Assembly: GCA_025363295.1 (NCBI GenBank)
Contig: JANYEC010000004.1
Coordinates: 1 to 64,000 of the forward strand
Direction of reading: 5' to 3'
Source of the DNA: Akkermansiaceae bacterium
GTDB taxonomy: Bacteria; Verrucomicrobiota; Verrucomicrobiia; Verrucomicrobiales; Akkermansiaceae
Length of the DNA: 64,000 nt
The translations under genes and the position numbers were made by a program. The notes below the pieces were generated by a model. That model was not told where the DNA came from. It saw nothing but the letters and a program-made list of their open reading frames with translations, and did not search any database. Positions 1 through 64,000 of the stretch are shown in pieces (positions within the stretch are counted from its first letter, which is position 1; each line of letters begins with the position of its first letter).

Positions 1-49
1 CGCCTCCACTCCGTCCGCCCCAACGGAAACCCTTGTCAAAACCACCCCA

Positions 50-95
50 AACAACCAAAACCAAACCAAGCGCCAGGTGTCATGAATCCTGGCGC
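50..95 (-). terminator. Possible terminator after the S41 protease gene
   Basis: An inverted repeat GCGCCAGG (70-77) / CCTGGCGC (88-95) has a 10-nt loop. Read on the minus strand it lies about 60 nt past the S41 stop codon and is followed by a T/G-rich run. An 8-bp GC-rich stem fits an intrinsic terminator, but the T tract is interrupted, so the call is tentative. Confidence 0.45.
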
Positions 96-156
96 AACGA
101 CCTACCTCCTCCGGTGTCATTTATCATTGGCGCAATACGAATAGATTCGAAATCGC

Positions 157-1371
157 TTATTTCCCGGGTTGATCAGGGGCGAGGCCAGTCTTGTCCCAGG
201 AGCGGCCTTGCGGGGTGGACATCAGGGATTCGGTCACGGTGAGTTCGCCACCTCCCTGGAGAGGGATTTGGCGGACAGTGTGACTTTTGCCGTAACTTCT
301 TGATCCGAACGTGGTGACCTTGCCCGGCAAACCCTCCTTCAGGGTGGCGATCAAGTATTCGGCGGCGCTGGCGGTGCGTCCGTCCTGGAGGATACGGATG
401 GATTCGGGGTCGACGAAAACCGGATTGCCGTCCTTGGGAGCCTGGACGCCGCCGAGGGTGGTGAATTTCCCGAGGGTCGTGCCTTCGGGGAAAAACAACG
501 AGGCGATCTTGAGTGCCTCTTCGCGGAGTCCCCCAGTATTTCCGCGGAGGTCGAGGGTGATGTTGGTTGGCTTGGGGTAGGCCTTGAGCTGCTGCTTAAG
601 GTCGGCGGCGCTGCCTTGGCTGAAACTCCGGATGCGAACCGCCACCCCGACCAATGATTTGGTGACAGCGACATCCGGGACGCGCTTATCGGTGCGTTGA
701 ATCGTGAACTCCTCGATCTTGCCTTGGGGTTGCCTGACCTTGACCTTCATCCCGGTGTTAGGCGGGCCGACGAAAGCAAGCCGCAGCGCCAGCAATGACT
801 TGCCGGTGGAGGGCCGGTCATCCACGGACATCAGCAGTGCCCCGGAGTTCACACCCGCCTTGTCGGCGGGGCCTCCATCAGTGGGAAAGCAGAGCACGCG
901 ACCGTCCGGCTGCTGCTCCAGGGTCATCTGGATTATGCCGGAGTTCTGCCGCAGGGCCTCGCGCATCTGGACGACGTCGGCGGCGGGGTTGTAGCTGCCG
1001 TAAATGTCGATCTTCGGAAGCAAGGCTTCCAGGGTTTGTTCGATCCTGGCAAATTTGCCGATCGAGGGATCCCGGGCAAGCATAGCGTCCGCAAGCTCCG
1101 GAAGGGATTCCGCAGAATCCGGTTTCAGTGACGAGAAACGGGGACCCGAGGTGGCTAGCAGAACCTCGCGTGCCTTCAGGTCGAGGGAATCCGGGTCGAG
1201 CGGATCGAGCGACTTCCCGCGGTAGCTGGTCAGGAAGTTCGCCCACAGGCGTTCGGCAGCCTCGCGGTCATTTTCGGCGGCTTCCTGCGCTGTCGCCACA
1301 GGAAGGGCGAGCAGCGCGTGGGTCGCGATCCCTAGCAGAAGCCTGAGGCAAGCGCCGACGGGCCGCATCAT
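157..1371 (-). CDS. S41-family C-terminal processing peptidase with PDZ domain
   Basis: A predicted exported serine protease of 404 aa, last gene of the minus-strand module. An N-terminal hydrophobic segment ending in an Ala-rich VATAQEA stretch looks like a signal peptide. Residues about 150-230 resemble a PDZ domain (GGPADKAGV, then LLMSVDDRP). The C-terminal half is the S41 fold: LDLRGNTGG at about 275, GRTASAAEYL with the expected nucleophilic Ser near 333, and SYGKS with the expected general-base Lys near 360. Known S41/CTP proteases cut substrates from their C-termini in the periplasm or envelope. The start ATG overlaps the stop of the upstream lipoprotein gene by 4 nt (ATGA), which indicates translational coupling. 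Inferred role: processing an envelope component of this module; the substrate is unknown. Confidence 0.85.
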   Translation of the reverse strand: MMRPVGACLRLLLGIATHALLALPVATAQEAAENDREAAERLWANFLTSYRGKSLDPLDPDSLDLKAREVLLATSGPRFSSLKPDSAESLPELADAMLARDPSIGKFARIEQTLEALLPKIDIYGSYNPAADVVQMREALRQNSGIIQMTLEQQPDGRVLCFPTDGGPADKAGVNSGALLMSVDDRPSTGKSLLALRLAFVGPPNTGMKVKVRQPQGKIEEFTIQRTDKRVPDVAVTKSLVGVAVRIRSFSQGSAADLKQQLKAYPKPTNITLDLRGNTGGLREEALKIASLFFPEGTTLGKFTTLGGVQAPKDGNPVFVDPESIRILQDGRTASAAEYLIATLKEGLPGKVTTFGSRSYGKSHTVRQIPLQGGGELTVTESLMSTPQGRSWDKTGLAPDQPGK

Positions 1372-1592
1372 TGCATTGCGTCGATCTGTCTCTGGGTCCG
1401 CGCTGACTGGCTTCGGGTGCGGTTAGTCTTGCCCTCGAGGTTGTCGAGCGTCGCCTGGCGTTCGTTGAGGCGGCGCTGGGCTTTGTTTTCGCTCCAGAAA
1501 ATACCTCCCTCGCGGGGATTGCCGGTGGTCTCGCAGCCGGTGACGGAAAGTGCGATCATGGCGATGACGAAAACGGATGGAAACGGTTTCAT
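1368..1592 (-). CDS. Small coiled-coil lipoprotein
   Basis: A 74-aa protein with a short hydrophobic N-terminus and a lipobox-like LSVTGC, so Cys20 would be lipidated. The mature part is charged and helical (RRLNERQATLDNLEGKTNRTRSQ), compatible with a short coiled coil. It sits between the glycine-zipper protein and the S41 protease and overlaps the protease start by 4 nt. No family was recognised. The signal peptide and lipobox are visible; envelope anchoring is inferred. Confidence 0.7.
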   Translation of the reverse strand: MKPFPSVFVIAMIALSVTGCETTGNPREGGIFWSENKAQRRLNERQATLDNLEGKTNRTRSQSARTQRQIDAMQ

Positions 1593-1625
1593 TTAATTGT
1601 GGGCGTTGAGGAAATAGAATGGAAG

Positions 1626-2273
1626 TTAGACATCGGTTTCATTTTGGAGGCTGGCCAGGCTTTTCTCGTTCTTGTTGATGGTGGAAACCTGGGTCTCGAT
1701 GCCGCTGGTGGTGGTCCGTAGCGATTTCAGGCTGGAACCGCCCCGGCCTCCGGCTTCCTGAATGGCACTGCGGTTGATCTGTGCTTCCTTGGCGAAGGTT
1801 GCAGATTCCTTTTGGGCGGTCGCCCGTTCGGTGCGGATCTCGCGGTTCAGGGATGCGAGCTTCTGTTTGTCCCCCGCAACCTTGGCCATTTGGACTTCCT
1901 TGCGCAAGCGGGCGAGCTGGTTGTCGAGGCGGTCGTTGTAGGCGGCGGCTTTCTTGCGCGTGCTTTCCGCCTGGACGATGCAGGCATCCAGCCAGTCCTC
2001 GGTATTGACATAATTTTTCTTTTTGTTAGCCACATGGGTTCCATAGGCAAGGCCCGCGAGAGAGCCGATGCCGGCACCGATGAGAGTGCTTTGAGTATTG
2101 CGGCCGATCACCTGGCCGAGGATGGCGCCTGCTCCGGCTCCGATGGCGGTGCCTTGAGCTTTGGTTACATCTTGGTCGGACATGTCCGCACACTGGGTGA
2201 GGCTGAAGGTGATGGCGGTAAAGATGGAAAGTTGCTTTCCGTAGCGGACACAAGTTTGGATGGGGCTGTTCAT
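1626..2273 (-). CDS. Glycine-zipper lipoprotein with coiled coil
   Basis: A 215-aa protein. A hydrophobic leader ends in a lipobox-like FSLTQC. Residues about 40-80 are a glycine-zipper pair (GTAIGAGAGAILGQVIG, GAGIGSLAGLAYG) of the kind seen in Gly-zipper and OmpA-like-associated lipoproteins, which insert in or line membranes. The rest is a long charged helix rich in Lys, Arg, Glu and Gln, predicted as coiled coil. It lies 33 nt upstream of the small lipoprotein gene and 94 nt downstream of the kinase gene. It could be an envelope scaffold or pore component of the module; that role is inference. Confidence 0.75.
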   Translation of the reverse strand: MNSPIQTCVRYGKQLSIFTAITFSLTQCADMSDQDVTKAQGTAIGAGAGAILGQVIGRNTQSTLIGAGIGSLAGLAYGTHVANKKKNYVNTEDWLDACIVQAESTRKKAAAYNDRLDNQLARLRKEVQMAKVAGDKQKLASLNREIRTERATAQKESATFAKEAQINRSAIQEAGGRGGSSLKSLRTTTSGIETQVSTINKNEKSLASLQNETDV

Positions 2274-2367
2274 AGGTACGATAATGGTTGGAACGTTATT
2301 GCAAGTTTCTGGAACCTAGGGCGTCTCACGTCAATTCCAAAATCCCCTCAGGCTAACAAATTTTATT

Positions 2368-5300
2368 TTATTCGGATGAACCCAGCGTGTTGTTTCCCAG
2401 AATGACCTCGCCAGCCTGCTCGACTTTCATTTGAGCTTCCAAAGGTCCGGGGAAAATCATATTTCCGGTGGCGCTGCCTGATGCTCCGTTCCCGAAAATA
2501 ACGGACCCCGAGTTGTTTTTGAAATCACATTTCGTGATGTCTCCCTTTCCTTCCATGATTGCAACGGCGAAGTCCACGTGGGAGATGAATTTTGTCTCCG
2601 TTGCCGTCAAGCTGCTGTCAGAACCCTTCACGAGGTAAACCCCCACGTTGCCGTTGGAACGGAACTCGCACCGGTCGATTTTCACCTTGCCTCCGGTCTC
2701 GATGTAGATTCCGTTTTCCTTGCTGCCATCGACTGTGGTGTCCGACATTTCCAGGCTGGCTTGGTTGATGACTCCGATTCCGAACTGGCGGTTAGATGAA
2801 ACCATGCACGAAGACTCGAGTCGGGCGGTGGTGCCGGAACCGTCGATATGGAGACCGACCTTTTGGTTCTCGTTGATTTGAGCGCCGCTTGCGACCAGTG
2901 CCGCCCCGTTGGCGATTTCCACGCCGTTGCGGCTGTTGGACGAGATGTTGGATCCGCTACCGAGGGTGATGCTTGTCTCCACGTTCAGGGCGGCGATCCC
3001 GGCCAAGCCGTTTTCCTGCAACTCGCTGAGGGAGATCTCCACCTTGGAACCACTGTTGGCGGTGATCCCGTAAGCGCGGTTCCTCCGGACCCGGCAGTTG
3101 GAAAAAACGGCGGAAGCCTTGTTGGAAAGCGAGATGCCGCTGCCCGTGGAGCGCTCGACCACGCAACCCTCAAAGGTGACCGCTGCGGAGTCGGTGATCA
3201 CGACTAGCGAAGGCGAGGATTCGATTTCAGTCTTCGCCTGGCTCTGGGTGTTCTTGATCTGGATGTTCCGCAGGGTCACTTGAATGGGGCCGCGTACGGT
3301 GAGCAGGCTGGATTCAACGCCACCGTCCTCCAGCACTGCGGCGGATTTGGAAATGAGGGAAATGGATTTGTTGATGACCAGTGCTTCCGCGTGTGTGCCG
3401 CCGGATATCTCAACGGCGCCGCCGTCCTGACAAAGCTCGATGGCCTTGGCGATGGTGTCCGCATCTCCCGGAACCCTGACGATGGCTTTGGAATCCACAG
3501 ACTTTGGAGGGGAAACGGGTGGTTTGATCGGCGGAGTGGGATCGCGAGTGATTTCAGGTTTATCATCGGCCTTTTCGGTTTGAGGCGGTTTGGCGGTTTC
3601 ATGCCCCTTTGGAATGAAATACCAGATAGCGGCGGCCCCCGCCAGCAGGAGAGCAGCTCCGAATGTTAGAAGGACGACCTTGTGATTGGGTCCCGAGGAC
3701 GAGGCGCGAGGTTTGGGCGGAACTACGATCTCCGGAACCGGCTGCGGTGACAGCGGAGGTGGTTGGATCAGCTGACCGCTTGCCATCGATTGCGCGGGAG
3801 TGGGGATGCTGATCGAGGGGTTGGGCCGCCAGCTGGAGCCGGTATGGGAAGTCAGCGAGGCTCCTCGGGTTAGATTTCCGCTGATGCTCGCGCCGGGAAT
3901 GCGTTCCTCATGGGCGAGCCCGCGGATCACATCGCGGCAGGTGCCGTCTGCGAGGGTGCCGGCGATGGCGGACGCCAGGAAGCGGTTGGAGCGCTCGGTC
4001 AGCTTGGGAATCGCCTGATAGGCGCGGGCGTTGACAAAGGCGGCGGGAGGCAGCGTTCTGCCACTGAGCAGTTGATAGATGCAGGAGGCGAAGCGGGCGG
4101 GAAGCCCGGCACCCATCGCGCCGCGCATGGTCCCTGCAGAATCGGCGGCCTCGTTACCGGCATCAAGGGTCGGCAGCGGCACGGCGAGTGAAAATGCGAG
4201 AGGCGGCCCGGCGCTCACGATCAGCATCGACGGATGGATTTCCAGAAACTCGAAACCAGCCAGCAGGATTCCGTCGAGCGCTTGGGCGATCAGTTCGAGG
4301 GCTGCGAGGATTTCCGCCGTCGAGGCGCTCTGTCCTTGCCTGACCCATGAGAGCGCGTCGTCGCCGGTTAGGGCGGGCCAAGCGACGGACCACCAGTCGC
4401 TGCCGCGCTCGAGGATGATGGGGGCAAGTCCGAGTTCCACCGCGTGCCGGGCGACGACGTCCGCCTGGTGGGTTAGAGTTTCCACAATCTCCGGCGCGAG
4501 ACAGGTGAATCGTGAGACGTCGTGGATCGTGCTCTCGCCGGTTCTGGTAGCCTTTACCGAAATACCATGGTCGATGTAAACTGGCTGTCCGGTTTCGATC
4601 CAGAGGACGGACCATAGCGTGTCCGGGTGATCCTGCCATTGGCTAGGCGCGGAAACCGTGGAACCGCCGCCGGACAGGATTGTGGATGCGTCCCACGCCA
4701 CCGGATGGTCCGGGTGATGAGGAAAACTGGATTTCACCGCCGCCTGCAATTCCCCCCCGTCGCGCGGTCGGCTGGCGGGTTCGACTGCCAGCATTGCTCC
4801 GAGGACGGTTTGCCAGTTGGCTGGCAACGGTGCCAGCAGGGACGAGTAACCGGAAGCCTCAAGGCGCTCGGAGATGACGTTGTTTACATCGCCATGGGAA
4901 AGGTGTTTCCCGGTCAGCAGCCAGAGAAAGGTGGCTCCTAACGAAAATACATCGGACGCAGGTTCCGCCTGACCGCGCAATTGCTCGGGAGCGGCGAAAT
5001 GCGGAGTGCCGATGACGTGGTCCGCCGCTTCGCCCCCGCTGGCGTCACCCGCGAGACCGAAGTCGATTAGCTTCACCGTTGCGAAGTCATTCTCGCGGGC
5101 GATGAGCAGGTTTGACGGTTTGATGTCGCGGTGGAGGATGCCTTTTTGATGGGCGTGCGCCAAGGCAGCGGCGGACTCGAAAAGCCATTGGATGCAGGTG
5201 CGGTAGTCAGGAGTTCCGGCCTTGCGGAATTCCTCAAGGCTGCCGCCCTCGCAGACTTCCATCACATAGTAAGGATGCTGCTGGGCACTCTCGCCGAAAT

Positions 5301-5556
5301 CCAGGATTCGGGCGATCTGTGGATGGGTGAGAGAAGCGGCGGAGCGTGCTTCGGATAGAAACGCGTCGCGGTCCTTTTGTAAAAGATTCTTGCGGCGGAT
5401 CAGCACCTTGACGGCGACCTCCGTGTGGAGGTGGATGTGTCTTCCGCGATAGGTGACACCGCCCGCTCCGGAGCCGAGAACGAGGGCCGTGCCGTCGGCG
5501 GCGGCCATGATCTCGTAATTTCCCAGTCTCTCGTTAGGTTTCACCATGGCTTCCAT
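2368..5556 (-). CDS. Membrane-anchored Ser/Thr protein kinase with C-terminal right-handed beta-helix
   Basis: A 1062-aa Hanks-type kinase. The glycine loop GSGAGGVTYRG is at about 28-38, the VAVK lysine near 50, the catalytic loop HRDIKPSN at about 142-149 and the metal-binding DFG in LIDFGLAG at about 165. A second lobe-like stretch (about 290-560) of unknown type follows. A Pro-rich linker precedes one transmembrane helix at about 628-650 (LLTFGAALLLAGAAAIWYF). Beyond it, repeats of about 23 residues (NNRNGVEIANGAALVASG type) from about 690 to 1050 form a right-handed parallel beta-helix like NosD or pectate-lyase folds. The kinase would be cytoplasmic and the helix extracytoplasmic, as in receptor kinases. 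The gene starts 10 nt after the stop of the FHA-ABC gene, so the pair is co-transcribed. FHA domains bind phosphothreonine, so the neighbour may be its substrate or partner. Confidence 0.9.
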   Translation of the reverse strand: MEAMVKPNERLGNYEIMAAADGTALVLGSGAGGVTYRGRHIHLHTEVAVKVLIRRKNLLQKDRDAFLSEARSAASLTHPQIARILDFGESAQQHPYYVMEVCEGGSLEEFRKAGTPDYRTCIQWLFESAAALAHAHQKGILHRDIKPSNLLIARENDFATVKLIDFGLAGDASGGEAADHVIGTPHFAAPEQLRGQAEPASDVFSLGATFLWLLTGKHLSHGDVNNVISERLEASGYSSLLAPLPANWQTVLGAMLAVEPASRPRDGGELQAAVKSSFPHHPDHPVAWDASTILSGGGSTVSAPSQWQDHPDTLWSVLWIETGQPVYIDHGISVKATRTGESTIHDVSRFTCLAPEIVETLTHQADVVARHAVELGLAPIILERGSDWWSVAWPALTGDDALSWVRQGQSASTAEILAALELIAQALDGILLAGFEFLEIHPSMLIVSAGPPLAFSLAVPLPTLDAGNEAADSAGTMRGAMGAGLPARFASCIYQLLSGRTLPPAAFVNARAYQAIPKLTERSNRFLASAIAGTLADGTCRDVIRGLAHEERIPGASISGNLTRGASLTSHTGSSWRPNPSISIPTPAQSMASGQLIQPPPLSPQPVPEIVVPPKPRASSSGPNHKVVLLTFGAALLLAGAAAIWYFIPKGHETAKPPQTEKADDKPEITRDPTPPIKPPVSPPKSVDSKAIVRVPGDADTIAKAIELCQDGGAVEISGGTHAEALVINKSISLISKSAAVLEDGGVESSLLTVRGPIQVTLRNIQIKNTQSQAKTEIESSPSLVVITDSAAVTFEGCVVERSTGSGISLSNKASAVFSNCRVRRNRAYGITANSGSKVEISLSELQENGLAGIAALNVETSITLGSGSNISSNSRNGVEIANGAALVASGAQINENQKVGLHIDGSGTTARLESSCMVSSNRQFGIGVINQASLEMSDTTVDGSKENGIYIETGGKVKIDRCEFRSNGNVGVYLVKGSDSSLTATETKFISHVDFAVAIMEGKGDITKCDFKNNSGSVIFGNGASGSATGNMIFPGPLEAQMKVEQAGEVILGNNTLGSSE

Positions 5557-5566
5557 TTTACGGCCG

Positions 5567-8431
5567 TCAGCGGACGCGCTCCTTGGCCAGTAGCCCGCCG
5601 ATGGTGAGAAGGTAGCAAGCTGCGGACCAGACGGACAAGGTTAGAAGTGCCTTCCATGCCGGGGTGAGCGTGCTGACTACCGTGCCCTTGAGATAGGCTA
5701 CATCGGCACGCCTTTTTACGGAGTCCCGAAACAGCGAGGTGAAGGTGCCGGCGACGGTGGTGAACTCCTGCTTGTGCTGGCCGCGCCGCGCGGGCGAGAC
5801 GAGCAGGTTCTGCCAGGCGCGATTGAAAGGGGAAATGCGGTCGTAGTCCTGGGTGACATCGCGCTTGCCGTCGCTCCACTCGATGGTTTCCTTGCTGCCG
5901 TCGCTGGTGAGGAAAACCGGTGTTTTGGTGCGGTTGGAAAGGAAGGGCGTGGCGCTGCCAAAGATATGGGAAACCTCGATGATGCGTTGCGACGCGAAAC
6001 TCGGAACAGCGGCGCAGAACACGCGGGCCGAGGGACTCATTTCTGGAAACGGAATGACGAACCCACCGAACAGGATCTGCGGAATCAGGATGAGCGGCAC
6101 CCACATGACCGATTGCGTGGGGCTGCGGACCAGCGAGGAAACCGTCAGGCCGAGCACCACGCCAATAATGCCTGATAGAAGGAACCCAAGGACGCGAAGT
6201 CCGATGGTGGAGAGTAGGATCTGTGAGACGGAGATGCCTTGGAAGGTTAGGAGCTTGCCGCTTTTGTCGCGGGCGCGCTCGCCGTTATGCAAGAGCAGGT
6301 CGCGCGGACCGCTTTCGGTCAGGTTCTGGCCGATGGTGAAGACGGATGCGATGAGGGTGAGGCGTTTGACAGCGCTTTCGCCGGGAGGCGACGGGGGGGG
6401 CGGCGGAGCGTCCGGAACGGGGCCGGAATCTGCAGTTTTGGGTGGGGGCATTTCCTCGTCACCCACCGCGTAAAAATCATCAGCGGCTGGGCCGGCGGGT
6501 ATCTCGATTCCGGCCTGGGCAGTCACGCGGCGGGTCAGGCGTTCAGCGAAATCCTTCGAGTTGAATGGCTCGGGATGCCACAGGTTGCCGAGGCCGGTGG
6601 TACAGACAATCAAGAAGAATGTCTGAGCGGCGGTTAGAAGCGAAAGGAAGGTGAGCTTGCTGAAATAGTAGGTGTTCAGCCCGAGGCCGCAGACTCGCTC
6701 GCGCTGGAGAATTTGGATCTCGCCGATGATCTGTTGGGCGGCGTTGCTGCAGCCGAACCACATGGCGGCGATGACCGTGATGAACGCGCGCATCCCGATG
6801 TCATCGCTGGCCCACGCGATGAGCACCGAGATGAGCACCGCCTGGGCTAACAGGAAAGCGATGTTGAGGGGATCCGCGATGAGGATCTTCCACTGGCGGT
6901 TGAACAGGACGCGCAGGGTCTTACAGGCGGGGACTTTCCGCGCGGCAGCGGATATCGGTGGCGGTGGCGGAGGTGCTCCCGTCGGCGGAGGGACTGCCTG
7001 ATAGTAGGGGGAGATTTGGAAAGCCTTCTCACGGTCAATGGCGGAGATGGCCGTGTCGTCGAGGGCGGTATAGATTTTTTCCAGCGGAGCCTCCAACTGG
7101 TCCTGCATGGAGGCTGTCTGGTCGCCGAGGAAATGGAGGCGGGCCTCGTCGCTGTTTCCAAAGAAAACCAGACGACCTTGCTGGATGAACAGCAGGCGGC
7201 TGAACAGGAATGCGTTGTGAAGCACGTGGGTGGTGCAGACCACGGTGATGCCGCTGAGCGCGAGACTTTGCAGCAGAATCATCAGCCGTTCCTCGGTGGC
7301 GGGATCGAGACCGGACGAAGGCTCGTCGAGAAACAGCACGGATGGATTGGACAGCAACTCGATGCCGATGCTGACCCGTTTCCGCTGGCCGCCGGAAAGC
7401 TGGGTGATGCGCTTTTCCTGATGCTCGTCGAGTCCTAACTGATGGATGATCCGTTGGATGCGCGCGCGTATGAGCGGCATCGGCAGATTGATGCGAAGGC
7501 GCCCGCTGAGCAGCAGCGCGTCCTTCACGCGGAGCTCCTTGTGGACGATATCGTCCTGCGGGACATAGCCAATGCCGAGCTTGCGCATACCGGCCTTGTC
7601 GGTGAGGGGCTGGCCGCTGATCAGAACCTCGCCCTTGGAGGCGGGGACCAGACCGCACAGCGCGTTGAGCAGGGTGGATTTGCCTTGGCCCGATCCGCCG
7701 AGGATGCCGACGAACTCGCCGGGTCTAACTTGCAGGCTGACCTGGTCGAGGATGGCCCGGTTTCCGGCGAGCCGGGTTAGATTTCTCGCGATGATTGAAC
7801 CGGCGTTGGCATTGTCCAGCCAGCGGAGGTTTTTCCCGTCGAACTCGAAGGTGTAGTGACCGATCTGGAGGCGATCCCCATAGACGAGGGTGGCCAGGGA
7901 AAACGCGTCACCATTGAGCGAACTGCCGAGGCGGCTGATATCCTCGATTATGTAGCTGTTCTTCGCGGGAGTGATCCTGACATGCTCTCCGGAAATGCTG
8001 TGATCTGCGGGGTCAAGATCGACCCGCAGCGGGCCGGGTTGGATTTCCTGAGACAGCCGACCCATCACCAGGCTGCCGGTCTTGGGCAAGCGGATGGTGG
8101 GATTAGGTGTCCCCTGAATCAGTGGCGGGTTGGCCCGCTGGGTGAAAAGGATCGTGACGCCGTTCACATGGATGGTCGTTCCACTTTCCAGCGGCACCGG
8201 ACCGGAACCGATAGACGAGCCGTTGATGGCGACGTAGGCGGATGGATTCAACTTCACCACCATCCATGATGCCATGGTCGGCTGATGGCGGAACTCGAGC
8301 ACGGATGGGGGAAATCCCGCACCCATCCGGATGGTGTCGTCAGCACCGCCGCCGAGTCTGACGTTCTCCCGGTCGAGCGGCACTTCGGTGGCTTGACCTT
8401 GGGAATCGCTAATAAGCAGGCGGGCGTCCAT
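5567..8431 (-). CDS. Double-FHA domain ABC transporter (ABCG-like ATPase-permease fusion)
   Basis: A 954-aa fusion. Residues 1-110 look like a degenerate FHA domain. Residues about 120-210 are a clearer FHA (MGRLSQEI, ISGEHVRI, SRLGSSLNG). The ATPase follows with Walker A GGSGQGKST near 244, signature LSGGQRKR near 344 and Walker B LFLDEPSSGLD near 364-374. A Pro-rich linker (TGAPPPPPPIS) leads to an ABC-2/ABCG-type membrane domain with hydrophobic segments from about 530, a second Pro-rich insert near 690, and a last helix at the C-terminus. ATPase-before-permease order matches ABCG half-transporters. FHA domains recognise phosphothreonine, and the next gene encodes a Ser/Thr kinase, so phospho-regulated export is a reasonable inference. 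The transported substrate is unknown. Confidence 0.88.
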   Translation of the reverse strand: MDARLLISDSQGQATEVPLDRENVRLGGGADDTIRMGAGFPPSVLEFRHQPTMASWMVVKLNPSAYVAINGSSIGSGPVPLESGTTIHVNGVTILFTQRANPPLIQGTPNPTIRLPKTGSLVMGRLSQEIQPGPLRVDLDPADHSISGEHVRITPAKNSYIIEDISRLGSSLNGDAFSLATLVYGDRLQIGHYTFEFDGKNLRWLDNANAGSIIARNLTRLAGNRAILDQVSLQVRPGEFVGILGGSGQGKSTLLNALCGLVPASKGEVLISGQPLTDKAGMRKLGIGYVPQDDIVHKELRVKDALLLSGRLRINLPMPLIRARIQRIIHQLGLDEHQEKRITQLSGGQRKRVSIGIELLSNPSVLFLDEPSSGLDPATEERLMILLQSLALSGITVVCTTHVLHNAFLFSRLLFIQQGRLVFFGNSDEARLHFLGDQTASMQDQLEAPLEKIYTALDDTAISAIDREKAFQISPYYQAVPPPTGAPPPPPPISAAARKVPACKTLRVLFNRQWKILIADPLNIAFLLAQAVLISVLIAWASDDIGMRAFITVIAAMWFGCSNAAQQIIGEIQILQRERVCGLGLNTYYFSKLTFLSLLTAAQTFFLIVCTTGLGNLWHPEPFNSKDFAERLTRRVTAQAGIEIPAGPAADDFYAVGDEEMPPPKTADSGPVPDAPPPPPSPPGESAVKRLTLIASVFTIGQNLTESGPRDLLLHNGERARDKSGKLLTFQGISVSQILLSTIGLRVLGFLLSGIIGVVLGLTVSSLVRSPTQSVMWVPLILIPQILFGGFVIPFPEMSPSARVFCAAVPSFASQRIIEVSHIFGSATPFLSNRTKTPVFLTSDGSKETIEWSDGKRDVTQDYDRISPFNRAWQNLLVSPARRGQHKQEFTTVAGTFTSLFRDSVKRRADVAYLKGTVVSTLTPAWKALLTLSVWSAACYLLTIGGLLAKERVR

Positions 8432-8446
8432 GTTAGGTGGGGAAAG

Positions 8447-9214
8447 TCACTCGAAGTCGATGATGACGTCGCGTTCGGCCGGCATGACTTTCCTGGGCAG
8501 GGCCTGCTTGGGCTGCGGTTGGGGTTGCGTCGTAGCCTGAGATACGGGTGGCTTGGCGTGGGGTGGCGCGGGCTTTTGGTCCTCGGGCCACTTGACCTCG
8601 ACGGTCCTGCTTGCTCCCATGACATCCGTGGGTTCGCTGGGTTCTTGGGGGTGCACTTGTTTCGGGGCGGGCGGAGCGACCGCTACTGGCGGAGCTTCAG
8701 CCGCCTTCTTGCCGAAACTTGCGACGATTTCCGCAGTGTCGGGCGTCTCCCATTTTCCGGAGCGATCAGCGAAAAGGGGGATCGCCATTTCCCCGGCCCG
8801 GCCATCCCTGCCAACAATCCTGAAGGAGACCTTCGAGATGATGGGTCGTGCGGGATCGGGACCTTCCACGGGAAAGATTGAAGTTCTGTCAAATCGGGCA
8901 CCGGGCAGGCCATCGGCGAGCCGTCCGCGAACGGTTTCAACAAAACCCAGATAGGTTCCGCGCGCCGCTTTGAGATCCGGTGTCCCGATTGAAGGATTGG
9001 TGGTGGTTTCGGGTGTCGAGTTTGCCTCGTCATGGAGTGCTGCAATCTGCGAGTCGCGGTCGCGGATCTCAGCTTCAAGCAGGTCAACCTTTTCGCGGAT
9101 GCCAGGATCTTCATCCCGTCCGCACGAGGTGAACCATCCCGACAACAATACCGGGAGAGCAAGACAGGCAAGTGTCGGGAGACGAGTCATCGCAGACAGC
9201 GGGCAGCGACCCAC
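8447..9214 (-). CDS. Coiled-coil lipoprotein, module member
   Basis: A 255-aa ORF. The start may be the internal Met at 9190 (MTRLPTLACLALP), which gives a tighter signal peptide ending in the lipobox-like WFTSC. A short coiled coil follows (VDLLEAEIRDRDSQIAALHDEA), then a beta-rich globular part of about 100 residues (TSIFPVEGPDPARPIISKVSF) and a Pro/Ala/Lys-rich tail ending DVIIDFE. No family was recognised. It is separated by 15 nt from the FHA-ABC gene, so it is probably in the same transcript and acts at the envelope next to the transporter. Confidence 0.7.
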   Translation of the reverse strand: MGRCPLSAMTRLPTLACLALPVLLSGWFTSCGRDEDPGIREKVDLLEAEIRDRDSQIAALHDEANSTPETTTNPSIGTPDLKAARGTYLGFVETVRGRLADGLPGARFDRTSIFPVEGPDPARPIISKVSFRIVGRDGRAGEMAIPLFADRSGKWETPDTAEIVASFGKKAAEAPPVAVAPPAPKQVHPQEPSEPTDVMGASRTVEVKWPEDQKPAPPHAKPPVSQATTQPQPQPKQALPRKVMPAERDVIIDFE

Positions 9215-9250
9215 CGGAACAGGTGTGAGAACCGGAGGGCCGCAACGGAT

Positions 9251-9460
9251 TCAGTAGGAATAGGTCGTTGGTTTCTCTACCGCCCGGAAGCCCTCTGCGG
9301 TTTCCACCGGCTTGGGCTTGGGTCTGTAAACTGTCTTTTTCGGAGCTTCCTTTTCCTTTACCGGTACATAGACGGGAACGTAGGTCGGATCCTGGCAGGA
9401 AACGAACGAGAGTCCGAGGAGGGTGACGGCTGCAGTGGCGATCAATTTGGTGGCTTTCAT
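9251..9460 (-). CDS. Short proline/lysine-rich lipoprotein
   Basis: A 69-aa protein. The N-terminal signal sequence ends in LSFVSC, a lipobox. The mature part is extended and repetitive (YVPVYVPVKEKEAPKK, YRPKPKPVE), resembling a wall- or membrane-spanning spacer. It lies inside the minus-strand module between the exported protein and the coiled-coil lipoprotein. No homologue is recalled; only export and lipidation are supported by the sequence. Confidence 0.65.
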   Translation of the reverse strand: MKATKLIATAAVTLLGLSFVSCQDPTYVPVYVPVKEKEAPKKTVYRPKPKPVETAEGFRAVEKPTTYSY

Positions 9461-9499
9461 GATATGCGATTGTGGGAGCTGTGATTTTCAGGTCAGGGA

Positions 9500-10033
9500 T
9501 TACTCGGTGGCAGCGGGGGTTGTCTGCTTGGGCACATCGGGACTTTCCACTAGGGAACCGTCGGGATTGGTGGGGGTGTAGCTTTCGCGCACCGCACCGC
9601 GGCGACCCACGAGTACCGAGTAGGCACCTAGACCTTGTGCTGACTTGAGGTGGAGATAGACCTGCACGGTGCCGTTGTAGGCTGAACGGAATTTCACTCC
9701 AGCGCGGCGGGCAGGGCGGCGGTCGTCAAGAATCAGGCTGCCAACCTCGTCATAAACGTAGATGTCGATGTCGAGGACCGCCTTGTCGATGCCGGCGAGA
9801 AACACGTAGTCGAGGCCCTTACTGACCGGGACAATGAAACGGATCATCGTGCCCGATGCACCAACGCCGTTGGTGTTTGTCGGCGCCATCGCGTAACCAC
9901 GCTGGGTGTAGTAAGTGGACATGCTGTAAGCGTCCTCCTCGGCTTCTGACGGGTCGGCGTGGACGTTTCCTGTCATGCAGGCGAATGCAGCGACGAGCGC
10001 TGCGGTGTGGATGGTGGAGCGGAACAAGTTCAT
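9500..10033 (-). CDS. Exported beta-sandwich protein (PPC-like)
   Basis: The start was moved from the ORF-track position to the Met at 10033, which begins a proper signal peptide (MNLFRSTIHTAALVAAFACM, cleavage near NVHADP). That gives 177 aa; the upstream extension is a shadow of the next gene. The mature protein alternates hydrophobic residues in a beta pattern: TMIRFIVPVSKGLDYVFLAG, then DIDIYVYDEVGSLILDD, then VQVYLHLKSAQGLGAYSVLVG. This resembles bacterial pre-peptidase C-terminal (PPC) beta-sandwich domains, which are usually appended to secreted enzymes; here it stands alone. It lies 32 nt after the preceding gene in the module. Confidence 0.65.
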   Translation of the reverse strand: MNLFRSTIHTAALVAAFACMTGNVHADPSEAEEDAYSMSTYYTQRGYAMAPTNTNGVGASGTMIRFIVPVSKGLDYVFLAGIDKAVLDIDIYVYDEVGSLILDDRRPARRAGVKFRSAYNGTVQVYLHLKSAQGLGAYSVLVGRRGAVRESYTPTNPDGSLVESPDVPKQTTPAATE

Positions 10034-10065
10034 GGTTTTCTTTGGTTTTGGGAGGGATTGAACGA

Positions 10066-10893
10066 CTATTTGGCTTTGAGAATTTCCTTCACACAGGCGG
10101 TCGCCAGCTTGTCGATTTGCTCGACCTGATCCTTGGGAATCTGTGCATCGAGGCCCACGTTGACGATCTTGTGAAGCTGGGGAAGGGTCTTGTCGATCAG
10201 CGCGACGGAAGGCATCTCGCGGGTTTTGGCGGGAAGCATCTCGCTCTTTTTGATCAGGGCGGCGACCAGCAACGGTTCGCGAAGGATGTTCGAGCTTGCG
10301 TCTGAATAATGGGCGACTATCAACTCGCTCGAGTAGCGACTGCCTTGGATCCAGCCGGAAATCATCAGCAGGGCGGAACGCTGGTCCTTTGGATTTTCCT
10401 CCAGCTTTTGCATGATGTCTTGTTGCAGGAATCCAAGCTCGCGATAGACGTCGAGCCATTTGCCCTCGTTGGCGAGCGAGCGGACCCGGCGGGCGCGTGA
10501 CAGATCGTTGTCGCTGACTTTGAGTTTATTCGCGAGTTTCTCAATGTCCGATGCCGCCTTGCCCAGGAGTTCCGCGTCTTTCGCCTGAACCGCCATGATG
10601 CCATCCGCGATACGAAGTCCGAGAACCTGGGGGATGAGGACGTCCGTGTCCGTGTAGTCATCCGGATTGATGTCCACCGCCACCGCGTTGAAAACCCCGT
10701 TCCAGTCGATTTTCCGGGTCTTCACCAACAGCGTGAGCGCGATGAACTTATCAAGCGGAGTGGGCATCGCGACCCCCATGTCGATGGCCTTGCTCGGGTC
10801 GATGGGAGGATTCAGCGCATCCGCCGCCGTGAGGCTAGCCGTGAGACCCGTGAAAACGCCTGCAAGCACTGTTCGTCTGTAGATTTTATTCAT
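10066..10893 (-). CDS. Exported helical protein of unknown function, first gene of the module
   Basis: The likely start is the Met at 10893 (MNKIYRRTVLAGVF), 275 aa, because it opens a signal peptide ending near SLTAADA; the longer ORF adds an uncharged leader with no export signal. An AGAGA-like stretch lies about 10 nt upstream. The mature part is alpha-helical, with alternating charged and Leu-rich segments (SDIEKLANKLKVSDNDLSRARRVRSLANEG) and no Cys-rich, TPR or enzyme motif. It is the promoter-proximal gene of the minus-strand run ending at 157. Function not recognised. Confidence 0.6.
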   Translation of the reverse strand: MNKIYRRTVLAGVFTGLTASLTAADALNPPIDPSKAIDMGVAMPTPLDKFIALTLLVKTRKIDWNGVFNAVAVDINPDDYTDTDVLIPQVLGLRIADGIMAVQAKDAELLGKAASDIEKLANKLKVSDNDLSRARRVRSLANEGKWLDVYRELGFLQQDIMQKLEENPKDQRSALLMISGWIQGSRYSSELIVAHYSDASSNILREPLLVAALIKKSEMLPAKTREMPSVALIDKTLPQLHKIVNVGLDAQIPKDQVEQIDKLATACVKEILKAK

Positions 10894-10968
10894 CGCTTGA
10901 TCTCTATCCGATTGGATTGCCCATCGACAAGACATTTCTGCGGATTTCGGGACCATCCGCAATTTCTA

Positions 10969-11499
10969 TCACGCGTCTTCAACGCGGGCGAGGATCCAGA
11001 GGAGGTCGGAAAGGCGGTTAAAAAACAGCCTGACTAACACCGGAACGGGTTCGCCGGATTCGTGGAGGGAAAGCACATGACGCTCAGCGCGGCGGGCGAC
11101 GGAGCGGGAATAATCGAGACTTGCACGGGCTAACGAACCCTCGGCGCCGGGCCTTGCCCAGCCAGTGAATCGGATGCCCCGTTTTTCGTAATCATGCGCA
11201 GTGGTGGTGACCCATTCGAGATCTTCAGGGCGGAGATAAGCGTAATTTTTCTCCAAATACTTTTCCTCGTCCTCAGGTAGAGTGGCGAGTTGCCCCATCA
11301 GGCCGACGAGGCGCGCCTGAATGCCGTCGATGATTGTGACGATTTCTGTATGGGTTTCCGCTGCACGGGCGAGACCGAGGGCGGCGTTGAGTTCGTCCAC
11401 GGAGCCAAGCGCTTCGACGCGGAGGGAGGTTTTAGCGATGCGTTTGGAAAACATCAGGTCTGTTTCGCCCGAGTCCCCGCGACCTGTAATAATGCTCAT
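10969..11499 (-). CDS. pduO: Cob(I)alamin adenosyltransferase, PduO type
   Basis: A 176-aa enzyme that transfers the 5'-deoxyadenosyl group of ATP to cob(I)alamin, making adenosylcobalamin. It shows the PduO/MMAB signature: N-terminal TGRGDSGETDLMFSKR for ATP binding, VDELNAALG, RRAERHVLSL and NRLSDLLWILAR near the end. The length is normal for the family. It stands alone, with no cobalamin-biosynthesis neighbours, and diverges from queE at 11567. Its product would serve B12-dependent enzymes encoded elsewhere. Confidence 0.9.
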   Translation of the reverse strand: MSIITGRGDSGETDLMFSKRIAKTSLRVEALGSVDELNAALGLARAAETHTEIVTIIDGIQARLVGLMGQLATLPEDEEKYLEKNYAYLRPEDLEWVTTTAHDYEKRGIRFTGWARPGAEGSLARASLDYSRSVARRAERHVLSLHESGEPVPVLVRLFFNRLSDLLWILARVEDA

Positions 11500-11566
11500 G
11501 CGTGAATGCTAGCAGGAGAAAAATACATGTCCATTCGAGTTCATTCGTGTTCTCTCTTGGCCGTTC

Positions 11567-12319
11567 ATGAAACTCGCAAAACTCAGCGATGGCCCGGAAA
11601 TTTTCCACACGATCCAAGGTGAGGGCGTCTCGATCGGCGCTCCCGCGGTTTTTATTCGCGCGTCCGGTTGCAATCTTCACTGCGTCTGGTGCGATACGGA
11701 CCATACTTGGAATTTCGAGGGCACGCCTTGGCCGCATGAAAAAGATGCAATTCCCGGCTACGCGAAATTTTTAAAATCCGAAGTCACTTTCCTGATAGAG
11801 CCGGTAGATGCGGCGGCTCGCATTCTCTCTTACGACTGCCCGCGCACAGTCATCACTGGCGGCGAGCCGCTGCTGCAACAGGACGAATTCCTCGAAATGA
11901 TAGGGATCATCCGCGCGAGCCAGCCGGGGCATCAATTCGAGGTGGAAACGAACGGGACTCGCATTCCTTCACCGGTTTTTCACGAGGCGGTGAACCAGTT
12001 CAATGTTTCCCCGAAGCTCTCGAATGCCGGCATGCCGGAATCGTCGCGACTTCACCCGCAGGCTCTCGCGTTTTTTGCCCAATCTCCCAAAGCGTGGTTC
12101 AAATTCGTCGTGTCGGCACCGTTTGATTTGGAGGAAATCCAAACCCTCTGCACCGCCCATTCGATCCCCCGGCAGCGCGTGTTGTTGATGCCCGAGGGCC
12201 GCACTTGTAAAGAACTTGACCTCCATGCGCCGTGGTTGGCTGAAATTTGCCGCGACCTTGGCTATCGCTTTTCGGATCGGCTACACATCCGCCTTTGGGG
12301 CGATAAACGGGGCGTGTGA
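11567..12319 (+). CDS. queE: 7-carboxy-7-deazaguanine synthase (QueE)
   Basis: A 250-aa radical SAM enzyme that converts 6-carboxytetrahydropterin to 7-carboxy-7-deazaguanine in queuosine biosynthesis. The Fe-S binding CX3CX2C is visible as CNLHCVWC at about residues 35-42. It is preceded by the substrate-loop sequence FHTIQGEGVSIGAPAVFIR, typical of QueE, and followed by TGGEPLLQ, the SAM-binding GGE motif, near 100. The other que genes are not in the window, so it is either monocistronic or coupled only to the small gene downstream. Confidence 0.92.
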   Translation: MKLAKLSDGPEIFHTIQGEGVSIGAPAVFIRASGCNLHCVWCDTDHTWNFEGTPWPHEKDAIPGYAKFLKSEVTFLIEPVDAAARILSYDCPRTVITGGEPLLQQDEFLEMIGIIRASQPGHQFEVETNGTRIPSPVFHEAVNQFNVSPKLSNAGMPESSRLHPQALAFFAQSPKAWFKFVVSAPFDLEEIQTLCTAHSIPRQRVLLMPEGRTCKELDLHAPWLAEICRDLGYRFSDRLHIRLWGDKRGV

Positions 12320-12397
12320 CTGCGTTAAATTTCTGTAAAGTGCCCGCAACTTTTCGGTGGGCGGCGGGTTTCTCGAAGCGTATCACTCCAGTAAGCC

Positions 12398-12787
12398 ATG
12401 AATCGAAACACCATGCCCCCTGACGACTCCTGGGAAACTGACGCCGTTTGGAAGCTGCTCGACCAGGTCGCCTCCCATTCTGTTAGTTCCCGATTCGTGG
12501 ATGATACGGTCCGTGCGGCACGCCTAGCAGGTGAAGTGAAACCTTGGTGGAGCCGCCTACTTTCTCCGGCGCCGCTCACAGGCCTCGCGGCGGCAAGCGC
12601 TGCTCTTGCGTTTTCTGTCATGAGTCTGCATGGCCCCGCTGGCGGACCTTCCATTCAAATGGCGATGGTGGATTCGCCACAGGCTGCTAATATTCAAGAC
12701 ATCGCGGAAACGGAAACGCTCATTGCTGCGGTGGATCATCTCGACGATTTCAGCGATAAGGAATTAGTCAGTCTCATCGGATTTTAA
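12398..12787 (+). CDS. Hypothetical single-pass membrane protein, anti-sigma-factor-like
   Basis: A 129-aa protein. A soluble N-terminal part of about 45 residues (DSWETDAVWKLLDQVASHSVSSRFVDDTVRAARL) is followed by one hydrophobic segment, APLTGLAAASAALAFSVM. The C-terminal tail is acidic and ends in LDDFSDKELVSLIGF. The layout (short cytosolic helix pair, membrane segment, external tail) resembles anti-sigma-type proteins of Verrucomicrobia, but no zinc-binding HXXXCXXC is present and no sigma factor gene is adjacent. The gene lies 78 nt after queE. Function is not assigned. Confidence 0.6.
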   Translation: MNRNTMPPDDSWETDAVWKLLDQVASHSVSSRFVDDTVRAARLAGEVKPWWSRLLSPAPLTGLAAASAALAFSVMSLHGPAGGPSIQMAMVDSPQAANIQDIAETETLIAAVDHLDDFSDKELVSLIGF

Positions 12788-12826
12788 GCGCTTCCCCCTC
12801 GCTCTCAATCACGCCATTTTCGCCGC

Positions 12827-13474
12827 GTGCAAAAAGGGCTGATATTCGATCTCGATGGAACGCTGGTGGACTCTTTGACGGGGATCGCGAAGTCGCTAAA
12901 TTACGCGCTGCGAGAAACGGGCCTTCCCGAGCATTCGTTAGAATCAGTTAGGGAATTCATCGGAAACGGAGCGCGGATCCTCATTACCCGTGCGTCCCCG
13001 AAGGATGCGGATGAGGCGCTTTTGGATCGCGTGGAAAATGCATTCAAGTCGAACTACGATGCCACTTGGCCCAGTGGGACATTTCCTTATGAGGGAATCA
13101 ACGAGATGTTAGAAACGCTGCACTCGAAAGGGATCCCCCTCACCGTGCTCTCTAATAAGCCGCATCCATTCACCTCCACGATTGTGGCGCAGGTTTTTCC
13201 TCAAATCGATTTCAAGGTCGTGCTTGGCCAGCTTCCCGGCATTCCTCACAAGCCTGATCCCAGCGGCGCTCTGGAAATCGCGAATCTAATGGGTCTGCTT
13301 CCCCAAGAATGCACGGTGATCGGAGATTCCACGATGGATATTGAGACGGCTCGCAACGCGGGGATGCAGGCCATCGCCGTGACATGGGGTTATCATGATC
13401 GTGACAAGCTGCTCGCCGCAGGAGCTCGCCAACTCATGGATGATCCTGCGGCATTGTTAGCTTTTCTAGCCTGA
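12827..13474 (+). CDS. HAD-superfamily phosphatase, phosphoglycolate phosphatase-like
   Basis: A 215-aa enzyme starting at GTG. Motif I FDLDGTLVD holds the nucleophilic Asp8 and acid/base Asp10. Motif II is TVLSNKP near 100. Motif III Lys is in HKPDPS near 143, and motif IV GDSTMDIETARNAGM is near 165. The helical cap between motifs I and II is the type found in Gph and PpaX proteins, which remove 2-phosphoglycolate or hydrolyse pyrophosphate. Substrate specificity cannot be read from the sequence. A bidirectional terminator follows 23 nt after the stop. Confidence 0.85.
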   Translation: MQKGLIFDLDGTLVDSLTGIAKSLNYALRETGLPEHSLESVREFIGNGARILITRASPKDADEALLDRVENAFKSNYDATWPSGTFPYEGINEMLETLHSKGIPLTVLSNKPHPFTSTIVAQVFPQIDFKVVLGQLPGIPHKPDPSGALEIANLMGLLPQECTVIGDSTMDIETARNAGMQAIAVTWGYHDRDKLLAAGARQLMDDPAALLAFLA

Positions 13475-13497
13475 AATAACGAGTCTTTGAGAAAATG

Positions 13498-13535
13498 AAG
13501 CACCCGATCTCCTGTGAGGAAGATCGGGTGCTTTT
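13498..13535. terminator. Bidirectional intrinsic terminator
   Basis: A perfect 12-bp stem AAGCACCCGATC / GATCGGGTGCTT with a 12-nt loop, flanked by A-rich and T-rich ends. It lies between the converging phosphatase (+) and RRM protein (-) genes and can terminate both. Confidence 0.85.
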
Positions 13536-13563
13536 GAAGAGGATTATGTGTGAGGAGCTGGGT

Positions 13564-14049
13564 TTACCAGTCGCCGCCGCCACCTTTATAGCCGCCGCCA
13601 CCGCCGCCGCCTTTATAACCGCCGCCGCCACCGCCGCCGCGACGATCACCGCCGCCCCCGCCGTAGCCACCACCACCACCGCCTCGGCGTTCACCGCCGC
13701 CGCCGCCGTAGCCGCCACCACCACCGCCACCGCCGCCACGACGTTCTCCGCCGTAACCGCCGCCACCACCACCGCCGCCGCTTGGACGGAAGCCGCCGGG
13801 CTTGGCTTCTTTAGGCTCAGAGGCATTCACGCGAAGCGCGCGGCCCTGATAGTCGTAACCATTGAGTGCTTCGATCGAAGCGTTCAGTTGGCTCTGGTCG
13901 CCGAGAGTCACGAAAGCAAATCCTTTAGATCTGCCGGTTTCGCGGTCGGTGATGATTTTGACCCGTTCAACAGGTCCATAAGCGGCGAAGAGGCCAGTAA
14001 CGTCTTCTTCAGTAGCAGTGTAGGGCAAGTTGCCCACGTAGATGTCCAT
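13564..14049 (-). CDS. Glycine-rich RRM RNA-binding protein
   Basis: A 161-aa protein. Residues 1-80 form an RNA-recognition motif: RNP2 is IYVGNLPY and RNP1 is KGFAFVTL. The remainder is a low-complexity tail of Gly runs broken by ERR, DRR, YGG and YKG, like cold-inducible glycine-rich RNA-binding proteins of plants and cyanobacterial Rbp proteins. Known relatives bind single-stranded RNA and are cold- or stress-induced, acting as RNA chaperones. The tail may drive phase separation. Codon use in the tail is dominated by GGC/GGT. A long nested inverted repeat sits 50-117 nt upstream of the start and may control expression. Confidence 0.93.
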   Translation of the reverse strand: MDIYVGNLPYTATEEDVTGLFAAYGPVERVKIITDRETGRSKGFAFVTLGDQSQLNASIEALNGYDYQGRALRVNASEPKEAKPGGFRPSGGGGGGGGYGGERRGGGGGGGGGYGGGGGERRGGGGGGYGGGGGDRRGGGGGGGYKGGGGGGGYKGGGGDW

Positions 14050-14444
14050 TTTTGTCTATTCTTATTACGCCATCACATTCAACACTTCCTGAGACCATGG
14101 CGTTAGAGACCAGACGAAGCGCGTTCAATTGCGAAATTACAAAATGAACGCCGTGTCTCTACCGCCAGATATGAGGGTTGGCAAGAATTGTTTTTTTGCC
14201 GAAAAATTTCAGCGGAATGTGCGAATTTTCCTCACCTTATCGAATCTACGCTTCAAATTCGTGCATGAAATGGATCCGCTCGCTCGGCCGTTTTCGTAAT
14301 CCGAAATCAGTGATCGCGACTCGTTGTTTAACGAAGAATGCGGGGGGATGAAATTTTTCGCGTTTCATCCGGCTCGGTTCCGGTTCAAATCTGTCGTCTC
14401 CACAAAACGTGGGCTTCATTTCACTCCTATCATCCTCACCCGCC
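14050..14444. other. Divergent intergenic region between RRM gene and argH
   Basis: 395 bp with no supported gene; ORFs in the track here are antisense shadows of argH or lack coding character. It must hold the promoters for both divergent genes. The strongest feature is the nested inverted repeat at 14099-14166. The rest is AT-richer than the flanking genes. Confidence 0.6.
14099..14166 (-). promoter_or_regulatory. Nested inverted repeat, candidate structured leader of the RRM gene
   Basis: An outer pair GGCGTTAGAGAC (14099-14110) / GTCTCTACCGCC (14155-14166) matches at 11 of 12 positions. It encloses an inner pair GCGTTCA (14121-14127) / TGAACGC (14145-14151). The transcript would fold into a long stem of two helices with an asymmetric internal loop and a 17-nt AU-rich apical loop. 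It sits 50 nt upstream of the RRM start codon on the minus strand. A cold-responsive or autoregulatory 5' leader is inferred; a transcription-factor site or a dispersed repeat is also possible. Confidence 0.5.
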
Positions 14445-15803
14445 ATGTGGAAAGGCCGCTTCTCCCAAGATACTTCGTCACTCGTCCAGCAATTCGGCGA
14501 ATCCATTTCATATGACTGGCGATTGTTCCCGCACGACATCGCGGGCTCCATCGCCCATGCCCGGGCACAGCTAACAGCAGGATTACTAACGGAAAAGGAG
14601 TTTTCCGAAATCGAACACGGGCTGCGGGAAATCCTTGCGGACATCAAGACTGGAAAATTCGAGTTTAAGACCTCACTCGAGGATATCCACATGAACATCG
14701 AGGCGGAGCTCACCAAGCGCATCGGCGCGGCGGGCGCGAAACTCCACACTGCCCGTTCGCGCAATGATCAAGTCGCCACGGATACCCGGCTTTATTGCAG
14801 GGCGGAAATCGACGGACTGCTCGCTGCCATCACCAGTCTCCAACAAGCTCTGCTAGGTCGTTCGGAAAAATACGCCACCACTGTCATTCCCGGCTACACT
14901 CACCTCCAGCGCGGCCAACCCGTCACGGCGGGTCATCATTTCCTAGCTTATATCGAGATGTTAGAGCGCGATAAATCCCGCCTAACCGACGCCCGCAAGC
15001 GCTTGAACATTTCACCACTCGGCTCAGGTGCGCTGGCAGGCTCTACCATCAATCTCGACCGCCATGCCATCGCTGCCGAGCTGGGGTTCGATGGAGTTAC
15101 TCACAACTCAATGGATGCGATCGCCGACCGCGACTACATCGCCGAAGTGTTGTTCGCCATTTCGCTCTGCGGCGTCCACCTCTCACGGCTCAGCGAGGAT
15201 CTTATTCTATGGTGCACGGCCGAGTTTGCGTTTGCCGCGCTTTCTGATGCACACACTACCGGCTCCTCTCTGATGCCGCAGAAGAAAAATCCTGATGTCT
15301 GCGAACTCACTCGCGGTAAAACCGGTCGTCTCGTTGGAAATCTGATGAATCTGTTAGTCACTGTCAAAGGTCTGCCGCTCACCTACAACCGTGACCTGCA
15401 GGAAGACAAACCGCCGCTGTTCGACTCCGTGGACACCTTGCGCCTGATCCTCGCTGTAAATACCGAAATGATTAGCGTAATGGAACTCCGCGAGGAAAAC
15501 TGCAAAGCCGCTGCTTCCGATCCGATGTTGTTAGCCACCGACCTCGCCGACTACTTGGTAAAAAAAGGCGTGCCCTTCCGCCACGCGCACGAACTCGTAG
15601 GCAAAGCAGTGGCCCAAGCCATCGCGAGCGAAACCCCGCTGGATCAGCTCGATCTAGCAGCGATCGACCCCGCTTACGGCACAGACGCCAAAGATGTTTT
15701 TTCACTGGAGCGCGCCCTTGCTGCTCGCACCAATCCCGGTGCGCCATCGATTGCCAATGTGAAGGCGCAAATCGCCCGCTGGGATAAGTTGCTGTTAGAT
15801 TAA
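14445..15803 (+). CDS. argH: Argininosuccinate lyase
   Basis: A 452-aa enzyme of the fumarase/aspartase superfamily, cleaving argininosuccinate to arginine and fumarate in the last step of arginine synthesis. The start is the Met in MWKGRFS, the usual ArgH N-terminus. TARSRNDQVATD and YTHLQRGQPVT are conserved regions 1 and 2. The flexible signature loop GSSLMPQKKNPD at about 272-283 carries the catalytic Ser. Length is normal. argB lies 3 kb downstream on the same strand, so part of the arginine pathway is loosely clustered. Confidence 0.95.
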   Translation: MWKGRFSQDTSSLVQQFGESISYDWRLFPHDIAGSIAHARAQLTAGLLTEKEFSEIEHGLREILADIKTGKFEFKTSLEDIHMNIEAELTKRIGAAGAKLHTARSRNDQVATDTRLYCRAEIDGLLAAITSLQQALLGRSEKYATTVIPGYTHLQRGQPVTAGHHFLAYIEMLERDKSRLTDARKRLNISPLGSGALAGSTINLDRHAIAAELGFDGVTHNSMDAIADRDYIAEVLFAISLCGVHLSRLSEDLILWCTAEFAFAALSDAHTTGSSLMPQKKNPDVCELTRGKTGRLVGNLMNLLVTVKGLPLTYNRDLQEDKPPLFDSVDTLRLILAVNTEMISVMELREENCKAAASDPMLLATDLADYLVKKGVPFRHAHELVGKAVAQAIASETPLDQLDLAAIDPAYGTDAKDVFSLERALAARTNPGAPSIANVKAQIARWDKLLLD

Positions 15804-15925
15804 TTATGCGGCCCGCACAGCTATCTTAAGAGGGATGATGCGGGGATCGAAAGATCATCCAATGAGGGTTAGAATGATCGAGCTGGAGCCTGCGAGAATA
15901 AGCCTCGAGGTGAGAATGCGTGAGT

Positions 15926-15950
15926 GGGGACCAGGGTGCCCCCTTTTTTA
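15926..15950 (+). terminator. Possible terminator downstream of argH
   Basis: A short GC stem (GGGG ... CCCC) is followed directly by six T residues. It is 120 nt past the argH stop, after a separate hairpin GGATGAT/ATCATCC (15833-15860). The stem is only 4-5 bp, hence low confidence. Confidence 0.35.
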
Positions 15951-16062
15951 TCCTGACATACTACTGGGTCGTCCGTGTACCGATGCCATTTCCCTTCAGA
16001 GAGGTTGAAAACCCGGAAAACTTGAGCTGGGAATTTAGGCCCAATGCGGTAGTAATCCGGCA

Positions 16063-16275
16063 GTGGAAAATCTTGGATACATCCTTCTGGCGGGTTTCAT
16101 TTTCGGAACCATCGGCTGGGGAGCCAATTCTTACGGGAAACGTTTGGGATTGTGGCAGCCCCGGGTCATCGGGTGGACCATGATGATTTATCCTTACGTC
16201 GTCTTCAATCTATGGGCCTTGTGGGGCGTGGGCGTGGGCTTGCTGGTGCTATTGTGGTTTTTTCACCACGAATGA
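16063..16275 (+). CDS. Small membrane protein with two hydrophobic segments
   Basis: A 70-aa protein beginning at GTG. Two hydrophobic segments are visible: NLGYILLAGFIFGTIGWGA and IYPYVVFNLWALWGVGVGLLVLLWFF. They are joined by a basic loop (NSYGKRLGLWQPRVIGW). It ends in FFHHE, so both ends are probably cytoplasmic. It precedes the AmgK-like kinase gene by 55 nt. The pattern is coherent for a real small membrane protein, but no function is recognised. The overlapping 15920-16183 ORF in another frame lacks such features. Confidence 0.65.
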   Translation: MENLGYILLAGFIFGTIGWGANSYGKRLGLWQPRVIGWTMMIYPYVVFNLWALWGVGVGLLVLLWFFHHE

Positions 16276-16330
16276 GACGCCGGATTTCCCTTGGCAGATG
16301 GGGCTTTTTTCGTGCTAGTTTGCGCCGCCC

Positions 16331-17281
16331 ATGCCAACTGAAGCGATCCTTTCCACCGCGCGCCAATTTCTCGGAGTGGACCCGACCGTCCGCATCTCCC
16401 TCGAACCGATCAAACGCGGTGCCTCGGGCCGCACGATCGTGCGAGTGAAAACACCGGGCCACGAGCCATTCATCGGCATCCATTGGAACGAAGAGCGCGA
16501 GGACAACTCGCAGTTTATCCCAGTCGCCAATTTCCTCAAACAGGCGAAACTCCGCGTGCCTACCATCATCCACGACCGGGCGAGGTATCGCGTGGCGCTG
16601 GTCGAGGATCTCGGCAACGTAGATTTACTTTCCCTCAAGGATCAGCCGTTCGCAGAGCGGCTGCCATTTTACCGCTCCGCGTTCGAGCAGGTGGACAAGC
16701 TTTTCTATGCGAAGCCAGCGAAGGATTTCCATCTCATGCCGCCATTTGATGCGAAGCTTTACCGCTGGGAGCAGGAGTATTTTTTCGAATACATGGTAGA
16801 GGATTATCTGGGCATGGATGCCACTGCACTTAGGAAAAATCCAGTTCTCATCGATCTATCAGAGCGTCTTGGCACCGTCGCCCGCCATTTGGTGCATCGT
16901 GATTTCCAATCGCAGAACCTCATGATCAAAGACGACAAGGTCTGGCTGATCGACTTCCAAGGACTCCGCCGTGGCCGCCAAGAATACGATCTCGCGTCGC
17001 TCATTTTCGATCCCTACATGGACCACTCCGCCGCTGACCGAGAGCAGCTTCTATCACTCTGGGAGGAAATCGCCGATGAGCGACCGTTAGAAACTCTCTT
17101 CCACGAATGCGCCGCCCAACGTCTGATGCAGGCCCTTGGTGCGTATGGAAACATCGTCAAAAACCGGGGTGATGAGTGGTATCGCCCGCACATCGCAACG
17201 GCCGCGCGCCTGCTAGGTGAGGTCACTCAAGGCACCCCGCTTGAAGCTCCGCTCGCCCCGGTCCTAGCGAAGCTCGCCTAA
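16331..17281 (+). CDS. APH-fold sugar kinase, AmgK-like (COG3178 type)
   Basis: A 316-aa phosphotransferase of the aminoglycoside/choline kinase fold. The catalytic loop is HRDFQSQNLMI near 193 and the metal-binding loop IDFQGLRRGRQEYDLASL near 212. This spacing and the LRRG-YDLASL sequence match the AmgK group, which phosphorylates N-acetylmuramate or GlcNAc at the anomeric position in peptidoglycan recycling. The partner MurU nucleotidyltransferase is not adjacent. The gene is 8 nt upstream of the CHASE2-like membrane protein gene, which is 6 nt upstream of argB, so an operon is likely. The exact substrate is inferred from family resemblance. Confidence 0.75.
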   Translation: MPTEAILSTARQFLGVDPTVRISLEPIKRGASGRTIVRVKTPGHEPFIGIHWNEEREDNSQFIPVANFLKQAKLRVPTIIHDRARYRVALVEDLGNVDLLSLKDQPFAERLPFYRSAFEQVDKLFYAKPAKDFHLMPPFDAKLYRWEQEYFFEYMVEDYLGMDATALRKNPVLIDLSERLGTVARHLVHRDFQSQNLMIKDDKVWLIDFQGLRRGRQEYDLASLIFDPYMDHSAADREQLLSLWEEIADERPLETLFHECAAQRLMQALGAYGNIVKNRGDEWYRPHIATAARLLGEVTQGTPLEAPLAPVLAKLA

Positions 17282-17289
17282 CAAAATTT

Positions 17290-18771
17290 GTGAGTGGCCT
17301 CGTTCATCGTCGATTTTGGGTGCTGCTCATCTCGGCGGTGGTGGGATTTGGATGTTTGAAGTTTGTGCCGGGCACGGATTTGGATCGGGTGGCGTTTACC
17401 ACGGTCGTGGGCAGTTTTGCTAATCCGCCTTTGTTAGTAGAGGGCACAGGATCGCAGGACTTGCCGTGGAAGCTTGGTTCGATGACGGCCAGAGCGAAGG
17501 TGGACCCACGCCAGGCCCCGGTGATCGTTTCGTTAGGCGATGACCCCGCAGGATTTTTTCAATCATCTCCCCCCGCTCCCATCGACTTGGCGGTGGTTTT
17601 CTCTAACTTCTACCGCCTGGGAGCGAGAAAAGCCGCGACTGCTGCGGTCTTCACGTGGGAGGCACCTGACGTGATCGGATTGGCTGCATTAGATAAAGCG
17701 CTGGGGCGTTTTGATTCGCTCGTCATGGCCGCGCCTCTATCCCGCGGTGCGGTGCCATCGGCGATGCCACCCGTTTTCCGCAGGGCTTCGCTTTCGTTAG
17801 ATTCTATCCACGGGGACAACTCGGCGTTACCGTTAGTGAATCGCATCCCGCTGTCCGGCGTCTTCCTCGGCGGTGAGAATGCGGTCGCCGGATTCTCAAT
17901 TCTGGAATCCGAATCTGGCGGGGAATTTCCGCCACTGATGGCACGTTGGGAGGACCGGGTGGTTTTCGCCTTTCCCTTGCTCGCCGTGCTCCAGCGCAAC
18001 CATTTGCCACTCGCCGGGCTGGAGATTCATTTAGGGGAATACCTTAAACTCAGCTCTAACGGACCTACGGTGCCGCTCGATTCCTATGGCCGCCTCGCGG
18101 TGCCGGTCAAGGCGATGGCAGCGTTTACGAAAGTTTCCGCCGAAGCGCTCATTGATGGGGGCGACGATCTTTTTCCGAAAGCCGCGCCGGAGCCCGTCAT
18201 CCTGCGCGATGATCAATCAGCCGCCGAGCCCGCCACCCGCGCCTTCTCAAAAAATCTATCCGCCATGATCGCAGCCATCGCTTCCAATGAGGCGTTCGCC
18301 CGATCTAACTTCTATCCACGTCTATCATTCAACACGGAGTTCTGCTTCCTCGTCATCGCCGCGCTCGGGCTGACCCTGCTTTGCGGGTTGGCGGATTTCC
18401 GGCGTCATATCAGTTTCATGGTGCTCGGGGGACTTGTTCTATTCGCCCAATGGATTGGTGTGGGCATGGCGTCCGTGTGGCTGCCTGGCCTTCCACTTCT
18501 TGCCGCGATTTTCGCTGCGACCATCGTTTCAATTTTGATCGGTAAATCCTCTCCTATAGCAATCTCTGAAGCCCCCGCGCCTTCGATGCCCCCCAAAGTT
18601 CCATCAGAAACCGAGCTCTTGCCGCAGGAAAAGAAACCCCGCGCACCAAGAGTGAAAAACGCACCTGCCGACACAAGTGCTGCCAAAAAAACCACCCCTA
18701 AAAAGACAGCCGCGAAAAAAACCGCGACACCTCGGAAGCCACGCGCTAAAAAGCCTTCCACAGAAATTTGA
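17290..18771 (+). CDS. CHASE2-like membrane sensor with histone-H1-like tail
   Basis: A 493-aa protein starting at GTG. An N-terminal membrane helix (FWVLLISAVVGFGCL) is followed by an extracytoplasmic region of about 320 residues. That region carries CHASE2-like signposts: PVIVSLGDD, LDKALGRFDSLVMAAPL and VPLDSYGRLAVPV. Three transmembrane helices follow (about 355-420). A CHASE2 protein normally continues into a kinase or cyclase, but this one ends in a cytoplasmic tail of about 70 residues rich in Lys, Ala, Pro and Thr (KKTTPKKTAAKKTATPRKPR), like bacterial histone-H1-type tails. No enzyme domain is present. The CHASE2 match is degenerate and by eye only. It is flanked tightly by the AmgK-like kinase and argB. 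Confidence 0.7.
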   Translation: MSGLVHRRFWVLLISAVVGFGCLKFVPGTDLDRVAFTTVVGSFANPPLLVEGTGSQDLPWKLGSMTARAKVDPRQAPVIVSLGDDPAGFFQSSPPAPIDLAVVFSNFYRLGARKAATAAVFTWEAPDVIGLAALDKALGRFDSLVMAAPLSRGAVPSAMPPVFRRASLSLDSIHGDNSALPLVNRIPLSGVFLGGENAVAGFSILESESGGEFPPLMARWEDRVVFAFPLLAVLQRNHLPLAGLEIHLGEYLKLSSNGPTVPLDSYGRLAVPVKAMAAFTKVSAEALIDGGDDLFPKAAPEPVILRDDQSAAEPATRAFSKNLSAMIAAIASNEAFARSNFYPRLSFNTEFCFLVIAALGLTLLCGLADFRRHISFMVLGGLVLFAQWIGVGMASVWLPGLPLLAAIFAATIVSILIGKSSPIAISEAPAPSMPPKVPSETELLPQEKKPRAPRVKNAPADTSAAKKTTPKKTAAKKTATPRKPRAKKPSTEI

Positions 18772-18777
18772 TCTCCC

Positions 18778-19647
18778 ATGGACCCCATCGCAAAAGCCAA
18801 CTCACTCATCGAAGCGCTGCCTTACCTCCAAGCGTTTCGCGGTAAGACTTTCCTCATCAAGATGGGCGGCTCTGCGATGGAGGATCCTGAACTGGTGGCC
18901 AAGGTCATGCGCGACATCGTTTTTCTCGAAGTTGCCGGCATCAATCCGATCGTCGTCCACGGCGGCGGGAAGGCGATCTCCGCGGCGATGAAAGCGGCGG
19001 GCCTTGAGGCAAAATTCGTGGGTGGGTTTCGTGTGACCACGGATGAGGCGATAGAAATTGTGGCCCAAGTTCTATCAGAGGAAATTAACCCTAACCTCGT
19101 CCGCATGATTCGCGAATTCGGTGGCAAGGCGGTTGGGATTCCTGGCAACGATGTTTTCCTCGGTGAAAAAATCAAAGGCACCGCTCCGGACGGTTCCAAG
19201 GTGGACCTCGGCCGCGTGGGCGAAGTCGTGGGCTGCCACATGGAATATATGGATGCCGCGCATAAAGCGGGGATCGTCCCAGTCATTTCCCCACTCGCCT
19301 CGGAATTGGCCACGGGCAAGCCACTCAATATCAATGCGGATCTCGCCGCCGCCGCTCTGGCGAAAGAGTTGCGCGTCGCAAAACTTGTCTATCTATCCGA
19401 CGTTCCCGGTCTTCTATCCGATCCTAAGGACCCATCCACTTTGATCAAATCTGTCACCCGCAAGGAAGCGGATGCAATGATTGCGGATGGCACCATCTCC
19501 GGTGGCATGATCCCGAAAATCCGCAGCGCCGTAGATGCGCTGAACGCTGGCGTGCGCAAAGTCCACTTTGTCGATGGCCGTTTGGCTCACGCGCTACTGC
19601 TAGAAATTTTCACCGACGGTGGCGTGGGCACGGAAGTGGTTCGATAA
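18778..19647 (+). CDS. argB: Acetylglutamate kinase
   Basis: A 289-aa amino-acid kinase that phosphorylates N-acetylglutamate in arginine synthesis. Visible motifs are IKMGGSAMEDPEL (phosphate-binding Lys and Gly), VVHGGGKAI, GGFRVTTDEAIE, the substrate-binding NINADLAA near 180, and DVPGLLSDP, then TISGGMIPKI near 240 for ATP binding. The length and C-terminus (TDGGVGTEVV) are typical. It begins 6 nt after the stop of the CHASE2-like gene. The C-terminal arginine-binding signature is present in general form, so feedback inhibition is possible but not certain. Confidence 0.95.
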   Translation: MDPIAKANSLIEALPYLQAFRGKTFLIKMGGSAMEDPELVAKVMRDIVFLEVAGINPIVVHGGGKAISAAMKAAGLEAKFVGGFRVTTDEAIEIVAQVLSEEINPNLVRMIREFGGKAVGIPGNDVFLGEKIKGTAPDGSKVDLGRVGEVVGCHMEYMDAAHKAGIVPVISPLASELATGKPLNINADLAAAALAKELRVAKLVYLSDVPGLLSDPKDPSTLIKSVTRKEADAMIADGTISGGMIPKIRSAVDALNAGVRKVHFVDGRLAHALLLEIFTDGGVGTEVVR

Positions 19648-19662
19648 AGACATTCTTAGTGC

Positions 19663-19699
19663 CACGTTCATTTGCCCGAAGGCAAATAAATTTAACGTG
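19663..19699 (+). terminator. Possible terminator after argB
   Basis: A hairpin ATTTGCC-CGAA-GGCAAAT (19670-19687) is extended by CACGTT/AACGTG arms. It begins about 15 nt past the argB stop. No T run follows on either strand, so it may be a weak terminator or an mRNA 3'-end stabiliser. Confidence 0.35.
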
Positions 19700-19752
19700 T
19701 GAATCCGTGAGCAATGATCCTTTGCAGAATCCAACGATGGCGAATTCCTGCA

Positions 19753-20097
19753 TTAGCCTTTCCTACCGGACTTTTTGGCCATTTCGGCTTTGATGCCCTC
19801 TGGAGTTTCCACGCCACTCCAAACAACTTTGCCTGATACAGGATCAACCGCAACTTCGGTGATGTTCCGGGTCTTGGGCATAGCAACATCAAATGACCAG
19901 AACATCTTACCGTGCCACTCTTCCATTTCGCCCTTTTGAATGGTTCCTCCGGGATATTTTTTCATGACGCTCTTAGCCGCTTCTTCTTTGGTGATTTTGG
20001 AATTAGAGTAGTTGTTCGTGGAACAGGCGGCCAGGGTGATTAGACAGGCCAGAGAAGTGAACCTCAGAGTTCTGAGGGAGAATTTAAATGATGTCAT
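19753..20097 (-). CDS. PepSY-like lipoprotein
   Basis: A 114-aa protein. The signal peptide ends in the lipobox LAAC (Cys25). The mature part is one small alpha/beta domain: SKITKEEAAKSVMKKYPGG, HGKMFWSFDVAMPKT, ITEVAVDPVSGKVVW. A helix followed by strands with the phrase VDPVSGKVV is typical of PepSY domains, which bind or inhibit proteases. It stands alone at the edge of a region with little coding content. Confidence 0.7.
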   Translation of the reverse strand: MTSFKFSLRTLRFTSLACLITLAACSTNNYSNSKITKEEAAKSVMKKYPGGTIQKGEMEEWHGKMFWSFDVAMPKTRNITEVAVDPVSGKVVWSGVETPEGIKAEMAKKSGRKG

Positions 20098-20864
20098 TTG
20101 TTTTAGTTTTTCGTATTTGTTGTGAGAAAATTTTTCATGGGGGATTTAAAAGTCGATAGTAAGAGTCGCTTTTTTTGCAGACGCAGCATCTACACTTGAA
20201 TCATTGGTTAATTTTCTCCCAATACGATGAAATGCAAATAATTTTCTTGGCCCATCGTCGCCTGGGACTTGGTGATTCCCGTGTGCCCCCTTAGTAAACG
20301 GCGCAGGGTTCTGTGTCTGATTCTGTGCCTGGTAACCCGCCTTCGGGTGCCTCTGGCAGCAACTTCAGCGATGTTGCTCTTAGCCACTGTAAAACGTTGT
20401 TCAACGAGGTTTTCTGCTTGTCTGAACCACCCCAGCTCGCGGCGATGTAGGGCTTCGGCGTGCAGCTATGGCTGCCTAATACAACAGTTTCCCAGACAAA
20501 ATGTAAGTTCTCTATATCCCGTGAGGCATGGCGGATTCTAAATGAGCAAATCAGCCTCCGGGCCACGGGTTCAACTCCCTCCCGAAGATTGTGTGAAACT
20601 GTCGTGATATCTTCCCAGAAAAATCCCTTCGATCTAACCATTTCCAAATCGTTAGCCTCGCAAACTTTCATCAGTCTAACCACCATTGATAAAGCCAACG
20701 CCATTAAAAATGATCCCAACGACTGCAAAAAGTACAACAACCCCCGCTACATCGACGATCTCTTCTAACGAGTGACCGCGTGAGCTTGGAAACGTTGAAG
20801 ATCGTGAATTGGCTGCCTGCGTTGAATGAGTGGAAGGGAATTTGACAGACCTCCTGAGTCACAG
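20098..20864. other. Stretch without a supported gene, with RNA-like structure
   Basis: About 770 bp. The ORFs in the track (for example 20291-20740 minus and 20460-20768 plus) overlap one another and have no convincing start, domain or codon pattern. The DNA holds several short inverted repeats, including ATTGG/CCAAT near 20207, and GGC-GATT paired with AATC-GCC near 20530. On the plus strand the segment ACGGGTTCAACTCCC near 20569 resembles a tRNA/tmRNA T-arm. No tRNA or complete tmRNA could be folded by eye. It may be a decayed gene, a repeated element or an unrecognised RNA. Confidence 0.4.
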
Positions 20865-21149
20865 TTAGGCCGGGACAACCTGCTGTTCAATCGCAGGCAA
20901 ATTGTCTTGTCGAGCCAGTTTCAGTTCGTAGTCCTGTTGGAGTCCAAGCCAGAGATTGGCGCTGATTCCGAAGAAGCGCTCAACGCGCAATGCGGTGTCG
21001 ATTGAGATCCGTTTCCGTCCATTGATGATATCGGTGAGGCGGGATTTAGGGACTGACATCGCCGCACTGGCGGCAAAACGCGTAATCCCTCTGGCTTCAA
21101 GTTCATCCACAAGTAGAGAGGTGGCGGGATTTGTGATTTCTATTTTCAT
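20865..21149 (-). CDS. higA: HigA-type antitoxin (XRE family, VapI-like)
   Basis: A 94-aa protein with one HTH_XRE domain: ITRFAASAAMSVPKSRLTDIINGRKRISIDTALRVERFF, followed by the HigA signature GISANLWLGLQQDYELKLA. Relatives bind their own promoter and neutralise an mRNA-cleaving HigB toxin encoded directly upstream. Here the frame ending 6 nt before the antitoxin ATG is a truncated, toxin-like remnant (21156-21338), so the antitoxin appears orphaned. It may still act as a repressor. Confidence 0.9.
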   Translation of the reverse strand: MKIEITNPATSLLVDELEARGITRFAASAAMSVPKSRLTDIINGRKRISIDTALRVERFFGISANLWLGLQQDYELKLARQDNLPAIEQQVVPA

Positions 21150-21155
21150 GGTGAT

Positions 21156-21338
21156 TCAGTGAGCGTCTTCAATTTTGACGATTACCACGTCAGTCAGCTT
21201 TTCGTTATCCGATTCGAATGTGATCCGCCAGGGGGATCTATGGGAATCGTCATCGATGGAATACCGACCTTTTCCGAACCCGTGATAATAGACGTAGGCG
21301 GCGGCGAGTAGATCCAGTTCGGTTGCGAGATGAAGGCT
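21156..21338 (-). pseudogene. Truncated RelE/HigB-like toxin remnant
   Basis: A 60-codon open frame that is absent from the ORF track because it has no start codon. It reads AAAYVYYHGFGKGRYSIDDD, continues SPWRITFESDNEKLTDVVIV and ends KIEDAH-stop. The (G)RYSI ... WRITF ... DVVIV pattern is the C-terminal beta-sheet region of RelE/HigB toxins. The frame ends 6 nt before higA, the normal higBA arrangement. It is closed by an in-frame TGA at 21339-21341 with no ATG, GTG or TTG between, so the N-terminal half is lost or in another frame. Confidence 0.55.
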
Positions 21339-21341
21339 TCA

Positions 21342-21757
21342 TACACTTCTGTCCCAAATCCCTGCCCGTTAGACCCACTGGGTTTTCCGTGTCTTCCTTG
21401 AGAAAGATGTGGAGTTCCTTGCCGATTAGTACCGTTCGGTGAACTTGCCGGGCAAAAGGATGGTCGATTTTGTGGTGGTCGCGCGCATTGCGGAGCGCTT
21501 CCACAAAATCCGTGAAACTGATGCCCTCGGAACGGAAAAGCCAAGTCTAATCTCGAAGTTGAATCTCCGAGGAGGACGAGCGCAAGGATACGAGGGTTCC
21601 CCATGCCAAGTGTTAATAAACTCTAACAAAATCTCCGCTGTTGCCACGCACTATGCCTTACACCGTCCCGTGAAACTGACATCGTGGTTGGCTAAACATT
21701 CCGACAAATACGGTGATGTTTTTCAGCGCTTTTTTTCGTTTCCGCACCAGAATCCAA
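21342..21757. other. Decayed coding stretch upstream of the toxin remnant
   Basis: About 415 bp. On the minus strand, coherent-looking peptide segments appear in different frames: FVEALRNARDHHKIDHPFAR from a GTG at 21504, with further pieces in the 21426-21647 and 21194-21604 ORFs. They overlap without a single intact frame. It is best read as one or more frameshifted gene remnants, perhaps including the lost toxin N-terminus. The family was not recognised. Confidence 0.4.
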
Positions 21758-22519
21758 TCACTCACCTATCAGAACCTCGACACCTTGTTCTTTTAACTTT
21801 TCGATGATCTCGGTATCCGCAGTCTGGTCCGTGATTAGGCAATTGATGTCTGCGACTTCGGCGAAGAAGAATGCGGCCTTTTGCCCAAGTTTCGAGTGAT
21901 CTGCTAGAAATACGACATCTTGCGCACTGGCGATGACTCGTTCCTTGAACGCCGCTTGGCGGGAGTTACTCTCACTTACCCCGCGTGCCAAATGCAGGCC
22001 GTTCCCGGAAAAAAACATCCGATGGATGTTGTAACGCTGCAGCGATTTTTCCGCAGTAAGTCCAATGAATGAGCGCGATTTCGGGTCGAAAAGCCCACCC
22101 GTGCAAATGAGATCGAGATTCGGGCGATCCGCGAGCGCGATGAAAACATTCAGCGCGTTGGTCAAAATCGTAAGCGGGAGGTCGGGTAAAAACTCCGTTA
22201 AAGTCAGCACGGTAGAGCTGGCATCAAGGAAAATCGTCTCATTTGCCTGAATCCGACTCGCGGCAATTTTCGCAATCGCTCGCTTTTCATCCCTCCGGAT
22301 GGCCTGGCGCTCGGTGAAGGGTAGTTCCTCACGAATCCGCTCCGGTCGGCTTGCCCCGCCGTGGATGCGGATCAATTCGCCGCGCTTCTCCAGCATTTCA
22401 AAATCCTTACGGACTGTCTCATCGGTCACCCCCAGATCATTGGCAGTCTCGATCGTGCGCAAGGTTTCTGATTGGTTCAAAAGATTCAAAATTCGGCGTT
22501 GGCGATCAATAGCGAGCAT
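21758..22519 (-). CDS. DeoR-family transcriptional repressor of the fucose locus
   Basis: A 253-aa protein from the Met at 22519 (MLAIDRQRRILNLLNQ), the normal DeoR start; the 5' extension in the ORF track lacks coding character. The N-terminal winged helix spans about 5-58, with recognition-helix region DLGVTDETVRKDFEMLEKRG. The effector domain has IFLDASSTVLTLTEFL, the usual DASST phosphosugar loop, and VFLADHSKLG near 215. DeoR proteins repress sugar catabolic genes and are released by a phosphosugar. It is divergent from the aldolase genes and a 12-nt inverted repeat lies between them, so control by fuculose- or rhamnulose-1-phosphate is a reasonable inference. Confidence 0.9.
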   Translation of the reverse strand: MLAIDRQRRILNLLNQSETLRTIETANDLGVTDETVRKDFEMLEKRGELIRIHGGASRPERIREELPFTERQAIRRDEKRAIAKIAASRIQANETIFLDASSTVLTLTEFLPDLPLTILTNALNVFIALADRPNLDLICTGGLFDPKSRSFIGLTAEKSLQRYNIHRMFFSGNGLHLARGVSESNSRQAAFKERVIASAQDVVFLADHSKLGQKAAFFFAEVADINCLITDQTADTEIIEKLKEQGVEVLIGE

Positions 22520-22566
22520 GAGATTGGGATTTTCTTTGTTTTTTTTGAAAAACTTGGTTTTTTCAG

Positions 22567-22578
22567 TTGACTTGTCAA
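22567..22578. promoter_or_regulatory. Candidate operator between deoR-type gene and aldolase genes
   Basis: TTGACTTGTCAA is an inverted repeat with TTGAC/GTCAA arms and a 2-nt spacer, located 47 nt upstream of the regulator start and 27 nt upstream of the aldolase ATG. The TTGAC could also serve as a -35 element. The surrounding 85 bp is T-rich. Assignment to the DeoR protein is inference. Confidence 0.35.
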
Positions 22579-22605
22579 TCAAATCCAACGAAACGAATTT
22601 CGCCA

Positions 22606-23388
22606 ATGACTCCAATCTTAAACCAACCCGTGCAGTCTGACACTCTAACACGCATGCTGGAGCTTTCACAACAGCTCGGTCGCGAAGATCGTCAACTCGC
22701 CATTTTGGGTGAGGGCAACACCTCGGCCCGCGTTTCCGACTCCACATTTACCGTCAAGGCCAGTGGATCGAATCTCGCCACACTGTCCGCGGTAGGAGTC
22801 ACCGAATGCCGTTTCTCCGATCTCGCCGAGCTGCTCGCGCAAGAAGGCCTCAGCGACGAAGCCATTGACGAAGCGCTCTTCGCTGCACGCGTCAATTCCC
22901 AGGCGAAAAAGCCTTCCGTTGAGGCGGTATTTCACGCGTATCTTCTGACTTTGCCGGGTGTGAATTTTGTTGGCCACACGCATCCGGTCACCGTTAATCA
23001 GGTGCTCTGCTCGAAGTTTGCCCGCCTATTTGCCACGCGCCGCACCTTTCCTGATGAAATTGTCTGCTGCGGAGTCGAGAGCGTTTTCGTTCCCTACACA
23101 GATCCGGGATTAAAACTCGCGCAAGCCATCCAGCGCGCCGTCGTCGCCTATATCGAGCGTCTCGCGCGCCCACCACGCATCATTCTTTTGGAAAATCACG
23201 GACTCATCGCCCTTGGTGCCACGCCAGAGTCCGTGCTCGCAGCCACTCTCATGGCGGCAAAGGCAGCTGAAATTTTCGTGGGCGCCACGGCGATCGGTGG
23301 CGAGCCACAATTCCTAACACCCGAGCAAGTCGAGCGCATCGCAGGCCGCCCTGACGAGCACTACCGCCAAAAAGCCCTTGGTCTCTAA
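22606..23388 (+). CDS. Class II aldolase/adducin-family protein
   Basis: A 260-aa protein from the ATG at 22606; the upstream TTG start in the track crosses the promoter. Zinc-binding GHTHPVTV is near 122 and the third His site ENHGLIALG is near 205. The N-terminal GEGNTSARVSDSTFTVKASG is the phosphate-binding region of class II aldolases such as FucA and RhaD. It probably cleaves or modifies a 1-phosphosugar of the 6-deoxyhexose pathway. It lies 24 nt upstream of the fused aldolase/SDR gene, so two aldolase domains are co-expressed. The exact substrate is not determined. Confidence 0.85.
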   Translation: MTPILNQPVQSDTLTRMLELSQQLGREDRQLAILGEGNTSARVSDSTFTVKASGSNLATLSAVGVTECRFSDLAELLAQEGLSDEAIDEALFAARVNSQAKKPSVEAVFHAYLLTLPGVNFVGHTHPVTVNQVLCSKFARLFATRRTFPDEIVCCGVESVFVPYTDPGLKLAQAIQRAVVAYIERLARPPRIILLENHGLIALGATPESVLAATLMAAKAAEIFVGATAIGGEPQFLTPEQVERIAGRPDEHYRQKALGL

Positions 23389-23412
23389 CTTTAATTTCTA
23401 ACTTATATTATC

Positions 23413-25605
23413 ATGCCAACCTACCAATACGTGAACTACCTCTGGGACGACGCAAAAGCAGCCGGACTCAGCCCTGTCGAGAGCCTCGCCTACCGTTCTA
23501 ACATGCTTGGCAGCGATCAACGCATCACCAACACCGGCGGCGGTAATACCTCGTCGAAAGCTTTTGAAACCGACCCGCTCACTGGCCAACCCGTCGAAGT
23601 CATGTGGGTCAAAGGTTCCGGCGGCGATCTACGCACCAGCACACGAGAAAATTTCTCATCACTCTATCAGAGTAAACTGCTCGATCTCCAAACTCTCTAT
23701 GCCGCACGCGCGGACAAGGGGCTCAAGTCGCCCGCTGAGGATGAGATGGTCGGCATGTACACCCATGCCACTTTCAATCTGAATCCGCGTGCTTCGTCCA
23801 TCGACACCCCGCTCCACAGTTTCATTCCGGCGAAATTTGTCGATCACATGCACCCAAACGCGATCATCGCCATCGCGGCTTCAAAAAACTGTGAGAGACT
23901 CACTCAGAAAATTTTTGCCGGCGAAATGGCCTACGTGCCATGGATGCGCCCCGGCTTCGAGCTCGGCCTTGCCATGCAGGAAATCGTGCAAAAGAACCCG
24001 ACGGTGAAGTCCATCATGATGGGCCAACACGGCTTCATTTCATGGGACGATCAAGAAAAAGCCTGCTATACCTATACTCTCGATTGCATCGAAAAAGCAG
24101 CTGCTTACATCGAGGCTAAATACGTTGCAAAGGGAGGCGATGCCACTGCATTCGGGGGTGCAAGATACACTTCCCTAACACCCGAGCAGCGCCGCGAAAC
24201 GTTGGTCGCCATCCTGCCATGGCTCCGAGGTCAAGTTTCCCAACAGAAGCGTTTCATTGGCACCGTGCAGGATGACGAGAAAATCCTGCGTTTCGTCAAC
24301 TCAAAGGACGCCGCCCGTCTCGCTGAGCTTGGCACGAGCTGCCCGGACCATTTCCTCCGCACGAAAATTAAGCCTCTCTACGTCGATTGGAATCCACAGA
24401 CCGAAGACGCCGTGACTTTAAAAAACAAGCTCGCCGCCGGACTCGATGCCTATCGGGAAGATTATGCGGAATACTATTCGCTTTGCAAACATGAGAACTC
24501 GCCCGCGATGCGCGATCCGAACCCGACGGTGGTGCTCATCCCCGGCATCGGCATGATCGCTTGGGGCAAAGATAAATCCGAGAGCCGCGTTACTGCGGAA
24601 TTCTATAACTGCGCCGTCGAGGTCATGCGGGGAGCCGAAGCGATTGATACCTATATTTCACTTCCACAACAGGAAGCATTCGATATCGAATACTGGCTAT
24701 TAGAAGAAGCCAAACTCAAGCGCATGCCTGCGGAAAAGGAGCTCGCCCGCCAAGTCATCATCGTCATCGGGGCCGGCTCTGGCATCGGCAAGGAAACCGC
24801 CCACCGCCTCGTCCGAGAAGGTGCCCACATCGTTTGTGTCGATCTCAATGAAGCCGCCGCTCAAGCCACGGCCAAGGAAATCACTGACAAGTACGGCCTC
24901 GGTATTGGCGTCGCGGGCACCGGTCTATCCGATTGCGGTCCGGCCATCGGCATCGCCGCGAACATCACCGACCGCGCTTCGATCCGGCGGATGCTCGATG
25001 ATGTTTCCATTGCTTACGGCGGTTTTGATAGTATCTGTATCACCGCCGGTATCTTTGTGCCAAGCGATACCTCCGGCCACATTCCAGATGATAAATGGGC
25101 GCTCACTTTCGGCATCAACGTCAGCGGCAGTTACTTCGTCGCTGATGAGGCCTCGAAAAATTGGAAACAGCAAGGACTCAAAGGTCAGCTTGTTCTAACA
25201 ACATCTGCCAATGCAGCGGTCGCGAAAAAAGGCTCGCTTGCCTATGACACCTCCAAAGCCGCCGCGAACCATCTCGTCCGCGAGCTTGCAATCGAGCTTT
25301 CCCCGCTCGTCCGCGTCAATGGAGTCGCCCCAGCCACCGTCGTGCAAGGGTCCGCCATGTTTCCCCGCGACCGGGTGATTGGCTCGTTGGCGAAATATGA
25401 CATCCCTTACTCGGAGCACGAGGAAACAGATTCGCTGGTGAGCAAGCTCGCGCAATTCTACGCCGACCGGACGCTCACCAAGGCCCCGATTACCCCTGCT
25501 GATCAAGCGGAAGCCTATTTCCTGTTAGTCTCCCAACGCCTCAGCAAGACTACCGGCCAAATTGTGACCGTTGACGGAGGCCTTCACGAAGCGTTTCTGC
25601 GCTAA
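23413..25605 (+). CDS. Bifunctional rhamnulose-1-phosphate aldolase / short-chain dehydrogenase
   Basis: A 730-aa fusion. Residues 1 to about 430 are a class II aldolase with GGGNTSSKAF near 37, zinc ligands in VDHMHPNAI near 140 and GQHGFISW near 200. Residues about 445-730 are an SDR with the nucleotide motif VIGAGSGIGKETA near 450 and the catalytic Tyr/Lys in YDTSKAAA near 610. This architecture is known as RhaEW: aldolase plus L-lactaldehyde dehydrogenase, described in rhamnose pathways. It would split the ketose-1-phosphate to DHAP and lactaldehyde, then oxidise lactaldehyde to lactate. The lutABC genes encoded opposite would oxidise the lactate. It is followed by an inverted repeat that may end the transcript. 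Confidence 0.92.
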   Translation: MPTYQYVNYLWDDAKAAGLSPVESLAYRSNMLGSDQRITNTGGGNTSSKAFETDPLTGQPVEVMWVKGSGGDLRTSTRENFSSLYQSKLLDLQTLYAARADKGLKSPAEDEMVGMYTHATFNLNPRASSIDTPLHSFIPAKFVDHMHPNAIIAIAASKNCERLTQKIFAGEMAYVPWMRPGFELGLAMQEIVQKNPTVKSIMMGQHGFISWDDQEKACYTYTLDCIEKAAAYIEAKYVAKGGDATAFGGARYTSLTPEQRRETLVAILPWLRGQVSQQKRFIGTVQDDEKILRFVNSKDAARLAELGTSCPDHFLRTKIKPLYVDWNPQTEDAVTLKNKLAAGLDAYREDYAEYYSLCKHENSPAMRDPNPTVVLIPGIGMIAWGKDKSESRVTAEFYNCAVEVMRGAEAIDTYISLPQQEAFDIEYWLLEEAKLKRMPAEKELARQVIIVIGAGSGIGKETAHRLVREGAHIVCVDLNEAAAQATAKEITDKYGLGIGVAGTGLSDCGPAIGIAANITDRASIRRMLDDVSIAYGGFDSICITAGIFVPSDTSGHIPDDKWALTFGINVSGSYFVADEASKNWKQQGLKGQLVLTTSANAAVAKKGSLAYDTSKAAANHLVRELAIELSPLVRVNGVAPATVVQGSAMFPRDRVIGSLAKYDIPYSEHEETDSLVSKLAQFYADRTLTKAPITPADQAEAYFLLVSQRLSKTTGQIVTVDGGLHEAFLR

Positions 25606-25622
25606 GTCAATCATTCCTATCA

Positions 25623-25663
25623 CCAACACCCGCGACTGATATTCTAACGGTATCGGGTGTTGG
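25623..25663. terminator. Inverted repeat between the converging aldolase and lut operons
   Basis: CCAACACCCG (25623-25632) and CGGGTGTTGG (25654-25663) form a perfect 10-bp stem with a 21-nt loop, between converging genes. There is no T run on either side, so classical intrinsic termination is uncertain; it may protect the 3' ends of both transcripts. Confidence 0.4.
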
Positions 25664-25758
25664 CTGTGCGAGCCCGAGACGGTCCCTTGCCCGCAACAGC
25701 CCACTCGCTTCAACAGCGGTTTTTAGGCTTAACTCCCCGCCACAACGTTTCTAACTGC

Positions 25759-26418
25759 TCAAACCATGAAAATGGTGAGGTGCTTCGGGCCGTGTGCGCC
25801 GAGCACGAGAATGCGCTCGATGTCGCCGGTGCGGCTGGGACCGGTGATAAAGGAAATCATGCTCGGATAGTTCCCGCCATATTTCTGAACTAACTGTTCA
25901 AAAGCGGTTGGCAAATCGGCCACGAGCTGCTCGCGCCGCGCGATGATGACGTGATGCGGCGGGAGGCATGACAAAGCCCGGCCACCCGCGCTGCGGCTGG
26001 TAACGAGAACTGAGCCAGTTTGCGCGACTAGCGCATCGCACTCGGTGATACCCGCGTCACATGTTGCTAGCTCTTCCTTGTCAAAGCCGGGATGGGTTAT
26101 GAGGACGGGCAAACCGAGCGATTGAGCGGTTGTGATCGATAAGTCGCCAACGTGAGCTGCGACTTTTTTCCAGCCTTCCTCATCACGCAGTGCGGCCATT
26201 TTGGTTTCCAGATCCCGCATATCCGCAACCAGCACGATATGGGCGCGGAGCTCGGCAGAATTTGCATGAAACAAGGCCATCTGCGCTTCGTGCTCCGAAC
26301 TAACCGCAGGCATGACGCCACGCTGTTCGGCCACGGTGGGTAGGCCACCTGCTAGACTATGAGCTGGCGCTTTAAGTGCTTCGCGGATGCGCTTGAAGAT
26401 GTTTTCGCGTTCGTTCAT
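25759..26418 (-). CDS. lutC: Lactate utilization protein C (LUD domain)
   Basis: A 219-aa protein. The start is the ATG at 26418, which overlaps the lutB stop by ATGA; the track start is six codons earlier. The LUD domain shows DAGITECDALVAQTGSVLV near 120, GRALSCLPPHHVIIA near 150 and the end SFITGPSRTGDIERILVLGAHGP. LutC is one of three subunits of the LutABC complex that oxidises L-lactate to pyruvate with iron-sulfur clusters. It is the last gene of the fucose operon. Confidence 0.93.
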   Translation of the reverse strand: MNERENIFKRIREALKAPAHSLAGGLPTVAEQRGVMPAVSSEHEAQMALFHANSAELRAHIVLVADMRDLETKMAALRDEEGWKKVAAHVGDLSITTAQSLGLPVLITHPGFDKEELATCDAGITECDALVAQTGSVLVTSRSAGGRALSCLPPHHVIIARREQLVADLPTAFEQLVQKYGGNYPSMISFITGPSRTGDIERILVLGAHGPKHLTIFMV

Positions 26419-27809
26419 TGGCGTTCTTTCCACCATTCCCGGAAGCTTTGGGGTGCGATCGGCGGTAGCTCACGCGTCTTGGTCCATGCGTGTGCAGGAT
26501 CGATGATGCTGCCGTTTACCAGTCCCCTCACCTTCATCCCGATGCGGCTGAGTTGGGTCGTCAGCGACCAGAGAACTCTAACATTTGCGACAGGTGCGAA
26601 CAGCTTAAAGGCGGTCTTCTGGAACAAGCTGGGTTTGAGTTTCGCCCCGTTCCGGCGATTTTGTAACAGATGGTGGTGAAGATCAATTTTCACCGGACAG
26701 GTCTCGGTGCAGGCACCGCAGAGTGATGACGCATCACTAAGATGTTTCCACTGCGTAAGGCCGCGCAAATGCGGTGTGATGACGGAACCGATCGGCCCGC
26801 CGTAGGTGGTGGAATAGGTGTGTCCACCGATGTTTTTGAAAATCGGGCAAACATTCAGACACGCGCCACAGCGGATACAGCCAAGTGCGTCACGTTGTTC
26901 GGCATCGGCTAACAGGGAGGTGCGGTGGTTGTCTAGCAGGACAACGTGAAATTCCTCCGGCCCATCGGCTTCGTCGGCTTGGCGCGGACCTCCGTACATG
27001 GTGTTATAACAGGTCAATGCTTGACCTGTGCCCATCACTGCAAGCATGGGCAAGAACAACGCAAGGTCGGTGATGCGTGGCAGAACTTTCTCGATTCCAA
27101 CCAGCGTGATCATCGTCTTGGGCAGCGCGGCTGTTAGTCGTGCATTCCCTTCGTTTTCCGTGATGGAAATCATCCCGGTCTCTGCGACGGCGAAGTTCGC
27201 CCCGGTGATTCCCACATCGGCCTGTAAATATTTTTCGCGCAACACACGGCGTGCGACCATCGTGAGGTCTTCGGGATTATCGGATGAAGTGATATGCAGT
27301 TTATCCTCGAACGTTTCTTTGATGTCGCCGCGCGTCAGGTGCATCGCGGGAAACACCAAGTGATAGGGCGCTTCCTCCCGGAGTTGGACGATGAACTCGC
27401 CGAGATCAGACTCGACCACTTCGTAGCCGGCCTCCGCCATCGCAGCGTTAAGATGAATCTCTTCCGAGGTCATCGCCTTTGATTTCACGACAACCTTGGC
27501 GTCCTTCTCGCGCAGGATGGAAAAAATGATTTCCCGCGCCTGTGCGCTGGTGCTGGCCCAATGGACCTTGGTGCCACGCGCTTCGAGTTTTGAAACGAAC
27601 TCCTCCAGATAGCGGTCCAAATGATTGACGGCTTCAAATTTAGTGCGTGCTGCTAGATTCCTCGCTCCTTCCCAATCCTGAAACCATTTCTTGCGCTGGT
27701 CCCGGACGGTTTCGTATTTACCCATCGCTGCTTGAATGATGCCGCGGTGCCGCAAGTCGGGAGCGACCCGGCCGGCGTCGGTGGTGAACTGTGAGGCGGG
27801 AGAGGTCAT
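26415..27809 (-). CDS. lutB: Lactate utilization iron-sulfur protein LutB
   Basis: A 464-aa protein. The N-terminal LUD domain contains VGITGANFAVAETGMISITENEGNARL. The C-terminal half has two CxxCxxxCP cluster motifs, CGACLNVCPIFKNIGGHTY near 313 and CGACTETCPVKIDLHHH near 364, typical of 4Fe-4S ferredoxin domains. It starts within the last codons of lutA (4-nt overlap) and ends overlapping lutC, so the three genes are translationally coupled. It is the electron-transfer core of lactate oxidation. Confidence 0.95.
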   Translation of the reverse strand: MTSPASQFTTDAGRVAPDLRHRGIIQAAMGKYETVRDQRKKWFQDWEGARNLAARTKFEAVNHLDRYLEEFVSKLEARGTKVHWASTSAQAREIIFSILREKDAKVVVKSKAMTSEEIHLNAAMAEAGYEVVESDLGEFIVQLREEAPYHLVFPAMHLTRGDIKETFEDKLHITSSDNPEDLTMVARRVLREKYLQADVGITGANFAVAETGMISITENEGNARLTAALPKTMITLVGIEKVLPRITDLALFLPMLAVMGTGQALTCYNTMYGGPRQADEADGPEEFHVVLLDNHRTSLLADAEQRDALGCIRCGACLNVCPIFKNIGGHTYSTTYGGPIGSVITPHLRGLTQWKHLSDASSLCGACTETCPVKIDLHHHLLQNRRNGAKLKPSLFQKTAFKLFAPVANVRVLWSLTTQLSRIGMKVRGLVNGSIIDPAHAWTKTRELPPIAPQSFREWWKERQ

Positions 27810-28522
27810 GCGCGGGCGAGAATTTCTGCTAGATGAATCGTCTTGAGGGGTTGACCCTGGCGGCTGGCTAAACCTTGGATCTGCATCAGGCAGCTAGAAT
27901 CGCACGAGACGATGTATTCAGTCTTCGTATCAAGCGCACTGGCGCATTTCACTTCTGCCATCGCGGTGGAAATAGCTGGGAACTTCGCCGAAAAAGTTCC
28001 GCCAAAGCCGCAGCAAGTTTCCGCCGCGTCCATTTCAACTAGTTCTAGCCCACGCACGTTTGCTAACAATTGGCGAGGTGGAAGTTTGTTGCCGAGTTCG
28101 CGCAAGCCGTGACAGCCATCGTGGAACGTGACCGTGTGGGGGAACTCTGCACCGAGATCGGTCACACCTAACTGGTTGACAAGGAATGAGGAAAATTCGT
28201 GAACCTTGGAGGCCAGCTCGGCCGCAGCCGCTTCATGTTCTGTGCCGGTGAAAAGCTCCTGATAGAAAACCTTGAGCATCGCCCCACAGGATCCGCTGGG
28301 AATCACGATGACTTCTGCATCTTTCAAATGCTCTAGAACCTTCACTGCGACTAATCGCGCTTCGTCCCAATAGCCGGAGTTGAACGCTGGTTGTCCGCAG
28401 CACGCGGGCGCGTCCGCGATGACGACTTGATGCCCCAGCTTCTCGAAGATTGTCACGAGACTAATGCCCACCTTGGGATACATCAAATCAATGAAACATG
28501 GAATGAATAATGTGATAGTCAT
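27806..28522 (-). CDS. lutA: Lactate utilization Fe-S oxidoreductase LutA
   Basis: A 238-aa protein with two cysteine-rich CCG domains (PF02754): ADAPACCGQPAFNSGYWDEA near 40 and DAAETCCGFGGTFSAKFP near 167. Such domains in LutA, GlpC and HdrB bind Fe-S clusters. It begins 7 nt after the rhamnulokinase stop, tying lactate oxidation to deoxyhexose catabolism. The length matches LutA/YkgE of other bacteria. Confidence 0.94.
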   Translation of the reverse strand: MTITLFIPCFIDLMYPKVGISLVTIFEKLGHQVVIADAPACCGQPAFNSGYWDEARLVAVKVLEHLKDAEVIVIPSGSCGAMLKVFYQELFTGTEHEAAAAELASKVHEFSSFLVNQLGVTDLGAEFPHTVTFHDGCHGLRELGNKLPPRQLLANVRGLELVEMDAAETCCGFGGTFSAKFPAISTAMAEVKCASALDTKTEYIVSCDSSCLMQIQGLASRQGQPLKTIHLAEILARA

Positions 28523-28529
28523 CTGTTAG

Positions 28530-30020
28530 CTAGCTGCGTTCACACAAATTAGAGAAAAGCCCTGCCGCATCATTCCATGCCGCTGAAGCGCCAGGCTTGT
28601 AGCGTTCCACCTCGCTGGATTTACGAACGATTTCACGCATTTCCCCAAGCGATGCTAGTTCACCATCGGCGCGGATTTGAGTGAGGATATTGCCCATCGC
28701 GGTGGCTTCTATCGGACCAGTAACGACGAGGCGTTGGCAGGCGTCCGCCGTAAACTGGTTTAGCAACGCGCTGCGAGAACCGCCGCCCACGATGTGGATG
28801 ACTTCGATTGGTTCGCAGGTGAGTTCTTCGAGCGAGGCGAGTGTTTCGCGATACTTGAGAGCGAGACTTTCATAAGCGCAACGCACCAGTTCGCCCGGCG
28901 TCTGGGGCACAGGCTGTTTCGTTTTACGGCAAAAATCTTGGATCGCTTTGGGCATGTCCGGAGGATTGAGAAACCGCGGGTCGTTGAGATTCACAATGGA
29001 GCGCAGTGGTTTTGCTAGAGCTGCCAGCGCCGCGAGTTGAGCGTAATCATATTTCTTTCCGGCTGCGTCGAAGGAGCGCTTGCATTGCTGCACGAGCCAG
29101 AGGCCCATGATGTTTTTCAAAAGTCGATACGTGCCATCAATGCCGCCTTCGTTGGTCATGTTCAACTCCAACGCACGCGGAGTCAGCACCGCCTTTTTCA
29201 ATTCAACCCCCATCAGCGACCAGGTTCCGGAGCTGATGTAAGCCCAGTTCGCCGTGCCGGTATTAGATGTTGGCACGCCGGCAATGGCGGAAGCGGTATC
29301 GTGTGACGGAGGCGCGACGACTTTCACGCCTGCTAGGCCGGTGCGTTCTGCAAGGGATTTGCGGAAGGTGCCGAGCGTGGTGCCGGGCTGGACGATTTTC
29401 GGAAGGAAATGCGTCGGCAGGCCAAGCTTATTGAGCAGCGGCAGCGACCAGTCGCGCTTGAGCGGATCCACGAACTGTGAGGTGGAGGCGATCGTAAACT
29501 CTGCACGCTTCGCACCGCACATCGCCCAATGAAAGAAGTCGGGCATGAACAGCAGAGTAGCCGTCGCCTCGAGAATGGCAGGCGACTGCTCCTGCCAAGC
29601 AAGCAATTGATAGAGCGAGTTCAACTCCATGAACTGAAGGCCGGTTTGCGCGTAGATCTCGGCGCGGGGAACTTTCTTGAAGGTCCGGGGCAAAGCGCCT
29701 CTCGTGCGGGCATCACGATAGTGGTAAGGCTGGCCGAGAATTTCCTCCTGCTTATTTAGCAGCACGAAGTCCACGCCCCAAGTGTCGGCACCAACCGAGA
29801 CAATTTGCTTACCATATATTTTCCCGGCAAGCGTTAGGCCACTTTCAATTTCTCCCCACAGCCGCAGGACGTCCCAGCGCAAACTCTCGCCGAGCATGGT
29901 CCCACCACTGGCGAAACGATGCACTTCCTCAATGCGAAGTTTTTTCCCATTCCAAATGCCTGCCATCACTCGACCGCTTTCGGCACCGAGGTCCACTGCT
30001 AGATAAACTTTTTTCGGCAT
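28530..30020 (-). CDS. rhaB: Rhamnulokinase-family FGGY sugar kinase
   Basis: A 496-aa carbohydrate kinase. The N-terminal YLAVDLGAESGRVMAG is the phosphate-1 loop with the AESGR wording typical of rhamnulokinase; FucK uses a different sequence. SVGADTWGVDFVLL and YHYRDART contain the sugar-binding Asp and Arg regions. PSHDTASAIAGVP near 242 holds the catalytic Asp, and IHIVGGGSRSALLNQFTADA near 405 is the adenosine motif. In this operon, beside fucI and fucP, it would phosphorylate L-fuculose, L-rhamnulose or both. It lies 27 nt after fucP. Substrate preference cannot be read from sequence. Confidence 0.9.
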   Translation of the reverse strand: MPKKVYLAVDLGAESGRVMAGIWNGKKLRIEEVHRFASGGTMLGESLRWDVLRLWGEIESGLTLAGKIYGKQIVSVGADTWGVDFVLLNKQEEILGQPYHYRDARTRGALPRTFKKVPRAEIYAQTGLQFMELNSLYQLLAWQEQSPAILEATATLLFMPDFFHWAMCGAKRAEFTIASTSQFVDPLKRDWSLPLLNKLGLPTHFLPKIVQPGTTLGTFRKSLAERTGLAGVKVVAPPSHDTASAIAGVPTSNTGTANWAYISSGTWSLMGVELKKAVLTPRALELNMTNEGGIDGTYRLLKNIMGLWLVQQCKRSFDAAGKKYDYAQLAALAALAKPLRSIVNLNDPRFLNPPDMPKAIQDFCRKTKQPVPQTPGELVRCAYESLALKYRETLASLEELTCEPIEVIHIVGGGSRSALLNQFTADACQRLVVTGPIEATAMGNILTQIRADGELASLGEMREIVRKSSEVERYKPGASAAWNDAAGLFSNLCERS

Positions 30021-30047
30021 ATGACGAACGATTCGACAAAATAAAAA

Positions 30048-31610
30048 TCAATGCCCGCCTGTGCTTTTAAGTCCGCGCACCCCTTCCGATTGACTCAACT
30101 TTGACCAGTTAAATCCATACAAAGCGACTGCGAGAAAGCAGATGAGTGGAACAATAAAGCCAGCGGACATGCCGTGTTGGTCGGCAATGTGGCCCATCAG
30201 TTTTGGCATGATGGCGCCGCCCATGATCGCCATAACGATGAAGGAGGATGCCTTTTTTGCGCGGCCACCCAAGCCGTGAATACCGAGCGAGAAAATAGTC
30301 GGAAACATGATGGACATAAAAAAATAACTTAGGAACAAGGCGATCGCCGAAAGCCAACCAAGCTTGAGGAAAACCAACAGACTGCAAACGGCGGCGAGGC
30401 TCGCAAACAATGCTAGTATGTTATGGGCGGAATATTTTTTCAACAGACCCGCACCAATGAAACGACCGGCGAGGAAAAAACCAAAGCCCACGGAAGCGAG
30501 GGTAGAGGCTCCCTTATCGCTCAGCCCCATGATGCCGTTTTTGTGAATCTCAAACCACTGGCCGAATGATCCCGCTTTCCATGCCTCCGGAATCGCAGGG
30601 ATCTGCGAGGTCATGTAGTTGATGAAATATGCGAAGACGCCGCACTGGGCCGCGACATAAAAGAACTGAGTGAGTGTGGCTCCTGAGAAATGCGGGTGGC
30701 TCCAGATACTATGATGGGTAATCTTACTTTTAGATTGTGCAAAGATGATAGAGCCGATCACTAATAGAATTCCAGAAGCATACCAGAGCGCCTGATTTTC
30801 GCTCAAGCCGACGGTCTTGGAAACCGATGGAATGGCAACAAAGGCCGAGATGATCATCCCGATCGCGACGGATAGAACGACGATATTCAGCCACAACAAG
30901 GTCAGAGCGGCGCCACGGTTAGTGGATGGGGAAGCAGCAACAGATTCATCTGAGTCGTCGAGGTGGAACTCATCCTCCGACTTGATGTCCGGAAGCTTGC
31001 AGAATGAGAAAACAATCGCGAGAACAAGGACGAATCCGCCGATGGCTGCGTATGGAATCCAAAGTGTTTCAGAGCCGGTACTTTTGCCAGTGGCATCCTG
31101 ACCGTAGAAGAACTGGGCTCCGGCGATGGGACCGAAGATCCAACCGATGCCATTGCAGGATTGTGCTAGATTAATCCGAGTGGCCGCAAATTGTTTTGGC
31201 CCGAGGACGGTGGTATAAGGGTTAGCGATGGTTTCTAAAAATGTTAGACCAGATGCGATGAGGCAAACGCCAAGAAGGAAGGCCGGGAATGTGGCAATTT
31301 TCGTCGCGGGAATGAACCAAAATCCACCGACAGCCACCATCAGCAGGCCCACGATGATTCCGCTCTTGTATCCCATTTTGCTAGCGAGCCAACCGGCGGG
31401 CATGGCCATGAGAAAATAACCGAGATAGTGGGCGAACTGAACCCATGCGGATTGGGCAAGTGTAAGGTGCAGTTCCTTTTGAAAGTGCTTGTCCATTACG
31501 TCAATCATCCCGTTGCAGAAACCCCAGAGGAGAAACAACGAACTAACGAGGGCGAAAGTAACAACATAGCTCTTACCGGTAGGTGAGGTAAAAATTCCGA
31601 GTTTGATCAT
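30048..31610 (-). CDS. fucP: L-fucose:H+ symporter, MFS family
   Basis: A 520-aa transporter with about 12 hydrophobic segments. Residues match FucP landmarks: FLWGFCNGMIDVMDKHFQ contains the Asp equivalent to E. coli FucP Asp46. FLETIANPYTTVLGP contains the Glu equivalent to Glu135, followed by TRINLAQSCNGIGWIFG. The C-terminal MFPTIFSLGIHGLGGRAKKASSFIVM is also conserved. It is longer than E. coli FucP (about 438 aa) because of central loops, one with an acidic EDEFHLDDSDES stretch. It imports fucose across the inner membrane and lies 195 nt downstream of fucI. Confidence 0.92.
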   Translation of the reverse strand: MIKLGIFTSPTGKSYVVTFALVSSLFLLWGFCNGMIDVMDKHFQKELHLTLAQSAWVQFAHYLGYFLMAMPAGWLASKMGYKSGIIVGLLMVAVGGFWFIPATKIATFPAFLLGVCLIASGLTFLETIANPYTTVLGPKQFAATRINLAQSCNGIGWIFGPIAGAQFFYGQDATGKSTGSETLWIPYAAIGGFVLVLAIVFSFCKLPDIKSEDEFHLDDSDESVAASPSTNRGAALTLLWLNIVVLSVAIGMIISAFVAIPSVSKTVGLSENQALWYASGILLVIGSIIFAQSKSKITHHSIWSHPHFSGATLTQFFYVAAQCGVFAYFINYMTSQIPAIPEAWKAGSFGQWFEIHKNGIMGLSDKGASTLASVGFGFFLAGRFIGAGLLKKYSAHNILALFASLAAVCSLLVFLKLGWLSAIALFLSYFFMSIMFPTIFSLGIHGLGGRAKKASSFIVMAIMGGAIMPKLMGHIADQHGMSAGFIVPLICFLAVALYGFNWSKLSQSEGVRGLKSTGGH

Positions 31611-31805
31611 GGCAATTTGGATTTTAAGGGTTGGGATATGACTGCTACAGATGTAAGAAAGTGGCTAAATATTAAATCTGATCTTTTTAAAAAACCTCCA
31701 TGGTTTCGCCAAAAACAAGCATGATCCAGCCATTGAAACAACTCGTAAAGAAGATCGCCAAAGTAAGTGTGATGTGATGGTCCATACCCGTGAAGAAAAG
31801 ACAAT

Positions 31806-33611
31806 TTAATGGTTAGCTTTTCCATACAGCGGGCCGTAATTCGCGCATGCGCGGAAATCAGCGCCTTCGAGATCAGCGGTTCCGAAGGAGGTCCAAGCAC
31901 TCGGCCGGAAGATGCGATCTTCTCTAACATTATGCATATAAACTGGGATGCGGAGCATCGATGCGAGCGTCAGATAGAGATGACCGACGTGGCCACAGGT
32001 CATCACACAGTGGTTGGCTCCCCAATGGTTCATCACTTCGTAAGCGCTGGTGAAGGCTCCTTTGCCCGTGAGGATCGGCGCGAACCAGGTGGTCGGCCAA
32101 GTCGGATTCGTGCGTTGGTCGAGCGCATGATGCACGTCTTGCGGAAGCTCCACGGTGTAGCCTTCCGCGACTTGAAGCACGGGGCCAATGCCACCGACAA
32201 GATTGAGACGGATCATCGTGGCTGGCATGCCGCCGCGGGTGCTGTAACGGGTGCTGAGGCCACCGCCAGGGAAATATTCGCTGATGGACGGGTGCCAGGT
32301 GGTGGCCTTTAAACACTTTTCCACTTCCGCATCCGAGATCTCCCAGAACGGCTTCATAATAGGCGTGCCATCGGCCGCTTGCTGCTCCCCGGTGCCGTCG
32401 AGCGCGGCAGGGCCGGAGTTGATCAGGTGAAGAATACCATCCCCGACGAGCGGGTGACTCACCTTTTTTCCACTAGCGGTTTCGATCGCTTCTAGACTCC
32501 AATAGGTGCGGAGATCTGCGAAGATCTGCGCGGTGTTCGTAAGTAGGTGACCAAAAAGCATGCCCGCGCCATTGAGCGCGTCATTCTCGGTGGCGACGAT
32601 GTAGGGGGCTCGCTTTCCATTCCAATCGAAAGAGGAATTAAGGATCGCTTCGAGGAAATCGCCGTTAGGAAAATGGTCCGTCCACTGGCGCTGGCCTTGG
32701 AAGCCTGCGGCAATTGCGTTGTGACCATGGGCCTGCTCACCCAGTCCCATTTCCGCGAGGTTGGGGTTTCCCACCATGAGGTCACGCGCGATCAGTGCCA
32801 TTTTTACACTGTCCTCCCATTCCTTGTCGATCTCTTCGCGGCTGCGAGTGGTGGTGGAGGAGTTGTAGTCTTTTCCTTCTGGGCAATTTTGTTTTACCCA
32901 TGCGAGGGCCTTTTCATATTCGGCGTGATCGTATTGCCCTTTGCTCATACGACCTACGAATTCTGTCATGTCGATGGCCTCCACCCGCATGCCTAACCAC
33001 TTTTCCCAAAACGCGGAATCGATGACAGAACCAGCGATGCCCATGGAGGTGCCGCCCATCGAGAGGTAGCTTTTGCCGCGCATCAGAGCGACGGATAGTC
33101 CGCAACGGACAAACGAAAGCAGCTTGTGGCGGACGTCAGCGGGGATTTCGGTGTCGGTGGATGATTGCACATCTTTACCGTAGATCCCGAAGGCGGGCAG
33201 TCCTTTCTGGGTGTGACCGGCGAGCACGGCTGCTAGATACACTGCGCCCGGCCGCTCAGTGCCGTTAAACCCCCAGACGGCCTTAGGTAGATGCGGATCC
33301 ATGTCCATCGTCTCCGAGCCATAACACCAGCATGGAGTAACGGTTAGAGAAACTCCGACATTGGACAGTCTGAATTTTTCCGCGCATGCGGCGGCTTCTT
33401 TCACCCCACCGATGCATGTATCGGCGATGACGCATTCTACAGGCGTGCCATCTGGGTAGCGAAGCTCAGCCGCGATCAACTCTGCGACCGCGCGGGCTTG
33501 TAGCATGGTGCGCGCTTCCAAGGATTCACGGACGCCGCCGAGACGGCCATCGATCGTTGGTCGAATACCGATTTTAGGAAAATAACTGTTAGTCACGACC
33601 GGATTCATCAC
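31806..33611 (-). CDS. fucI: L-fucose isomerase
   Basis: A 601-aa Mn-dependent aldose-ketose isomerase converting L-fucose to L-fuculose. The N-terminal [21 protein letters not shown] and [15 protein letters not shown] are typical of FucI. The metal-site region [16 protein letters not shown] is near 345, and the late His motif [16 protein letters not shown] is near 550. Length matches the roughly 591-aa E. coli enzyme. It follows the fucosidase gene by 9 nt. D-arabinose activity is common in this family. Confidence 0.96.
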
Positions 33612-33620
33612 TCTTGTTCT

Positions 33621-35093
33621 TTATTTTTGAATTGAAACTTTAGCACTAGCGTCTGCGATTTCCAAACAGACGACCGAAGCAATGGGATCAGGTGCATCTC
33701 CTGATAGAAGGAGCGTGACTCCAGCATCGGTTTGCTCAAATTTCAATTTTTTATGATCGGCGAGCAGATAGGCTTGGGTCACCTTGGTCTGCAATCCTGC
33801 GAGTTCAAATTTACCGGTTGTCGGCCATTTGAAAATCATTAGATAAATTTTCCCTGTCTTGGTCGTGCAGCGCCAATCATTTGCGGATGAAACTGTCGTG
33901 TCATGACCGTAACCGTCTTTGGCTTTGACTGATTCGCCCAGCTCGCCGCCGAACGCGGTGGCTGACGAACCGTAAATCGCGTCGCCATTCGCCTTCATCC
34001 ATTTGCCAACTTCCGCGAGTCGATCGAGGCTGGGCTGAGGAATAAGACCCTCGCTTGTTGGCCCGACGTTCAGCAAATAGTTCCCCCCTTTGCTCGCAAT
34101 GTCGCAAAGATTAAAGATCATTTCCCGCGTAGATTTCCAGTGGTTGTCGTCGCGCTTGTAACCCCAAGTATCGTTCATCGTCATGCAGGCTTCCCAATTA
34201 CGACCAGGATAACCTTGCGCGGGAATTTTTTGCTCCGGCGTTTCCGTGTCACCTTTGAAACCACCGCCGAGCCGGTTGTTTAAAATGATGTTAGGCTTTA
34301 GCGCGTGGACGGCGTCATAAAGTTTCTGCGCCCGATTGGTGTTCATACCGGTCGGTGTGTCCCACCAAATGATCGAGGGGAATTCACCATAGTTAGAACA
34401 GATCTCCTTCACCTGTGGCACGGCAACTTTGTCAATGTAGTCGTCCATATCGTGCTCCTGCGCCTTGTCCCATTTGCCTCCGGAGGCCGCCCCACCGTTG
34501 TTCCAATCCTGTGCCTGCGAATAGTAAAACCCGAGCTTGATGTCGTATTTGCGGCACGCAGCGGCGAGATCTTTCAACGGGTCTTTGCCGTAAGGCGAGG
34601 CTTGCATGATGTTCCATGGGCTAGCCTTGGAATCAAACATTGCGAAGCCGTCGTGGTGCTTGCTGGTGATGACAATATACTTCATGCCTGCATCCTTGGC
34701 GGCCTTCACCCAATCGTCGGCGTTGAATTTCACCGGATTGAATTCCTTCGCGAACTGCTGGTATTCCACCATGGGAATCTTTCCCTTGTTCATGATCCAC
34801 TCGCCGATGCCCTTGACCGGCTTGTCCTGATAGAATCCGGCGGGGACGGAGTAAACACCCCAATGAATGAACAGACCGAACTTCGCCTCGCGCCACCATT
34901 TCATGCGTAGATCATTTTGCTCCGGCGTTTCTTGGGCCGCGCTTGGCTTTGCTGCGCCCTCGATGGCGACGTTCTGAGTTTGCGCTTCATTGGCTTGGTT
35001 TGGAGGAGCTGCAAAACAATTTACGGCTGCTAGAGAAAAGACTAACAATCTGGCGATGGTTTTCAAGGGTAAGGGTTTTGGTTGAAGTTTCAA
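33621..35093 (-). CDS. Secreted alpha-L-fucosidase, GH29
   Basis: A 490-aa exported glycosidase. The signal peptide is LLVFSLAAVNCFAAPP. The GH29 (beta/alpha)8 domain starts at LRMKWWREAKFGLFIHWGVYS and contains ITSKHHDGFAMFDS, YYSQAQDWNN and SIIWWDTPTGMN, where Asp is the expected nucleophile (near 245). NYLLNVGPTSEGLIP and a C-terminal beta-domain follow. It would release fucose from fucosylated polysaccharides or glycans outside the cytoplasm. It is the first gene of the seven-gene minus operon and is divergent from the AraC regulator, which probably controls it. Confidence 0.95.
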   Translation of the reverse strand: MKLQPKPLPLKTIARLLVFSLAAVNCFAAPPNQANEAQTQNVAIEGAAKPSAAQETPEQNDLRMKWWREAKFGLFIHWGVYSVPAGFYQDKPVKGIGEWIMNKGKIPMVEYQQFAKEFNPVKFNADDWVKAAKDAGMKYIVITSKHHDGFAMFDSKASPWNIMQASPYGKDPLKDLAAACRKYDIKLGFYYSQAQDWNNGGAASGGKWDKAQEHDMDDYIDKVAVPQVKEICSNYGEFPSIIWWDTPTGMNTNRAQKLYDAVHALKPNIILNNRLGGGFKGDTETPEQKIPAQGYPGRNWEACMTMNDTWGYKRDDNHWKSTREMIFNLCDIASKGGNYLLNVGPTSEGLIPQPSLDRLAEVGKWMKANGDAIYGSSATAFGGELGESVKAKDGYGHDTTVSSANDWRCTTKTGKIYLMIFKWPTTGKFELAGLQTKVTQAYLLADHKKLKFEQTDAGVTLLLSGDAPDPIASVVCLEIADASAKVSIQK

Positions 35094-35273
35094 TATCCTA
35101 AGATACGCCCAAAAAGACGATCATAGGAATTTTCAAGATGACTATGGATCGCAGAATGCAGTGAATACGACAATGGCCGCCGTTGACCAACAAATGTCAT
35201 TTATTGACTTTTCTTTTTGAGAGCCGTGGCATGGTCTTGGTTCGCCGCTATTTTACTTTCACCCGTCTCTGTC

Positions 35274-36245
35274 ATGAAAAAAAAAGTTCCAATACCGAAG
35301 CGGGCCGCGAAAGGACTCGAGCTCCGCACGCAACCGCCTGAGCCGGGATATTTCAGCAGCCAAGTTTCGACTTCAAATCGATTTTACCTCGAACTCAAAC
35401 CGAAGCGATCACGCCATCTAACGGTCGTCAGTGGGGGATGTGAGCAGTGTCTCTCAGATTACGAAGTGCGCAGGGACGGATTTCCATTCCTGACTTTGGA
35501 GTTCATTTCACGAGGGGCAGGCACGCTGGTGTGGCAGGGGAAAACGCACCATCTGCGCCCGGGGTCGGTGTTTGTCTATGGACCCGGAGTCGCTCACCAA
35601 GTCACTGCCGATCCCGCCTGCGCGATGAGCAAGTTTTTCGTGGCTTTCACCGGCCAAGCTGCGTTGGAATTACTCCAAGAATGTCAAATACTGCCACCAT
35701 GGATCGTCCAAGTCACGCATCCGGAACGGATTGAACAGATCTTTAACGATCTCATCCAGCACGGCCTAAGCGATCACGCCAATCGTAACCGCATGTGCAA
35801 CGTCGCCTTGCAGTATTTAGTGATGAAAATCACTGACCACTCGGTGCCGCACGGCCAGCTCACCACACCTGCGTTTGCAACTTACCAACGCTGTCAAAAA
35901 TTCATTGAGGAAAATTTCATTAAACTCCGCACCTTGCGAGATGTCTCCGATGCCTGCCACGTAGATCGTGCGTATCTCTGCCGCTTGTTTCAGCGCTTTG
36001 GCCGTGAGTCTCCGATTCAATATCTCCAACATCTCCGGATGAACCATGCAGCGGATCTGCTTCAAAACTCCCAGCGCATGGTCAAGGAAGTGGCTGCAGA
36101 ACTCGGGTTCAGCGATCCTTATAACTTTTCCCGGGCCTTCAAGCGGGTTTTCAGAGTTTATCCAGGCCATCGGCTCGGGCGGCGGGCGGATGTGGATTTT
36201 TCAGACCTCAGGCCGGGCCATTTGAAAACAGCTGAACCCAAATGA
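35274..36245 (+). CDS. AraC-family transcriptional regulator of the fucose operon
   Basis: A 323-aa protein from the ATG at 35274 (MKKKVPIPKRAAKG); the track's TTG start reads through the promoter region. The N-terminal cupin-like sensor contains LEFISRGAGTLVWQGKTHHLRPGSVFVYGPGVAHQV. The C-terminal double helix-turn-helix runs from LRTLRDVSDACHVDRAYLCRLFQRFGRESPIQYLQ to VKEVAAELGFSDPYNFSRAFKRVFRVYPG, a complete AraC signature. It is divergent from the GH29-fucI-fucP operon across 180 bp, so it is likely an activator responding to fucose or a derivative. Confidence 0.93.
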   Translation: MKKKVPIPKRAAKGLELRTQPPEPGYFSSQVSTSNRFYLELKPKRSRHLTVVSGGCEQCLSDYEVRRDGFPFLTLEFISRGAGTLVWQGKTHHLRPGSVFVYGPGVAHQVTADPACAMSKFFVAFTGQAALELLQECQILPPWIVQVTHPERIEQIFNDLIQHGLSDHANRNRMCNVALQYLVMKITDHSVPHGQLTTPAFATYQRCQKFIEENFIKLRTLRDVSDACHVDRAYLCRLFQRFGRESPIQYLQHLRMNHAADLLQNSQRMVKEVAAELGFSDPYNFSRAFKRVFRVYPGHRLGRRADVDFSDLRPGHLKTAEPK

Positions 36246-36357
36246 CGTGGTTCACGTTTCCTCCCTCCGGATTTCTAACCGTGGAGCATGGGGAATTCGA
36301 ACTCTTCACCTCTTCATGGTGAACGGGTAAATTTAAAAATCTAACTTGATTGGTCCG

Positions 36358-36648
36358 TTAGAGATATTTACTTTTCGCAGATTTGCTGTCCCCGCCATTC
36401 ACAAGCCCCACCTTTCCCTTCACATTCATCCGCTTGATCCTCAGCTCTTCCTTGCTCGCTTCCGAACGACTGCCGATTTCCCTCCGATAGACAATCTCTA
36501 ACGAAAGCCGCCCGCGCAGATATTTTGCTGCCTTCGGCCCTTGCGCAACGTGCTCCCCAAAACGCCGCTCCACGTCAGTTGCGATCCCCGTGTAAAGCGA
36601 GCCGTCGCCACAACGGATGATATAAACCGACCAACAGGATTCACTCAT
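36358..36648 (-). CDS. GIY-YIG nuclease-domain protein
   Basis: A 96-aa protein. The start is the ATG at 36648, which overlaps the stop of the upstream phosphoesterase gene (ATGA); the longer track ORF is out of that coupling. The domain reads SVYIIRCGDGSLYTGIATDVERRFGEH, then AAKYLRGRLSLEIVYRREIGSRSEASKEELRIK, which is the YhbQ/URI-type GIY-YIG fold with the catalytic Arg and Glu. Small stand-alone GIY-YIG proteins cut single-stranded or damaged DNA, but most are uncharacterised. Confidence 0.85.
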   Translation of the reverse strand: MSESCWSVYIIRCGDGSLYTGIATDVERRFGEHVAQGPKAAKYLRGRLSLEIVYRREIGSRSEASKEELRIKRMNVKGKVGLVNGGDSKSAKSKYL

Positions 36649-37325
36649 CCCTCGTGAGGCGTCCCTGATTTCAAGCAACCTCGCCGCAGCTCCCCTTGCT
36701 GGTTTGCCTGCCAGTAAATTCCGCTTTCGGTTTCCAGACAAGTGAGCCACCCGCCGCCACAAGCGTTAGTATCAATGCAGACCGCATGGCCCAAATCTAG
36801 CGGAAGGCCCGGCGTCTGCCGTGTGTGGCCGCAGATCATCCGACGCCCAGAGACATGCGGGCGAACCGATCCTCCGAGATGCTCCCAGAACAAGTTGTCA
36901 TCGGGCTGTTCTTCAAGCGGCAGATCGGGGCAAACGTTCGCATGGACAAAGAAGTCATGTTCCGTCTCATAGCATCTTTCGGTGCCGGTGAGGAAATCCC
37001 AGTGCGACTCAGGAACATCTTCAAAGCCGGCAGCTCCGTATGATTCGAGTGTGCTTTCACCACCGCACGCGACCCAGCTGAATAACATGGATCGATCGTA
37101 GCGAGCCTGGAGCATCATGATCTCGTGATTTCCGCGCAGGGCCACGAGATGACAGCGCATGCGCAGCCCTAGCAGAAAATCGATCACCCCGCGCGAATCA
37201 GGACCGCGATCCACGTAGTCGCCAAGAGTGACAACCGTATCGTCCTCACTGAATGCCAGTTCGCGATCCAGCGCCTGAAGCGCGGTTAGGCATCCATGAA
37301 TGTCTCCGATGGCGAACAGGCGCAT
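36645..37325 (-). CDS. Calcineurin-like Ser/Thr protein phosphatase (PrpA/ApaH-like)
   Basis: A 226-aa metallophosphoesterase. All core motifs are visible: GDIHGC at residues 7-12, GDYVDRGPDSRGV near 36, and GNHEIMM near 65, plus late metal-ligand His in VHANVCPDLP and ICGHTRQTPGLP. The spacing matches small PP1-like phosphatases (PrpA, PphA) and symmetrical ApaH; the short length favours a protein phosphatase. It is translationally coupled to the GIY-YIG gene. It could oppose the kinase of the first module, but nothing in the sequence links them. Confidence 0.88.
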   Translation of the reverse strand: MRLFAIGDIHGCLTALQALDRELAFSEDDTVVTLGDYVDRGPDSRGVIDFLLGLRMRCHLVALRGNHEIMMLQARYDRSMLFSWVACGGESTLESYGAAGFEDVPESHWDFLTGTERCYETEHDFFVHANVCPDLPLEEQPDDNLFWEHLGGSVRPHVSGRRMICGHTRQTPGLPLDLGHAVCIDTNACGGGWLTCLETESGIYWQANQQGELRRGCLKSGTPHEG

Positions 37326-37513
37326 GAGTGAGTTGTTAGAGGCGTGACGTGCAACGGCGAACTTAAAGCCGCTTCACTGCTTCTGGCAGCGGGCGCAACC
37401 CATGGCAAGCACGACGGATTCGCTGGCCATGCACCGCCACCATTCGATAGGTTCGCTTGCGTGAAGCCAAGTCGCTGGCCTCTGAAAGAGAAATTCCTTA
37501 ACGTCCACTCACC

Positions 37514-38131
37514 ATGAACCCTGAGTCATCAAGCAAGGGACAGCCACACGTTTGGTCCCGCAAGCAAATCAAGATGCTCGGTAAAATTCCGGATTCCACA
37601 CTCGCCTGGAAAATCGGCCTATCGATTGGAACCGTTTTCAAAAAACGCCATAAACTCGGGATTCCTGCTTCACGTCCTGCCAAATCCCTCAATTGGACGC
37701 CGGCCATCATCGCCAAGTTAGGCAAGGTTCCCGATGGCGAGATCGCCAGAATCCACGGCATGAATATTCTCTCTGTTCAGAAAAAACGGGTTTCCCGGGG
37801 CATCCAATGCTACGCCCGTAAATCAAAAATCTGGCACTTCTGGACAAAAAAAGAAATCGCCCTCCTCGGCAAAATGCCAGACGGCGATGTCGCCCAAAGA
37901 ACCGGAATCAACAAAGCCTCCGTCGCTTGGAAACGCTGCAAACTCGAAATTCCACCCTTCACCCAGAAGCGCCCGAAAAAGCTACTCACCGATTGGACCC
38001 GAAAAGAGATCGCCGTACTCGGCAAAATGACCGACGCCGCAGCCGCAGCCAAGCTCGACGTCGCGAACTCAGCCGTCCGCCTCAAACGCATTTCCCTAGG
38101 AATCCCACCTTTTGGTCGCAAAGGATCCTGA
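37514..38131 (+). CDS. Protein of four tandem HTH-like repeats
   Basis: A 205-aa basic protein made almost wholly of four repeats of about 48 residues. Each follows the pattern W-x4-I-x2-LGK-x-PD-x3-A-x2-x-x4-V-x2-KR-x3-GI: VWSRKQIKMLGKIPD, NWTPAIIAKLGKVPD, FWTKKEIALLGKMPD and DWTRKEIAVLGKMTD. Each repeat has three predicted helices, with the third basic, resembling Myb/SANT-like or short HTH units. A DNA-binding role is therefore inferred. The linkers are Lys/Arg/Pro-rich. There is no operon partner; the minus-strand ORF 37810-38271 overlaps in antisense. Family not named with certainty. Confidence 0.7.
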   Translation: MNPESSSKGQPHVWSRKQIKMLGKIPDSTLAWKIGLSIGTVFKKRHKLGIPASRPAKSLNWTPAIIAKLGKVPDGEIARIHGMNILSVQKKRVSRGIQCYARKSKIWHFWTKKEIALLGKMPDGDVAQRTGINKASVAWKRCKLEIPPFTQKRPKKLLTDWTRKEIAVLGKMTDAAAAAKLDVANSAVRLKRISLGIPPFGRKGS

Positions 38132-38281
38132 TAGAATAGGTGATACACCGCCGCATCGGAACCACAACCGCGACGGTCTCCGTCCGGAGCCAGTTCACCT
38201 CGCATGGCACCGGAAACAAACACAGAATCGAAGCTGCCCGCATTAGCTGCATAGGTCTCTAGCAAGTCCACTGCACTTACG

Positions 38282-38731
38282 TCATCGCGTGACCCAATCC
38301 GTGCGCTTAACCTTGATGGATCGACTGATTGTTATCAGTTCCTTACCCTTTCCTCTAATCTGCGAAAGCCAGCTAGCCTCCATGATCAGCCCCGTCTGTG
38401 CCGTGAAAACGTCTGCGAGTCGGATGTCTCCCGAGTCAGCGGCAAGACTATGCGGGTTTGCATGATCATCGGCACCAAGCACAAGAAACTCCTTACGTAG
38501 CTCTTCCTCTTCGCCCAGGATCATCCCGAGCAACTGCGAATCATTCAAACCCCGGTCGATGGCCGCAACGCGCTTGACCTAGTGCTTGCGCTCGAACTCG
38601 GCGGCCTGATCGCCGACGACCCGGAGGGCTAATTCCACATCGTCTCCAAGGATACTGACCTCTTTATTGCGAACGAAGCGCTCTAACAACTGAGCCAATA
38701 CCCCTTCAATCTGCGTTAAAACCACTGCCAT
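38282..38731 (-). pseudogene. Gene interrupted by a single in-frame TAG
   Basis: The ORF track shows only the distal 88 codons (from 38548). On the minus strand the same frame continues upstream through one TAG (38579-38581) to an ATG at 38731. The proximal part is MAVVLTQIEGVLAQLLERFV, then SILGDDVELALRVVGDQAAE; the distal part is NDSQLLGMILGEEEELRKEF, then DVFTAQTGLIMEASWLSQIR. The full frame is 150 codons including the internal and final stops, and both halves look like one alpha/beta protein. It is either a recent nonsense pseudogene, a read-through gene or a sequence error. The family was not recognised. The 150 bp downstream to 38132 shows no supported gene. Confidence 0.55.
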
Positions 38732-38845
38732 CCCGCCGAGACTTCTGCAAGATCGAAGTTTTCGTTCGATTCTCAGACCGCTAAAAAACCTTCAGAGCGA
38801 TTAACTATGTTTTGCCAAAACCCGTAGATGCTCCATCATTCGTGC

Positions 38846-39535
38846 ATGAAGCTGATCCTTTCGCTTTTTACAATTTGTTCCCTTCCAATGATTCTCACGA
38901 ACTGTGGTAACACCGGAAGTGGAAGCTCTGGGGGCGCTGGAGGCACTCAACAAGCAGGCATCGGCCCCTTCGATAGCCAAGGCCGCTACCGCGAAGAATG
39001 GGCGGATAATCCCTCGCAATGGCGCAAGCCGGGCAATTCGGCACCAAGCGTGTCCAAGAGCGAAGGTCTCCCCCAAGTTGCCAAAAATGAGCAGCCCCCG
39101 ATGAATTCTGTTCCGCTCACGACATCCCAGCCGCACCCGAAACCAAGCATTGCCTCAACTAAAGTTACTAACCCACCCAAGTCGGAATCTGAGGCAGTCG
39201 TGGTGAAAACACGCCCAATCAAGAAGACTGAATCCGAACCGGAAGTCGTCAAAGTTAAGCCCAAAACCAAATCGGAGCCAGAGCGGGAAGTGGTGAAAGT
39301 CAGGCCAAAGTCGAGGCCTGAGCCCGACCGCGATGTCGTTAAAACAAAAACAAAATCGAAATCGAACACGACCGCTAAATCAAAACCAAAATCCTCACGT
39401 TATGTCGTAAAACAAGGAGATTCTCTTTCTGCGATCGCGAGTCGCAATGGCTGCTCAGTTTCTGCGCTCCAGCGCGAAAATGGCATATCTGGCACAATGA
39501 TTCGTCCCGGCCAATCCCTCACCATTCCACGATAA
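38846..39535 (+). CDS. LysM-domain lipoprotein with charged repeats
   Basis: A 229-aa protein from the ATG at 38846, which begins a clean signal peptide (MKLILSLFTICSLPMILTNC) with lipobox LTNC. A middle region of about 80 residues is built of repeated blocks, EPEVVKVKPKTKS, EREVVKVRPKSRP, DRDVVKTKTKSKS, each about 13-15 residues and highly charged. The C-terminal 45 residues are a LysM domain, YVVKQGDSLSAIASRNGCSVSALQRENG, which binds peptidoglycan. It would link the outer membrane or lipid layer to the wall through a flexible basic spacer. Confidence 0.85.
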   Translation: MKLILSLFTICSLPMILTNCGNTGSGSSGGAGGTQQAGIGPFDSQGRYREEWADNPSQWRKPGNSAPSVSKSEGLPQVAKNEQPPMNSVPLTTSQPHPKPSIASTKVTNPPKSESEAVVVKTRPIKKTESEPEVVKVKPKTKSEPEREVVKVRPKSRPEPDRDVVKTKTKSKSNTTAKSKPKSSRYVVKQGDSLSAIASRNGCSVSALQRENGISGTMIRPGQSLTIPR

Positions 39536-39581
39536 CTCAGATCGATCGCAGCGATTCAATGGGCGCTAACAACCTAACCCG

Positions 39582-39995
39582 TTAGACAGAGCGCGGCTCA
39601 TTTGAGTTTTGTTCTATCAACTCCATGGTGGAGGGATCAAAAATCTGACGGGCCTTCACGAATCGCTCGGGGAGGACTTCGTAATATCGGAAAAATTGCC
39701 GATTGAAGGTGATAATTGATAGAAATCCCAGGTCTTGCGCCACTTCCGCCGGGGATTTACCGCCCTCAAGCTTTCGCCTCGCCACCACCATTCGCTCCAT
39801 CATCATCCACTGCTTAGGAGGAATGCCAATATCTCTCAGAAAGGTGGCGTAAAGATGCCTTTGGCTGCAGCCCAATTCTAAGCACATTTCCGTCACACGA
39901 TAGGACTTGGACAAAGCCAGCCGCTCCAAGCAGTAATTAACCCCTGACTCGGATTCCGTGATCCTCCACATGTGATTTGTTCGAATAATTCTCAA
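39582..39995 (-). CDS. Small AraC-type helix-turn-helix protein without sensor domain
   Basis: A 137-aa protein that is essentially one AraC/XylS DNA-binding domain: RVTEMCLELGCSQRHLYATFLRDIGIPPKQWM, then KSPAEVAQDLGFLSIITFNRQFFRYYEVLPERFV. The two HTH units and the PxxF-type end are intact. No ligand-binding domain is present, unlike the 323-aa AraC protein of the fucose locus. It could be constitutively DNA-binding or work with a partner. It has no operon neighbour; recO begins on the other strand about 140 nt away. Confidence 0.8.
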   Translation of the reverse strand: MRIIRTNHMWRITESESGVNYCLERLALSKSYRVTEMCLELGCSQRHLYATFLRDIGIPPKQWMMMERMVVARRKLEGGKSPAEVAQDLGFLSIITFNRQFFRYYEVLPERFVKARQIFDPSTMELIEQNSNEPRSV

Positions 39996-40138
39996 AAGAT
40001 AAGCGGTGAAATGGACAGCACCTAACTAAATGGCGAAATGCCAAATCGGTCAACGTACCTTTTCAGAACTCCCCCTTGCAATTTGCGGATTTTTAGAGGT
40101 TATTCCCGGCAATAAATTTGATTTCCATGGTGATTCCG

Positions 40139-40723
40139 ATGGATTTTTCTGAAAATTCTCCCGTGCAAGCCACACAAGCGATTATCATCCGTCTGACCCG
40201 TCTATCGGATACCAGCCTGATCGCGCATTGGTTCACGGCGAGCCACGGTTTGGTGAAAACCGTTGCCAAGGGGGCACGCCGTCCAAAGAGCCCATTCGCC
40301 GGGAAGCTTGATCTCTTTTTTGGCGGTGAAATTACGGTCAGCCAAGCCCGCCGCGGGGACCTGCATTCTTTGCGGGAAGTCTGCATCATCGAGTGGCGCG
40401 AAGGCTTGCGTCGCAGCTACACCGCGACTTTGCTCGCTGCGTATTTTTGCCAGCTGCTAGAAGCCGCCGTCGAGCCGGAACACCCGGATCCCGGATTGCA
40501 TGATTTGTTGGAGCGCGCGCTCGATCACATCGGTACGTCCCCGCCAAGTTTGCGTGCACTCCGTCATTTTGAATCGGAACTTGCGCGGATTCTCGGAGTT
40601 TCACCTTCGCAGGGGGATGCGTCAATTTCCCTGCGAGATACGCTCGGCAAACTTCCCTCTTCACGAGGAGAACTTATTGAAAGACTTTCCCAATCGAGTG
40701 GTTTCAGCTCGTCAGCGGAGTGA
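40139..40723 (+). CDS. recO: DNA repair protein RecO
   Basis: About 194 aa. The start is uncertain: ATG at 40139 (MDFSENSPVQATQAIII) or ATG at 40127; the track's TTG at 40118 is least likely. The OB-fold N-terminus reads AIIIRLTRLSDTSLIAHWFTASHGLVKTVAKGARRPKSPFAGKLDLF, the RecO signature with the KGARRPKSPFAG loop. A helical part follows. The zinc-finger cysteines of many RecO proteins are absent. RecO anneals strands and loads RecA with RecF and RecR. Its last codons overlap the 40720 frame, but the TPR gene more likely starts at 40765. Confidence 0.88.
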   Translation: MDFSENSPVQATQAIIIRLTRLSDTSLIAHWFTASHGLVKTVAKGARRPKSPFAGKLDLFFGGEITVSQARRGDLHSLREVCIIEWREGLRRSYTATLLAAYFCQLLEAAVEPEHPDPGLHDLLERALDHIGTSPPSLRALRHFESELARILGVSPSQGDASISLRDTLGKLPSSRGELIERLSQSSGFSSSAE

Positions 40724-40764
40724 AATCGCGAATAATCACCCCAATCCCTTCAATCCCACTCTTC

Positions 40765-41667
40765 ATGGACTCCCCGACCGCTACCCTCATTGGCATTCTT
40801 CAAGACCGCGTGGCAACTCTGCGCGCGGCTGGGGACTTAAACGAAGCCCTGCATGCCGCAAATGCCGCGGTAGAAAAGTCCCACCAAGCCCTGGGGACTA
40901 ACCTCGATAGCATCGATGCATTCGCCTCAGCGCTCGAAATCCGTGGTGACATTCACCGTGAGCTCCGGAACTTTGAGGCCGCCCGCGATGATTACCGTCA
41001 GGCGATAGATCTGCTGCAAGACCGCCCCGATCTTTTCGACCAATTGGGCAGGCTCCACGCAGCCCTCGGCGCTGCCTATGACGGGCTGGGCCGCGCGGAA
41101 CATGCAGTCAATAATTGGACCCAAGCGATTGATTATTTCGAACGGCATGAGCCGCCACTGGTGCTCGATATCGCAGCAATGGCGAACAATCTCGGCTTCA
41201 TTGCGAAGGCTGCAGGAGACCTCGAAACTGCAGAATCCCATTTCCTGCGTGCCTTGGAAATTCTCCACTCCCAACTCGGCCAAGAGCACGAACAAACCGC
41301 CACCGTTTCCGGCAACCTCGGCTCACTCTATCAGGCTGGGGGCTATCACGAGCAGGCTCGTGAGATGCACATGATCGCCCTAGAAACCCGCCGTAGCGTG
41401 CTCGGCGAGGAGCATCCGGATACCGCGCAATCCCATAACAATCTTGCGCTCGCCATGCTCAATACCGGCGACCGCTCTTGGGCGCGCAGGCATTTCGAAA
41501 AAGCCCTAACAAGTTTTGAGGCGCTCGGTCCAGAATACGCAGAAGACCTCGAAGCCGTGGCATCTAACTACTGTGATTTCCTCCGCGAGGAAGGCGAAGT
41601 CAACCTCGCCAATATCATCGCCGGTCGCGTCCGCGAAGTGCTCGATGCACCCGCATCGAATCAATAG
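40765..41667 (+). CDS. Tetratricopeptide repeat protein
   Basis: A 300-aa protein from the ATG at 40765 (MDSPTATLIGILQD). It consists of about six TPR units, of the long (42-residue) kinesin-light-chain type: LGFIAKAAGDLETAESHFLRALEI, LGSLYQAGGYHEQAREMHMIALETRR, HNNLALAMLNTGDRSWARRHFEKALTSF. The phrase LGEEHPDTAQSHNNLA is typical of that class. No signal peptide, so it is a cytoplasmic scaffold for protein contacts. It follows recO by 41 nt, perhaps in one transcript. The partner is unknown. Confidence 0.88.
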   Translation: MDSPTATLIGILQDRVATLRAAGDLNEALHAANAAVEKSHQALGTNLDSIDAFASALEIRGDIHRELRNFEAARDDYRQAIDLLQDRPDLFDQLGRLHAALGAAYDGLGRAEHAVNNWTQAIDYFERHEPPLVLDIAAMANNLGFIAKAAGDLETAESHFLRALEILHSQLGQEHEQTATVSGNLGSLYQAGGYHEQAREMHMIALETRRSVLGEEHPDTAQSHNNLALAMLNTGDRSWARRHFEKALTSFEALGPEYAEDLEAVASNYCDFLREEGEVNLANIIAGRVREVLDAPASNQ

Positions 41668-41709
41668 AAAATCGCTGTTCAACACCCTATCATTCCCGGT
41701 GTTAACAGA

Positions 41710-42183
41710 TTAACGTTGCTTGTCCACTTGCGCCACCGCGAGCGCCGCAATGCCTTCTTTGCGGCCGATGAACCCCATCGTTTCATTCGTCGTCGCCTTG
41801 ATACCAACCCGCTCCGGAGCGATGCCCAGCGCTTCTCCGATGTTTTTTCGCATGGCATCACGATGCGGTAAAACTCTAGGCGCTTCAGCGATCAGGGTGG
41901 AGTCCACGTTAATGATCGTGAGTCCTGCTTCGGCTGCTAGCTCACGGCACTTTTCCAAAATTTTCAGTGAGCAAATGTCTTTGCAAGCCGGGTCGCCCGG
42001 CGGGAAAAAATAACCGATATCCGGCTGCCCCATCGCACCTAACACCGCATCCGCGATGGCGTGGCAAAGCACATCCGCATCCGAATGGCCCGCCAATCCG
42101 TGGCTGTGCGGAATCGTCACCCCGCCGAGAACGAGAGGGCGATTTTCCGCAAATTGATGAACGTCGTAGCCGATGCCTGTCAT
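41710..42183 (-). CDS. ispF: 2-C-methyl-D-erythritol 2,4-cyclodiphosphate synthase
   Basis: A 157-aa MEP-pathway enzyme forming MEcPP in isoprenoid synthesis. The zinc ligands lie in GYDVHQF (Asp7, His9) and SHGLAGHSDADVLCHAI (His near 41). IGYFFPPGDP, NVDSTLIAEAPRVLPHRDAM and VGIKATTNETMGFIGRKEGIAA are the other conserved blocks. Length is exactly that of the family. It lies downstream of suhB on the same strand with an 81-nt gap. ispD is not in the window. Confidence 0.96.
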   Translation of the reverse strand: MTGIGYDVHQFAENRPLVLGGVTIPHSHGLAGHSDADVLCHAIADAVLGAMGQPDIGYFFPPGDPACKDICSLKILEKCRELAAEAGLTIINVDSTLIAEAPRVLPHRDAMRKNIGEALGIAPERVGIKATTNETMGFIGRKEGIAALAVAQVDKQR

Positions 42184-42264
42184 ATTTAAATTCTAAATTC
42201 AAAGCTCTAAATCCGAAACGAAGTATTCAGTTTAGAATGTAATATTTAAGATTTCGTGCTTTCT

Positions 42265-43014
42265 TCAAAGTATTTCTTCTATCGGAATGACTCCATTGCT
42301 AGCGACGATCGAATACGCATCATCATATCCAGGCACGACGGTGAGCTCGACTTTTCCACCCGCAGTTTCTACCAGAAGCTGGCCGGCCGCGATGTCCCAA
42401 AGAGAAATCCGCGACTCAATATAACCATCAAGGCGACCGCAAGCAATGTAGGCCATGCCGAGCGCGGCGGAGCCCATCATCCGCATCTTGCGGGCCTTGA
42501 GTGAGGCACGGTGGAAACGATCAATGCCAGTTTTCAGCGCGGCCTCGTCTTTGCCGCAGCCAACGAAGAGAATCGATTCTGCGAAATTTGCGCGCTTACT
42601 GGTCTGGATAGGCTTGCCATCAAGCATCGCAGGGCCGCCTTTTTCGACGGTCCAGGTCTCACCCACCATCGGATCATGAATCACGCCGACGACAATTTCA
42701 CCTGCCACGCGTAAGGCGATAGAAACGCAGAAATGCGGGATGCCGTAGAAGAAGTTCACGGTGCCGTCGATCGGGTCAACAATCCAATGGCGGTTAGAAT
42801 CTTGGTTCCCCGCGATGCCTTCTTCGCCGTAAAGTGCGTCGTCAGTGCGCGCACCTAGCAGAATGGTGGTGATGAGATCTTGGGATTCCTTGTCCAGGGC
42901 GAGCTTGATGTCGTGATGCAGCGCTTCATCGACGACGGCATCGCTGCCGAAATTTGCACGAAGGAGTTTGCCCGCTTCAAGCGCGGCGTGGGTGGCGAGT
43001 TCGAGGTCGGTCAT
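42265..43014 (-). CDS. suhB: Inositol monophosphatase family protein
   Basis: A 249-aa Mg-dependent phosphatase. Metal-site motifs are visible: YGEEGIAG near 66, WIVDPIDGTVNF near 85, and LWDIAAGQLLVETAGG near 205. The length fits SuhB/IMPase, which hydrolyses inositol-1-phosphate and, in E. coli, also acts in rRNA transcription antitermination. Related 3'-phosphoadenosine phosphatases are longer, so IMPase is preferred. Oriented with coaB upstream and ispF downstream, possibly one transcript. Confidence 0.88.
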   Translation of the reverse strand: MTDLELATHAALEAGKLLRANFGSDAVVDEALHHDIKLALDKESQDLITTILLGARTDDALYGEEGIAGNQDSNRHWIVDPIDGTVNFFYGIPHFCVSIALRVAGEIVVGVIHDPMVGETWTVEKGGPAMLDGKPIQTSKRANFAESILFVGCGKDEAALKTGIDRFHRASLKARKMRMMGSAALGMAYIACGRLDGYIESRISLWDIAAGQLLVETAGGKVELTVVPGYDDAYSIVASNGVIPIEEIL

Positions 43015-43098
43015 GGAGGAGAGTTGAGAGTTGATGGTTGATAGAAGGAGGAAGAGGAAGAGATTGAGGAGGGCGGGAATAGGAGTTCTGATTTTTTG

Positions 43099-43773
43099 TT
43101 ATCGTCTATCAACCCACAACTTTTTCAAATCCACAATGGCATCGACGAGTTGATGGGCAAGATCGTGTTTCGAGGCGGGCGGGAGGGCCTCGCTGTGGTC
43201 CGGATAGACGAGGAGGACTTCATTTTCATCCGAGTCGAAGCCGATGCCGGGTTTGGAAACATCGTTGGCGATGATGAGGTCGCAGCGCTTCTGGATCAAC
43301 TTGTCGCGTGCGTTGGCTTCTAAGTTTTCCGTTTCCGCAGCGAAGCCTACCAGCATGCCAGTGAATCCCAGGGGCTGGCGCGCGGAGCCGAGAATATCGG
43401 CGGTTCGGACGAGCTGGAGAGTGAAGATTTCGCTAGCCTTCTTGATTTTTTGCTCCTCCACATGGGCCGGGGTATAGTCCGCCACCGCAGCGGCGAAAAC
43501 CGCAATGTCCATTTTCCCGAGATAGCGTGCAACTACGTCATGCATCTCGGCCGCCGTTTCCACCGGGGCGAAATCAACGCCATCTGGGACATCCAGATTT
43601 GTCGGCCCGGAAACAAGCATGACCGAGTGCCCCTCGTGAGCGAAGGCCGCCGCCATTGCATAGCCCATTTTCCCGGACGAACGATTTGTAAGAAACCGCA
43701 CCGGGTCGATTGGCTCGCGGGTTGGGCCAGCGGTGACGAGGACTTTCACACGCGGAGTGTGCCCGGCGGACAC
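43099..43773 (-). CDS. coaB: Phosphopantothenoylcysteine synthetase (stand-alone CoaB)
   Basis: A 224-aa protein equivalent to the C-terminal half of CoaBC/Dfp. It joins cysteine to 4'-phosphopantothenate in coenzyme A synthesis. The conserved blocks are VLVTAGPTREPIDPVRFLTNRSSGKMG at the start, AAAVADYTPAHVEEQKIKK (with the essential Lys) near 95, GFAAETENLEANARDKL near 145 and LIIANDVSKPGIGFDSDENEV. The CoaC flavoprotein half is absent here and no decarboxylase ORF precedes it, so the enzyme is split. The track start is GTG; an internal GTG nine codons later is also possible. Confidence 0.88.
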   Translation of the reverse strand: MSAGHTPRVKVLVTAGPTREPIDPVRFLTNRSSGKMGYAMAAAFAHEGHSVMLVSGPTNLDVPDGVDFAPVETAAEMHDVVARYLGKMDIAVFAAAVADYTPAHVEEQKIKKASEIFTLQLVRTADILGSARQPLGFTGMLVGFAAETENLEANARDKLIQKRCDLIIANDVSKPGIGFDSDENEVLLVYPDHSEALPPASKHDLAHQLVDAIVDLKKLWVDRR

Positions 43774-43959
43774 CTCGTGGCAAGCGCATAGCGGCGCCTC
43801 TATCTACTCGCGAAGCTCGCTCTGCTCCCTCAAATTTCCCCACTGGGGGAACCGTTCTTGTCTTTTTGAAAAAAACAGATAGCCACAGCTGTGAGTCATG
43901 CAGGCAGTCTTCATAACAGCGTCCGCGGATTCACATTTCAGACAAACTCCCCAAACTAA

Positions 43960-44592
<633 letters not shown>

Positions 44593-44596
44593 AATT

Positions 44597-44854
44597 ATGG
44601 GTATCATCGCATGGATCTTCCTCGGCCTCGTTGCCGGGGCGTTAGCAAAATTCATCATGCCGGGGAAAGACCCCGGCGGAATATTTGTCACCATCATCAT
44701 CGGCGTCGTCGGCGCCATTCTCGGCGGATTTCTTGGCTCCTTCATCGGGCTGGGAAAAGTTGAATCGTTCGACCTCGGCGGCATCTTCATCGCCACTTTA
44801 GGTGCCATCCTGCTGCTGATCATCTATCGGATTGCCATGAAAAATCGTAGCTGA
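44597..44854 (+). CDS. GlsB/YeaQ/YmgE-family stress membrane protein
   Basis: An 85-aa protein from the ATG at 44597; the track start lies inside the aquaporin gene. It has three short hydrophobic segments with small residues: IIAWIFLGLVAGALAKFIMPGKDPGG, FVTIIIGVVGAILGGFLGSFIG, IFIATLGAILLLIIYRIAM. PGKDPGG after the first helix is the family signature (Transgly_assoc). Relatives are induced by stress or stationary phase; biochemical function is unknown. Co-transcribed with the aquaporin-like gene. Confidence 0.9.
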   Translation: MGIIAWIFLGLVAGALAKFIMPGKDPGGIFVTIIIGVVGAILGGFLGSFIGLGKVESFDLGGIFIATLGAILLLIIYRIAMKNRS

Positions 44855-44891
44855 CATGTAAGGCATCTAAATCTAACATCAAATTTCAGGT

Positions 44892-44924
44892 AGCCCGCCG
44901 GAATTTATCCGGCGGGCTGTTTTA
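44892..44924 (+). terminator. Intrinsic terminator after the aquaporin/GlsB pair
   Basis: A perfect 11-bp stem AGCCCGCCGGA / TCCGGCGGGCT with a 5-nt loop ATTTA is followed by GTTTTAT. It lies 38 nt past the GlsB-like stop codon. Confidence 0.9.
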
Positions 44925-45031
44925 TGATCGGGTAAGTTAAAATTTTGACAGGTGGTGGCTAGAGATGGATGAGGAACCCGCTTGACTCAGCAACTGCCGC
45001 AGATGAGCGGCTACAAAACTGGGCCCCCTAA

Positions 45032-45292
45032 CCTATTTGCAGTCACCAGAACTTTTTCACGAGAAACGGCTCTGATCCTTGCATTCATCGCAATAAGAAC
45101 GGCACGCGGTATGACTTCGCTTTCGGCTGGGACAGTTCTGGAAAATTTCTAACCGGTGAGATGCTCACCACCGCCACCGATGCCGACCCACAGATGGTTT
45201 CCGAGGTGAAACTCGATACAGATAGCAAAATGAAATTCGTGCTTGTGGGAGCTTCTGATGGAGACCCCGGCCTCGATTTTACCAAGGGCTGA
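45032..45292 (+). pseudogene. 5'-truncated open frame, unknown secreted-type domain
   Basis: 86 sense codons with no start codon before an internal ATG, opened by an in-frame TAA at 45029-45031, so not in the ORF track. It reads NGTRYDFAFGWDSSGKFLTG, then EMLTTATDADPQMVSEVKLD and MKFVLVGASDGDPGLDFTKG before TGA. Composition and periodicity look like a beta-rich protein rather than noise. It is followed by a terminator hairpin, as a real gene would be. It is probably the 3' end of a degraded gene; the family was not recognised. Confidence 0.4.
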
Positions 45293-45316
45293 TCTAACCA
45301 CGATCCAAAACACGCG

Positions 45317-45357
45317 GGGCCGGGGTGAATTTGTTCGCCCCGGCACTTTTGTTTTTC
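45317..45357. terminator. Terminator hairpin between converging genes
   Basis: GCCGGGG (45319-45325) and CCCCGGC (45338-45344) flank a 12-nt loop, followed on the plus strand by ACTTTTGTTTTT. It lies just before the stop of the minus-strand M32 peptidase gene and after the plus-strand fragment. Confidence 0.6.
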
Positions 45358-45362
45358 CGTGG

Positions 45363-46826
45363 TTAGAGATAACGAGATTTGAGGTGCGCGAGGTAGGCCT
45401 CGGGCGAAGGAAGGCTTTCGGTCGCCTGTTTGATGAGATCTGACGGATCGATTGTGCCACCGTGGGAATGGACGTTTTTCCTCAGCCAGCCAAGTAATGG
45501 CTGATAGTTCGCCGAGTCAATGGCGGCGGCAATAGTGACATCTTTCCGGGCTGCAGCGAAGAGCTGCGCGGAGTTGATATTTCCCAGGGTGTAAGTCGAA
45601 AAATACCCGAGCCCGCCCATCGCCCAATGAATGTCTTGCAAACACCCATGCCGATCATCCGTTGGCGCGAAACCGAACAACTCGCGGAATCCATCGTTCC
45701 ATGCAGTAGGCACGTCTTTCACTGTTAGGCTGCCATTTAACATCCGACGCTCTAAGTCGAAGCGCAGCAAAATATGCATATCATAGGTCGCCTCATCCGC
45801 CTCTACACGGATCGGGGAAAACTCGGCACGCCAGAGATAGGCCAGGAAATGATCTAACGAAAAACTGCCCATCTGCGGGAAACATTCCTGCGCTGCGGGA
45901 TACCAGTGGACCCAAAATTCTCTCGACCTCCCCACGTGGTTTTCCCACAGCCGCGACTGCGATTCATGGATGCCTAACGAAACAGCGCTGCCCGATGGAA
46001 GCCCGAAGTCCTCTGCTGGCAGACCTTGTTCGTAGAGCCCGTGACCTGCCTCGTGCAGCACACCAAAAAGCGATGACGTAAAATCCGCCTCCATGTAGCG
46101 CGTCGTCAACCGCACATCGCGCGGGCCAAGAGTGGTGCAAAAAGGGTGCGCCGTCGTATCGATTCGTCCGGCCTCAAAATCAAAGCCGATCGCTGCGGCC
46201 ACTTGAGCGTTGAAGCGTTTCTGCGCCTCGATCGGATACGGACCGGCAGGCAGGCTCGTTCGCCGTGATGCGGAAATCTCCACGGCTTTCGCGGCGATTT
46301 CGCGCAGCTCTAGTTTCATCACTTCAAACAATTTCACCACTGCTGCAGTGGAGGTCCGGCGCTCGTAGCCATCTAGCAGTGCATCATAAGGTTCGTTCTG
46401 ATAGCCCCAAAGCTCGGCCTTTTCGCGGGCGATTTCCAGTAAGGTCTCCAAGTGCGGTGCAAAACTGGCAAAGTCCGATTTCTCACGCGCCGCACTCCAC
46501 GCATGTTTCGACATCGAGCAAGCCACCGATTCGCGGGCCACAAGTTCTACTGGCAGCTTGTTAGATCGACCAAATTCCCGGCGGAGTTCTCGCAGATTGG
46601 CGGTGAGTTTCGTGTCAGAGCCGCTGTCGGCGTTTTCCGCGGCTTCCAGATCCCGTCTCCAGTCGTCCGAAGTCGCCATCTCATGGGCTCGTGACGAGAG
46701 CCACGAAAGCTGCGCTGCGCGATGCCCAGCAGCCGCGCTCGGCAAATAGGTTTCCTGATCCCATTCGAGGGCGGCGGCGGAGGACTGGATCAGCGCGAGT
46801 TCACGGGCTTTTTCGAAAATCGACAT
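45363..46826 (-). CDS. M32-family metallocarboxypeptidase (carboxypeptidase Taq)
   Basis: A 487-aa zinc peptidase. Active-site GVLHEAGHGLYEQGL near 250 holds the HExxH motif. The family-specific LGIHESQSRLWENHVGRS near 285 holds the third zinc ligand region. The C-terminal NFE-like arrangements and the N-terminal ALEWDQETYLPSAAAGHRAAQL are also typical. M32 enzymes remove C-terminal amino acids with broad specificity and act in the cytoplasm; no signal peptide is present. Monocistronic. Confidence 0.95.
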   Translation of the reverse strand: MSIFEKARELALIQSSAAALEWDQETYLPSAAAGHRAAQLSWLSSRAHEMATSDDWRRDLEAAENADSGSDTKLTANLRELRREFGRSNKLPVELVARESVACSMSKHAWSAAREKSDFASFAPHLETLLEIAREKAELWGYQNEPYDALLDGYERRTSTAAVVKLFEVMKLELREIAAKAVEISASRRTSLPAGPYPIEAQKRFNAQVAAAIGFDFEAGRIDTTAHPFCTTLGPRDVRLTTRYMEADFTSSLFGVLHEAGHGLYEQGLPAEDFGLPSGSAVSLGIHESQSRLWENHVGRSREFWVHWYPAAQECFPQMGSFSLDHFLAYLWRAEFSPIRVEADEATYDMHILLRFDLERRMLNGSLTVKDVPTAWNDGFRELFGFAPTDDRHGCLQDIHWAMGGLGYFSTYTLGNINSAQLFAAARKDVTIAAAIDSANYQPLLGWLRKNVHSHGGTIDPSDLIKQATESLPSPEAYLAHLKSRYL

Positions 46827-46942
46827 ACTGGCTTTCTGAATGAAAGCCCGGCGCTGGCAAAGGCGGAAAATTCACAAACGCGCTTCCATCGCTGAGAGCC
46901 GAACGATCGACGCACCTGATTTCTTATCATCGGAGCGGATAC

Positions 46943-46975
46943 AAAAAAGCCCGACCACTCGTGGGTATCGGGCAT
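46943..46975 (-). terminator. Intrinsic terminator after the 3D-domain gene
   Basis: On the minus strand GCCCGA (loop of 13 nt) TCGGGC is followed by TTTTTT. It lies 20-50 nt past the stop codon of the 46996-47649 gene. Confidence 0.78.
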
Positions 46976-46995
46976 TTTGGGAATTAAAAGATCGC

Positions 46996-47649
46996 TCAGT
47001 TTTTCGCGAGGCTAAGCCCAAGATCCGGGCGTTGGCGAATGATGTTGGCGAGCATTTTGTTACAGTGATCGTATTTCGTGCGCTGGCTCAGAAGCTGGGC
47101 ACTGCGGGTGAAGGATCCCCATTGAACGACGCTCATTTCGACGGTGCGGGTCGCCCAGAGGTCCATGATTTCTTTTGTCGGGGTGTAGATATCGACGGTC
47201 CCGGTGCCGAGGAGGGCGGAACCGTAGTCATCGACCACATAGAGATATGGCAATCCTTTGATCCGGAAGGTAGTGCCCACCGGGTAAAACGACCAATCGG
47301 CAGCAGCACTGCGGACGCGGTCATTATAGCGAAGCACGGTGCCAGTGGCGTTTTTATCACCGTAAATCAAGTGGTCGGACTCGCTGCAAGTGTATGCCGT
47401 CGTGCGCACGATGCGGTTGCGGTCGCTGAATGCATAAACCGGCATGGAGTGCTTATCGCGTGGCTTTCCTGCGGCTGCGGCGACCGCCGTGGATGACGCT
47501 GGAGGGAGAGCGAAACTTTCCCGCTTTGCATACACGCCGGAACCAATCGAGGTTTTAGGGATGACACTGAGACCGGAATCTCCTCCGCAAGAGGTGAAAA
47601 GAGCAGTAAAAAGCGAAAGTGATAGTAGGGAAAGGAGCCGGGAAGTCAT
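46996..47649 (-). CDS. 3D-domain lipoprotein
   Basis: A 217-aa protein. The signal peptide ends in the lipobox LFTSC. After a spacer rich in Ala and Ser, residues about 80-180 form a 3D (Asp-Asp-Asp) domain. It starts RTTAYTCSESDHLIYGDKNATGT, has FYPVGTTFRIKGLPYLYVVDDYGSAL, and ends GTVDIYTPTKEIMDLWATRTVEM. This double-psi beta-barrel is shared with the MltA lytic transglycosylase C-terminal part and with Rpf/YocH-type proteins. The catalytic Asp candidates sit in VVDDYG and VDIY. A role in peptidoglycan remodelling at the envelope is inferred. Confidence 0.88.
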   Translation of the reverse strand: MTSRLLSLLSLSLFTALFTSCGGDSGLSVIPKTSIGSGVYAKRESFALPPASSTAVAAAAGKPRDKHSMPVYAFSDRNRIVRTTAYTCSESDHLIYGDKNATGTVLRYNDRVRSAAADWSFYPVGTTFRIKGLPYLYVVDDYGSALLGTGTVDIYTPTKEIMDLWATRTVEMSVVQWGSFTRSAQLLSQRTKYDHCNKMLANIIRQRPDLGLSLAKN

Positions 47650-47860
47650 GCTTTGGGATTGGGAAAAGCTTTGGGCGCAGGATAGGCAAAGGCGCGAGAC
47701 CCATAGGGAATTTCGGGGGTGGCCGCAACTTAAAAAAGCCTGACTGGCAGGAAAAAATCCGGGGATAGCTTAAAATCAGCGAGTTACACTGATGCCTTAC
47801 CAAATTCTTTTTGCGTCTCTATGACCACGATTCATCCGAATTGCCGCTTGGGGTGATCCC

Positions 47861-48862
47861 TCAGCGCGTCGCAGCAGGTAGCCACGCCCTAGCTCCGGTG
47901 CTTCTCTCGGGAGCTGCTTTGAAGAATCCCTCCAAGCCTCGGCGACCGTGGAGATCCGCCACGGCATCCACCGTGCGCGCCCAACGCCAGCGGAAGCCGG
48001 CATCGCGCAGTCTCACCGGATCAGCCCAACGGCTTTTCGTCACCAGCTCGGTCTCCGTGCCCATCAACCGCGCTCCGATTTCTAACATCCACTTCGCCGC
48101 AGGCAGGCCGATCGGCATCCCCACCGCCTCTCGGAATGTTTTCATCCACTCACGATTGGTGGGAAACTCCGGTGCCGTGACGTTAATTGTTCCGTCGAGA
48201 AATGCATCATTAATGGCGAATTCCACCGCTCTCAAAAAATCCTCCATGTGGATCCAACTGATCCGCTGATTGCCCGATCCCATCGCGCCACCCAATCCAC
48301 GAGCGGTAAGTTTCCTGAGCACATCATAGACCGTCCCCTCCTCGTTCGCCAGGACCATGCCGATGCGTAGAGCGAGCTTTCTCGTTTCCGCAGGCACGTT
48401 CGCATTAAAAAACGCATCCTCCCACGCTTGGGCGACTTCGCAGGAAAATCCCTCCCCCGGCTCACCCAGCCAATCGTTCTGCGGCTGATCTTCCGCATGG
48501 CGATACCACGTCGCCGTGCTCGCATTCAGCCAGGTTTTCGGCGGCGTTTTGCAAGCGGCGATCGCCTGACCGATCGCCCGGGTGGCAGCCACCCGTGAAT
48601 CGACAATTTCACACCGATTTTTCGCAGTGTAACGGCAATTCACACTCCGGCCTGATAGATTGATGACGGCCTCCGCCCCCTCCAGAGCGAGCGCCCACGG
48701 GCCGAGCGTTTTACCGTCCCATTCTAAAAACATTCCATCCCCATTCCAGCCTTCCCGACTGCGGGCGATCGCCACCACCTCCTTACCCCGGCGGGCAAAG
48801 TGGCGGCATAAGTAACGGCCAAGGAATCCGTTGGCTCCGAAGATGACGATGATAGGATTCAT
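47861..48862 (-). CDS. TIGR01777-family NAD-dependent epimerase
   Basis: A 333-aa protein from the ATG at 48862, which has an AAGGA ribosome site 8-10 nt upstream; the track extension lies in the promoter. The Rossmann motif is IVIFGANGFLGRYLCRHFA, followed by AVINLSGRSVNCRYTAKNRCEIVDSRV, typical of the YfcH/SDR39U1 group. ISWIHMEDFLRAVEFAI and the INVTAPEFPTNREWMKTF block are also conserved. Biochemical function is unknown in most relatives. An inverted repeat matching one upstream of the adjacent GbsR-type regulator lies 39 nt before the start codon, so the regulator likely controls it. Confidence 0.92.
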   Translation of the reverse strand: MNPIIVIFGANGFLGRYLCRHFARRGKEVVAIARSREGWNGDGMFLEWDGKTLGPWALALEGAEAVINLSGRSVNCRYTAKNRCEIVDSRVAATRAIGQAIAACKTPPKTWLNASTATWYRHAEDQPQNDWLGEPGEGFSCEVAQAWEDAFFNANVPAETRKLALRIGMVLANEEGTVYDVLRKLTARGLGGAMGSGNQRISWIHMEDFLRAVEFAINDAFLDGTINVTAPEFPTNREWMKTFREAVGMPIGLPAAKWMLEIGARLMGTETELVTKSRWADPVRLRDAGFRWRWARTVDAVADLHGRRGLEGFFKAAPERSTGARAWLPAATR

Positions 48863-48900
48863 GATAACTTCCTTATTTAATATTAGTTTTCGTGTATTTC

Positions 48901-48926
48901 GATCTTTCAGGAATTTCTGAAAGATC
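48901..48926 (-). promoter_or_regulatory. Operator-like palindrome upstream of the epimerase gene
   Basis: GATCTTTCAG-GAATTT-CTGAAAGATC is a perfect 10-bp inverted repeat with a 6-nt centre. Its core TTTCAG-N6-CTGAAA recurs exactly at 49467-49484 in front of the neighbouring regulator gene. It is not followed by a T run on the minus strand, so it is not a terminator of the regulator gene. It is read as a binding site in the epimerase promoter. Confidence 0.65.
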
Positions 48927-48942
48927 AATTGAAATTTTTTTG

Positions 48943-49464
48943 TTAGCCGAGCAGTTTTGTGGCCAATTGAATTGCAAATCCATGCTTCATTGACGCGATT
49001 CTATCAGACATTTTGGACGCGAATCCGACGAAGTCTTCCAGCGCCCGCATCTGATCATGGAAGACTTTGCCCTCGGGTGTCTGGATACCTTCGCTTTCGC
49101 CAGCACACTTGCTGAGAATGGCCAATGCTGGCTCGATCTCGCGGCGTTTCCGCTCGCGGGCGACGATCGTGAAAATGAGCCAAACATCCTTTTCCGCCTC
49201 GAAAAACTCGCGCCGCTCGCCTTTTTTCACCACCGGTCGAATCAGTCCCCAAGCGACCAACTCTTTGAGATTCGTGTGAGCGTTGCCTCGGCTGATTTCG
49301 AGTTCCTCCATCACGTCGTCCGTCGTCAGCGGCTGCGGAGCCGTCATCAATAACGCGTGAATCTGAGCCATCGTCCGGTTGATCCCCCACTGCGTACCGA
49401 GTGCACCCCATTGGGCCACGAATTCGTCCCTCGCACGCTTCAATTTTTCCTCTTCCGCAATCAC
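48943..49464 (-). CDS. GbsR/MarR-like winged-helix regulator
   Basis: A 173-aa protein from the GTG at 49464, chosen because the track start is a weak TTG and the 5' extension would bury the operator inside the gene. It reads AEEEKLKRARDEFVAQWGALGTQWGINRTMAQIHALLMT, then the winged helix LTTDDVMEELEISRGNAHTNLKELVAWGLIRPVVKKGERREFFEAE. This is the GbsR family signature (WG-x-x-WG-x-x-R-T-x-x-Q-I-x-A-L-L). Known members repress choline or osmolyte genes. It is likely autoregulated, because an inverted repeat sits 3 nt before the start, and it likely controls the adjacent epimerase. Confidence 0.88.
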   Translation of the reverse strand: MIAEEEKLKRARDEFVAQWGALGTQWGINRTMAQIHALLMTAPQPLTTDDVMEELEISRGNAHTNLKELVAWGLIRPVVKKGERREFFEAEKDVWLIFTIVARERKRREIEPALAILSKCAGESEGIQTPEGKVFHDQMRALEDFVGFASKMSDRIASMKHGFAIQLATKLLG

Positions 49465-49466
49465 AA

Positions 49467-49484
49467 TTTCAGCAAATACTGAAA
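49467..49484 (-). promoter_or_regulatory. Operator-like palindrome upstream of the GbsR-type gene
   Basis: TTTCAG-CAAATA-CTGAAA shares its arms and 6-nt spacing with the palindrome before the epimerase gene. It is directly upstream of the GTG start, where a repressor would block initiation. Confidence 0.6.
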
Positions 49485-49638
49485 ATTCAAAAACACAAGC
49501 GAGAATTGAAAATATAACACAATCCGCTTTGGCCTGCGTTTTGCTACTACAAGTGACGAACAAGACACCTAAATGGATGTGGAAATCGTGGCTGACGGGT
49601 CAATGCTCCCATCAATTCCAAAGTATAATAACATCATC

Positions 49639-51953
49639 ATGAACTTACCTCCTACTATAATAAACACGGGCAGGCTCTCGAAGCTGGCTCATTGGAAGCG
49701 GGCGCTACTCGCGAGTTTCTTGGTGCTAATCGGCGGCTATTTCGCTCCGGCCTCCGCCCAAACAACCCTCGCGAAATGGACATTCGAGACATCCGCCCCA
49801 ACCACGGCAGGTCCTCTTACGCCTGAGTTGGGTGCAGGTTCCGCGAGCTCTAACACCGGCGGCACCTTTTCGAGTCTTAGTGGATGGGGAAGTGCCAAAT
49901 CTTGGTCGTCGAATGGCTGGGCTCCCGGCGAATATTTCCAATTTCAATCCAGTTCCACCACCTTCTCAGGCATCACCGTCAGTTGGCAACAGGTCGGCAG
50001 TAGTACGGGGCCAAAGAATTATCAGCTTCAATACAGCACTGATGGTATTAACTTCACTACCCACGCAGCCTACGCCGTGAATTTAGGTAGTGGAACACGA
50101 CCTTATCTCCGCCTGCAGACCAATATTCCTATGATCTTTCCGCCGTTACGAGCCTGAACAATGCTGCGAATGTCTATTTCCGCCTCAAGGTGGTAGATAC
50201 TGTGTCGATTAATAACGGTACTGTCTCAGGTGCTGGCACGGGGAGAGTTGACAATTTCACCATTTCGACCGGACCGCCTCCTGGTACCCCGGTCATCTCC
50301 GTAGCCTCCTCCTTACCGGCTTTTTCCGCGTTTTTCGGGTTCCCTTCGGCCTCTCAAAGTTTCGTGGTCACGGGCACCAACTTGACGACAACGATTACGC
50401 TTGCCGCGCCTACAGGATTTGAAGTCTCAAGTGACAACCTCGCTTTCAGCAGTTCTGCCAGCCTACCCGTAACGGGTGGCACCGGGTATGTTCGGGTTGC
50501 CTCCACTGCTGCCCTCGGCCCGATCTCTGGTGTTGTCACGCTTTCCAGCACGGGCGCGGTTGACAAAACCATCGGACTCACGGGAACCGTTACTGATCCG
50601 AATGTTTTGAGCTTGGCTTTTGCGCCAACATCCCTTCCTGAAAATTCTGCAACGCCAGCGGTCGGCACGATTTCCATCCCGCGTGCAAGAGCCAGTGATC
50701 TGGTAGTCACTCTTGTTAGTGCGAATACTGCGGCTGTGACGGTTCCGGCAAGCGCCACGATCACTGCTGGCAACTTGACGGCCACCTTCGATGCGACTGC
50801 GGTAGCGGCTCCATCAAGTTTCATCACCAATAGTTCTCTCATTACCGCCAGTGCTGTTGGATTGACCGATGGAACCGCGACTTTGCAGGTGACCAATGTT
50901 GACGTCGCCCCGATCGTAAGTGTCTCCCTACTCGCTAACACTCCGTATCTTCAGAATTTTGATAATCTCGGCACCACCGCGCTAACAAATGTTGTTTCCG
51001 CCACTATCGGTAGTCAGACCAATATCGGTCCTTTGACTAACGCCTCTCTAAATGGTTGGTATGCTACCAAAATCGCAGGAGATGGTTCTTCAGCCACCTC
51101 GATTTCTCCTGACACCGGCACGGGAACCAGTGGATTAGTCAACAATTACGGTGCGGCGGCGGCCACAGACCGCGCATTGGGTGTGCTTGCTTCGAGTAGT
51201 AACATCATGGCGATTGGAGCCCTGATCAAAAACGACACGGGGGGAACCCTGACCGGCCTCAGTCTATCGATGACTGCCGAGTTCTGGCGCAGTTCGACGC
51301 TAACACAGAATACTTTGACTTTCGGATACGGTAAAATCGCCGGTGCCATTACTTCAGCGAATTTCCTGTCGTCTTCGGGCACCGGAGTATTGCCCCTCTC
51401 TGGCGCGAATATTGTCGGGCCAGCGTTTGGCGCTTCCAGTGCCGCACTTGACGGTAACAACGCTACCAATCAGACTGCTTTCACCAATGTTTCCCTACCA
51501 TTGACCCTCCTGCCCGGTGAGTCCGCCTTTATTCGGTGGCAGGATACTAACGACAACGGTAACGATGCAGGATTGGCCATCGATAACCTTACGATCAATG
51601 GTGTCGGTTCTGCCCCGAGCAACACCTACTCCACTTGGGCGACCACCAATACTGGCAGCGCTAGCTCCCCTGTATCTGGGGATCATGACAACGACGGCGT
51701 GTCTAACGGACTTGAGTATTTCATGGGAGCTACGGGTTCCACCTTCACGGCGAATCCTGGCACTGTGGGTGGCAAAATCACGTGGCCAAAAGATCCTGCG
51801 TTCCTCGGCACCTACACCGTACAAACATCGCCTAACCTAACGGCTTGGACGTCGGTCACTTCGACAGTGGTGGGAAATACCGTCGAATACACCCCCACCG
51901 GGTCGGCCCCGCTTTTCATTAGGATGTCCGTCACTCCGACTCTTAATCCTTGA
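49639..51953 (+). pseudogene. Frameshifted secreted surface protein of Verrucomicrobia type
   Basis: Two ORFs (49639-50157 and 50190-51953) belong to one gene of about 770 codons. From the ATG at 49639 a signal peptide ends GGYFAPASAQ, followed by a beta-sandwich with WTFETSAPTTAGP. The frame breaks near 50089-50091. One base lost there would join NLG to WNTTLSPPADQYSYDL, continuing AVTSLNNAANVYFRLKVVD in the next frame. The second part holds Ig-like, Calx-beta-like repeats (LPENSATPAVGTISIPRA) and a nuclease/phosphoesterase-like secreted domain (YLQNFDNLG). It ends in a calcium-type DHDNDGVSNGLEYFMG module with a C-terminal beta-domain. It is a pseudogene, phase-variable gene or sequence error. 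Confidence 0.75.
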
Positions 51954-51969
51954 GAGATTCAAGTTCCTA

Positions 51970-52006
51970 AAAACCCCGGCGCTTCTCACGAGGGCCGGGG
52001 TTTTTT
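51970..52006 (+). terminator. Intrinsic terminator after the surface protein gene
   Basis: AAACCCCGGC and GCCGGGGTTT form a stem around a 13-nt loop, with TTTTTT following. It lies 17 nt after the stop codon. Confidence 0.93.
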
Positions 52007-52068
52007 GTTAGGTCATCTGTGTCACGTAACGCTCGACTCCGGGGTGCTCTCGGATCAAAATTTTCAGC

Positions 52069-52671
52069 ATGAAACCTCGTTTCTCTCCGCCGCACGGGGG
52101 ACAAAACAAACAAGCTCGTGAAAACCGACATGCTCCGACGGTGGAACAAATTGCGCCATCGCTTGATGAGGACGATGTGATGGCCATCGTCGCGCAGAAG
52201 GCCGTGCCCTTCGTGCTGGTGCTCGATTGCGTGCAGGATCCGCATAACCTCGGGGCCATTCTGCGCACGGCCGATGCCGCTGGCGTGGATGTGGTGGTCG
52301 CCCCCAAGGACAAGGCAGTGGGCATCACTGAAACGGTGCGCCGCGTGTCGGTGGGCGCAGCGGATCACGTGCCATTTGCCCAAGTCACCAACCTCGCGCG
52401 GACGATGGAAAAACTCAAAGCCGCCGGCTTGTGGATCGTGGGCACCTCGGATCATGCGACGTCAAAGTCCATCTACGAGCTGGATCTCAAAGGCCCGCTT
52501 GCCCTCGTATTGGGTGCGGAGGAAAAAGGCATGCGGCGCCTCACCGAAGAAAACTGTGATTTCCTCGCCGTCATCCCCATGGCCGGAAAAGTCGCCTGCT
52601 TGAACGTTTCCGTGGCCACTGGGGTCTGCTTGTTCGAAGCCGTGCGCCAACGTCGCGGACCTCATGAATGA
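52069..52671 (+). CDS. SpoU/TrmH-family RNA 2'-O-methyltransferase
   Basis: A 200-aa SPOUT enzyme. Motif 1 is [21 protein letters not shown] near 52, with the catalytic Arg in ILRTA. Motif 2 is [15 protein letters not shown] near 147. Motif 3, [19 protein letters not shown] near 175, forms the SAM-binding trefoil knot. It resembles RlmB (23S rRNA Gm2251) but lacks the N-terminal substrate-binding domain, so the target could be rRNA or tRNA. It overlaps the next gene by 8 nt. Confidence 0.9.
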
Positions 52672-53467
52672 ACCTATCAGGATTTTGTCCGATCTCCACC
52701 TCGGCCATAAAATCTCACGGATCCAAACCATTTCCGCACTGCGTCCTCTCATCGCGGGGGCGGGCACGGTGGTTTTCAATGGCGATACTTGGCAGGAACT
52801 CGCGACGCCTTTCCGCAAGCGGGCGAGTGAGTTGTTAGACCACTTGCAAAGGCTTTGCACGGAGGAAGGAGCCGCGGCTATTTTTCTATCAGGCAATCAC
52901 GATCCCGGCTGGCCCGGTCCTGGATGGGTAGAATTAGCGGATGGAAAAATCGTCATCATGCATGGCGATGCGCTGTTCTTCGATGGCTCGCCATGGAAAC
53001 GTGAAATCCTCGTTAGCGGTGAGCGCGTCATGGAATTGTGGAACCAACATCCGCGCGCCCATCAAGACGTCGAAGAGCGACTGCGCGTGGCCCGCAAAAT
53101 CGCCCGTGAACTTTGCAGCGTGGAGCATCCGACTGGACGGCATTTGATTCTCCGCGCGTGGGATGCCATGCTACCGCCACAACGCGCGGCGAAAATGTTA
53201 GATGCGTGGTTCACACAGGCCTCAGCAGGTGCAAAATTTTGCGATGCCTATTTTCCCAATGCCGAAGTGCTCGTCATCGGCCACTTTCACCGCGCAGGCA
53301 GTTGGACGAGTGAAGGGCGGCAGGTGATTAACACCGGCTCATTCACCAGCCCCGGCCGCGCCCATTGGGTAGAGTGGAATGATGGCTGGCTCAGCCGCGG
53401 AGTCATCGAAGAAAGCCCAGAATCCTGTAAAAAAGGCCGCACACTCGGGGTGTGGCGCTGGTCCTAA
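52664..53467 (+). CDS. Calcineurin-like metallophosphoesterase
   Basis: A 267-aa phosphoesterase. Metal ligands lie in [10 protein letters not shown] (Asp9, His11), VFNGDTWQE near 38, LSGNHDPGW near 75, [11 protein letters not shown] near 100 and [11 protein letters not shown] near 205. The arrangement recalls LpxH-type UDP-diacylglucosamine hydrolases, but the membrane-binding helices are not obvious, so substrate is left open. The start overlaps the methyltransferase gene by 8 nt, indicating coupled translation. Confidence 0.85.
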
Positions 53468-53487
53468 CATCGGCATGGGGAGAAAAA

Positions 53488-53562
53488 TGGTACACGAGGA
53501 CGGGATCGAACCGCCGACCAATCCGGTGTAAGCGGACCGCTCTACCGCTGAGCTACTCGTGC
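53488..53562 (-). tRNA. tRNA-Val (anticodon TAC)
   Basis: A cloverleaf is foldable on the minus strand. The acceptor GCACGAG/CTCGTGT has one G-U pair. The D-stem is GCTC/GAGC with AGCGGTA loop. The anticodon stem GTCCG/CGGAT has loop CTTACAC, which puts TAC at positions 34-36. The T-arm is GGCGG-TTCGATC-CCGTC, with one G-U pair. The 3' CCA is encoded (53488-53490). Length 75 nt including CCA. It is the only tRNA seen. Confidence 0.95.
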
Positions 53563-53677
53563 TGGGCAGGGCGGGAAACTGGCGGAGGATTTCTCCGAGA
53601 TCAAGCACTGAGTGCGGGAAGATGCCGCAACTTTCCATTGCCCCGGACGCACCATCCCGACAATCTCGCGCCCGACT

Positions 53678-54895
53678 ATGCAGCGCCCGCCGAAAAAATT
53701 TGTCCCCACGCCTTTCGAGTATCATCAGGAAATCGAGCTCAAAATTGACTCGCTGACGAATCTCGGCGCGGGTGTTGGACGGATCGAGGGTTGGGTAGTT
53801 TTCGTGCCGTTTTCACTGCCAGGTGAGCGGGTGAAAGCCCGGGTTTTCCGTAACGACAAAAGTTTTTCGCAGGCGGATCTCGTCGACGTTCTCGAGCCAT
53901 CGCCGGACCGCGTCGCACCGGGTTGCCCGCTCTTCGGCGAGTGCGGCGGCTGCCAATACCAACACCTTTCCTACGAGAAGCAACTCGCATGGAAAACCCG
54001 CCAAGTGGGAGAGCTGATGCAACACATGGCGGCGATCACTTTCCCGGTGAACGCTTGCATTTCATCCGCACAAATCTGGAATTACCGCTCGAAAATTACA
54101 CCCCACTTCGAGAAGGGTAAGGACGGCGATCTGGGGCCTATCGGATTTCTATCATTTGGCCGCCGCTCACAGTTAGTCGATGTGCCGCAGTGCCCCATTG
54201 CGATGGATGTCATCAACCGCGAGCTGCCTTCTATTCGCGACGGACTCCGAGCGACTGCCCACAAATTCAAACGCGGCGCCACCGTCCTGTTACGGGCGAC
54301 GCAAGACCGGGTAGAAACCGATTTCCGCGCGGTGGCGCTGGAGGAAGTTGGAGAGTTGAAATTTCAATTTCTCGCGGGGGATTTTTTCCAGAACAACCCC
54401 TTCATCCTGCCGCTGTTCACCGGCTACGTCGCGGAGAAAGCTTCTGCGGGCAAGGCAAGATTTCTGGTAGATGCCTACTGCGGTTCCGGTTTGTTTTCAC
54501 TTACCCTGGCGAAGCATTTCGAGCAGGTCGCGGGTGTCGAGGTTTCCGAAACGTCCTGCGAATGGGCGCGGAAAAATGCAAAGGCTAACAACATCACAAA
54601 CGCGACATTCCTCACGGCCTCCGCAGAAGCGATTTTCAATCAGATCAATTTCCCGGCAGGAGAAACTGCAGTGGTCATTGATCCACCACGCAAGGGTTGC
54701 ACGCCGGAGTTTCTTGAGCAGTTGATTCAGTTCGGGCCGTTCCGGGTCGTATATGTTTCCTGTGATCCAGCCACCCAAGTGCGAGATTTGAAACAGCTCA
54801 CGGAAGGTGGCTATCAGCTAGAAGACGTACAGCCATTTGATCTATTTCCACACACCAGGCATCTGGAATGTGTGATGACACTTGTGAAAAGCTGA
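53678..54895 (+). CDS. RNA m5U methyltransferase (RlmD/TrmA family)
   Basis: A 405-aa enzyme from the ATG at 53678; the track extension crosses noncoding DNA beside the tRNA. A TRAM domain (IELKIDSLTNLGAGVGRIEGWVVFVP) is first. The iron-sulfur cysteines are in CPLFGECGGCQYQHL near 82. The SAM site is LVDAYCGSGLFSLTLAK near 265, followed by the catalytic region VVIDPPRKGC near 335 and the nucleophilic Cys in VYVSCDPATQVRDL near 360. It methylates uridine C5 in 23S rRNA or tRNA; the target base is not decided. A UPF0 TRAM plus Fe-S arrangement favours RlmC/D-type. Confidence 0.9.
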   Translation: MQRPPKKFVPTPFEYHQEIELKIDSLTNLGAGVGRIEGWVVFVPFSLPGERVKARVFRNDKSFSQADLVDVLEPSPDRVAPGCPLFGECGGCQYQHLSYEKQLAWKTRQVGELMQHMAAITFPVNACISSAQIWNYRSKITPHFEKGKDGDLGPIGFLSFGRRSQLVDVPQCPIAMDVINRELPSIRDGLRATAHKFKRGATVLLRATQDRVETDFRAVALEEVGELKFQFLAGDFFQNNPFILPLFTGYVAEKASAGKARFLVDAYCGSGLFSLTLAKHFEQVAGVEVSETSCEWARKNAKANNITNATFLTASAEAIFNQINFPAGETAVVIDPPRKGCTPEFLEQLIQFGPFRVVYVSCDPATQVRDLKQLTEGGYQLEDVQPFDLFPHTRHLECVMTLVKS

Positions 54896-54899
54896 AAAA

Positions 54900-56021
54900 T
54901 CAACGGTCCCGCACGAACGCCTGCATTTCAGCCTCTTGTTCCTCGATGGACTCAACGAGTTTGAGCTGAGTGCGGGCGCGGTCGAGGTTGTGATTCTCCC
55001 GATGAGTTTTGAAATAGATGTCGCCCTCTAAATGATCTGTTAGGAACCGGATTCCAAGTTCCAGCGCGAGCAATTTTCCGGAATGCACGAGGTGATCGAT
55101 CTCCGTTTGATTAAGAAAATTCCCGGCAGCACTTAGATAACCTTCCACGAGCGCTTCAAACAGCGGCATGTGCATGCACACTTTGGAGAGATCGCGCTCA
55201 TCTTCCGCCGCTGGGTTCGTGGCGCTGCGAACAAGATCGCCGAAATCATAGAGCGCGATGCCTGGCATGACGGTGTCGAGATCGATCACGCACACAGCCT
55301 CGTCCGTTGCCGCATCGATCATTACATTGTTGATCTTGGTGTCATTGTGGGTGACTCGGGTAGGGATTTTTCCGTTAGCAGCGAGATCAAGTAACAGGCC
55401 AGTTAGATTTTCCCGTTTGAGGATGAAATTAAACTCTGGCCTAACGGAATCAAGGCGACCACAAACATCGGCGGCGGCAGCATCTAACAATCGAACAAAG
55501 CGTTTCCGTGTGTCATGAAAATCTGGAATGGTTTCGACGATCAAGCTGGCATCGAGATCGCTCACAAGATCCTGAAATGCTCCGAAAGCATGCGCAGCCT
55601 GATAGGCTTGGCGGGGGTTTTCCACGATGTCGTATGTCACGCAGCCTTCGATGAAGTTATAACAGCGCCAGATCGTTCCCTTTTCATCCTCTATCCATGT
55701 GCCGCCGGCCCGGGCAGGAAAGAGATTGAGCGTTTGCCCACCGAGGTCCCGCTTCATTCTGAGCACCCGTGCATTGATGTGGCGGGTGACGGTTTCCACG
55801 TTCCGCATGACGGCGAAGGGGTCCTTAAAAACGTGGTGGTTGATGGCCTGAAGAATATAATGGTGCACCCCGCCACTCGCCTGTTGATATGAGGCCCGAA
55901 AGGTGGAATTGATATGACCGCTTTGGATTTCCTCCCCTGCGACGAAGTCTCCCAGCACGGCGAATTGATCGCCGATGGATGCCACGAGTTGCTGGAGCTT
56001 GAAATTTTGAGCGGAATTCAT
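54900..56021 (-). CDS. APH-fold kinase, N-acetylhexosamine 1-kinase (NahK)-like
   Basis: A 373-aa phosphotransferase. The catalytic loop is THNDTKINNVMID near 215 and the metal-binding IDLDTVMPGIALYDFGD near 240. The N-terminal ATP region is SGHINSTFRASY. The HND-x-K-x-N and D-x-D-T-V-M-x-G wording is that of NahK, which phosphorylates GlcNAc/GalNAc at C1 in the lacto-N-biose and mucin pathways. In a fucose-using bacterium this fits degradation of host- or algal-type glycans, but no phosphorylase is adjacent. The gene converges with the methyltransferase gene with 4 nt between them. Confidence 0.85.
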   Translation of the reverse strand: MNSAQNFKLQQLVASIGDQFAVLGDFVAGEEIQSGHINSTFRASYQQASGGVHHYILQAINHHVFKDPFAVMRNVETVTRHINARVLRMKRDLGGQTLNLFPARAGGTWIEDEKGTIWRCYNFIEGCVTYDIVENPRQAYQAAHAFGAFQDLVSDLDASLIVETIPDFHDTRKRFVRLLDAAAADVCGRLDSVRPEFNFILKRENLTGLLLDLAANGKIPTRVTHNDTKINNVMIDAATDEAVCVIDLDTVMPGIALYDFGDLVRSATNPAAEDERDLSKVCMHMPLFEALVEGYLSAAGNFLNQTEIDHLVHSGKLLALELGIRFLTDHLEGDIYFKTHRENHNLDRARTQLKLVESIEEQEAEMQAFVRDR

Positions 56022-56146
56022 GGCTGTAGGAAAAGCAAGCGCTGCGGGACCCGATTGGTAAATCCGATTTTTGCGTAAACCCGAAATTACCCCGCCGGGG
56101 AAGAATGTCTTGAGGCGGATGCTGAAATTAGGTACCAGAAGCGTGA

Positions 56147-57580
56147 ATGAATATCGTGGATCAGATTATTCTGCGAGCATCAGCCGATCGACCGGCACTG
56201 ATTGCAGATGGTGTGACGCTAAGTTTCAGCGATTTGTTGGAGCAAGTGTCACGGGTCGCTGCATGGCTGGATCGGTGCCCTGAAATCCGCCGCGAGGGTG
56301 TGTCGCGAGTGGGCCTGGCATGCGGAAATGGGGTGGATTACATCGTTCTCGCTTTGGCCATTCTGAAAGTAGGCGCTTGCCTCGTGCCGGTCGCGGAAGA
56401 ACTCACGGAAGCCGAGCGCGCGGAAGTGATCGAGCGGACTGGACTTTGCGGGGTGATTCTGGGAAGGGGCGAAAGTTGGAAGAAGGATGGAGTTTGCAGC
56501 GTTGAAAGATTCACCGGTGCGTGCTGGGTTCCGTTAGCAGGAGGGCTGCTTGAAAATGAGGAGGCGCTCCTCGCGCTTGATCCCGCGTTTATCCGCTTCA
56601 GCTCGGGCACAACCGGACGAAGCAAGGGAGTGGTATTGAGTCATCAAAAACTCCGCGAGCGGATCGTCGCTGCGAACGCGGCTTTAGAAATTGGGCCCGG
56701 AGACCGCGTCCTGTGGATGCTGCCTATGGCCCATCATTTCGCGGTTTCCATCATTCTCTATCTCTATCACGGGGCATGCACTGTGATTGGCACATCGCAT
56801 CTAGCAGAAGAAATTCTGGAGATGGCGAGAGCGACGCGAGCGACGGTCATTTATGGCGCACCTTTCCATCATTCTTTGTTAGCCTCTGATAGAGGAGGCT
56901 ACACATGGCCGGATTTACGCCTGGCGGTGAGTACGGCGGCACCTTTGCCAGCGTCAGTTGCGGGAAGGTTTCGCGAGAGATTCGGCAAGCCCTTGGTGCA
57001 AGGATTGGGCATCATCGAGATCGGACTACCGCTGCTCAATACCGGTGGCGCAGGCGATTCTCCAACAGCCGTGGGCCGGCCGCTCCCAGCATTCGATGTG
57101 GAATTGCGCGATGAGGAAGGAATGCCGGTGGCCGTCGGAAAGATCGGGGAATTATGGATCAGAGGGCCAGGGATGTTCGATGCTTATCTATCACCTTGGC
57201 AGACGCTGGATGAGATTTGCGTAGATGGTTGGTTCGCGACCGGCGATCTCGCAGAAATGGACGCGGCTGGCCGAGTCTATCTCAAGGGGCGCCGGAAAAG
57301 CGTGTTGAACGTGAGCGGCATGAAGGTTTTCCCGGAGGAGGTCGAGCAGGTGATCGAGCGCCATCCTGCGGTGCGGCGCTGCCGGGTTAGAGGATCAGCC
57401 CACGCCGTGCTCGGCACGCTGCCGGTGGCAGATGTTATTTTGCACGCTGGCAAAACGATGATTGCCCGCGAGTTAATCGACTGGTGCCGGAAGTCGCTCT
57501 CGATTTACAAAGTTCCCGTCCGGGTGAAATTCGTGGAGGAGCTCCCCCTCACCGCCAGCGGCAAGATCCGCAGGGTGTGA
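56147..57580 (+). CDS. AMP-dependent synthetase (ANL superfamily)
   Basis: A 477-aa adenylating enzyme. The P-loop FIRFSSGTTGRSKGVVLSHQ is near 150. The acyl-binding region includes GAPFHHSLLAS and A5-like QGLGIIEIGLPLLNTGG. WFATGDLAEMDAAGRVYLKGR near 365 is the hinge, and the C-terminal lid ends in LPLTASGKIRRV with the catalytic Lys. It activates a carboxylic acid as acyl-AMP, usually for CoA transfer; the acid is unknown. It is shorter than most acyl-CoA synthetases (500-560 aa). The gene is divergent from the NahK-like gene. The small protein gene at 57653 lies 72 nt downstream. Confidence 0.85.
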   Translation: MNIVDQIILRASADRPALIADGVTLSFSDLLEQVSRVAAWLDRCPEIRREGVSRVGLACGNGVDYIVLALAILKVGACLVPVAEELTEAERAEVIERTGLCGVILGRGESWKKDGVCSVERFTGACWVPLAGGLLENEEALLALDPAFIRFSSGTTGRSKGVVLSHQKLRERIVAANAALEIGPGDRVLWMLPMAHHFAVSIILYLYHGACTVIGTSHLAEEILEMARATRATVIYGAPFHHSLLASDRGGYTWPDLRLAVSTAAPLPASVAGRFRERFGKPLVQGLGIIEIGLPLLNTGGAGDSPTAVGRPLPAFDVELRDEEGMPVAVGKIGELWIRGPGMFDAYLSPWQTLDEICVDGWFATGDLAEMDAAGRVYLKGRRKSVLNVSGMKVFPEEVEQVIERHPAVRRCRVRGSAHAVLGTLPVADVILHAGKTMIARELIDWCRKSLSIYKVPVRVKFVEELPLTASGKIRRV

Positions 57581-57652
57581 CGGGGCGTAGGAAGTTTTGG
57601 GAAATTTCTAAAATCTCTTGAATAATTCGCTCTTTGCGACGTCAGTTGAAGT

Positions 57653-57907
57653 GTGAAAACAAAATCTTTAGTGTCCCGGGGTTTTCGAGTTCTCAAGCTC
57701 ACAGTTTTGCTCGTTCCTATTGGCATGAGCATGAGCTGTATGACCACCTATGATGCGTATGGCCGCCCGATGCAGACGGTTGATCCTGCCTTAGCGGTCG
57801 CGGGTGTTGCTGCTGCAGGAATCATCGGCTACAACGCTGCGTATAATCACCACCATGATAATTACTATTATGGCGGCGGCCCAGGATATTGCCGCGGTCA
57901 TTATTGA
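57653..57907 (+). CDS. Small Tyr/His/Gly-rich lipoprotein
   Basis: An 84-aa protein with a GTG start. A hydrophobic stretch, LKLTVLLVPIGMSMSC, is a signal peptide with a lipobox-like MSMSC. The mature part has an Ala/Gly segment VAGVAAAGIIGYNAAYN, like half a glycine zipper, and a tail of His/Tyr/Gly (HHHDNYYYGGGPGY). It may be a surface or spacer protein. No named family. It lies between the acyl synthetase and aminotransferase genes. Confidence 0.6.
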   Translation: MKTKSLVSRGFRVLKLTVLLVPIGMSMSCMTTYDAYGRPMQTVDPALAVAGVAAAGIIGYNAAYNHHHDNYYYGGGPGYCRGHY

Positions 57908-57985
57908 GAAAACTTGGCCATCCCGGGTCGGAGTGGACATTTAGGAAGGGACCCATCATGGCTGGTGGCCAATTTCTTAAACTTC

Positions 57986-59134
57986 ATGCCAGCTACCGCG
58001 AGCCGCCTTTCCGTCTTCACTGAATCTGTCATCCGCGGGACCACCCGGATGGCGAATCAATATGGTGCGATCAATCTCTCGCAGGGATTCCCTGACTTTG
58101 ATCCGCCTGAAGAAATTCTAGCAGCTCTCGAAAAAGCAACTCGCGGACCGCATCATCAATACGCGGTCACATGGGGTGCGCCACGGTTTCGCCAGGCGCT
58201 GGCACGGAAAATCCAACGATTTACTGGCCTGCCAATCGATCCAGACCAGCACCTCGTCGTCACCTGCGGCAGCACCGAGGCAATGATGGTGGCCATGATG
58301 ACCGCCTGCAATCCGGGCGACAAGGTCATCATTTTTTCTCCGTTTTATGAAAACTACGCGGCGGATGCGATCCTCTCAGGAGCGGAGCCAATCTATGTGC
58401 CACTGCGGCCGCCAGGCTTTGGTTTCGACTCGGAAGAACTCGCTAGGGCATTCGCGCAAAAACCAAAAGCCATCGTCGTTTGCAATCCCTCTAACCCCAC
58501 TGGCAAAGTTTTCACGCGCGGGGAGCTGATAGAAATTCTCCGCTTGGCCGAGCAGTACGACGCTTTCGTGATCATGGATGAACCGTATGAGCACATTGTT
58601 TATGCACCCCATGAGCATGTGTATTTCGCCGCTCTGCCGGGGGCTTTTGAAAGGACGATCACCTGCAACTCGCTCTCGAAAACTTACTCCATCACCGGCT
58701 GGCGCCTCGGCTACGTGCAGGCCGCACCGGCGGTGATTGCACAGGCGAGAAAAGTACACGACTTTCTAACCGTCGGTGCGGCGGCCCCGCTTCAGGAGGC
58801 AGCCATCGCCGGCTTGGAGCTGCCTGATAGTTATTATGTCGGCCTGCGCGAGCTCTACACGGCGAAGCGTGACCTCTTTCTCGGATTGCTACGAAAAACC
58901 GGGCTGCCCTTCACCGAGCCACAGGGAGCTTATTATGTGATGATGGATATTTCATCGCTCGGTTTCGCAACTGACACAGAGGCCTCTGAGTGGTTGATCC
59001 GTGAAATCGGGGTGGCCGGGGTCGCGGGCTCAAGCTTTTTCCGCGAGCCGGTGAATCATCTCATTCGTTTCCATTTCGCGAAGAGTGCTGAGACCCTGAG
59101 AATGGCAGGCGAGAGGTTGTTGCGGTTAAGTTAG
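57986..59134 (+). CDS. Class I/II PLP-dependent aminotransferase
   Basis: A 382-aa enzyme from the ATG at 57986 (MPATASRLSVFTESVIRG); the track's TTG start adds a leader without family similarity. The PLP Lys lies in CNSLSKTYSITGWRLGY near 231. TCGSTEAMMVAMMTA, NPSNPTGKVFTR and IMDEPYEHIVY contain the other cofactor contacts. The N-terminal AINLSQGFPDFDPPEEI is typical of the kynurenine/glutamine transaminase K and methionine aminotransferase (MtnE) group. The exact amino donor is not determined. Confidence 0.92.
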   Translation: MPATASRLSVFTESVIRGTTRMANQYGAINLSQGFPDFDPPEEILAALEKATRGPHHQYAVTWGAPRFRQALARKIQRFTGLPIDPDQHLVVTCGSTEAMMVAMMTACNPGDKVIIFSPFYENYAADAILSGAEPIYVPLRPPGFGFDSEELARAFAQKPKAIVVCNPSNPTGKVFTRGELIEILRLAEQYDAFVIMDEPYEHIVYAPHEHVYFAALPGAFERTITCNSLSKTYSITGWRLGYVQAAPAVIAQARKVHDFLTVGAAAPLQEAAIAGLELPDSYYVGLRELYTAKRDLFLGLLRKTGLPFTEPQGAYYVMMDISSLGFATDTEASEWLIREIGVAGVAGSSFFREPVNHLIRFHFAKSAETLRMAGERLLRLS

Positions 59135-59185
59135 AATAACGCGTAACCTGTTAGTTTAGGGACGATGCGCAGAAATTCTCAAAGT

Positions 59186-60205
59186 TCAACGGGCGGTGGC
59201 GATCACTTCCACTCCCGGCCGGATGCGCAGGAGGTTGGTGGTGGCAACGACATCGCCTTCGGTTAGGCCGTGTAGAATTTGGACCTTGTCATCTGTGCGG
59301 GTGCCGATTTCCACCGGCTGAAGTTTCGCTTTGCCATCGGAAATCAAATAGATCCCTTGACCGCGCGGGGAGGGAACAATCGCCTGGCTGGGGACCATGA
59401 AACCCTTCGTTATACCATCCAAAGTCAGGGTGATCTCAGCGAATCCACCGGGTAGAAGTCCCTGCGGCGCGGTGCATAATCCGCGGACCCGGAGGCTGCG
59501 GGTGGCGGAGTCGATCGCGGGCTCCACGACGGTAACGGTCCCCTCGAAGATCGCGCCATTCCCGGCGACGGTGAAGGTGAATTTCTGCCCGCTTCTAACT
59601 TGTCCCGCATATCGCTCTGGCAGTGGAAAATCCACTTTGATGTGTGAAATGTCCTGAAGCTGAATCAGTGGCATGTTAGGCGAAACAAATGCGCCCTCGC
59701 TCACTTGCCGGATGCCGACGCGCCCGGCAAACGGCGCACGGATTTCAGTTTTAGCAATCTCGGTGGTCTTGGTGGCTTTTTGCGCTTCTAAGATGCTCAA
59801 TTGCGCGGCAGCGGCATCGAATTCCTGTTGGCTGATGGATTCGCTGGGCAGGAGGTTTTCCGCGCGGACTTTGGTGCTTTTCGCTAACGCAATGCGGGCG
59901 TCGATTTCCGCGAGTTGTGAAACGAGATCGCTGTCATCGAGTTTGAAAAGTGCATCACCTGCCGCGACATCCGTGCCCTCCTGAAACTGGATTTTCACCA
60001 ACCTGCGCGAAAGCTCGGAACTGAGCGCCACAGATTCGTTCGCACGCAGGCTCCCGACCGTAGAAACTGTTTGGGCGAAGGGTGCCGGTTTTGCGATGTA
60101 AACCTCTGCCTTAAGCGCGGTGCTGCCCGACCCTTGGGACTGCGCGAAAGCAGAAATTCCAAGCGCGGGAAAAATCATCAGGAGGCATGCTCTCGGCGCA
60201 ATCAT
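59186..60205 (-). CDS. RND efflux periplasmic adaptor (HlyD-like membrane fusion protein)
   Basis: A 339-aa protein with a signal peptide (LLMIFPALGISAFAQSQ). The biotinyl-lipoyl half pair is VSTVGSLRANESVALSSELSRRLVKIQFQEGTDVAAGDALFKLDD with EIRAPFAGRVGIRQVSEGAFVSP. Between them is a short coiled coil (DDSDLVSQLAEIDARIALAKS). The beta-barrel with IKVDFPLPERYAGQV and the membrane-proximal domain follow. Adaptors of this type link an RND pump and an outer-membrane channel. No RND or TolC gene is on either side, so it is an orphan in this window. Confidence 0.92.
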   Translation of the reverse strand: MIAPRACLLMIFPALGISAFAQSQGSGSTALKAEVYIAKPAPFAQTVSTVGSLRANESVALSSELSRRLVKIQFQEGTDVAAGDALFKLDDSDLVSQLAEIDARIALAKSTKVRAENLLPSESISQQEFDAAAAQLSILEAQKATKTTEIAKTEIRAPFAGRVGIRQVSEGAFVSPNMPLIQLQDISHIKVDFPLPERYAGQVRSGQKFTFTVAGNGAIFEGTVTVVEPAIDSATRSLRVRGLCTAPQGLLPGGFAEITLTLDGITKGFMVPSQAIVPSPRGQGIYLISDGKAKLQPVEIGTRTDDKVQILHGLTEGDVVATTNLLRIRPGVEVIATAR

Positions 60206-60314
60206 GGGCGGCGCATAGCGGACTTGCTGCCGCCACTTTGTGCAAGCGCGAGTTTCATGGGATTACTTGGATAGGTTTCTAAACTCGGATCGATTTGCAG
60301 ATAACGGCTCGCGA

Positions 60315-61367
60315 TCACACAGGTGGCTCGTTTTGTTTCACCGTTGTCCCATTGACCCACTGGCTGCCGATCATGGTGGCGCGCGGGTGTTCTGGCACGC
60401 CGCGCTCGTTGTGGTGGACCATCGAAACCAGCATGTCTACGGCTGCTTCGCCCACGAGATCGTTGCGCTGATTCATTCCCGCCCAGGCCCCGTGATCGGC
60501 ACGCCATTCGTATTGAATGAGGCCGATATCATCCGGCACGTGCAGCCCCAAATCCTGAATCCAGCGCTTGACCTCATGATAGAGGGTGAAAATGACGTCG
60601 GGCTTGTTCTCCTCCAGCCACTTCCCAAAAAGCGAAGGGTCACTCCGCGCGGCTGAGACTTCGTAGAACGGCTGGGTCCGCGGGTCGGCTGGCAAAAAGC
60701 GCGCTTGGCCTGTCAAAAATCCTGCGGTGAAACGGCCTTCGATGAGGTCGTCGATCACGCCATCTAATACCAGCGCCGGTCGCTTGTATCCTAAAGCCAC
60801 CGCCTTTTCGAAAGCGATCAACGCCAGCGTGTGCTGATCGCTGCAAGCAAATGAAAGCGCCGGCTCGCGGGTCCGCACGCCCGTGACCAGCGCCGGGAAT
60901 TCCTCCCAAAGCGACGCAAGATGCTGCGGTAATCGGTTCCGTTGCATCAGTCCGACGATCACGATCCCTCGGATATTGCGTGCCCGGAAAATGGAAAACC
61001 ATCGCGCCGCCGTCATATTCGGCTCATGCATCCAAAACTCGTCGAGTTGGTAGCCCAGTTGCTTGGCCCGTTTGCGGCAGCCGTTCACGTAAGCGGGAAT
61101 CGTCGGATGCTTGAAAAGCGCCTCACGGTTTTCATGAGCGTTGATCATCGCAAGGGTCGCCTGAAATCCAGGCAAACGATTTTGCCGCAACTCCGCCATC
61201 AAGTGAGCCACCGTGGGGTTCAGGCGATACCCTAAATCCCGCGCCACTTCCTCAATCCGTATGCGGGTTGTCTCGGAAATCCGGGGACTCCCGCGCAAGG
61301 CGAGACTCACCGTGTTTTTCGAAAATCCGGCGGCTAGGGCCACATCTGCCATCGTGGGTTGCAGCAT
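60315..61367 (-). CDS. LacI-family transcriptional regulator of the arabinose-type operon
   Basis: A 350-aa protein. The N-terminal HTH reads TMADVALAAGFSKNTVSLALRGSPRISETTRIRIEEVARDLGYRLNP, the canonical LacI DNA-binding domain with hinge helix. The periplasmic-binding-protein-like effector domain contains IRGIVIVGLMQRN, ALVLDGVIDDLIEGRFTAGFL and DDIGLIQYEWRADHGAWAGMNQ. The start may alternatively be the Met at 61352. It is divergent from the ribulokinase gene across 108 bp, so it likely represses that operon and responds to its sugar. Confidence 0.93.
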   Translation of the reverse strand: MLQPTMADVALAAGFSKNTVSLALRGSPRISETTRIRIEEVARDLGYRLNPTVAHLMAELRQNRLPGFQATLAMINAHENREALFKHPTIPAYVNGCRKRAKQLGYQLDEFWMHEPNMTAARWFSIFRARNIRGIVIVGLMQRNRLPQHLASLWEEFPALVTGVRTREPALSFACSDQHTLALIAFEKAVALGYKRPALVLDGVIDDLIEGRFTAGFLTGQARFLPADPRTQPFYEVSAARSDPSLFGKWLEENKPDVIFTLYHEVKRWIQDLGLHVPDDIGLIQYEWRADHGAWAGMNQRNDLVGEAAVDMLVSMVHHNERGVPEHPRATMIGSQWVNGTTVKQNEPPV

Positions 61368-61475
61368 CAGACTTTACTGAAACACCCATTCCCGAGCAGG
61401 GTCCAGCCTGATAGATTACTGTCATACGATTTGGCTCTTCCCGTGGTGGCTTGCGTTCGTCAAAAAACAAACGTT

Positions 61476-63140
61476 ATGGGTTTTACCATTGGTTTAGATT
61501 ACGGCACTAACTCTGCGCGGGCACTCGTGGTTGATTGCAGCAACGGTCGCGAAATCGGCACGGCGGTCGTCGATTACCCGTCCGGTCATCAGGGGATTTT
61601 ACTCAACTCCTCGGACCACCACCTCGCCCGCCAGAATCCGGCGGATTACGTTTTCGTGCTCGAAAAAGCCACTCTCCTCGCCCTCGCGGAGGCTGCCGCA
61701 ACCGACCCCACTTTCACTGCCGACCAAGTGATCGGCATCGGCATGGACGGCACCGGGTCCAGCCCCATTCCTGTTGACGCTCAAAACGTTCCGCTCGCTT
61801 ACCACCCTATTTTTTCCGAAAATCTCAACGCCCATTGTTGGCTCTGGAAAGACCACACCAGCATTCCCGAGGCGGGGGCGATCACCGAAATCGCAGGAAA
61901 ACTCCGCCCGCAATACCTTGCGAAAATCGGCGGCACCTATTCCTCCGAGTGGTTTTGGGCGAAAATCTGGCACTGCCTGAAGGTGGATGCCGACGTCTTC
62001 GATGCCGCGCATTCGTGGGTCGAGCTCGCCGATTTCATCCCAGCCGTGCTCGCCGGTGCTTCTGATCCTCGCGAAATCCGACGGGGCGTTTGCATGGCCG
62101 GCCACAAAGCTCTTTACGCGCCCGACTGGGGTGGTCTCCCCGATCAGGAATTTCTCACCGCGCTTGATCCTAAACTCGCCGCCCTCCGCGACCGCCTTTA
62201 CGACGAGGCGTTCGACGCGTCTGCCATCGCCGGAAATCTCTGCGCCGAATGGGCGGGAAAGCTCGGCTTAACCGCTGGGATACCCATCGCCATCGGCGAA
62301 ATGGACGTCCATTACGGCGCGATCGGCTGCGGGGTGGATGAAGGCACGCTCGTGAAAGTTATCGGCACCTCTACCTGCGATTGCGCGGTCGTCTCTACGG
62401 ATAGAGCCGTCGCCGACATCCCCGGCATCTGCGGTATCGTGAAAGGCGCGATCCTCCCCGGCTACTTCGGCATTGAGGCCGGGCAATCCGCCGTGGGTGA
62501 TATTTTTAAATGGTTTGTCGAGGGGGTGTTAGGCGACGGCTCCCTCCATGGAAAACTCACCGACGATGCTGCGAAACTCAAACCCGGCCAGTCCGGTTTG
62601 TTAGCACTCGATTGGAACAATGGAAACCGCACGATCCTTGTCGATCAAAGCCTCACCGGCCTCCTGCTCGGCCAGACGCTCTACACCACCCCAGCGGAAA
62701 TCTATCGGGCACTCATCGAGGCCACCGCTTTCGGTGCGCGGGCGATCGTGGACCGCATCAAGGAATATGGCGTGCCGGTCGAGCGCATCGTTTGCTCGGG
62801 CGGCATCGCTGAGAAAAACGCGCTGCTCATGCAAATTTACGCCGATGTCACCGGTTGTGAAATGCGGCTTTCTCGCTCCTCCCAATCCTGCGCACTCGGC
62901 TCCGCGATCGGTGCTGCCGTCGTGGCGGGTGCCCACCCAGATTTCAAAACCGCACAAGCAGCGATGACTGCCCTCAAGGAAATCACTTACCGACCGATCC
63001 CTGAAAATCAGGTGGTCTATCAAGAGCTTTACACCCTCTACCGCGATCTCCACGATTCCTTCGGTGGCGTTTCCCATAACCTCAGCCTCGGTCATGTCAT
63101 GAAAAATCTCCTCAATCTCAAAACCAAACAAACTCCCTAA
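61476..63140 (+). CDS. araB: Ribulokinase
   Basis: A 554-aa FGGY kinase from the ATG at 61476 (MGFTIGLDYGTNSARALVVD, the standard AraB start); the track extension crosses the LacI promoter. The phosphate motif is LDYGTNSARA; the sugar region includes GIGMDGTGSSPIPVD, WLWKDHTS and SSEWFWAKIWH. The C-terminal ATP motif is VCSGGIAEKNALLMQIYADVTG. The length fits AraB (about 560 aa) rather than the shorter xylulokinase. It phosphorylates L-ribulose to L-ribulose-5-phosphate. The isomerase-family gene begins 11 nt downstream. Confidence 0.95.
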   Translation: MGFTIGLDYGTNSARALVVDCSNGREIGTAVVDYPSGHQGILLNSSDHHLARQNPADYVFVLEKATLLALAEAAATDPTFTADQVIGIGMDGTGSSPIPVDAQNVPLAYHPIFSENLNAHCWLWKDHTSIPEAGAITEIAGKLRPQYLAKIGGTYSSEWFWAKIWHCLKVDADVFDAAHSWVELADFIPAVLAGASDPREIRRGVCMAGHKALYAPDWGGLPDQEFLTALDPKLAALRDRLYDEAFDASAIAGNLCAEWAGKLGLTAGIPIAIGEMDVHYGAIGCGVDEGTLVKVIGTSTCDCAVVSTDRAVADIPGICGIVKGAILPGYFGIEAGQSAVGDIFKWFVEGVLGDGSLHGKLTDDAAKLKPGQSGLLALDWNNGNRTILVDQSLTGLLLGQTLYTTPAEIYRALIEATAFGARAIVDRIKEYGVPVERIVCSGGIAEKNALLMQIYADVTGCEMRLSRSSQSCALGSAIGAAVVAGAHPDFKTAQAAMTALKEITYRPIPENQVVYQELYTLYRDLHDSFGGVSHNLSLGHVMKNLLNLKTKQTP

Positions 63141-63151
63141 CCTATAACTAT

Positions 63152-64000
63152 ATGTATCTTCCACTCGGCCAATATTCGCCTGATATCAAACTCGGATTCG
63201 TCTCCGCATCGCGCAACTGCTTCCCTCGTCAGCTCGCAGCAGAGCGCTCGGTTCGGCTCGTCGCCGCCACCAAAGAACTCGGCATCGAACTCACACTTCC
63301 TGTCGGCGAATGTGAAGTCATCGAAACTCGCGCACACGCTGCGGACGCCGCCGCCCAGCTTATCGCAGCGGGTTGTGATGCCGCCGTTTTGTTCCTCGGA
63401 AACTTTTCCCCGGAGATTGAAGACGCCGCCTTCGTCAAAGCATTCCCCGGGCCTGTCCTTCTCATCGCCGCTGCCGAAGAAAACGGCATGAGCATGTTGC
63501 AAAAACGCGGCGATGCTCTGTGCGGTTTACTTTCCGCAGCGATGGCCATCCGCAAACGCGACCTCCAAGACCGCGTGCACATTCCGGAACTTCCGGTGAT
63601 TTCCGCAGAAGACGGAGCAAAGGAAATCGCCCATTTTGCAAAAGTCATCAAGGTCGTCAAAGGCACTCGCAATGCCACCATCGGTCTCTTCGGCCCACGC
63701 CCACGCGATTTCGAAACCTGTAACTATAACATCGCTTCGATTCAGTCCATCGGCGTGGAGATTGAAGAGTTAGGCCACTTCGATCTTCAGAACGAAATCA
63801 AACTCATTAAGGAGTCCAAGGAAATCGCCGCAGACATGAAGGCGGAAATGCCTTCCATCCCGAAAGACGAGGAATTCGTCGGACGTCTATCCGATTATGA
63901 GCAGGCGATCCGGAATTTCCGTGATCGCTTGAAGCTTTCCGGTGCCGCATCGCAGTGCTGGTCCGAGCAGGAGTTCGCGCTCAAGCACGTTCCTTGTTTC
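63152..64000 (+). CDS. L-fucose/L-arabinose isomerase-family protein, truncated by window end
   Basis: At least 283 residues, open at the window edge, so absent from the ORF track. From the ATG at 63152 it reads MYLPLGQYSPDIKLGFVSAS, then ELTLPVGECEVIETRAHAAD and ATIGLFGPRPRDFETCNYNI. This resembles the N-terminal alpha/beta domain of the L-fucose/D-arabinose isomerase-like family often encoded next to AraB, distinct from classic AraA. In this operon it would isomerise L-arabinose to L-ribulose. No catalytic residues are reachable in this part. Confidence 0.8.
   Translation, partial: MYLPLGQYSPDIKLGFVSASRNCFPRQLAAERSVRLVAATKELGIELTLPVGECEVIETRAHAADAAAQLIAAGCDAAVLFLGNFSPEIEDAAFVKAFPGPVLLIAAAEENGMSMLQKRGDALCGLLSAAMAIRKRDLQDRVHIPELPVISAEDGAKEIAHFAKVIKVVKGTRNATIGLFGPRPRDFETCNYNIASIQSIGVEIEELGHFDLQNEIKLIKESKEIAADMKAEMPSIPKDEEFVGRLSDYEQAIRNFRDRLKLSGAASQCWSEQEFALKHVPCF

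Follow-up and report, generated by a model that had tools for sequence, protein, structure and literature searches.

A conserved gene set in Verrucomicrobiota places a membrane Ser/Thr kinase and an FHA-ABC exporter beside secreted and lipid-anchored proteins

Introduction

To our knowledge, the best-studied FHA-ABC exporter under kinase control is a single Mycobacterium pair, and we know of no outside partners for it. In Mycobacterium tuberculosis, PknF and Rv1747 are encoded in a two-gene operon and function in a phosphorylation-dependent manner, both FHA domains of Rv1747 being needed for the contact with PknF (PMC3908365). It is probably some component of the envelope that this pair exports (PMC3908365, PMC5549992). 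Also, the phosphorylated tail of the MviN pseudokinase recruits the FHA protein FhaA (PMC12599244), and the TagQRST-PpkA-Fha1 pathway of type VI secretion brings together a lipoprotein, a periplasmic factor, an ABC complex, a kinase and an FHA component (PMC5532429). For Verrucomicrobiota or Planctomycetes, a literature search found no FHA-ABC/kinase system.

Here, we describe a nine-gene locus in a 64,000-nucleotide stretch of an Akkermansiaceae genome (GCA_025363295.1, JANYEC010000004.1:1-64000; hereafter, the window). An earlier note on this DNA knew of no named system with such a set, which has to be corrected because in PknF-Rv1747 a kinase is likewise paired with an exporter of the FHA-FHA-ABC type (PMC3908365). 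In both cases, a membrane Ser/Thr kinase gene adjoins the gene of a single-chain ABC half-transporter (in the window, with a gap of 10 nt), and the domain order FHA-FHA-ATPase-membrane domain is the same. However, the window protein keeps the binding residues in FHA2 only, whereas both FHA domains are required in Rv1747, so that FHA1 falls outside a description based on two phosphothreonine-binding FHA domains. Moreover, the kinase, unlike PknF, carries a pseudokinase-like domain and a beta-helix, and secreted and lipid-anchored partners are added. The module would work like the PknF-Rv1747 pair, yet we do not class it as the same system; it is a variant of the known kinase/FHA-ABC exporter kind with new probable envelope partners and not a new kind.

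The likeness to MviN-FhaA would lie in a putative pseudokinase that could give FHA a docking site and so control envelope synthesis, although in that system the kinase, the pseudokinase and the FHA protein are three separate molecules acting on a flippase (PMC12599244), whereas in the module the kinase and the pseudokinase-like domain share one chain and the FHA domains are on the exporter. Compared with TagQRST-PpkA-Fha1, the module has FHA fused to the ABC protein and no FtsX-like permease among its nine products. A link between the module and type VI secretion was considered and rejected, since VipB was searched for without a match in the genome of the window, which is 94% complete.

Results

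Organization of the locus

ORF lists, translation and a gap table bear out the nine closely spaced minus-strand genes at positions 157-10893. Counted from the S41 protease gene upward, the intergenic gaps are -4, 33, 94, 10, 15, 60, 39 and 32 nt, and cobO (10969-11499) lies 75 nt upstream of the set. The contig starts at window base 1, so genes past the S41 gene, at the far end of the cluster, would be out of view. A promoter and terminator scan of the locus returned sites no more numerous than in shuffled sequence. That most products carry export signals also stands: reading the sequences by eye shows a signal peptide or a lipobox-like cysteine in seven of the nine.

FHA-ABC exporter

The exporter (5567-8431, minus strand) is ordered as FHA1, FHA2, ABC ATPase and ABC-2 membrane domain. 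Pfam recognizes ABC_tran (1.4e-31), ABC2_membrane and one FHA domain at residues 137-191 (1.4e-7), and Walker A, LSGGQ and Walker B are all present. The two FHA domains proposed for the transporter are thus unequal. FHA2 is the domain found by Pfam, although on its own it gave no phmmer match in the PDB; its phosphothreonine-binding Arg, Ser and Asn are present in 38 of 38 homologues, and the His in 32 of 38. FHA1 has no Pfam match and is FHA-like by profile alone, with FHA domains making up 11 of the 12 PDB chains among the matches listed (E 0.013-0.17) and an hhalign Prob of 30-55% against FHA2. None of the 12 homologues compared has the phosphothreonine-binding Arg or the SxxH motif in this domain. 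By its residues, FHA2 thus appears phospho-competent and FHA1 degenerate. Between the two domains, no acceptor Thr was found to be conserved.

Kinase and pseudokinase-like domain

The adjacent gene (2368-5556, minus strand) encodes a transmembrane Ser/Thr kinase with Pfam matches to Pkinase (1.7e-42) and Beta_helix (5.2e-26). The kinase domain occupies residues 26-264 and keeps the catalytic Lys, HRD and DFG, which suggests an active enzyme. A single strong transmembrane segment is found at residues 627-645 with the beta-helix C-terminal to it, so by the usual topology the beta-helix would lie outside the membrane. This architecture, described earlier as a kinase with an external beta-helix, holds for the window protein and eight relatives (G082, G039, G302, G586, G526, G564, G490 and G500) but is not universal: Sel1 repeats take this place in one of the G006 kinases, in G087 and in L045, and elsewhere the ectodomain is unrecognized.

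When relatives are included, the region between the kinase domain and the transmembrane segment aligns to the kinase domain over ~230 columns with an hhalign Prob of 94-96%, compared with 0.1-1.8% for unrelated controls; the alignment is weak (Prob 29.5%) with only the window protein and its three nearest relatives. In the window protein, this pseudokinase-like domain is without HRD and the catalytic Asn. The relatives also have a Pro/Ser/Thr-rich juxtamembrane tail, and no conserved acceptor Thr was found in the juxtamembrane linkers. Eight kinase domains score above the Pfam cut-off in the window's genome, which makes a kinase beside an FHA protein by chance unlikely. The idea that G010 had lost kinase and FHA function together was dropped, because its kinase reads VAK, HCD and DFS and so is not plainly dead.

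Secreted proteins, lipoproteins and protease block

At the upstream end are sp275 (10066-10893, minus strand), a secreted protein predicted as all-alpha (model pLDDT 78) with no significant fold match by Foldseek against the PDB, and sp177 (9500-10033, minus strand), a secreted protein conserved beside sp275, whose model (pLDDT 76) is a beta-sandwich with PDB matches resembling jelly-roll, GOLD-type and PPC-type domains. They are followed by lp69 (9251-9460, minus strand), a tiny lipoprotein of 69 residues with a conserved C-terminal motif and homologues in G039, G087, L046, L065 and others, and by lp255 (8447-9190, minus strand), a coiled-coil lipoprotein with a conserved C-terminal tail, whose homologues adjoin FHA-ABC or sp275 and whose start is most likely ATG 9190 rather than GTG 9214. 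Neither Pfam nor NCBIfam matched lp255, sp177 or sp275, and NCBIfam likewise gave no match for lp69 or lp74.

Beyond the kinase gene lie three more genes, all on the minus strand. A lipoprotein-like protein with a coiled region (1626-2273) matches Gly-zipper_YMGG (Pfam 3.8e-9) and is conserved. The 74-residue lipoprotein lp74 (1368-1592), with a VTGC lipobox in its translation, is conserved beside the Gly-zipper and S41 genes. The last product (157-1371) carries a signal peptide and matches Peptidase_S41 (Pfam 2.9e-22), whereas the NCBIfam prc subfamily model matches it below the model cut-off. It aligns with solved C-terminal processing proteases and keeps the active-site Ser and Lys, and this Ser-Lys pair in an S41 fold places it, as judged from sequence, among the S41 C-terminal processing proteases. 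S41 homologues adjoin the module in G082, G039, G302 and others. Together, the protease, the Gly-zipper protein and lp74 would form a detachable accessory block.

Conservation in relatives

Conservation in relatives had been set beforehand as the test of the grouping, and the set withstood it. When neighbourhoods were scanned with tblastn and with profiles, sp275, sp177, lp255, the FHA-ABC gene and usually the kinase occurred together in seven genomes or loci of the same family or labelled Akkermansiaceae (G082, G039, G006, G087, L045, L046 and L065). L044, a Spartobacteria record by its title, and members of further families (G319, G337 and G302) have the same combination. Thus, Verrucomicrobiota of other genera and families carry the set too, either nearly whole within ~10 kb or split. 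For example, eight families lie within 10-11 kb in G586 and G526, arranged in divergent units. The Gly-zipper/lp74/S41 block was found in 11 genomes (G082, G039, G302, G586, G526, G564, G558, G490, G495, G502 and G500), and in G500 it adjoins the sp275 half.

The conservation also holds in genomes with a divided set. In G490 and G495, one ~8 Mb contig carries two loci ~0.9 Mb apart (in G490, counted round the circle; 7.4 Mb if linear), one with FHA-ABC and the accessory block and the other with sp275, sp177, lp255 and the kinase. Because the same set recurs in relatives, the grouping is more than chance, and the nine genes are a real, conserved and repeatedly inherited module.

Co-occurrence of the exporter and sp275

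The exporter membrane domain was found in 30 and sp275 in 31 of the 387 genomes of the order, at cut-offs of at least 200 and at least 130 bits, respectively, which were chosen once the ranked scores had shown breaks between 212 and 184 bits and between 132 and 119 bits. Both were present in 29 genomes, the exporter only in one, sp275 only in two and neither in 355 (Fisher p ~3e-40, relatedness ignored), with query profiles that themselves contain proteins from some of the 387 genomes. The single exporter-only case (G639) is a 559-residue fragment that lacks both the FHA domains and Walker A, and both sp275-only cases are near contig ends, that of G087 showing a truncated FHA-ABC gene. A partly overlapping sample of the phylum gave the same 7 genomes for both proteins, and the co-occurrence extends to G490 and G495, where the two genes are far apart. 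The module is patchy, the exporter being present in 15 of 50 genera of the order.

Wider family and other phyla

More distant copies of sp275, many with sp177, are widespread in Verrucomicrobiota. Among 13 such neighbourhoods read, three sp275-sp177 pairs immediately precede a different ABC-2 exporter gene (L113, L116, where a TerB domain is present, and L213), and two are close to an ABC ATPase encoded on its own (L110 and L111). Three are beside genes reading as PhoH and PgpH (L114, L115 and L117, Pfam-confirmed only in L117), and for some sp275-sp177 pairs the surroundings hold no ABC gene. The pairs located by ABC-2 exporters support, without proving, a role of sp275 and sp177 as exporter partners. 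FHA-ABC genes near kinases are also found in Bacteroidota, Cyanobacteria, Acidobacteriota and Hydrogenedentota (six loci: L049, L058, L059, L055, L064 and L066). These likewise combine FHA domain(s), an ATPase and an ABC-2 membrane domain with at least one kinase gene within ~10 kb, but unlike the Verrucomicrobiota module no homologue of sp275, sp177 or lp255 was found nearby.

Discussion

On balance, we lean towards an envelope export module controlled by the transmembrane Ser/Thr kinase, with docking through FHA2 and service by outside partners. In this scheme, a ligand or a state of the envelope would alter kinase activity, and a phosphothreonine, most likely in the pseudokinase domain or in the Pro/Ser/Thr-rich juxtamembrane linker of the kinase, would be recognized by FHA2 on the exporter. 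Such docking would switch or position the exporter ATPase, and the exporter, an ABCG-like half-transporter, would dimerize and export a substrate. In turn, sp275, sp177 and the coiled-coil lipoprotein lp255 would be its dedicated outside partners, whereas the protease of the accessory block may process a partner or the cargo. This proposal is favoured because the set recurs even in divergent gene orders, the exporter and sp275 co-occur, the residues of FHA2 and of the kinase are kept and a pseudokinase-like domain adjoins the kinase. The precedents of PknF-Rv1747 (PMC3908365) and MviN (PMC12599244) and the distant sp275-sp177 pairs just upstream of ABC-2 exporters point in the same direction. 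Against it count the failure to find a conserved acceptor Thr between the FHA domains or in the juxtamembrane linkers, the sp275-sp177 pairs without a nearby ABC gene and the weak pseudokinase alignment obtained with the window protein and its three nearest relatives. A broader version, which we put forward only tentatively, is a Verrucomicrobiota-specific, phosphorylation-controlled trans-envelope export machine, in which a kinase/pseudokinase receptor and an FHA-ABC motor would be joined to an outside part made of the new families sp275, sp177, lp255 and lp69, with sp275-sp177 as a general partner of several ABC-2 exporters in the phylum.

Alternatively, the ABC protein could be mainly a transducer, so that the lipoproteins, the secreted proteins and the ABC protein would read envelope stress and activate the kinase, which would then phosphorylate other proteins, as TagQRST acts upstream of PpkA-Fha1. 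The same kinds of parts are indeed present in that pathway (PMC5532429), and a distant FHA-ABC gene in G285 adjoins genes reading as type VI secretion components (L150). Nonetheless, we consider this unlikely given that the 94% complete genome gave no VipB match and, moreover, given the fusion of FHA to the ABC protein itself, which makes the exporter the obvious phospho-reader.

It could also be that sp275, sp177, lipoproteins, FHA-ABC and the kinase make up one exporter system, next to which an independent block for envelope maintenance (Gly-zipper, lp74 and S41) lies by chance. The 94-nt gap between the kinase and Gly-zipper genes would fit such a boundary, as would the carriers where the block was not seen (L044, L046, G319 and others, some of these stretches being short). 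However, in other gene orders the block adjoins FHA-ABC (G302, G490, G495 and G502) or both halves (G586, G526 and G564), and we give this separation a low probability too. An anti-phage defence system made of a kinase and an ATPase seems very improbable: the kinase domain matches the generic defence kinases PD-T4-6 and MAD6 and the ATPase matches MAD3, but these matches cover common domains only, the six other proteins scanned are without any match and most products carry export signals.

Finally, under the preferred reading of a kinase-controlled export module, the set, shared by several families of Verrucomicrobiota, points to probable outside partners of a kinase-controlled FHA-ABC exporter. 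Protein families that carried no annotation thus gain a common context, in which the phospho-gating of the exporter can be tested directly, as can the parts played by sp275 and sp177.

The gene pair for sp275 (secreted all-alpha protein, 10066-10893) and sp177 (secreted beta-sandwich protein, 9500-10033) also lies immediately upstream of a different ABC-2 exporter in three other neighborhoods (L113, 9241-13587; L116, 8109-12967; L213, 9345-13690), and the exporter in L116 carries a TerB domain at the N-terminal position that FHA occupies in the window exporter. A second repeated neighborhood, without an ABC gene, is found in L114, L115, and L117, where genes resembling PhoH and 7TM-HD (PgpH-like) genes, with Pfam confirmation for L117, adjoin distant sp275-sp177 pairs.

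In genome G639, the gene of the FHA-ABC exporter (5567-8431, minus strand, in the window) is reduced to a 559-aa C-terminal piece (L182, G639:C4:491000-510900, from 9035 onward), and the remaining module genes are absent from this locus, as if the exporter and its partners degenerate jointly.

The C-terminal tails of two lipoproteins are conserved, with [VI]-I-D-[FW]-type motifs in the coiled-coil lp255 (8447-8480, minus strand) and AE[SD]FRA in the tiny lp69 (9251-9300, minus strand); these short motifs may serve one shared binding partner. Between the genes for the 74-aa lipoprotein lp74 (1368-1592) and the S41 protease (157-1371), G082 and G039 have an additional Gly-zipper lipoprotein gene (L103, 5246-5845; L156, 751-1350), which the window lacks. 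Elsewhere in the window, the product of 13564-14049 (minus strand) resembles RNA-binding proteins of the RRM type that end in a long tail rich in glycine.

Finally, a distant FHA-ABC gene (L150, G285:C7:325000-344000, at 8040-10718) shares its neighborhood with ORFs that resemble components of type VI secretion, assigned by eye to TssF, TssG, and ClpV. A connection between FHA-ABC proteins and type VI secretion is possible within this phylum, the Verrucomicrobiota.

Follow-up and report, generated by a model that had tools for sequence, protein, structure and literature searches.

GbsR-type regulators and their operators

CydE of Alishewanella sp. WH16-1 is a GbsR-type repressor of the cytochrome bd operon cydEAB, and one of its two binding sites, the DNase footprint TATTTCAGAAATTTCTGAAAGTTCA that was confirmed by EMSA, contains TTTCAGAAATTTCTGAAA (PMC6096048). 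A further GbsR-type regulator of cytochrome bd, CioR of Chromobacterium violaceum, represses its own operon cioRAB (PMC11837568). In Bacillus subtilis, GbsR acts as a roadblock downstream of the transcription start site and OpcR acts by promoter occlusion (PMC7396694), and the structure 1KU9 has served as a template for GbsR models (PMC6207618).

The locus considered here lies in a 64,000-nucleotide stretch of DNA (the window, which is the whole stretch that was analyzed) and carries twin palindromes at and just behind the gene of such a regulator. Very probably these are real DNA-binding sites, and the GbsR-type regulator would use them to control its own gene together with a neighboring enzyme gene. 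More specifically, we infer binding and repression by the adjacent CydE-like regulator at both palindromes, with the first operator serving autorepression and the second blocking read-through, a reading to which we assign a probability of about 0.86. The uniqueness of the motif in the genome, its conservation among relatives, the CydE footprint, the geometry of the promoter, the GbsR-family fold of the regulator, unlinked sites ahead of functionally related genes and the precedents of CioR and B. subtilis GbsR were all counted in its favor. Weighed against it were the weak -10 in the window, the loci that lack site 1 or site 2 and the potential hairpin at operator 2.

CydE and the regulator in the window belong to the same family, each is the first gene of its operon with a site in its own promoter, and the CydE footprint contains TTTCAG-N6-CTGAAA, as does the window locus. 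CydE differs in that it controls cytochrome bd and is reportedly released by sulfate, whereas the neighbor in the window is a TIGR01777 epimerase; the window locus also has a second operator between the genes, and the second footprinted site of CydE is unlike the palindrome. CioR, too, is a GbsR-type autorepressor encoded by the first gene of its own operon, but it controls cytochrome bd, and the part of its report that is accessible gives no operator motif (PMC11837568). The B. subtilis proteins are likewise GbsR-family repressors that act on AT-rich inverted repeats, by the modes proposed below for site 2 (GbsR) and site 1 (OpcR), but their repeats have another sequence and spacing (GbsR half-sites are 4 bp apart), GbsR is choline-responsive, and the target genes concern osmoprotectants.

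Because the CydE footprint holds the same palindrome, this operator type is already known for a GbsR-type regulator, which supports the shared-operator model and confines what is new to the regulon and the promoter layout. The original prediction had described the sites of the family as poorly known; they are not wholly unknown, since the TTTCAG-N6-CTGAAA type has been footprinted once, with CydE.

The regulator–epimerase locus

The regulator gene (48943..49464, minus strand) begins with GTG and encodes a 173-aa GbsR-type protein of the MarR superfamily, P0001. The next gene on the same strand (47861..48862) begins with ATG and encodes P0002, a TIGR01777-family SDR epimerase/oxidoreductase of 333 aa that scores 221 bits against TIGR01777, above the curated cut-off of 207.35, and 59.3 bits against Pfam Epimerase. 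The two genes are consecutive, and 80 bp separate the regulator stop at 48943 from the epimerase ATG at 48862. Putative operator 1, TTTCAG-CAAATA-CTGAAA, occupies 49467..49484 and ends 2 bp before the regulator GTG; putative operator 2, GATCTTTCAG-GAATTT-CTGAAAGATC, occupies 48901..48926 within the gap, 16 bp from the regulator stop and 38 bp from the epimerase ATG. Two copies of TTTCAG-N6-CTGAAA with identical arms and spacing had been predicted, and both are present, the second with perfect 10-bp arms.

P0001 matches Pfam MarR_2 with 34.8 bits and, by alignment profile, PDB entry 1KU9 (Mj223 of Methanocaldococcus jannaschii) with an E-value of 1e-16. Its AlphaFold2 model (pLDDT 88.8) shows a winged helix-turn-helix and long C-terminal helices, and 1KU9 is also the best PDB fold found for that model by Foldseek (E 1.4e-8, TM 0.57/0.64), such that Mj223 is the best structural as well as the best profile match. 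P0001 thus has the architecture of the GbsR family, comprising an N-terminal winged helix-turn-helix, a linker and a Mj223-like C-terminal helical dimerization domain. A feature of the CydE/CioR sub-group that is known for CydE, a TTTCAG-N6-CTGAAA operator in the regulator's own promoter, is found at 49467–49484. An assignment as the choline-responsive GbsR/CudC equivalog was rejected (NF047500 CudC, 46.9 bits against a cut-off of 218), and the open reading frames neighboring the regulator include no betaine or Opu genes. No cydAB or cydDC genes were found among the open reading frames around the regulator or among the downstream genes of relatives.

Conservation of the palindromes

A homolog search covered 145 genomes of Akkermansiaceae, 132 of which have an ortholog or homolog of the regulator, and 88 orthologous loci were read. 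The group is Akkermansiaceae given that contigs named Luteolibacter, Haloferula, Roseibacillus and Rubritalea encode close relatives. The palindrome, allowing at most two mismatches, stands directly before the regulator start codon in 86 of the 88 family loci and is exact in 43, so that the comparison of upstream regions proposed with the original prediction bears it out. Site 1 is absent from L041, L095, L213, L215, L217 and L221; most of the other verrucomicrobial loci read, from other families (L210–L229), also keep the palindrome. A second copy is found in the first 80 bp past the regulator stop in 62 of the 88 loci, whichever gene comes next, and it is missing where the epimerase begins only 11–20 bp past the regulator (L033, L034, L041, L042 and L044).

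Beyond this phylum, TTTCAG-N6-CTGAAA is found at the regulator start in proteobacterial homologs that neighbor cydAB or cydDC, in Rhizobium, Microvirga, Chelatococcus and Pseudochrobactrum. A different set of homologs, among them those of Burkholderia and Methylobacterium and Akkermansia-like ones, has the variant TTTCTG-N6-CAGAAA. In Burkholderia (L232) this variant occurs at the regulator start, in imperfect form, and again 49 bp past the stop, with an epimerase-like gene behind it; the arrangement is that of the window, built with the variant palindrome.

Two smaller observations concern the variant. L264, like L232 a Burkholderia plasmid locus, has a TTTCTG-N6-CAGAAA-like palindrome at the start of its GbsR-type regulator gene. 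In the Akkermansia-like genus g3 the regulator is missing in many genomes, and distant homologs (for example L098, L099 and L248–L251) have TTTCTG-N6-CAGAAA.

A putative operator embedded in the predicted regulator promoter

At site 1 the palindrome and the predicted promoter overlap. Of the 86 loci, 83 have the trinucleotide TTG at the -35 place, compared with a background of 10 per cent, and it is mostly separated by 16–18 bp from a -10-like hexamer that coincides with palindrome positions 9–14. All 86 relatives have T at position 14 and position 13 varies, the -10 forms of relatives being AATACT, TTTACT or TAAAAT. In the window, the predicted -35 element TTGTGT (49493..49498, minus strand) lies 16 bp upstream of a predicted -10 element within operator 1, TTTGCT (49471..49476, minus strand); this -10 is a weak match, and its placement follows from palindrome positions 13 and 14 in relatives.

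The distance from the end of the palindrome to the regulator start codon is 0–8 bp in 85 of 86 loci, usually 3 bp, and Shine-Dalgarno-like sequence is nearly absent at these starts. From a sigma-70 promoter laid out in this manner the transcript is expected to begin at the start codon or a few bases from it. Given that the start codon follows so closely behind the embedded -10, the regulator mRNA is expected to have little or no leader; a literature search on leaderless mRNA in Verrucomicrobia found no report.

The regulator would bind the palindromes as a dimer through its winged helix-turn-helix, with one half-site per arm. Since operator 1 overlaps the predicted -10 of the sigma-70 promoter that serves the regulator gene, a dimer bound there would shut out RNA polymerase, and a -10 within the palindrome with the start codon so few base pairs on would imply autorepression of a nearly leaderless mRNA.

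The second palindrome between the genes

Operator 2 probably acts as a roadblock on the operon, by analogy with GbsR of B. subtilis. Regulator bound there would stop polymerase arriving from the upstream regulator promoter and so limit the epimerase, which would then be the main regulated output.

Operator 2 might instead govern a separate internal promoter of the epimerase gene. In several groups the distance from the regulator stop to site 2 varies although the site still precedes the following gene, and unlinked targets carry their own promoter at the site, both of which would suit such a promoter. However, site 2 has no -35 element at the expected place, where TTG occurs in 5 of 62 loci and the mean hexamer match is at background, and we regard an internal promoter as rather unlikely.

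It is also conceivable that operator 2 works as an RNA hairpin (a terminator, attenuator or processing site) and not as a protein-binding site. The window copy lies directly past the regulator stop and could form a stable hairpin of 12 bp (-16.3 kcal/mol, z -3.58). In relatives, however, the arms are short, left-arm position 6 is relaxed and position 13 is nearly fixed, being C in 58 of 62 loci; the two positions pair in 30 of the 62 (26 G-C and 4 G-T) and are unpaired in 32, without compensatory change. This unconserved pairing favors a protein site. The coding strand moreover has no terminator-like U-tract downstream, and the sequence of operator 2 matches that of operator 1. A hairpin function is accordingly improbable, and its terminator form was rejected for want of a U-tract and of covariation. 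Looping between the two operators was likewise rejected, the spacing of 555–612 bp being without helical phasing (R about 0.15).

The identity of the binding regulator

The linkage of the palindromes to the adjacent GbsR-type gene would be incidental if a different regulator bound them. Binding by P0001 is a prediction from sequence, isolated exact sites also lie at a distance from the regulator gene, and in a few genomes of the family the site is present without a close ortholog. Nevertheless, the palindrome accompanies the regulator gene in different families and phyla despite changing neighbors (epimerase, DCC1-like, cydAB and cydDC), and CydE has been shown to bind it (PMC6096048).

A candidate specificity residue points in the same direction. 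Ser58 caps the N-terminus of the predicted recognition helix (residues 59–72 of the AlphaFold2 model). Residue 58 is Ser in 181 of the 183 rows whose operators are of the TTTCAG form and Ala in all 23 rows with TTTCTG; near-duplicates are among these rows. A tree of 91 rows with less redundancy showed only about two changes at residue 58 and four changes of operator, and L226 and L228 are exceptions to the correlation. Because the independent changes are so few and these exceptions exist, the residue is a lead and not proof, and its standing as a proven specificity determinant was rejected. Taken with the tracking and the CydE footprint, binding by another regulator is very improbable.

Rarity of the motif and extent of the regulon

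The 3,483,252-bp genome has two exact copies of the motif, both at the regulator–epimerase locus, and no copy of the reversed control pattern. The genome-wide search suggested with the original prediction thus returned the two locus copies and nothing else, so that the refuting condition, abundance of the motif in unrelated coding DNA, does not hold. By the composition of the window, 0.12 exact copies per genome would be expected by chance. In a tally across 141 family genomes, about 188 exact copies were found against about 30 of the reversed control. Short inverted repeats are common, yet a chance origin of these palindromes in AT-rich intergenic DNA is refuted by their conservation and can be dismissed, the probability of the exact motif in both of two given 80-bp regions being about 8e-12 at window composition.

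In the window genome the site adjoins just two genes. Copies with one mismatch do not exceed background there (7 compared with 12 for the control), and most copies of the looser motif TTTCA-N8-TGAAA lack the inner bases (CAG/CTG) and the A/T core, so only these two genes are supported, and a wider regulon, for which both motifs gave scattered sites alone, was rejected. The genome's sole DCC1-like gene has no operator.

Among relatives the genes that follow the regulator at the linked locus are TIGR01777, small membrane protein, DCC1-like, SRPBCC or desaturase-like genes. DCC1-like genes of related genomes also have the operator in front of them, several with the same promoter layout (L100–L102, L104, L106, L111 and L112). 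Rubritalea-like and g9 genomes (L281–L300) have an enlarged predicted regulon, with 4–7 exact sites each, mostly intergenic, that adjoin genes for DCC1-like, DUF2071, SRPBCC, SDR, TetR_C_23 and polyprenyl synthetase proteins and a 310-aa membrane protein. As predicted from the placement of sites, the regulon is one of TIGR01777 epimerase, DCC1-like, SRPBCC, DUF2071, desaturase-like and small membrane proteins and not of cytochrome bd, and membrane, lipid and redox functions appear to be its common theme. A literature search on COG1510 regulons found no report. A light or singlet-oxygen regulon, suggested by the types of gene and by the literature, was set aside as unsupported.

We tentatively propose, at less than even odds, that a CydE-like branch of GbsR proteins reads a single palindrome from Proteobacteria to Verrucomicrobiota (as TTTCTG where residue 58 is Ala), and that in Akkermansiaceae it serves a previously undescribed, coherent membrane/lipid/redox regulon (TIGR01777, DCC1-like, SRPBCC, DUF2071, SDR, desaturase-like and polyprenyl synthase genes) by means of leaderless promoters with an embedded operator and an intercistronic roadblock operator. 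No new kind of mechanism is revealed by this. The locus does show that an operator footprinted once in Alishewanella is kept in more than one phylum, and a residue that may set its specificity is at hand. Many GbsR-type regulators gain a testable operator and regulon beyond osmoprotection and cytochrome bd, and a way opens to the function of TIGR01777, DCC1-like and DUF2071 proteins, which are widespread but obscure.

Two further features of the window were noted. Divergent from the regulator, the plus-strand open reading frames at 49573–50157 and 50190–51953 resemble one frameshift-interrupted gene for a secreted repeat-type protein. At 21758–33611 there is an apparent catabolic cluster for deoxysugars of the fucose/rhamnose type, with isomerase, kinase, aldolase-type, lactate-utilization-type and transporter genes.
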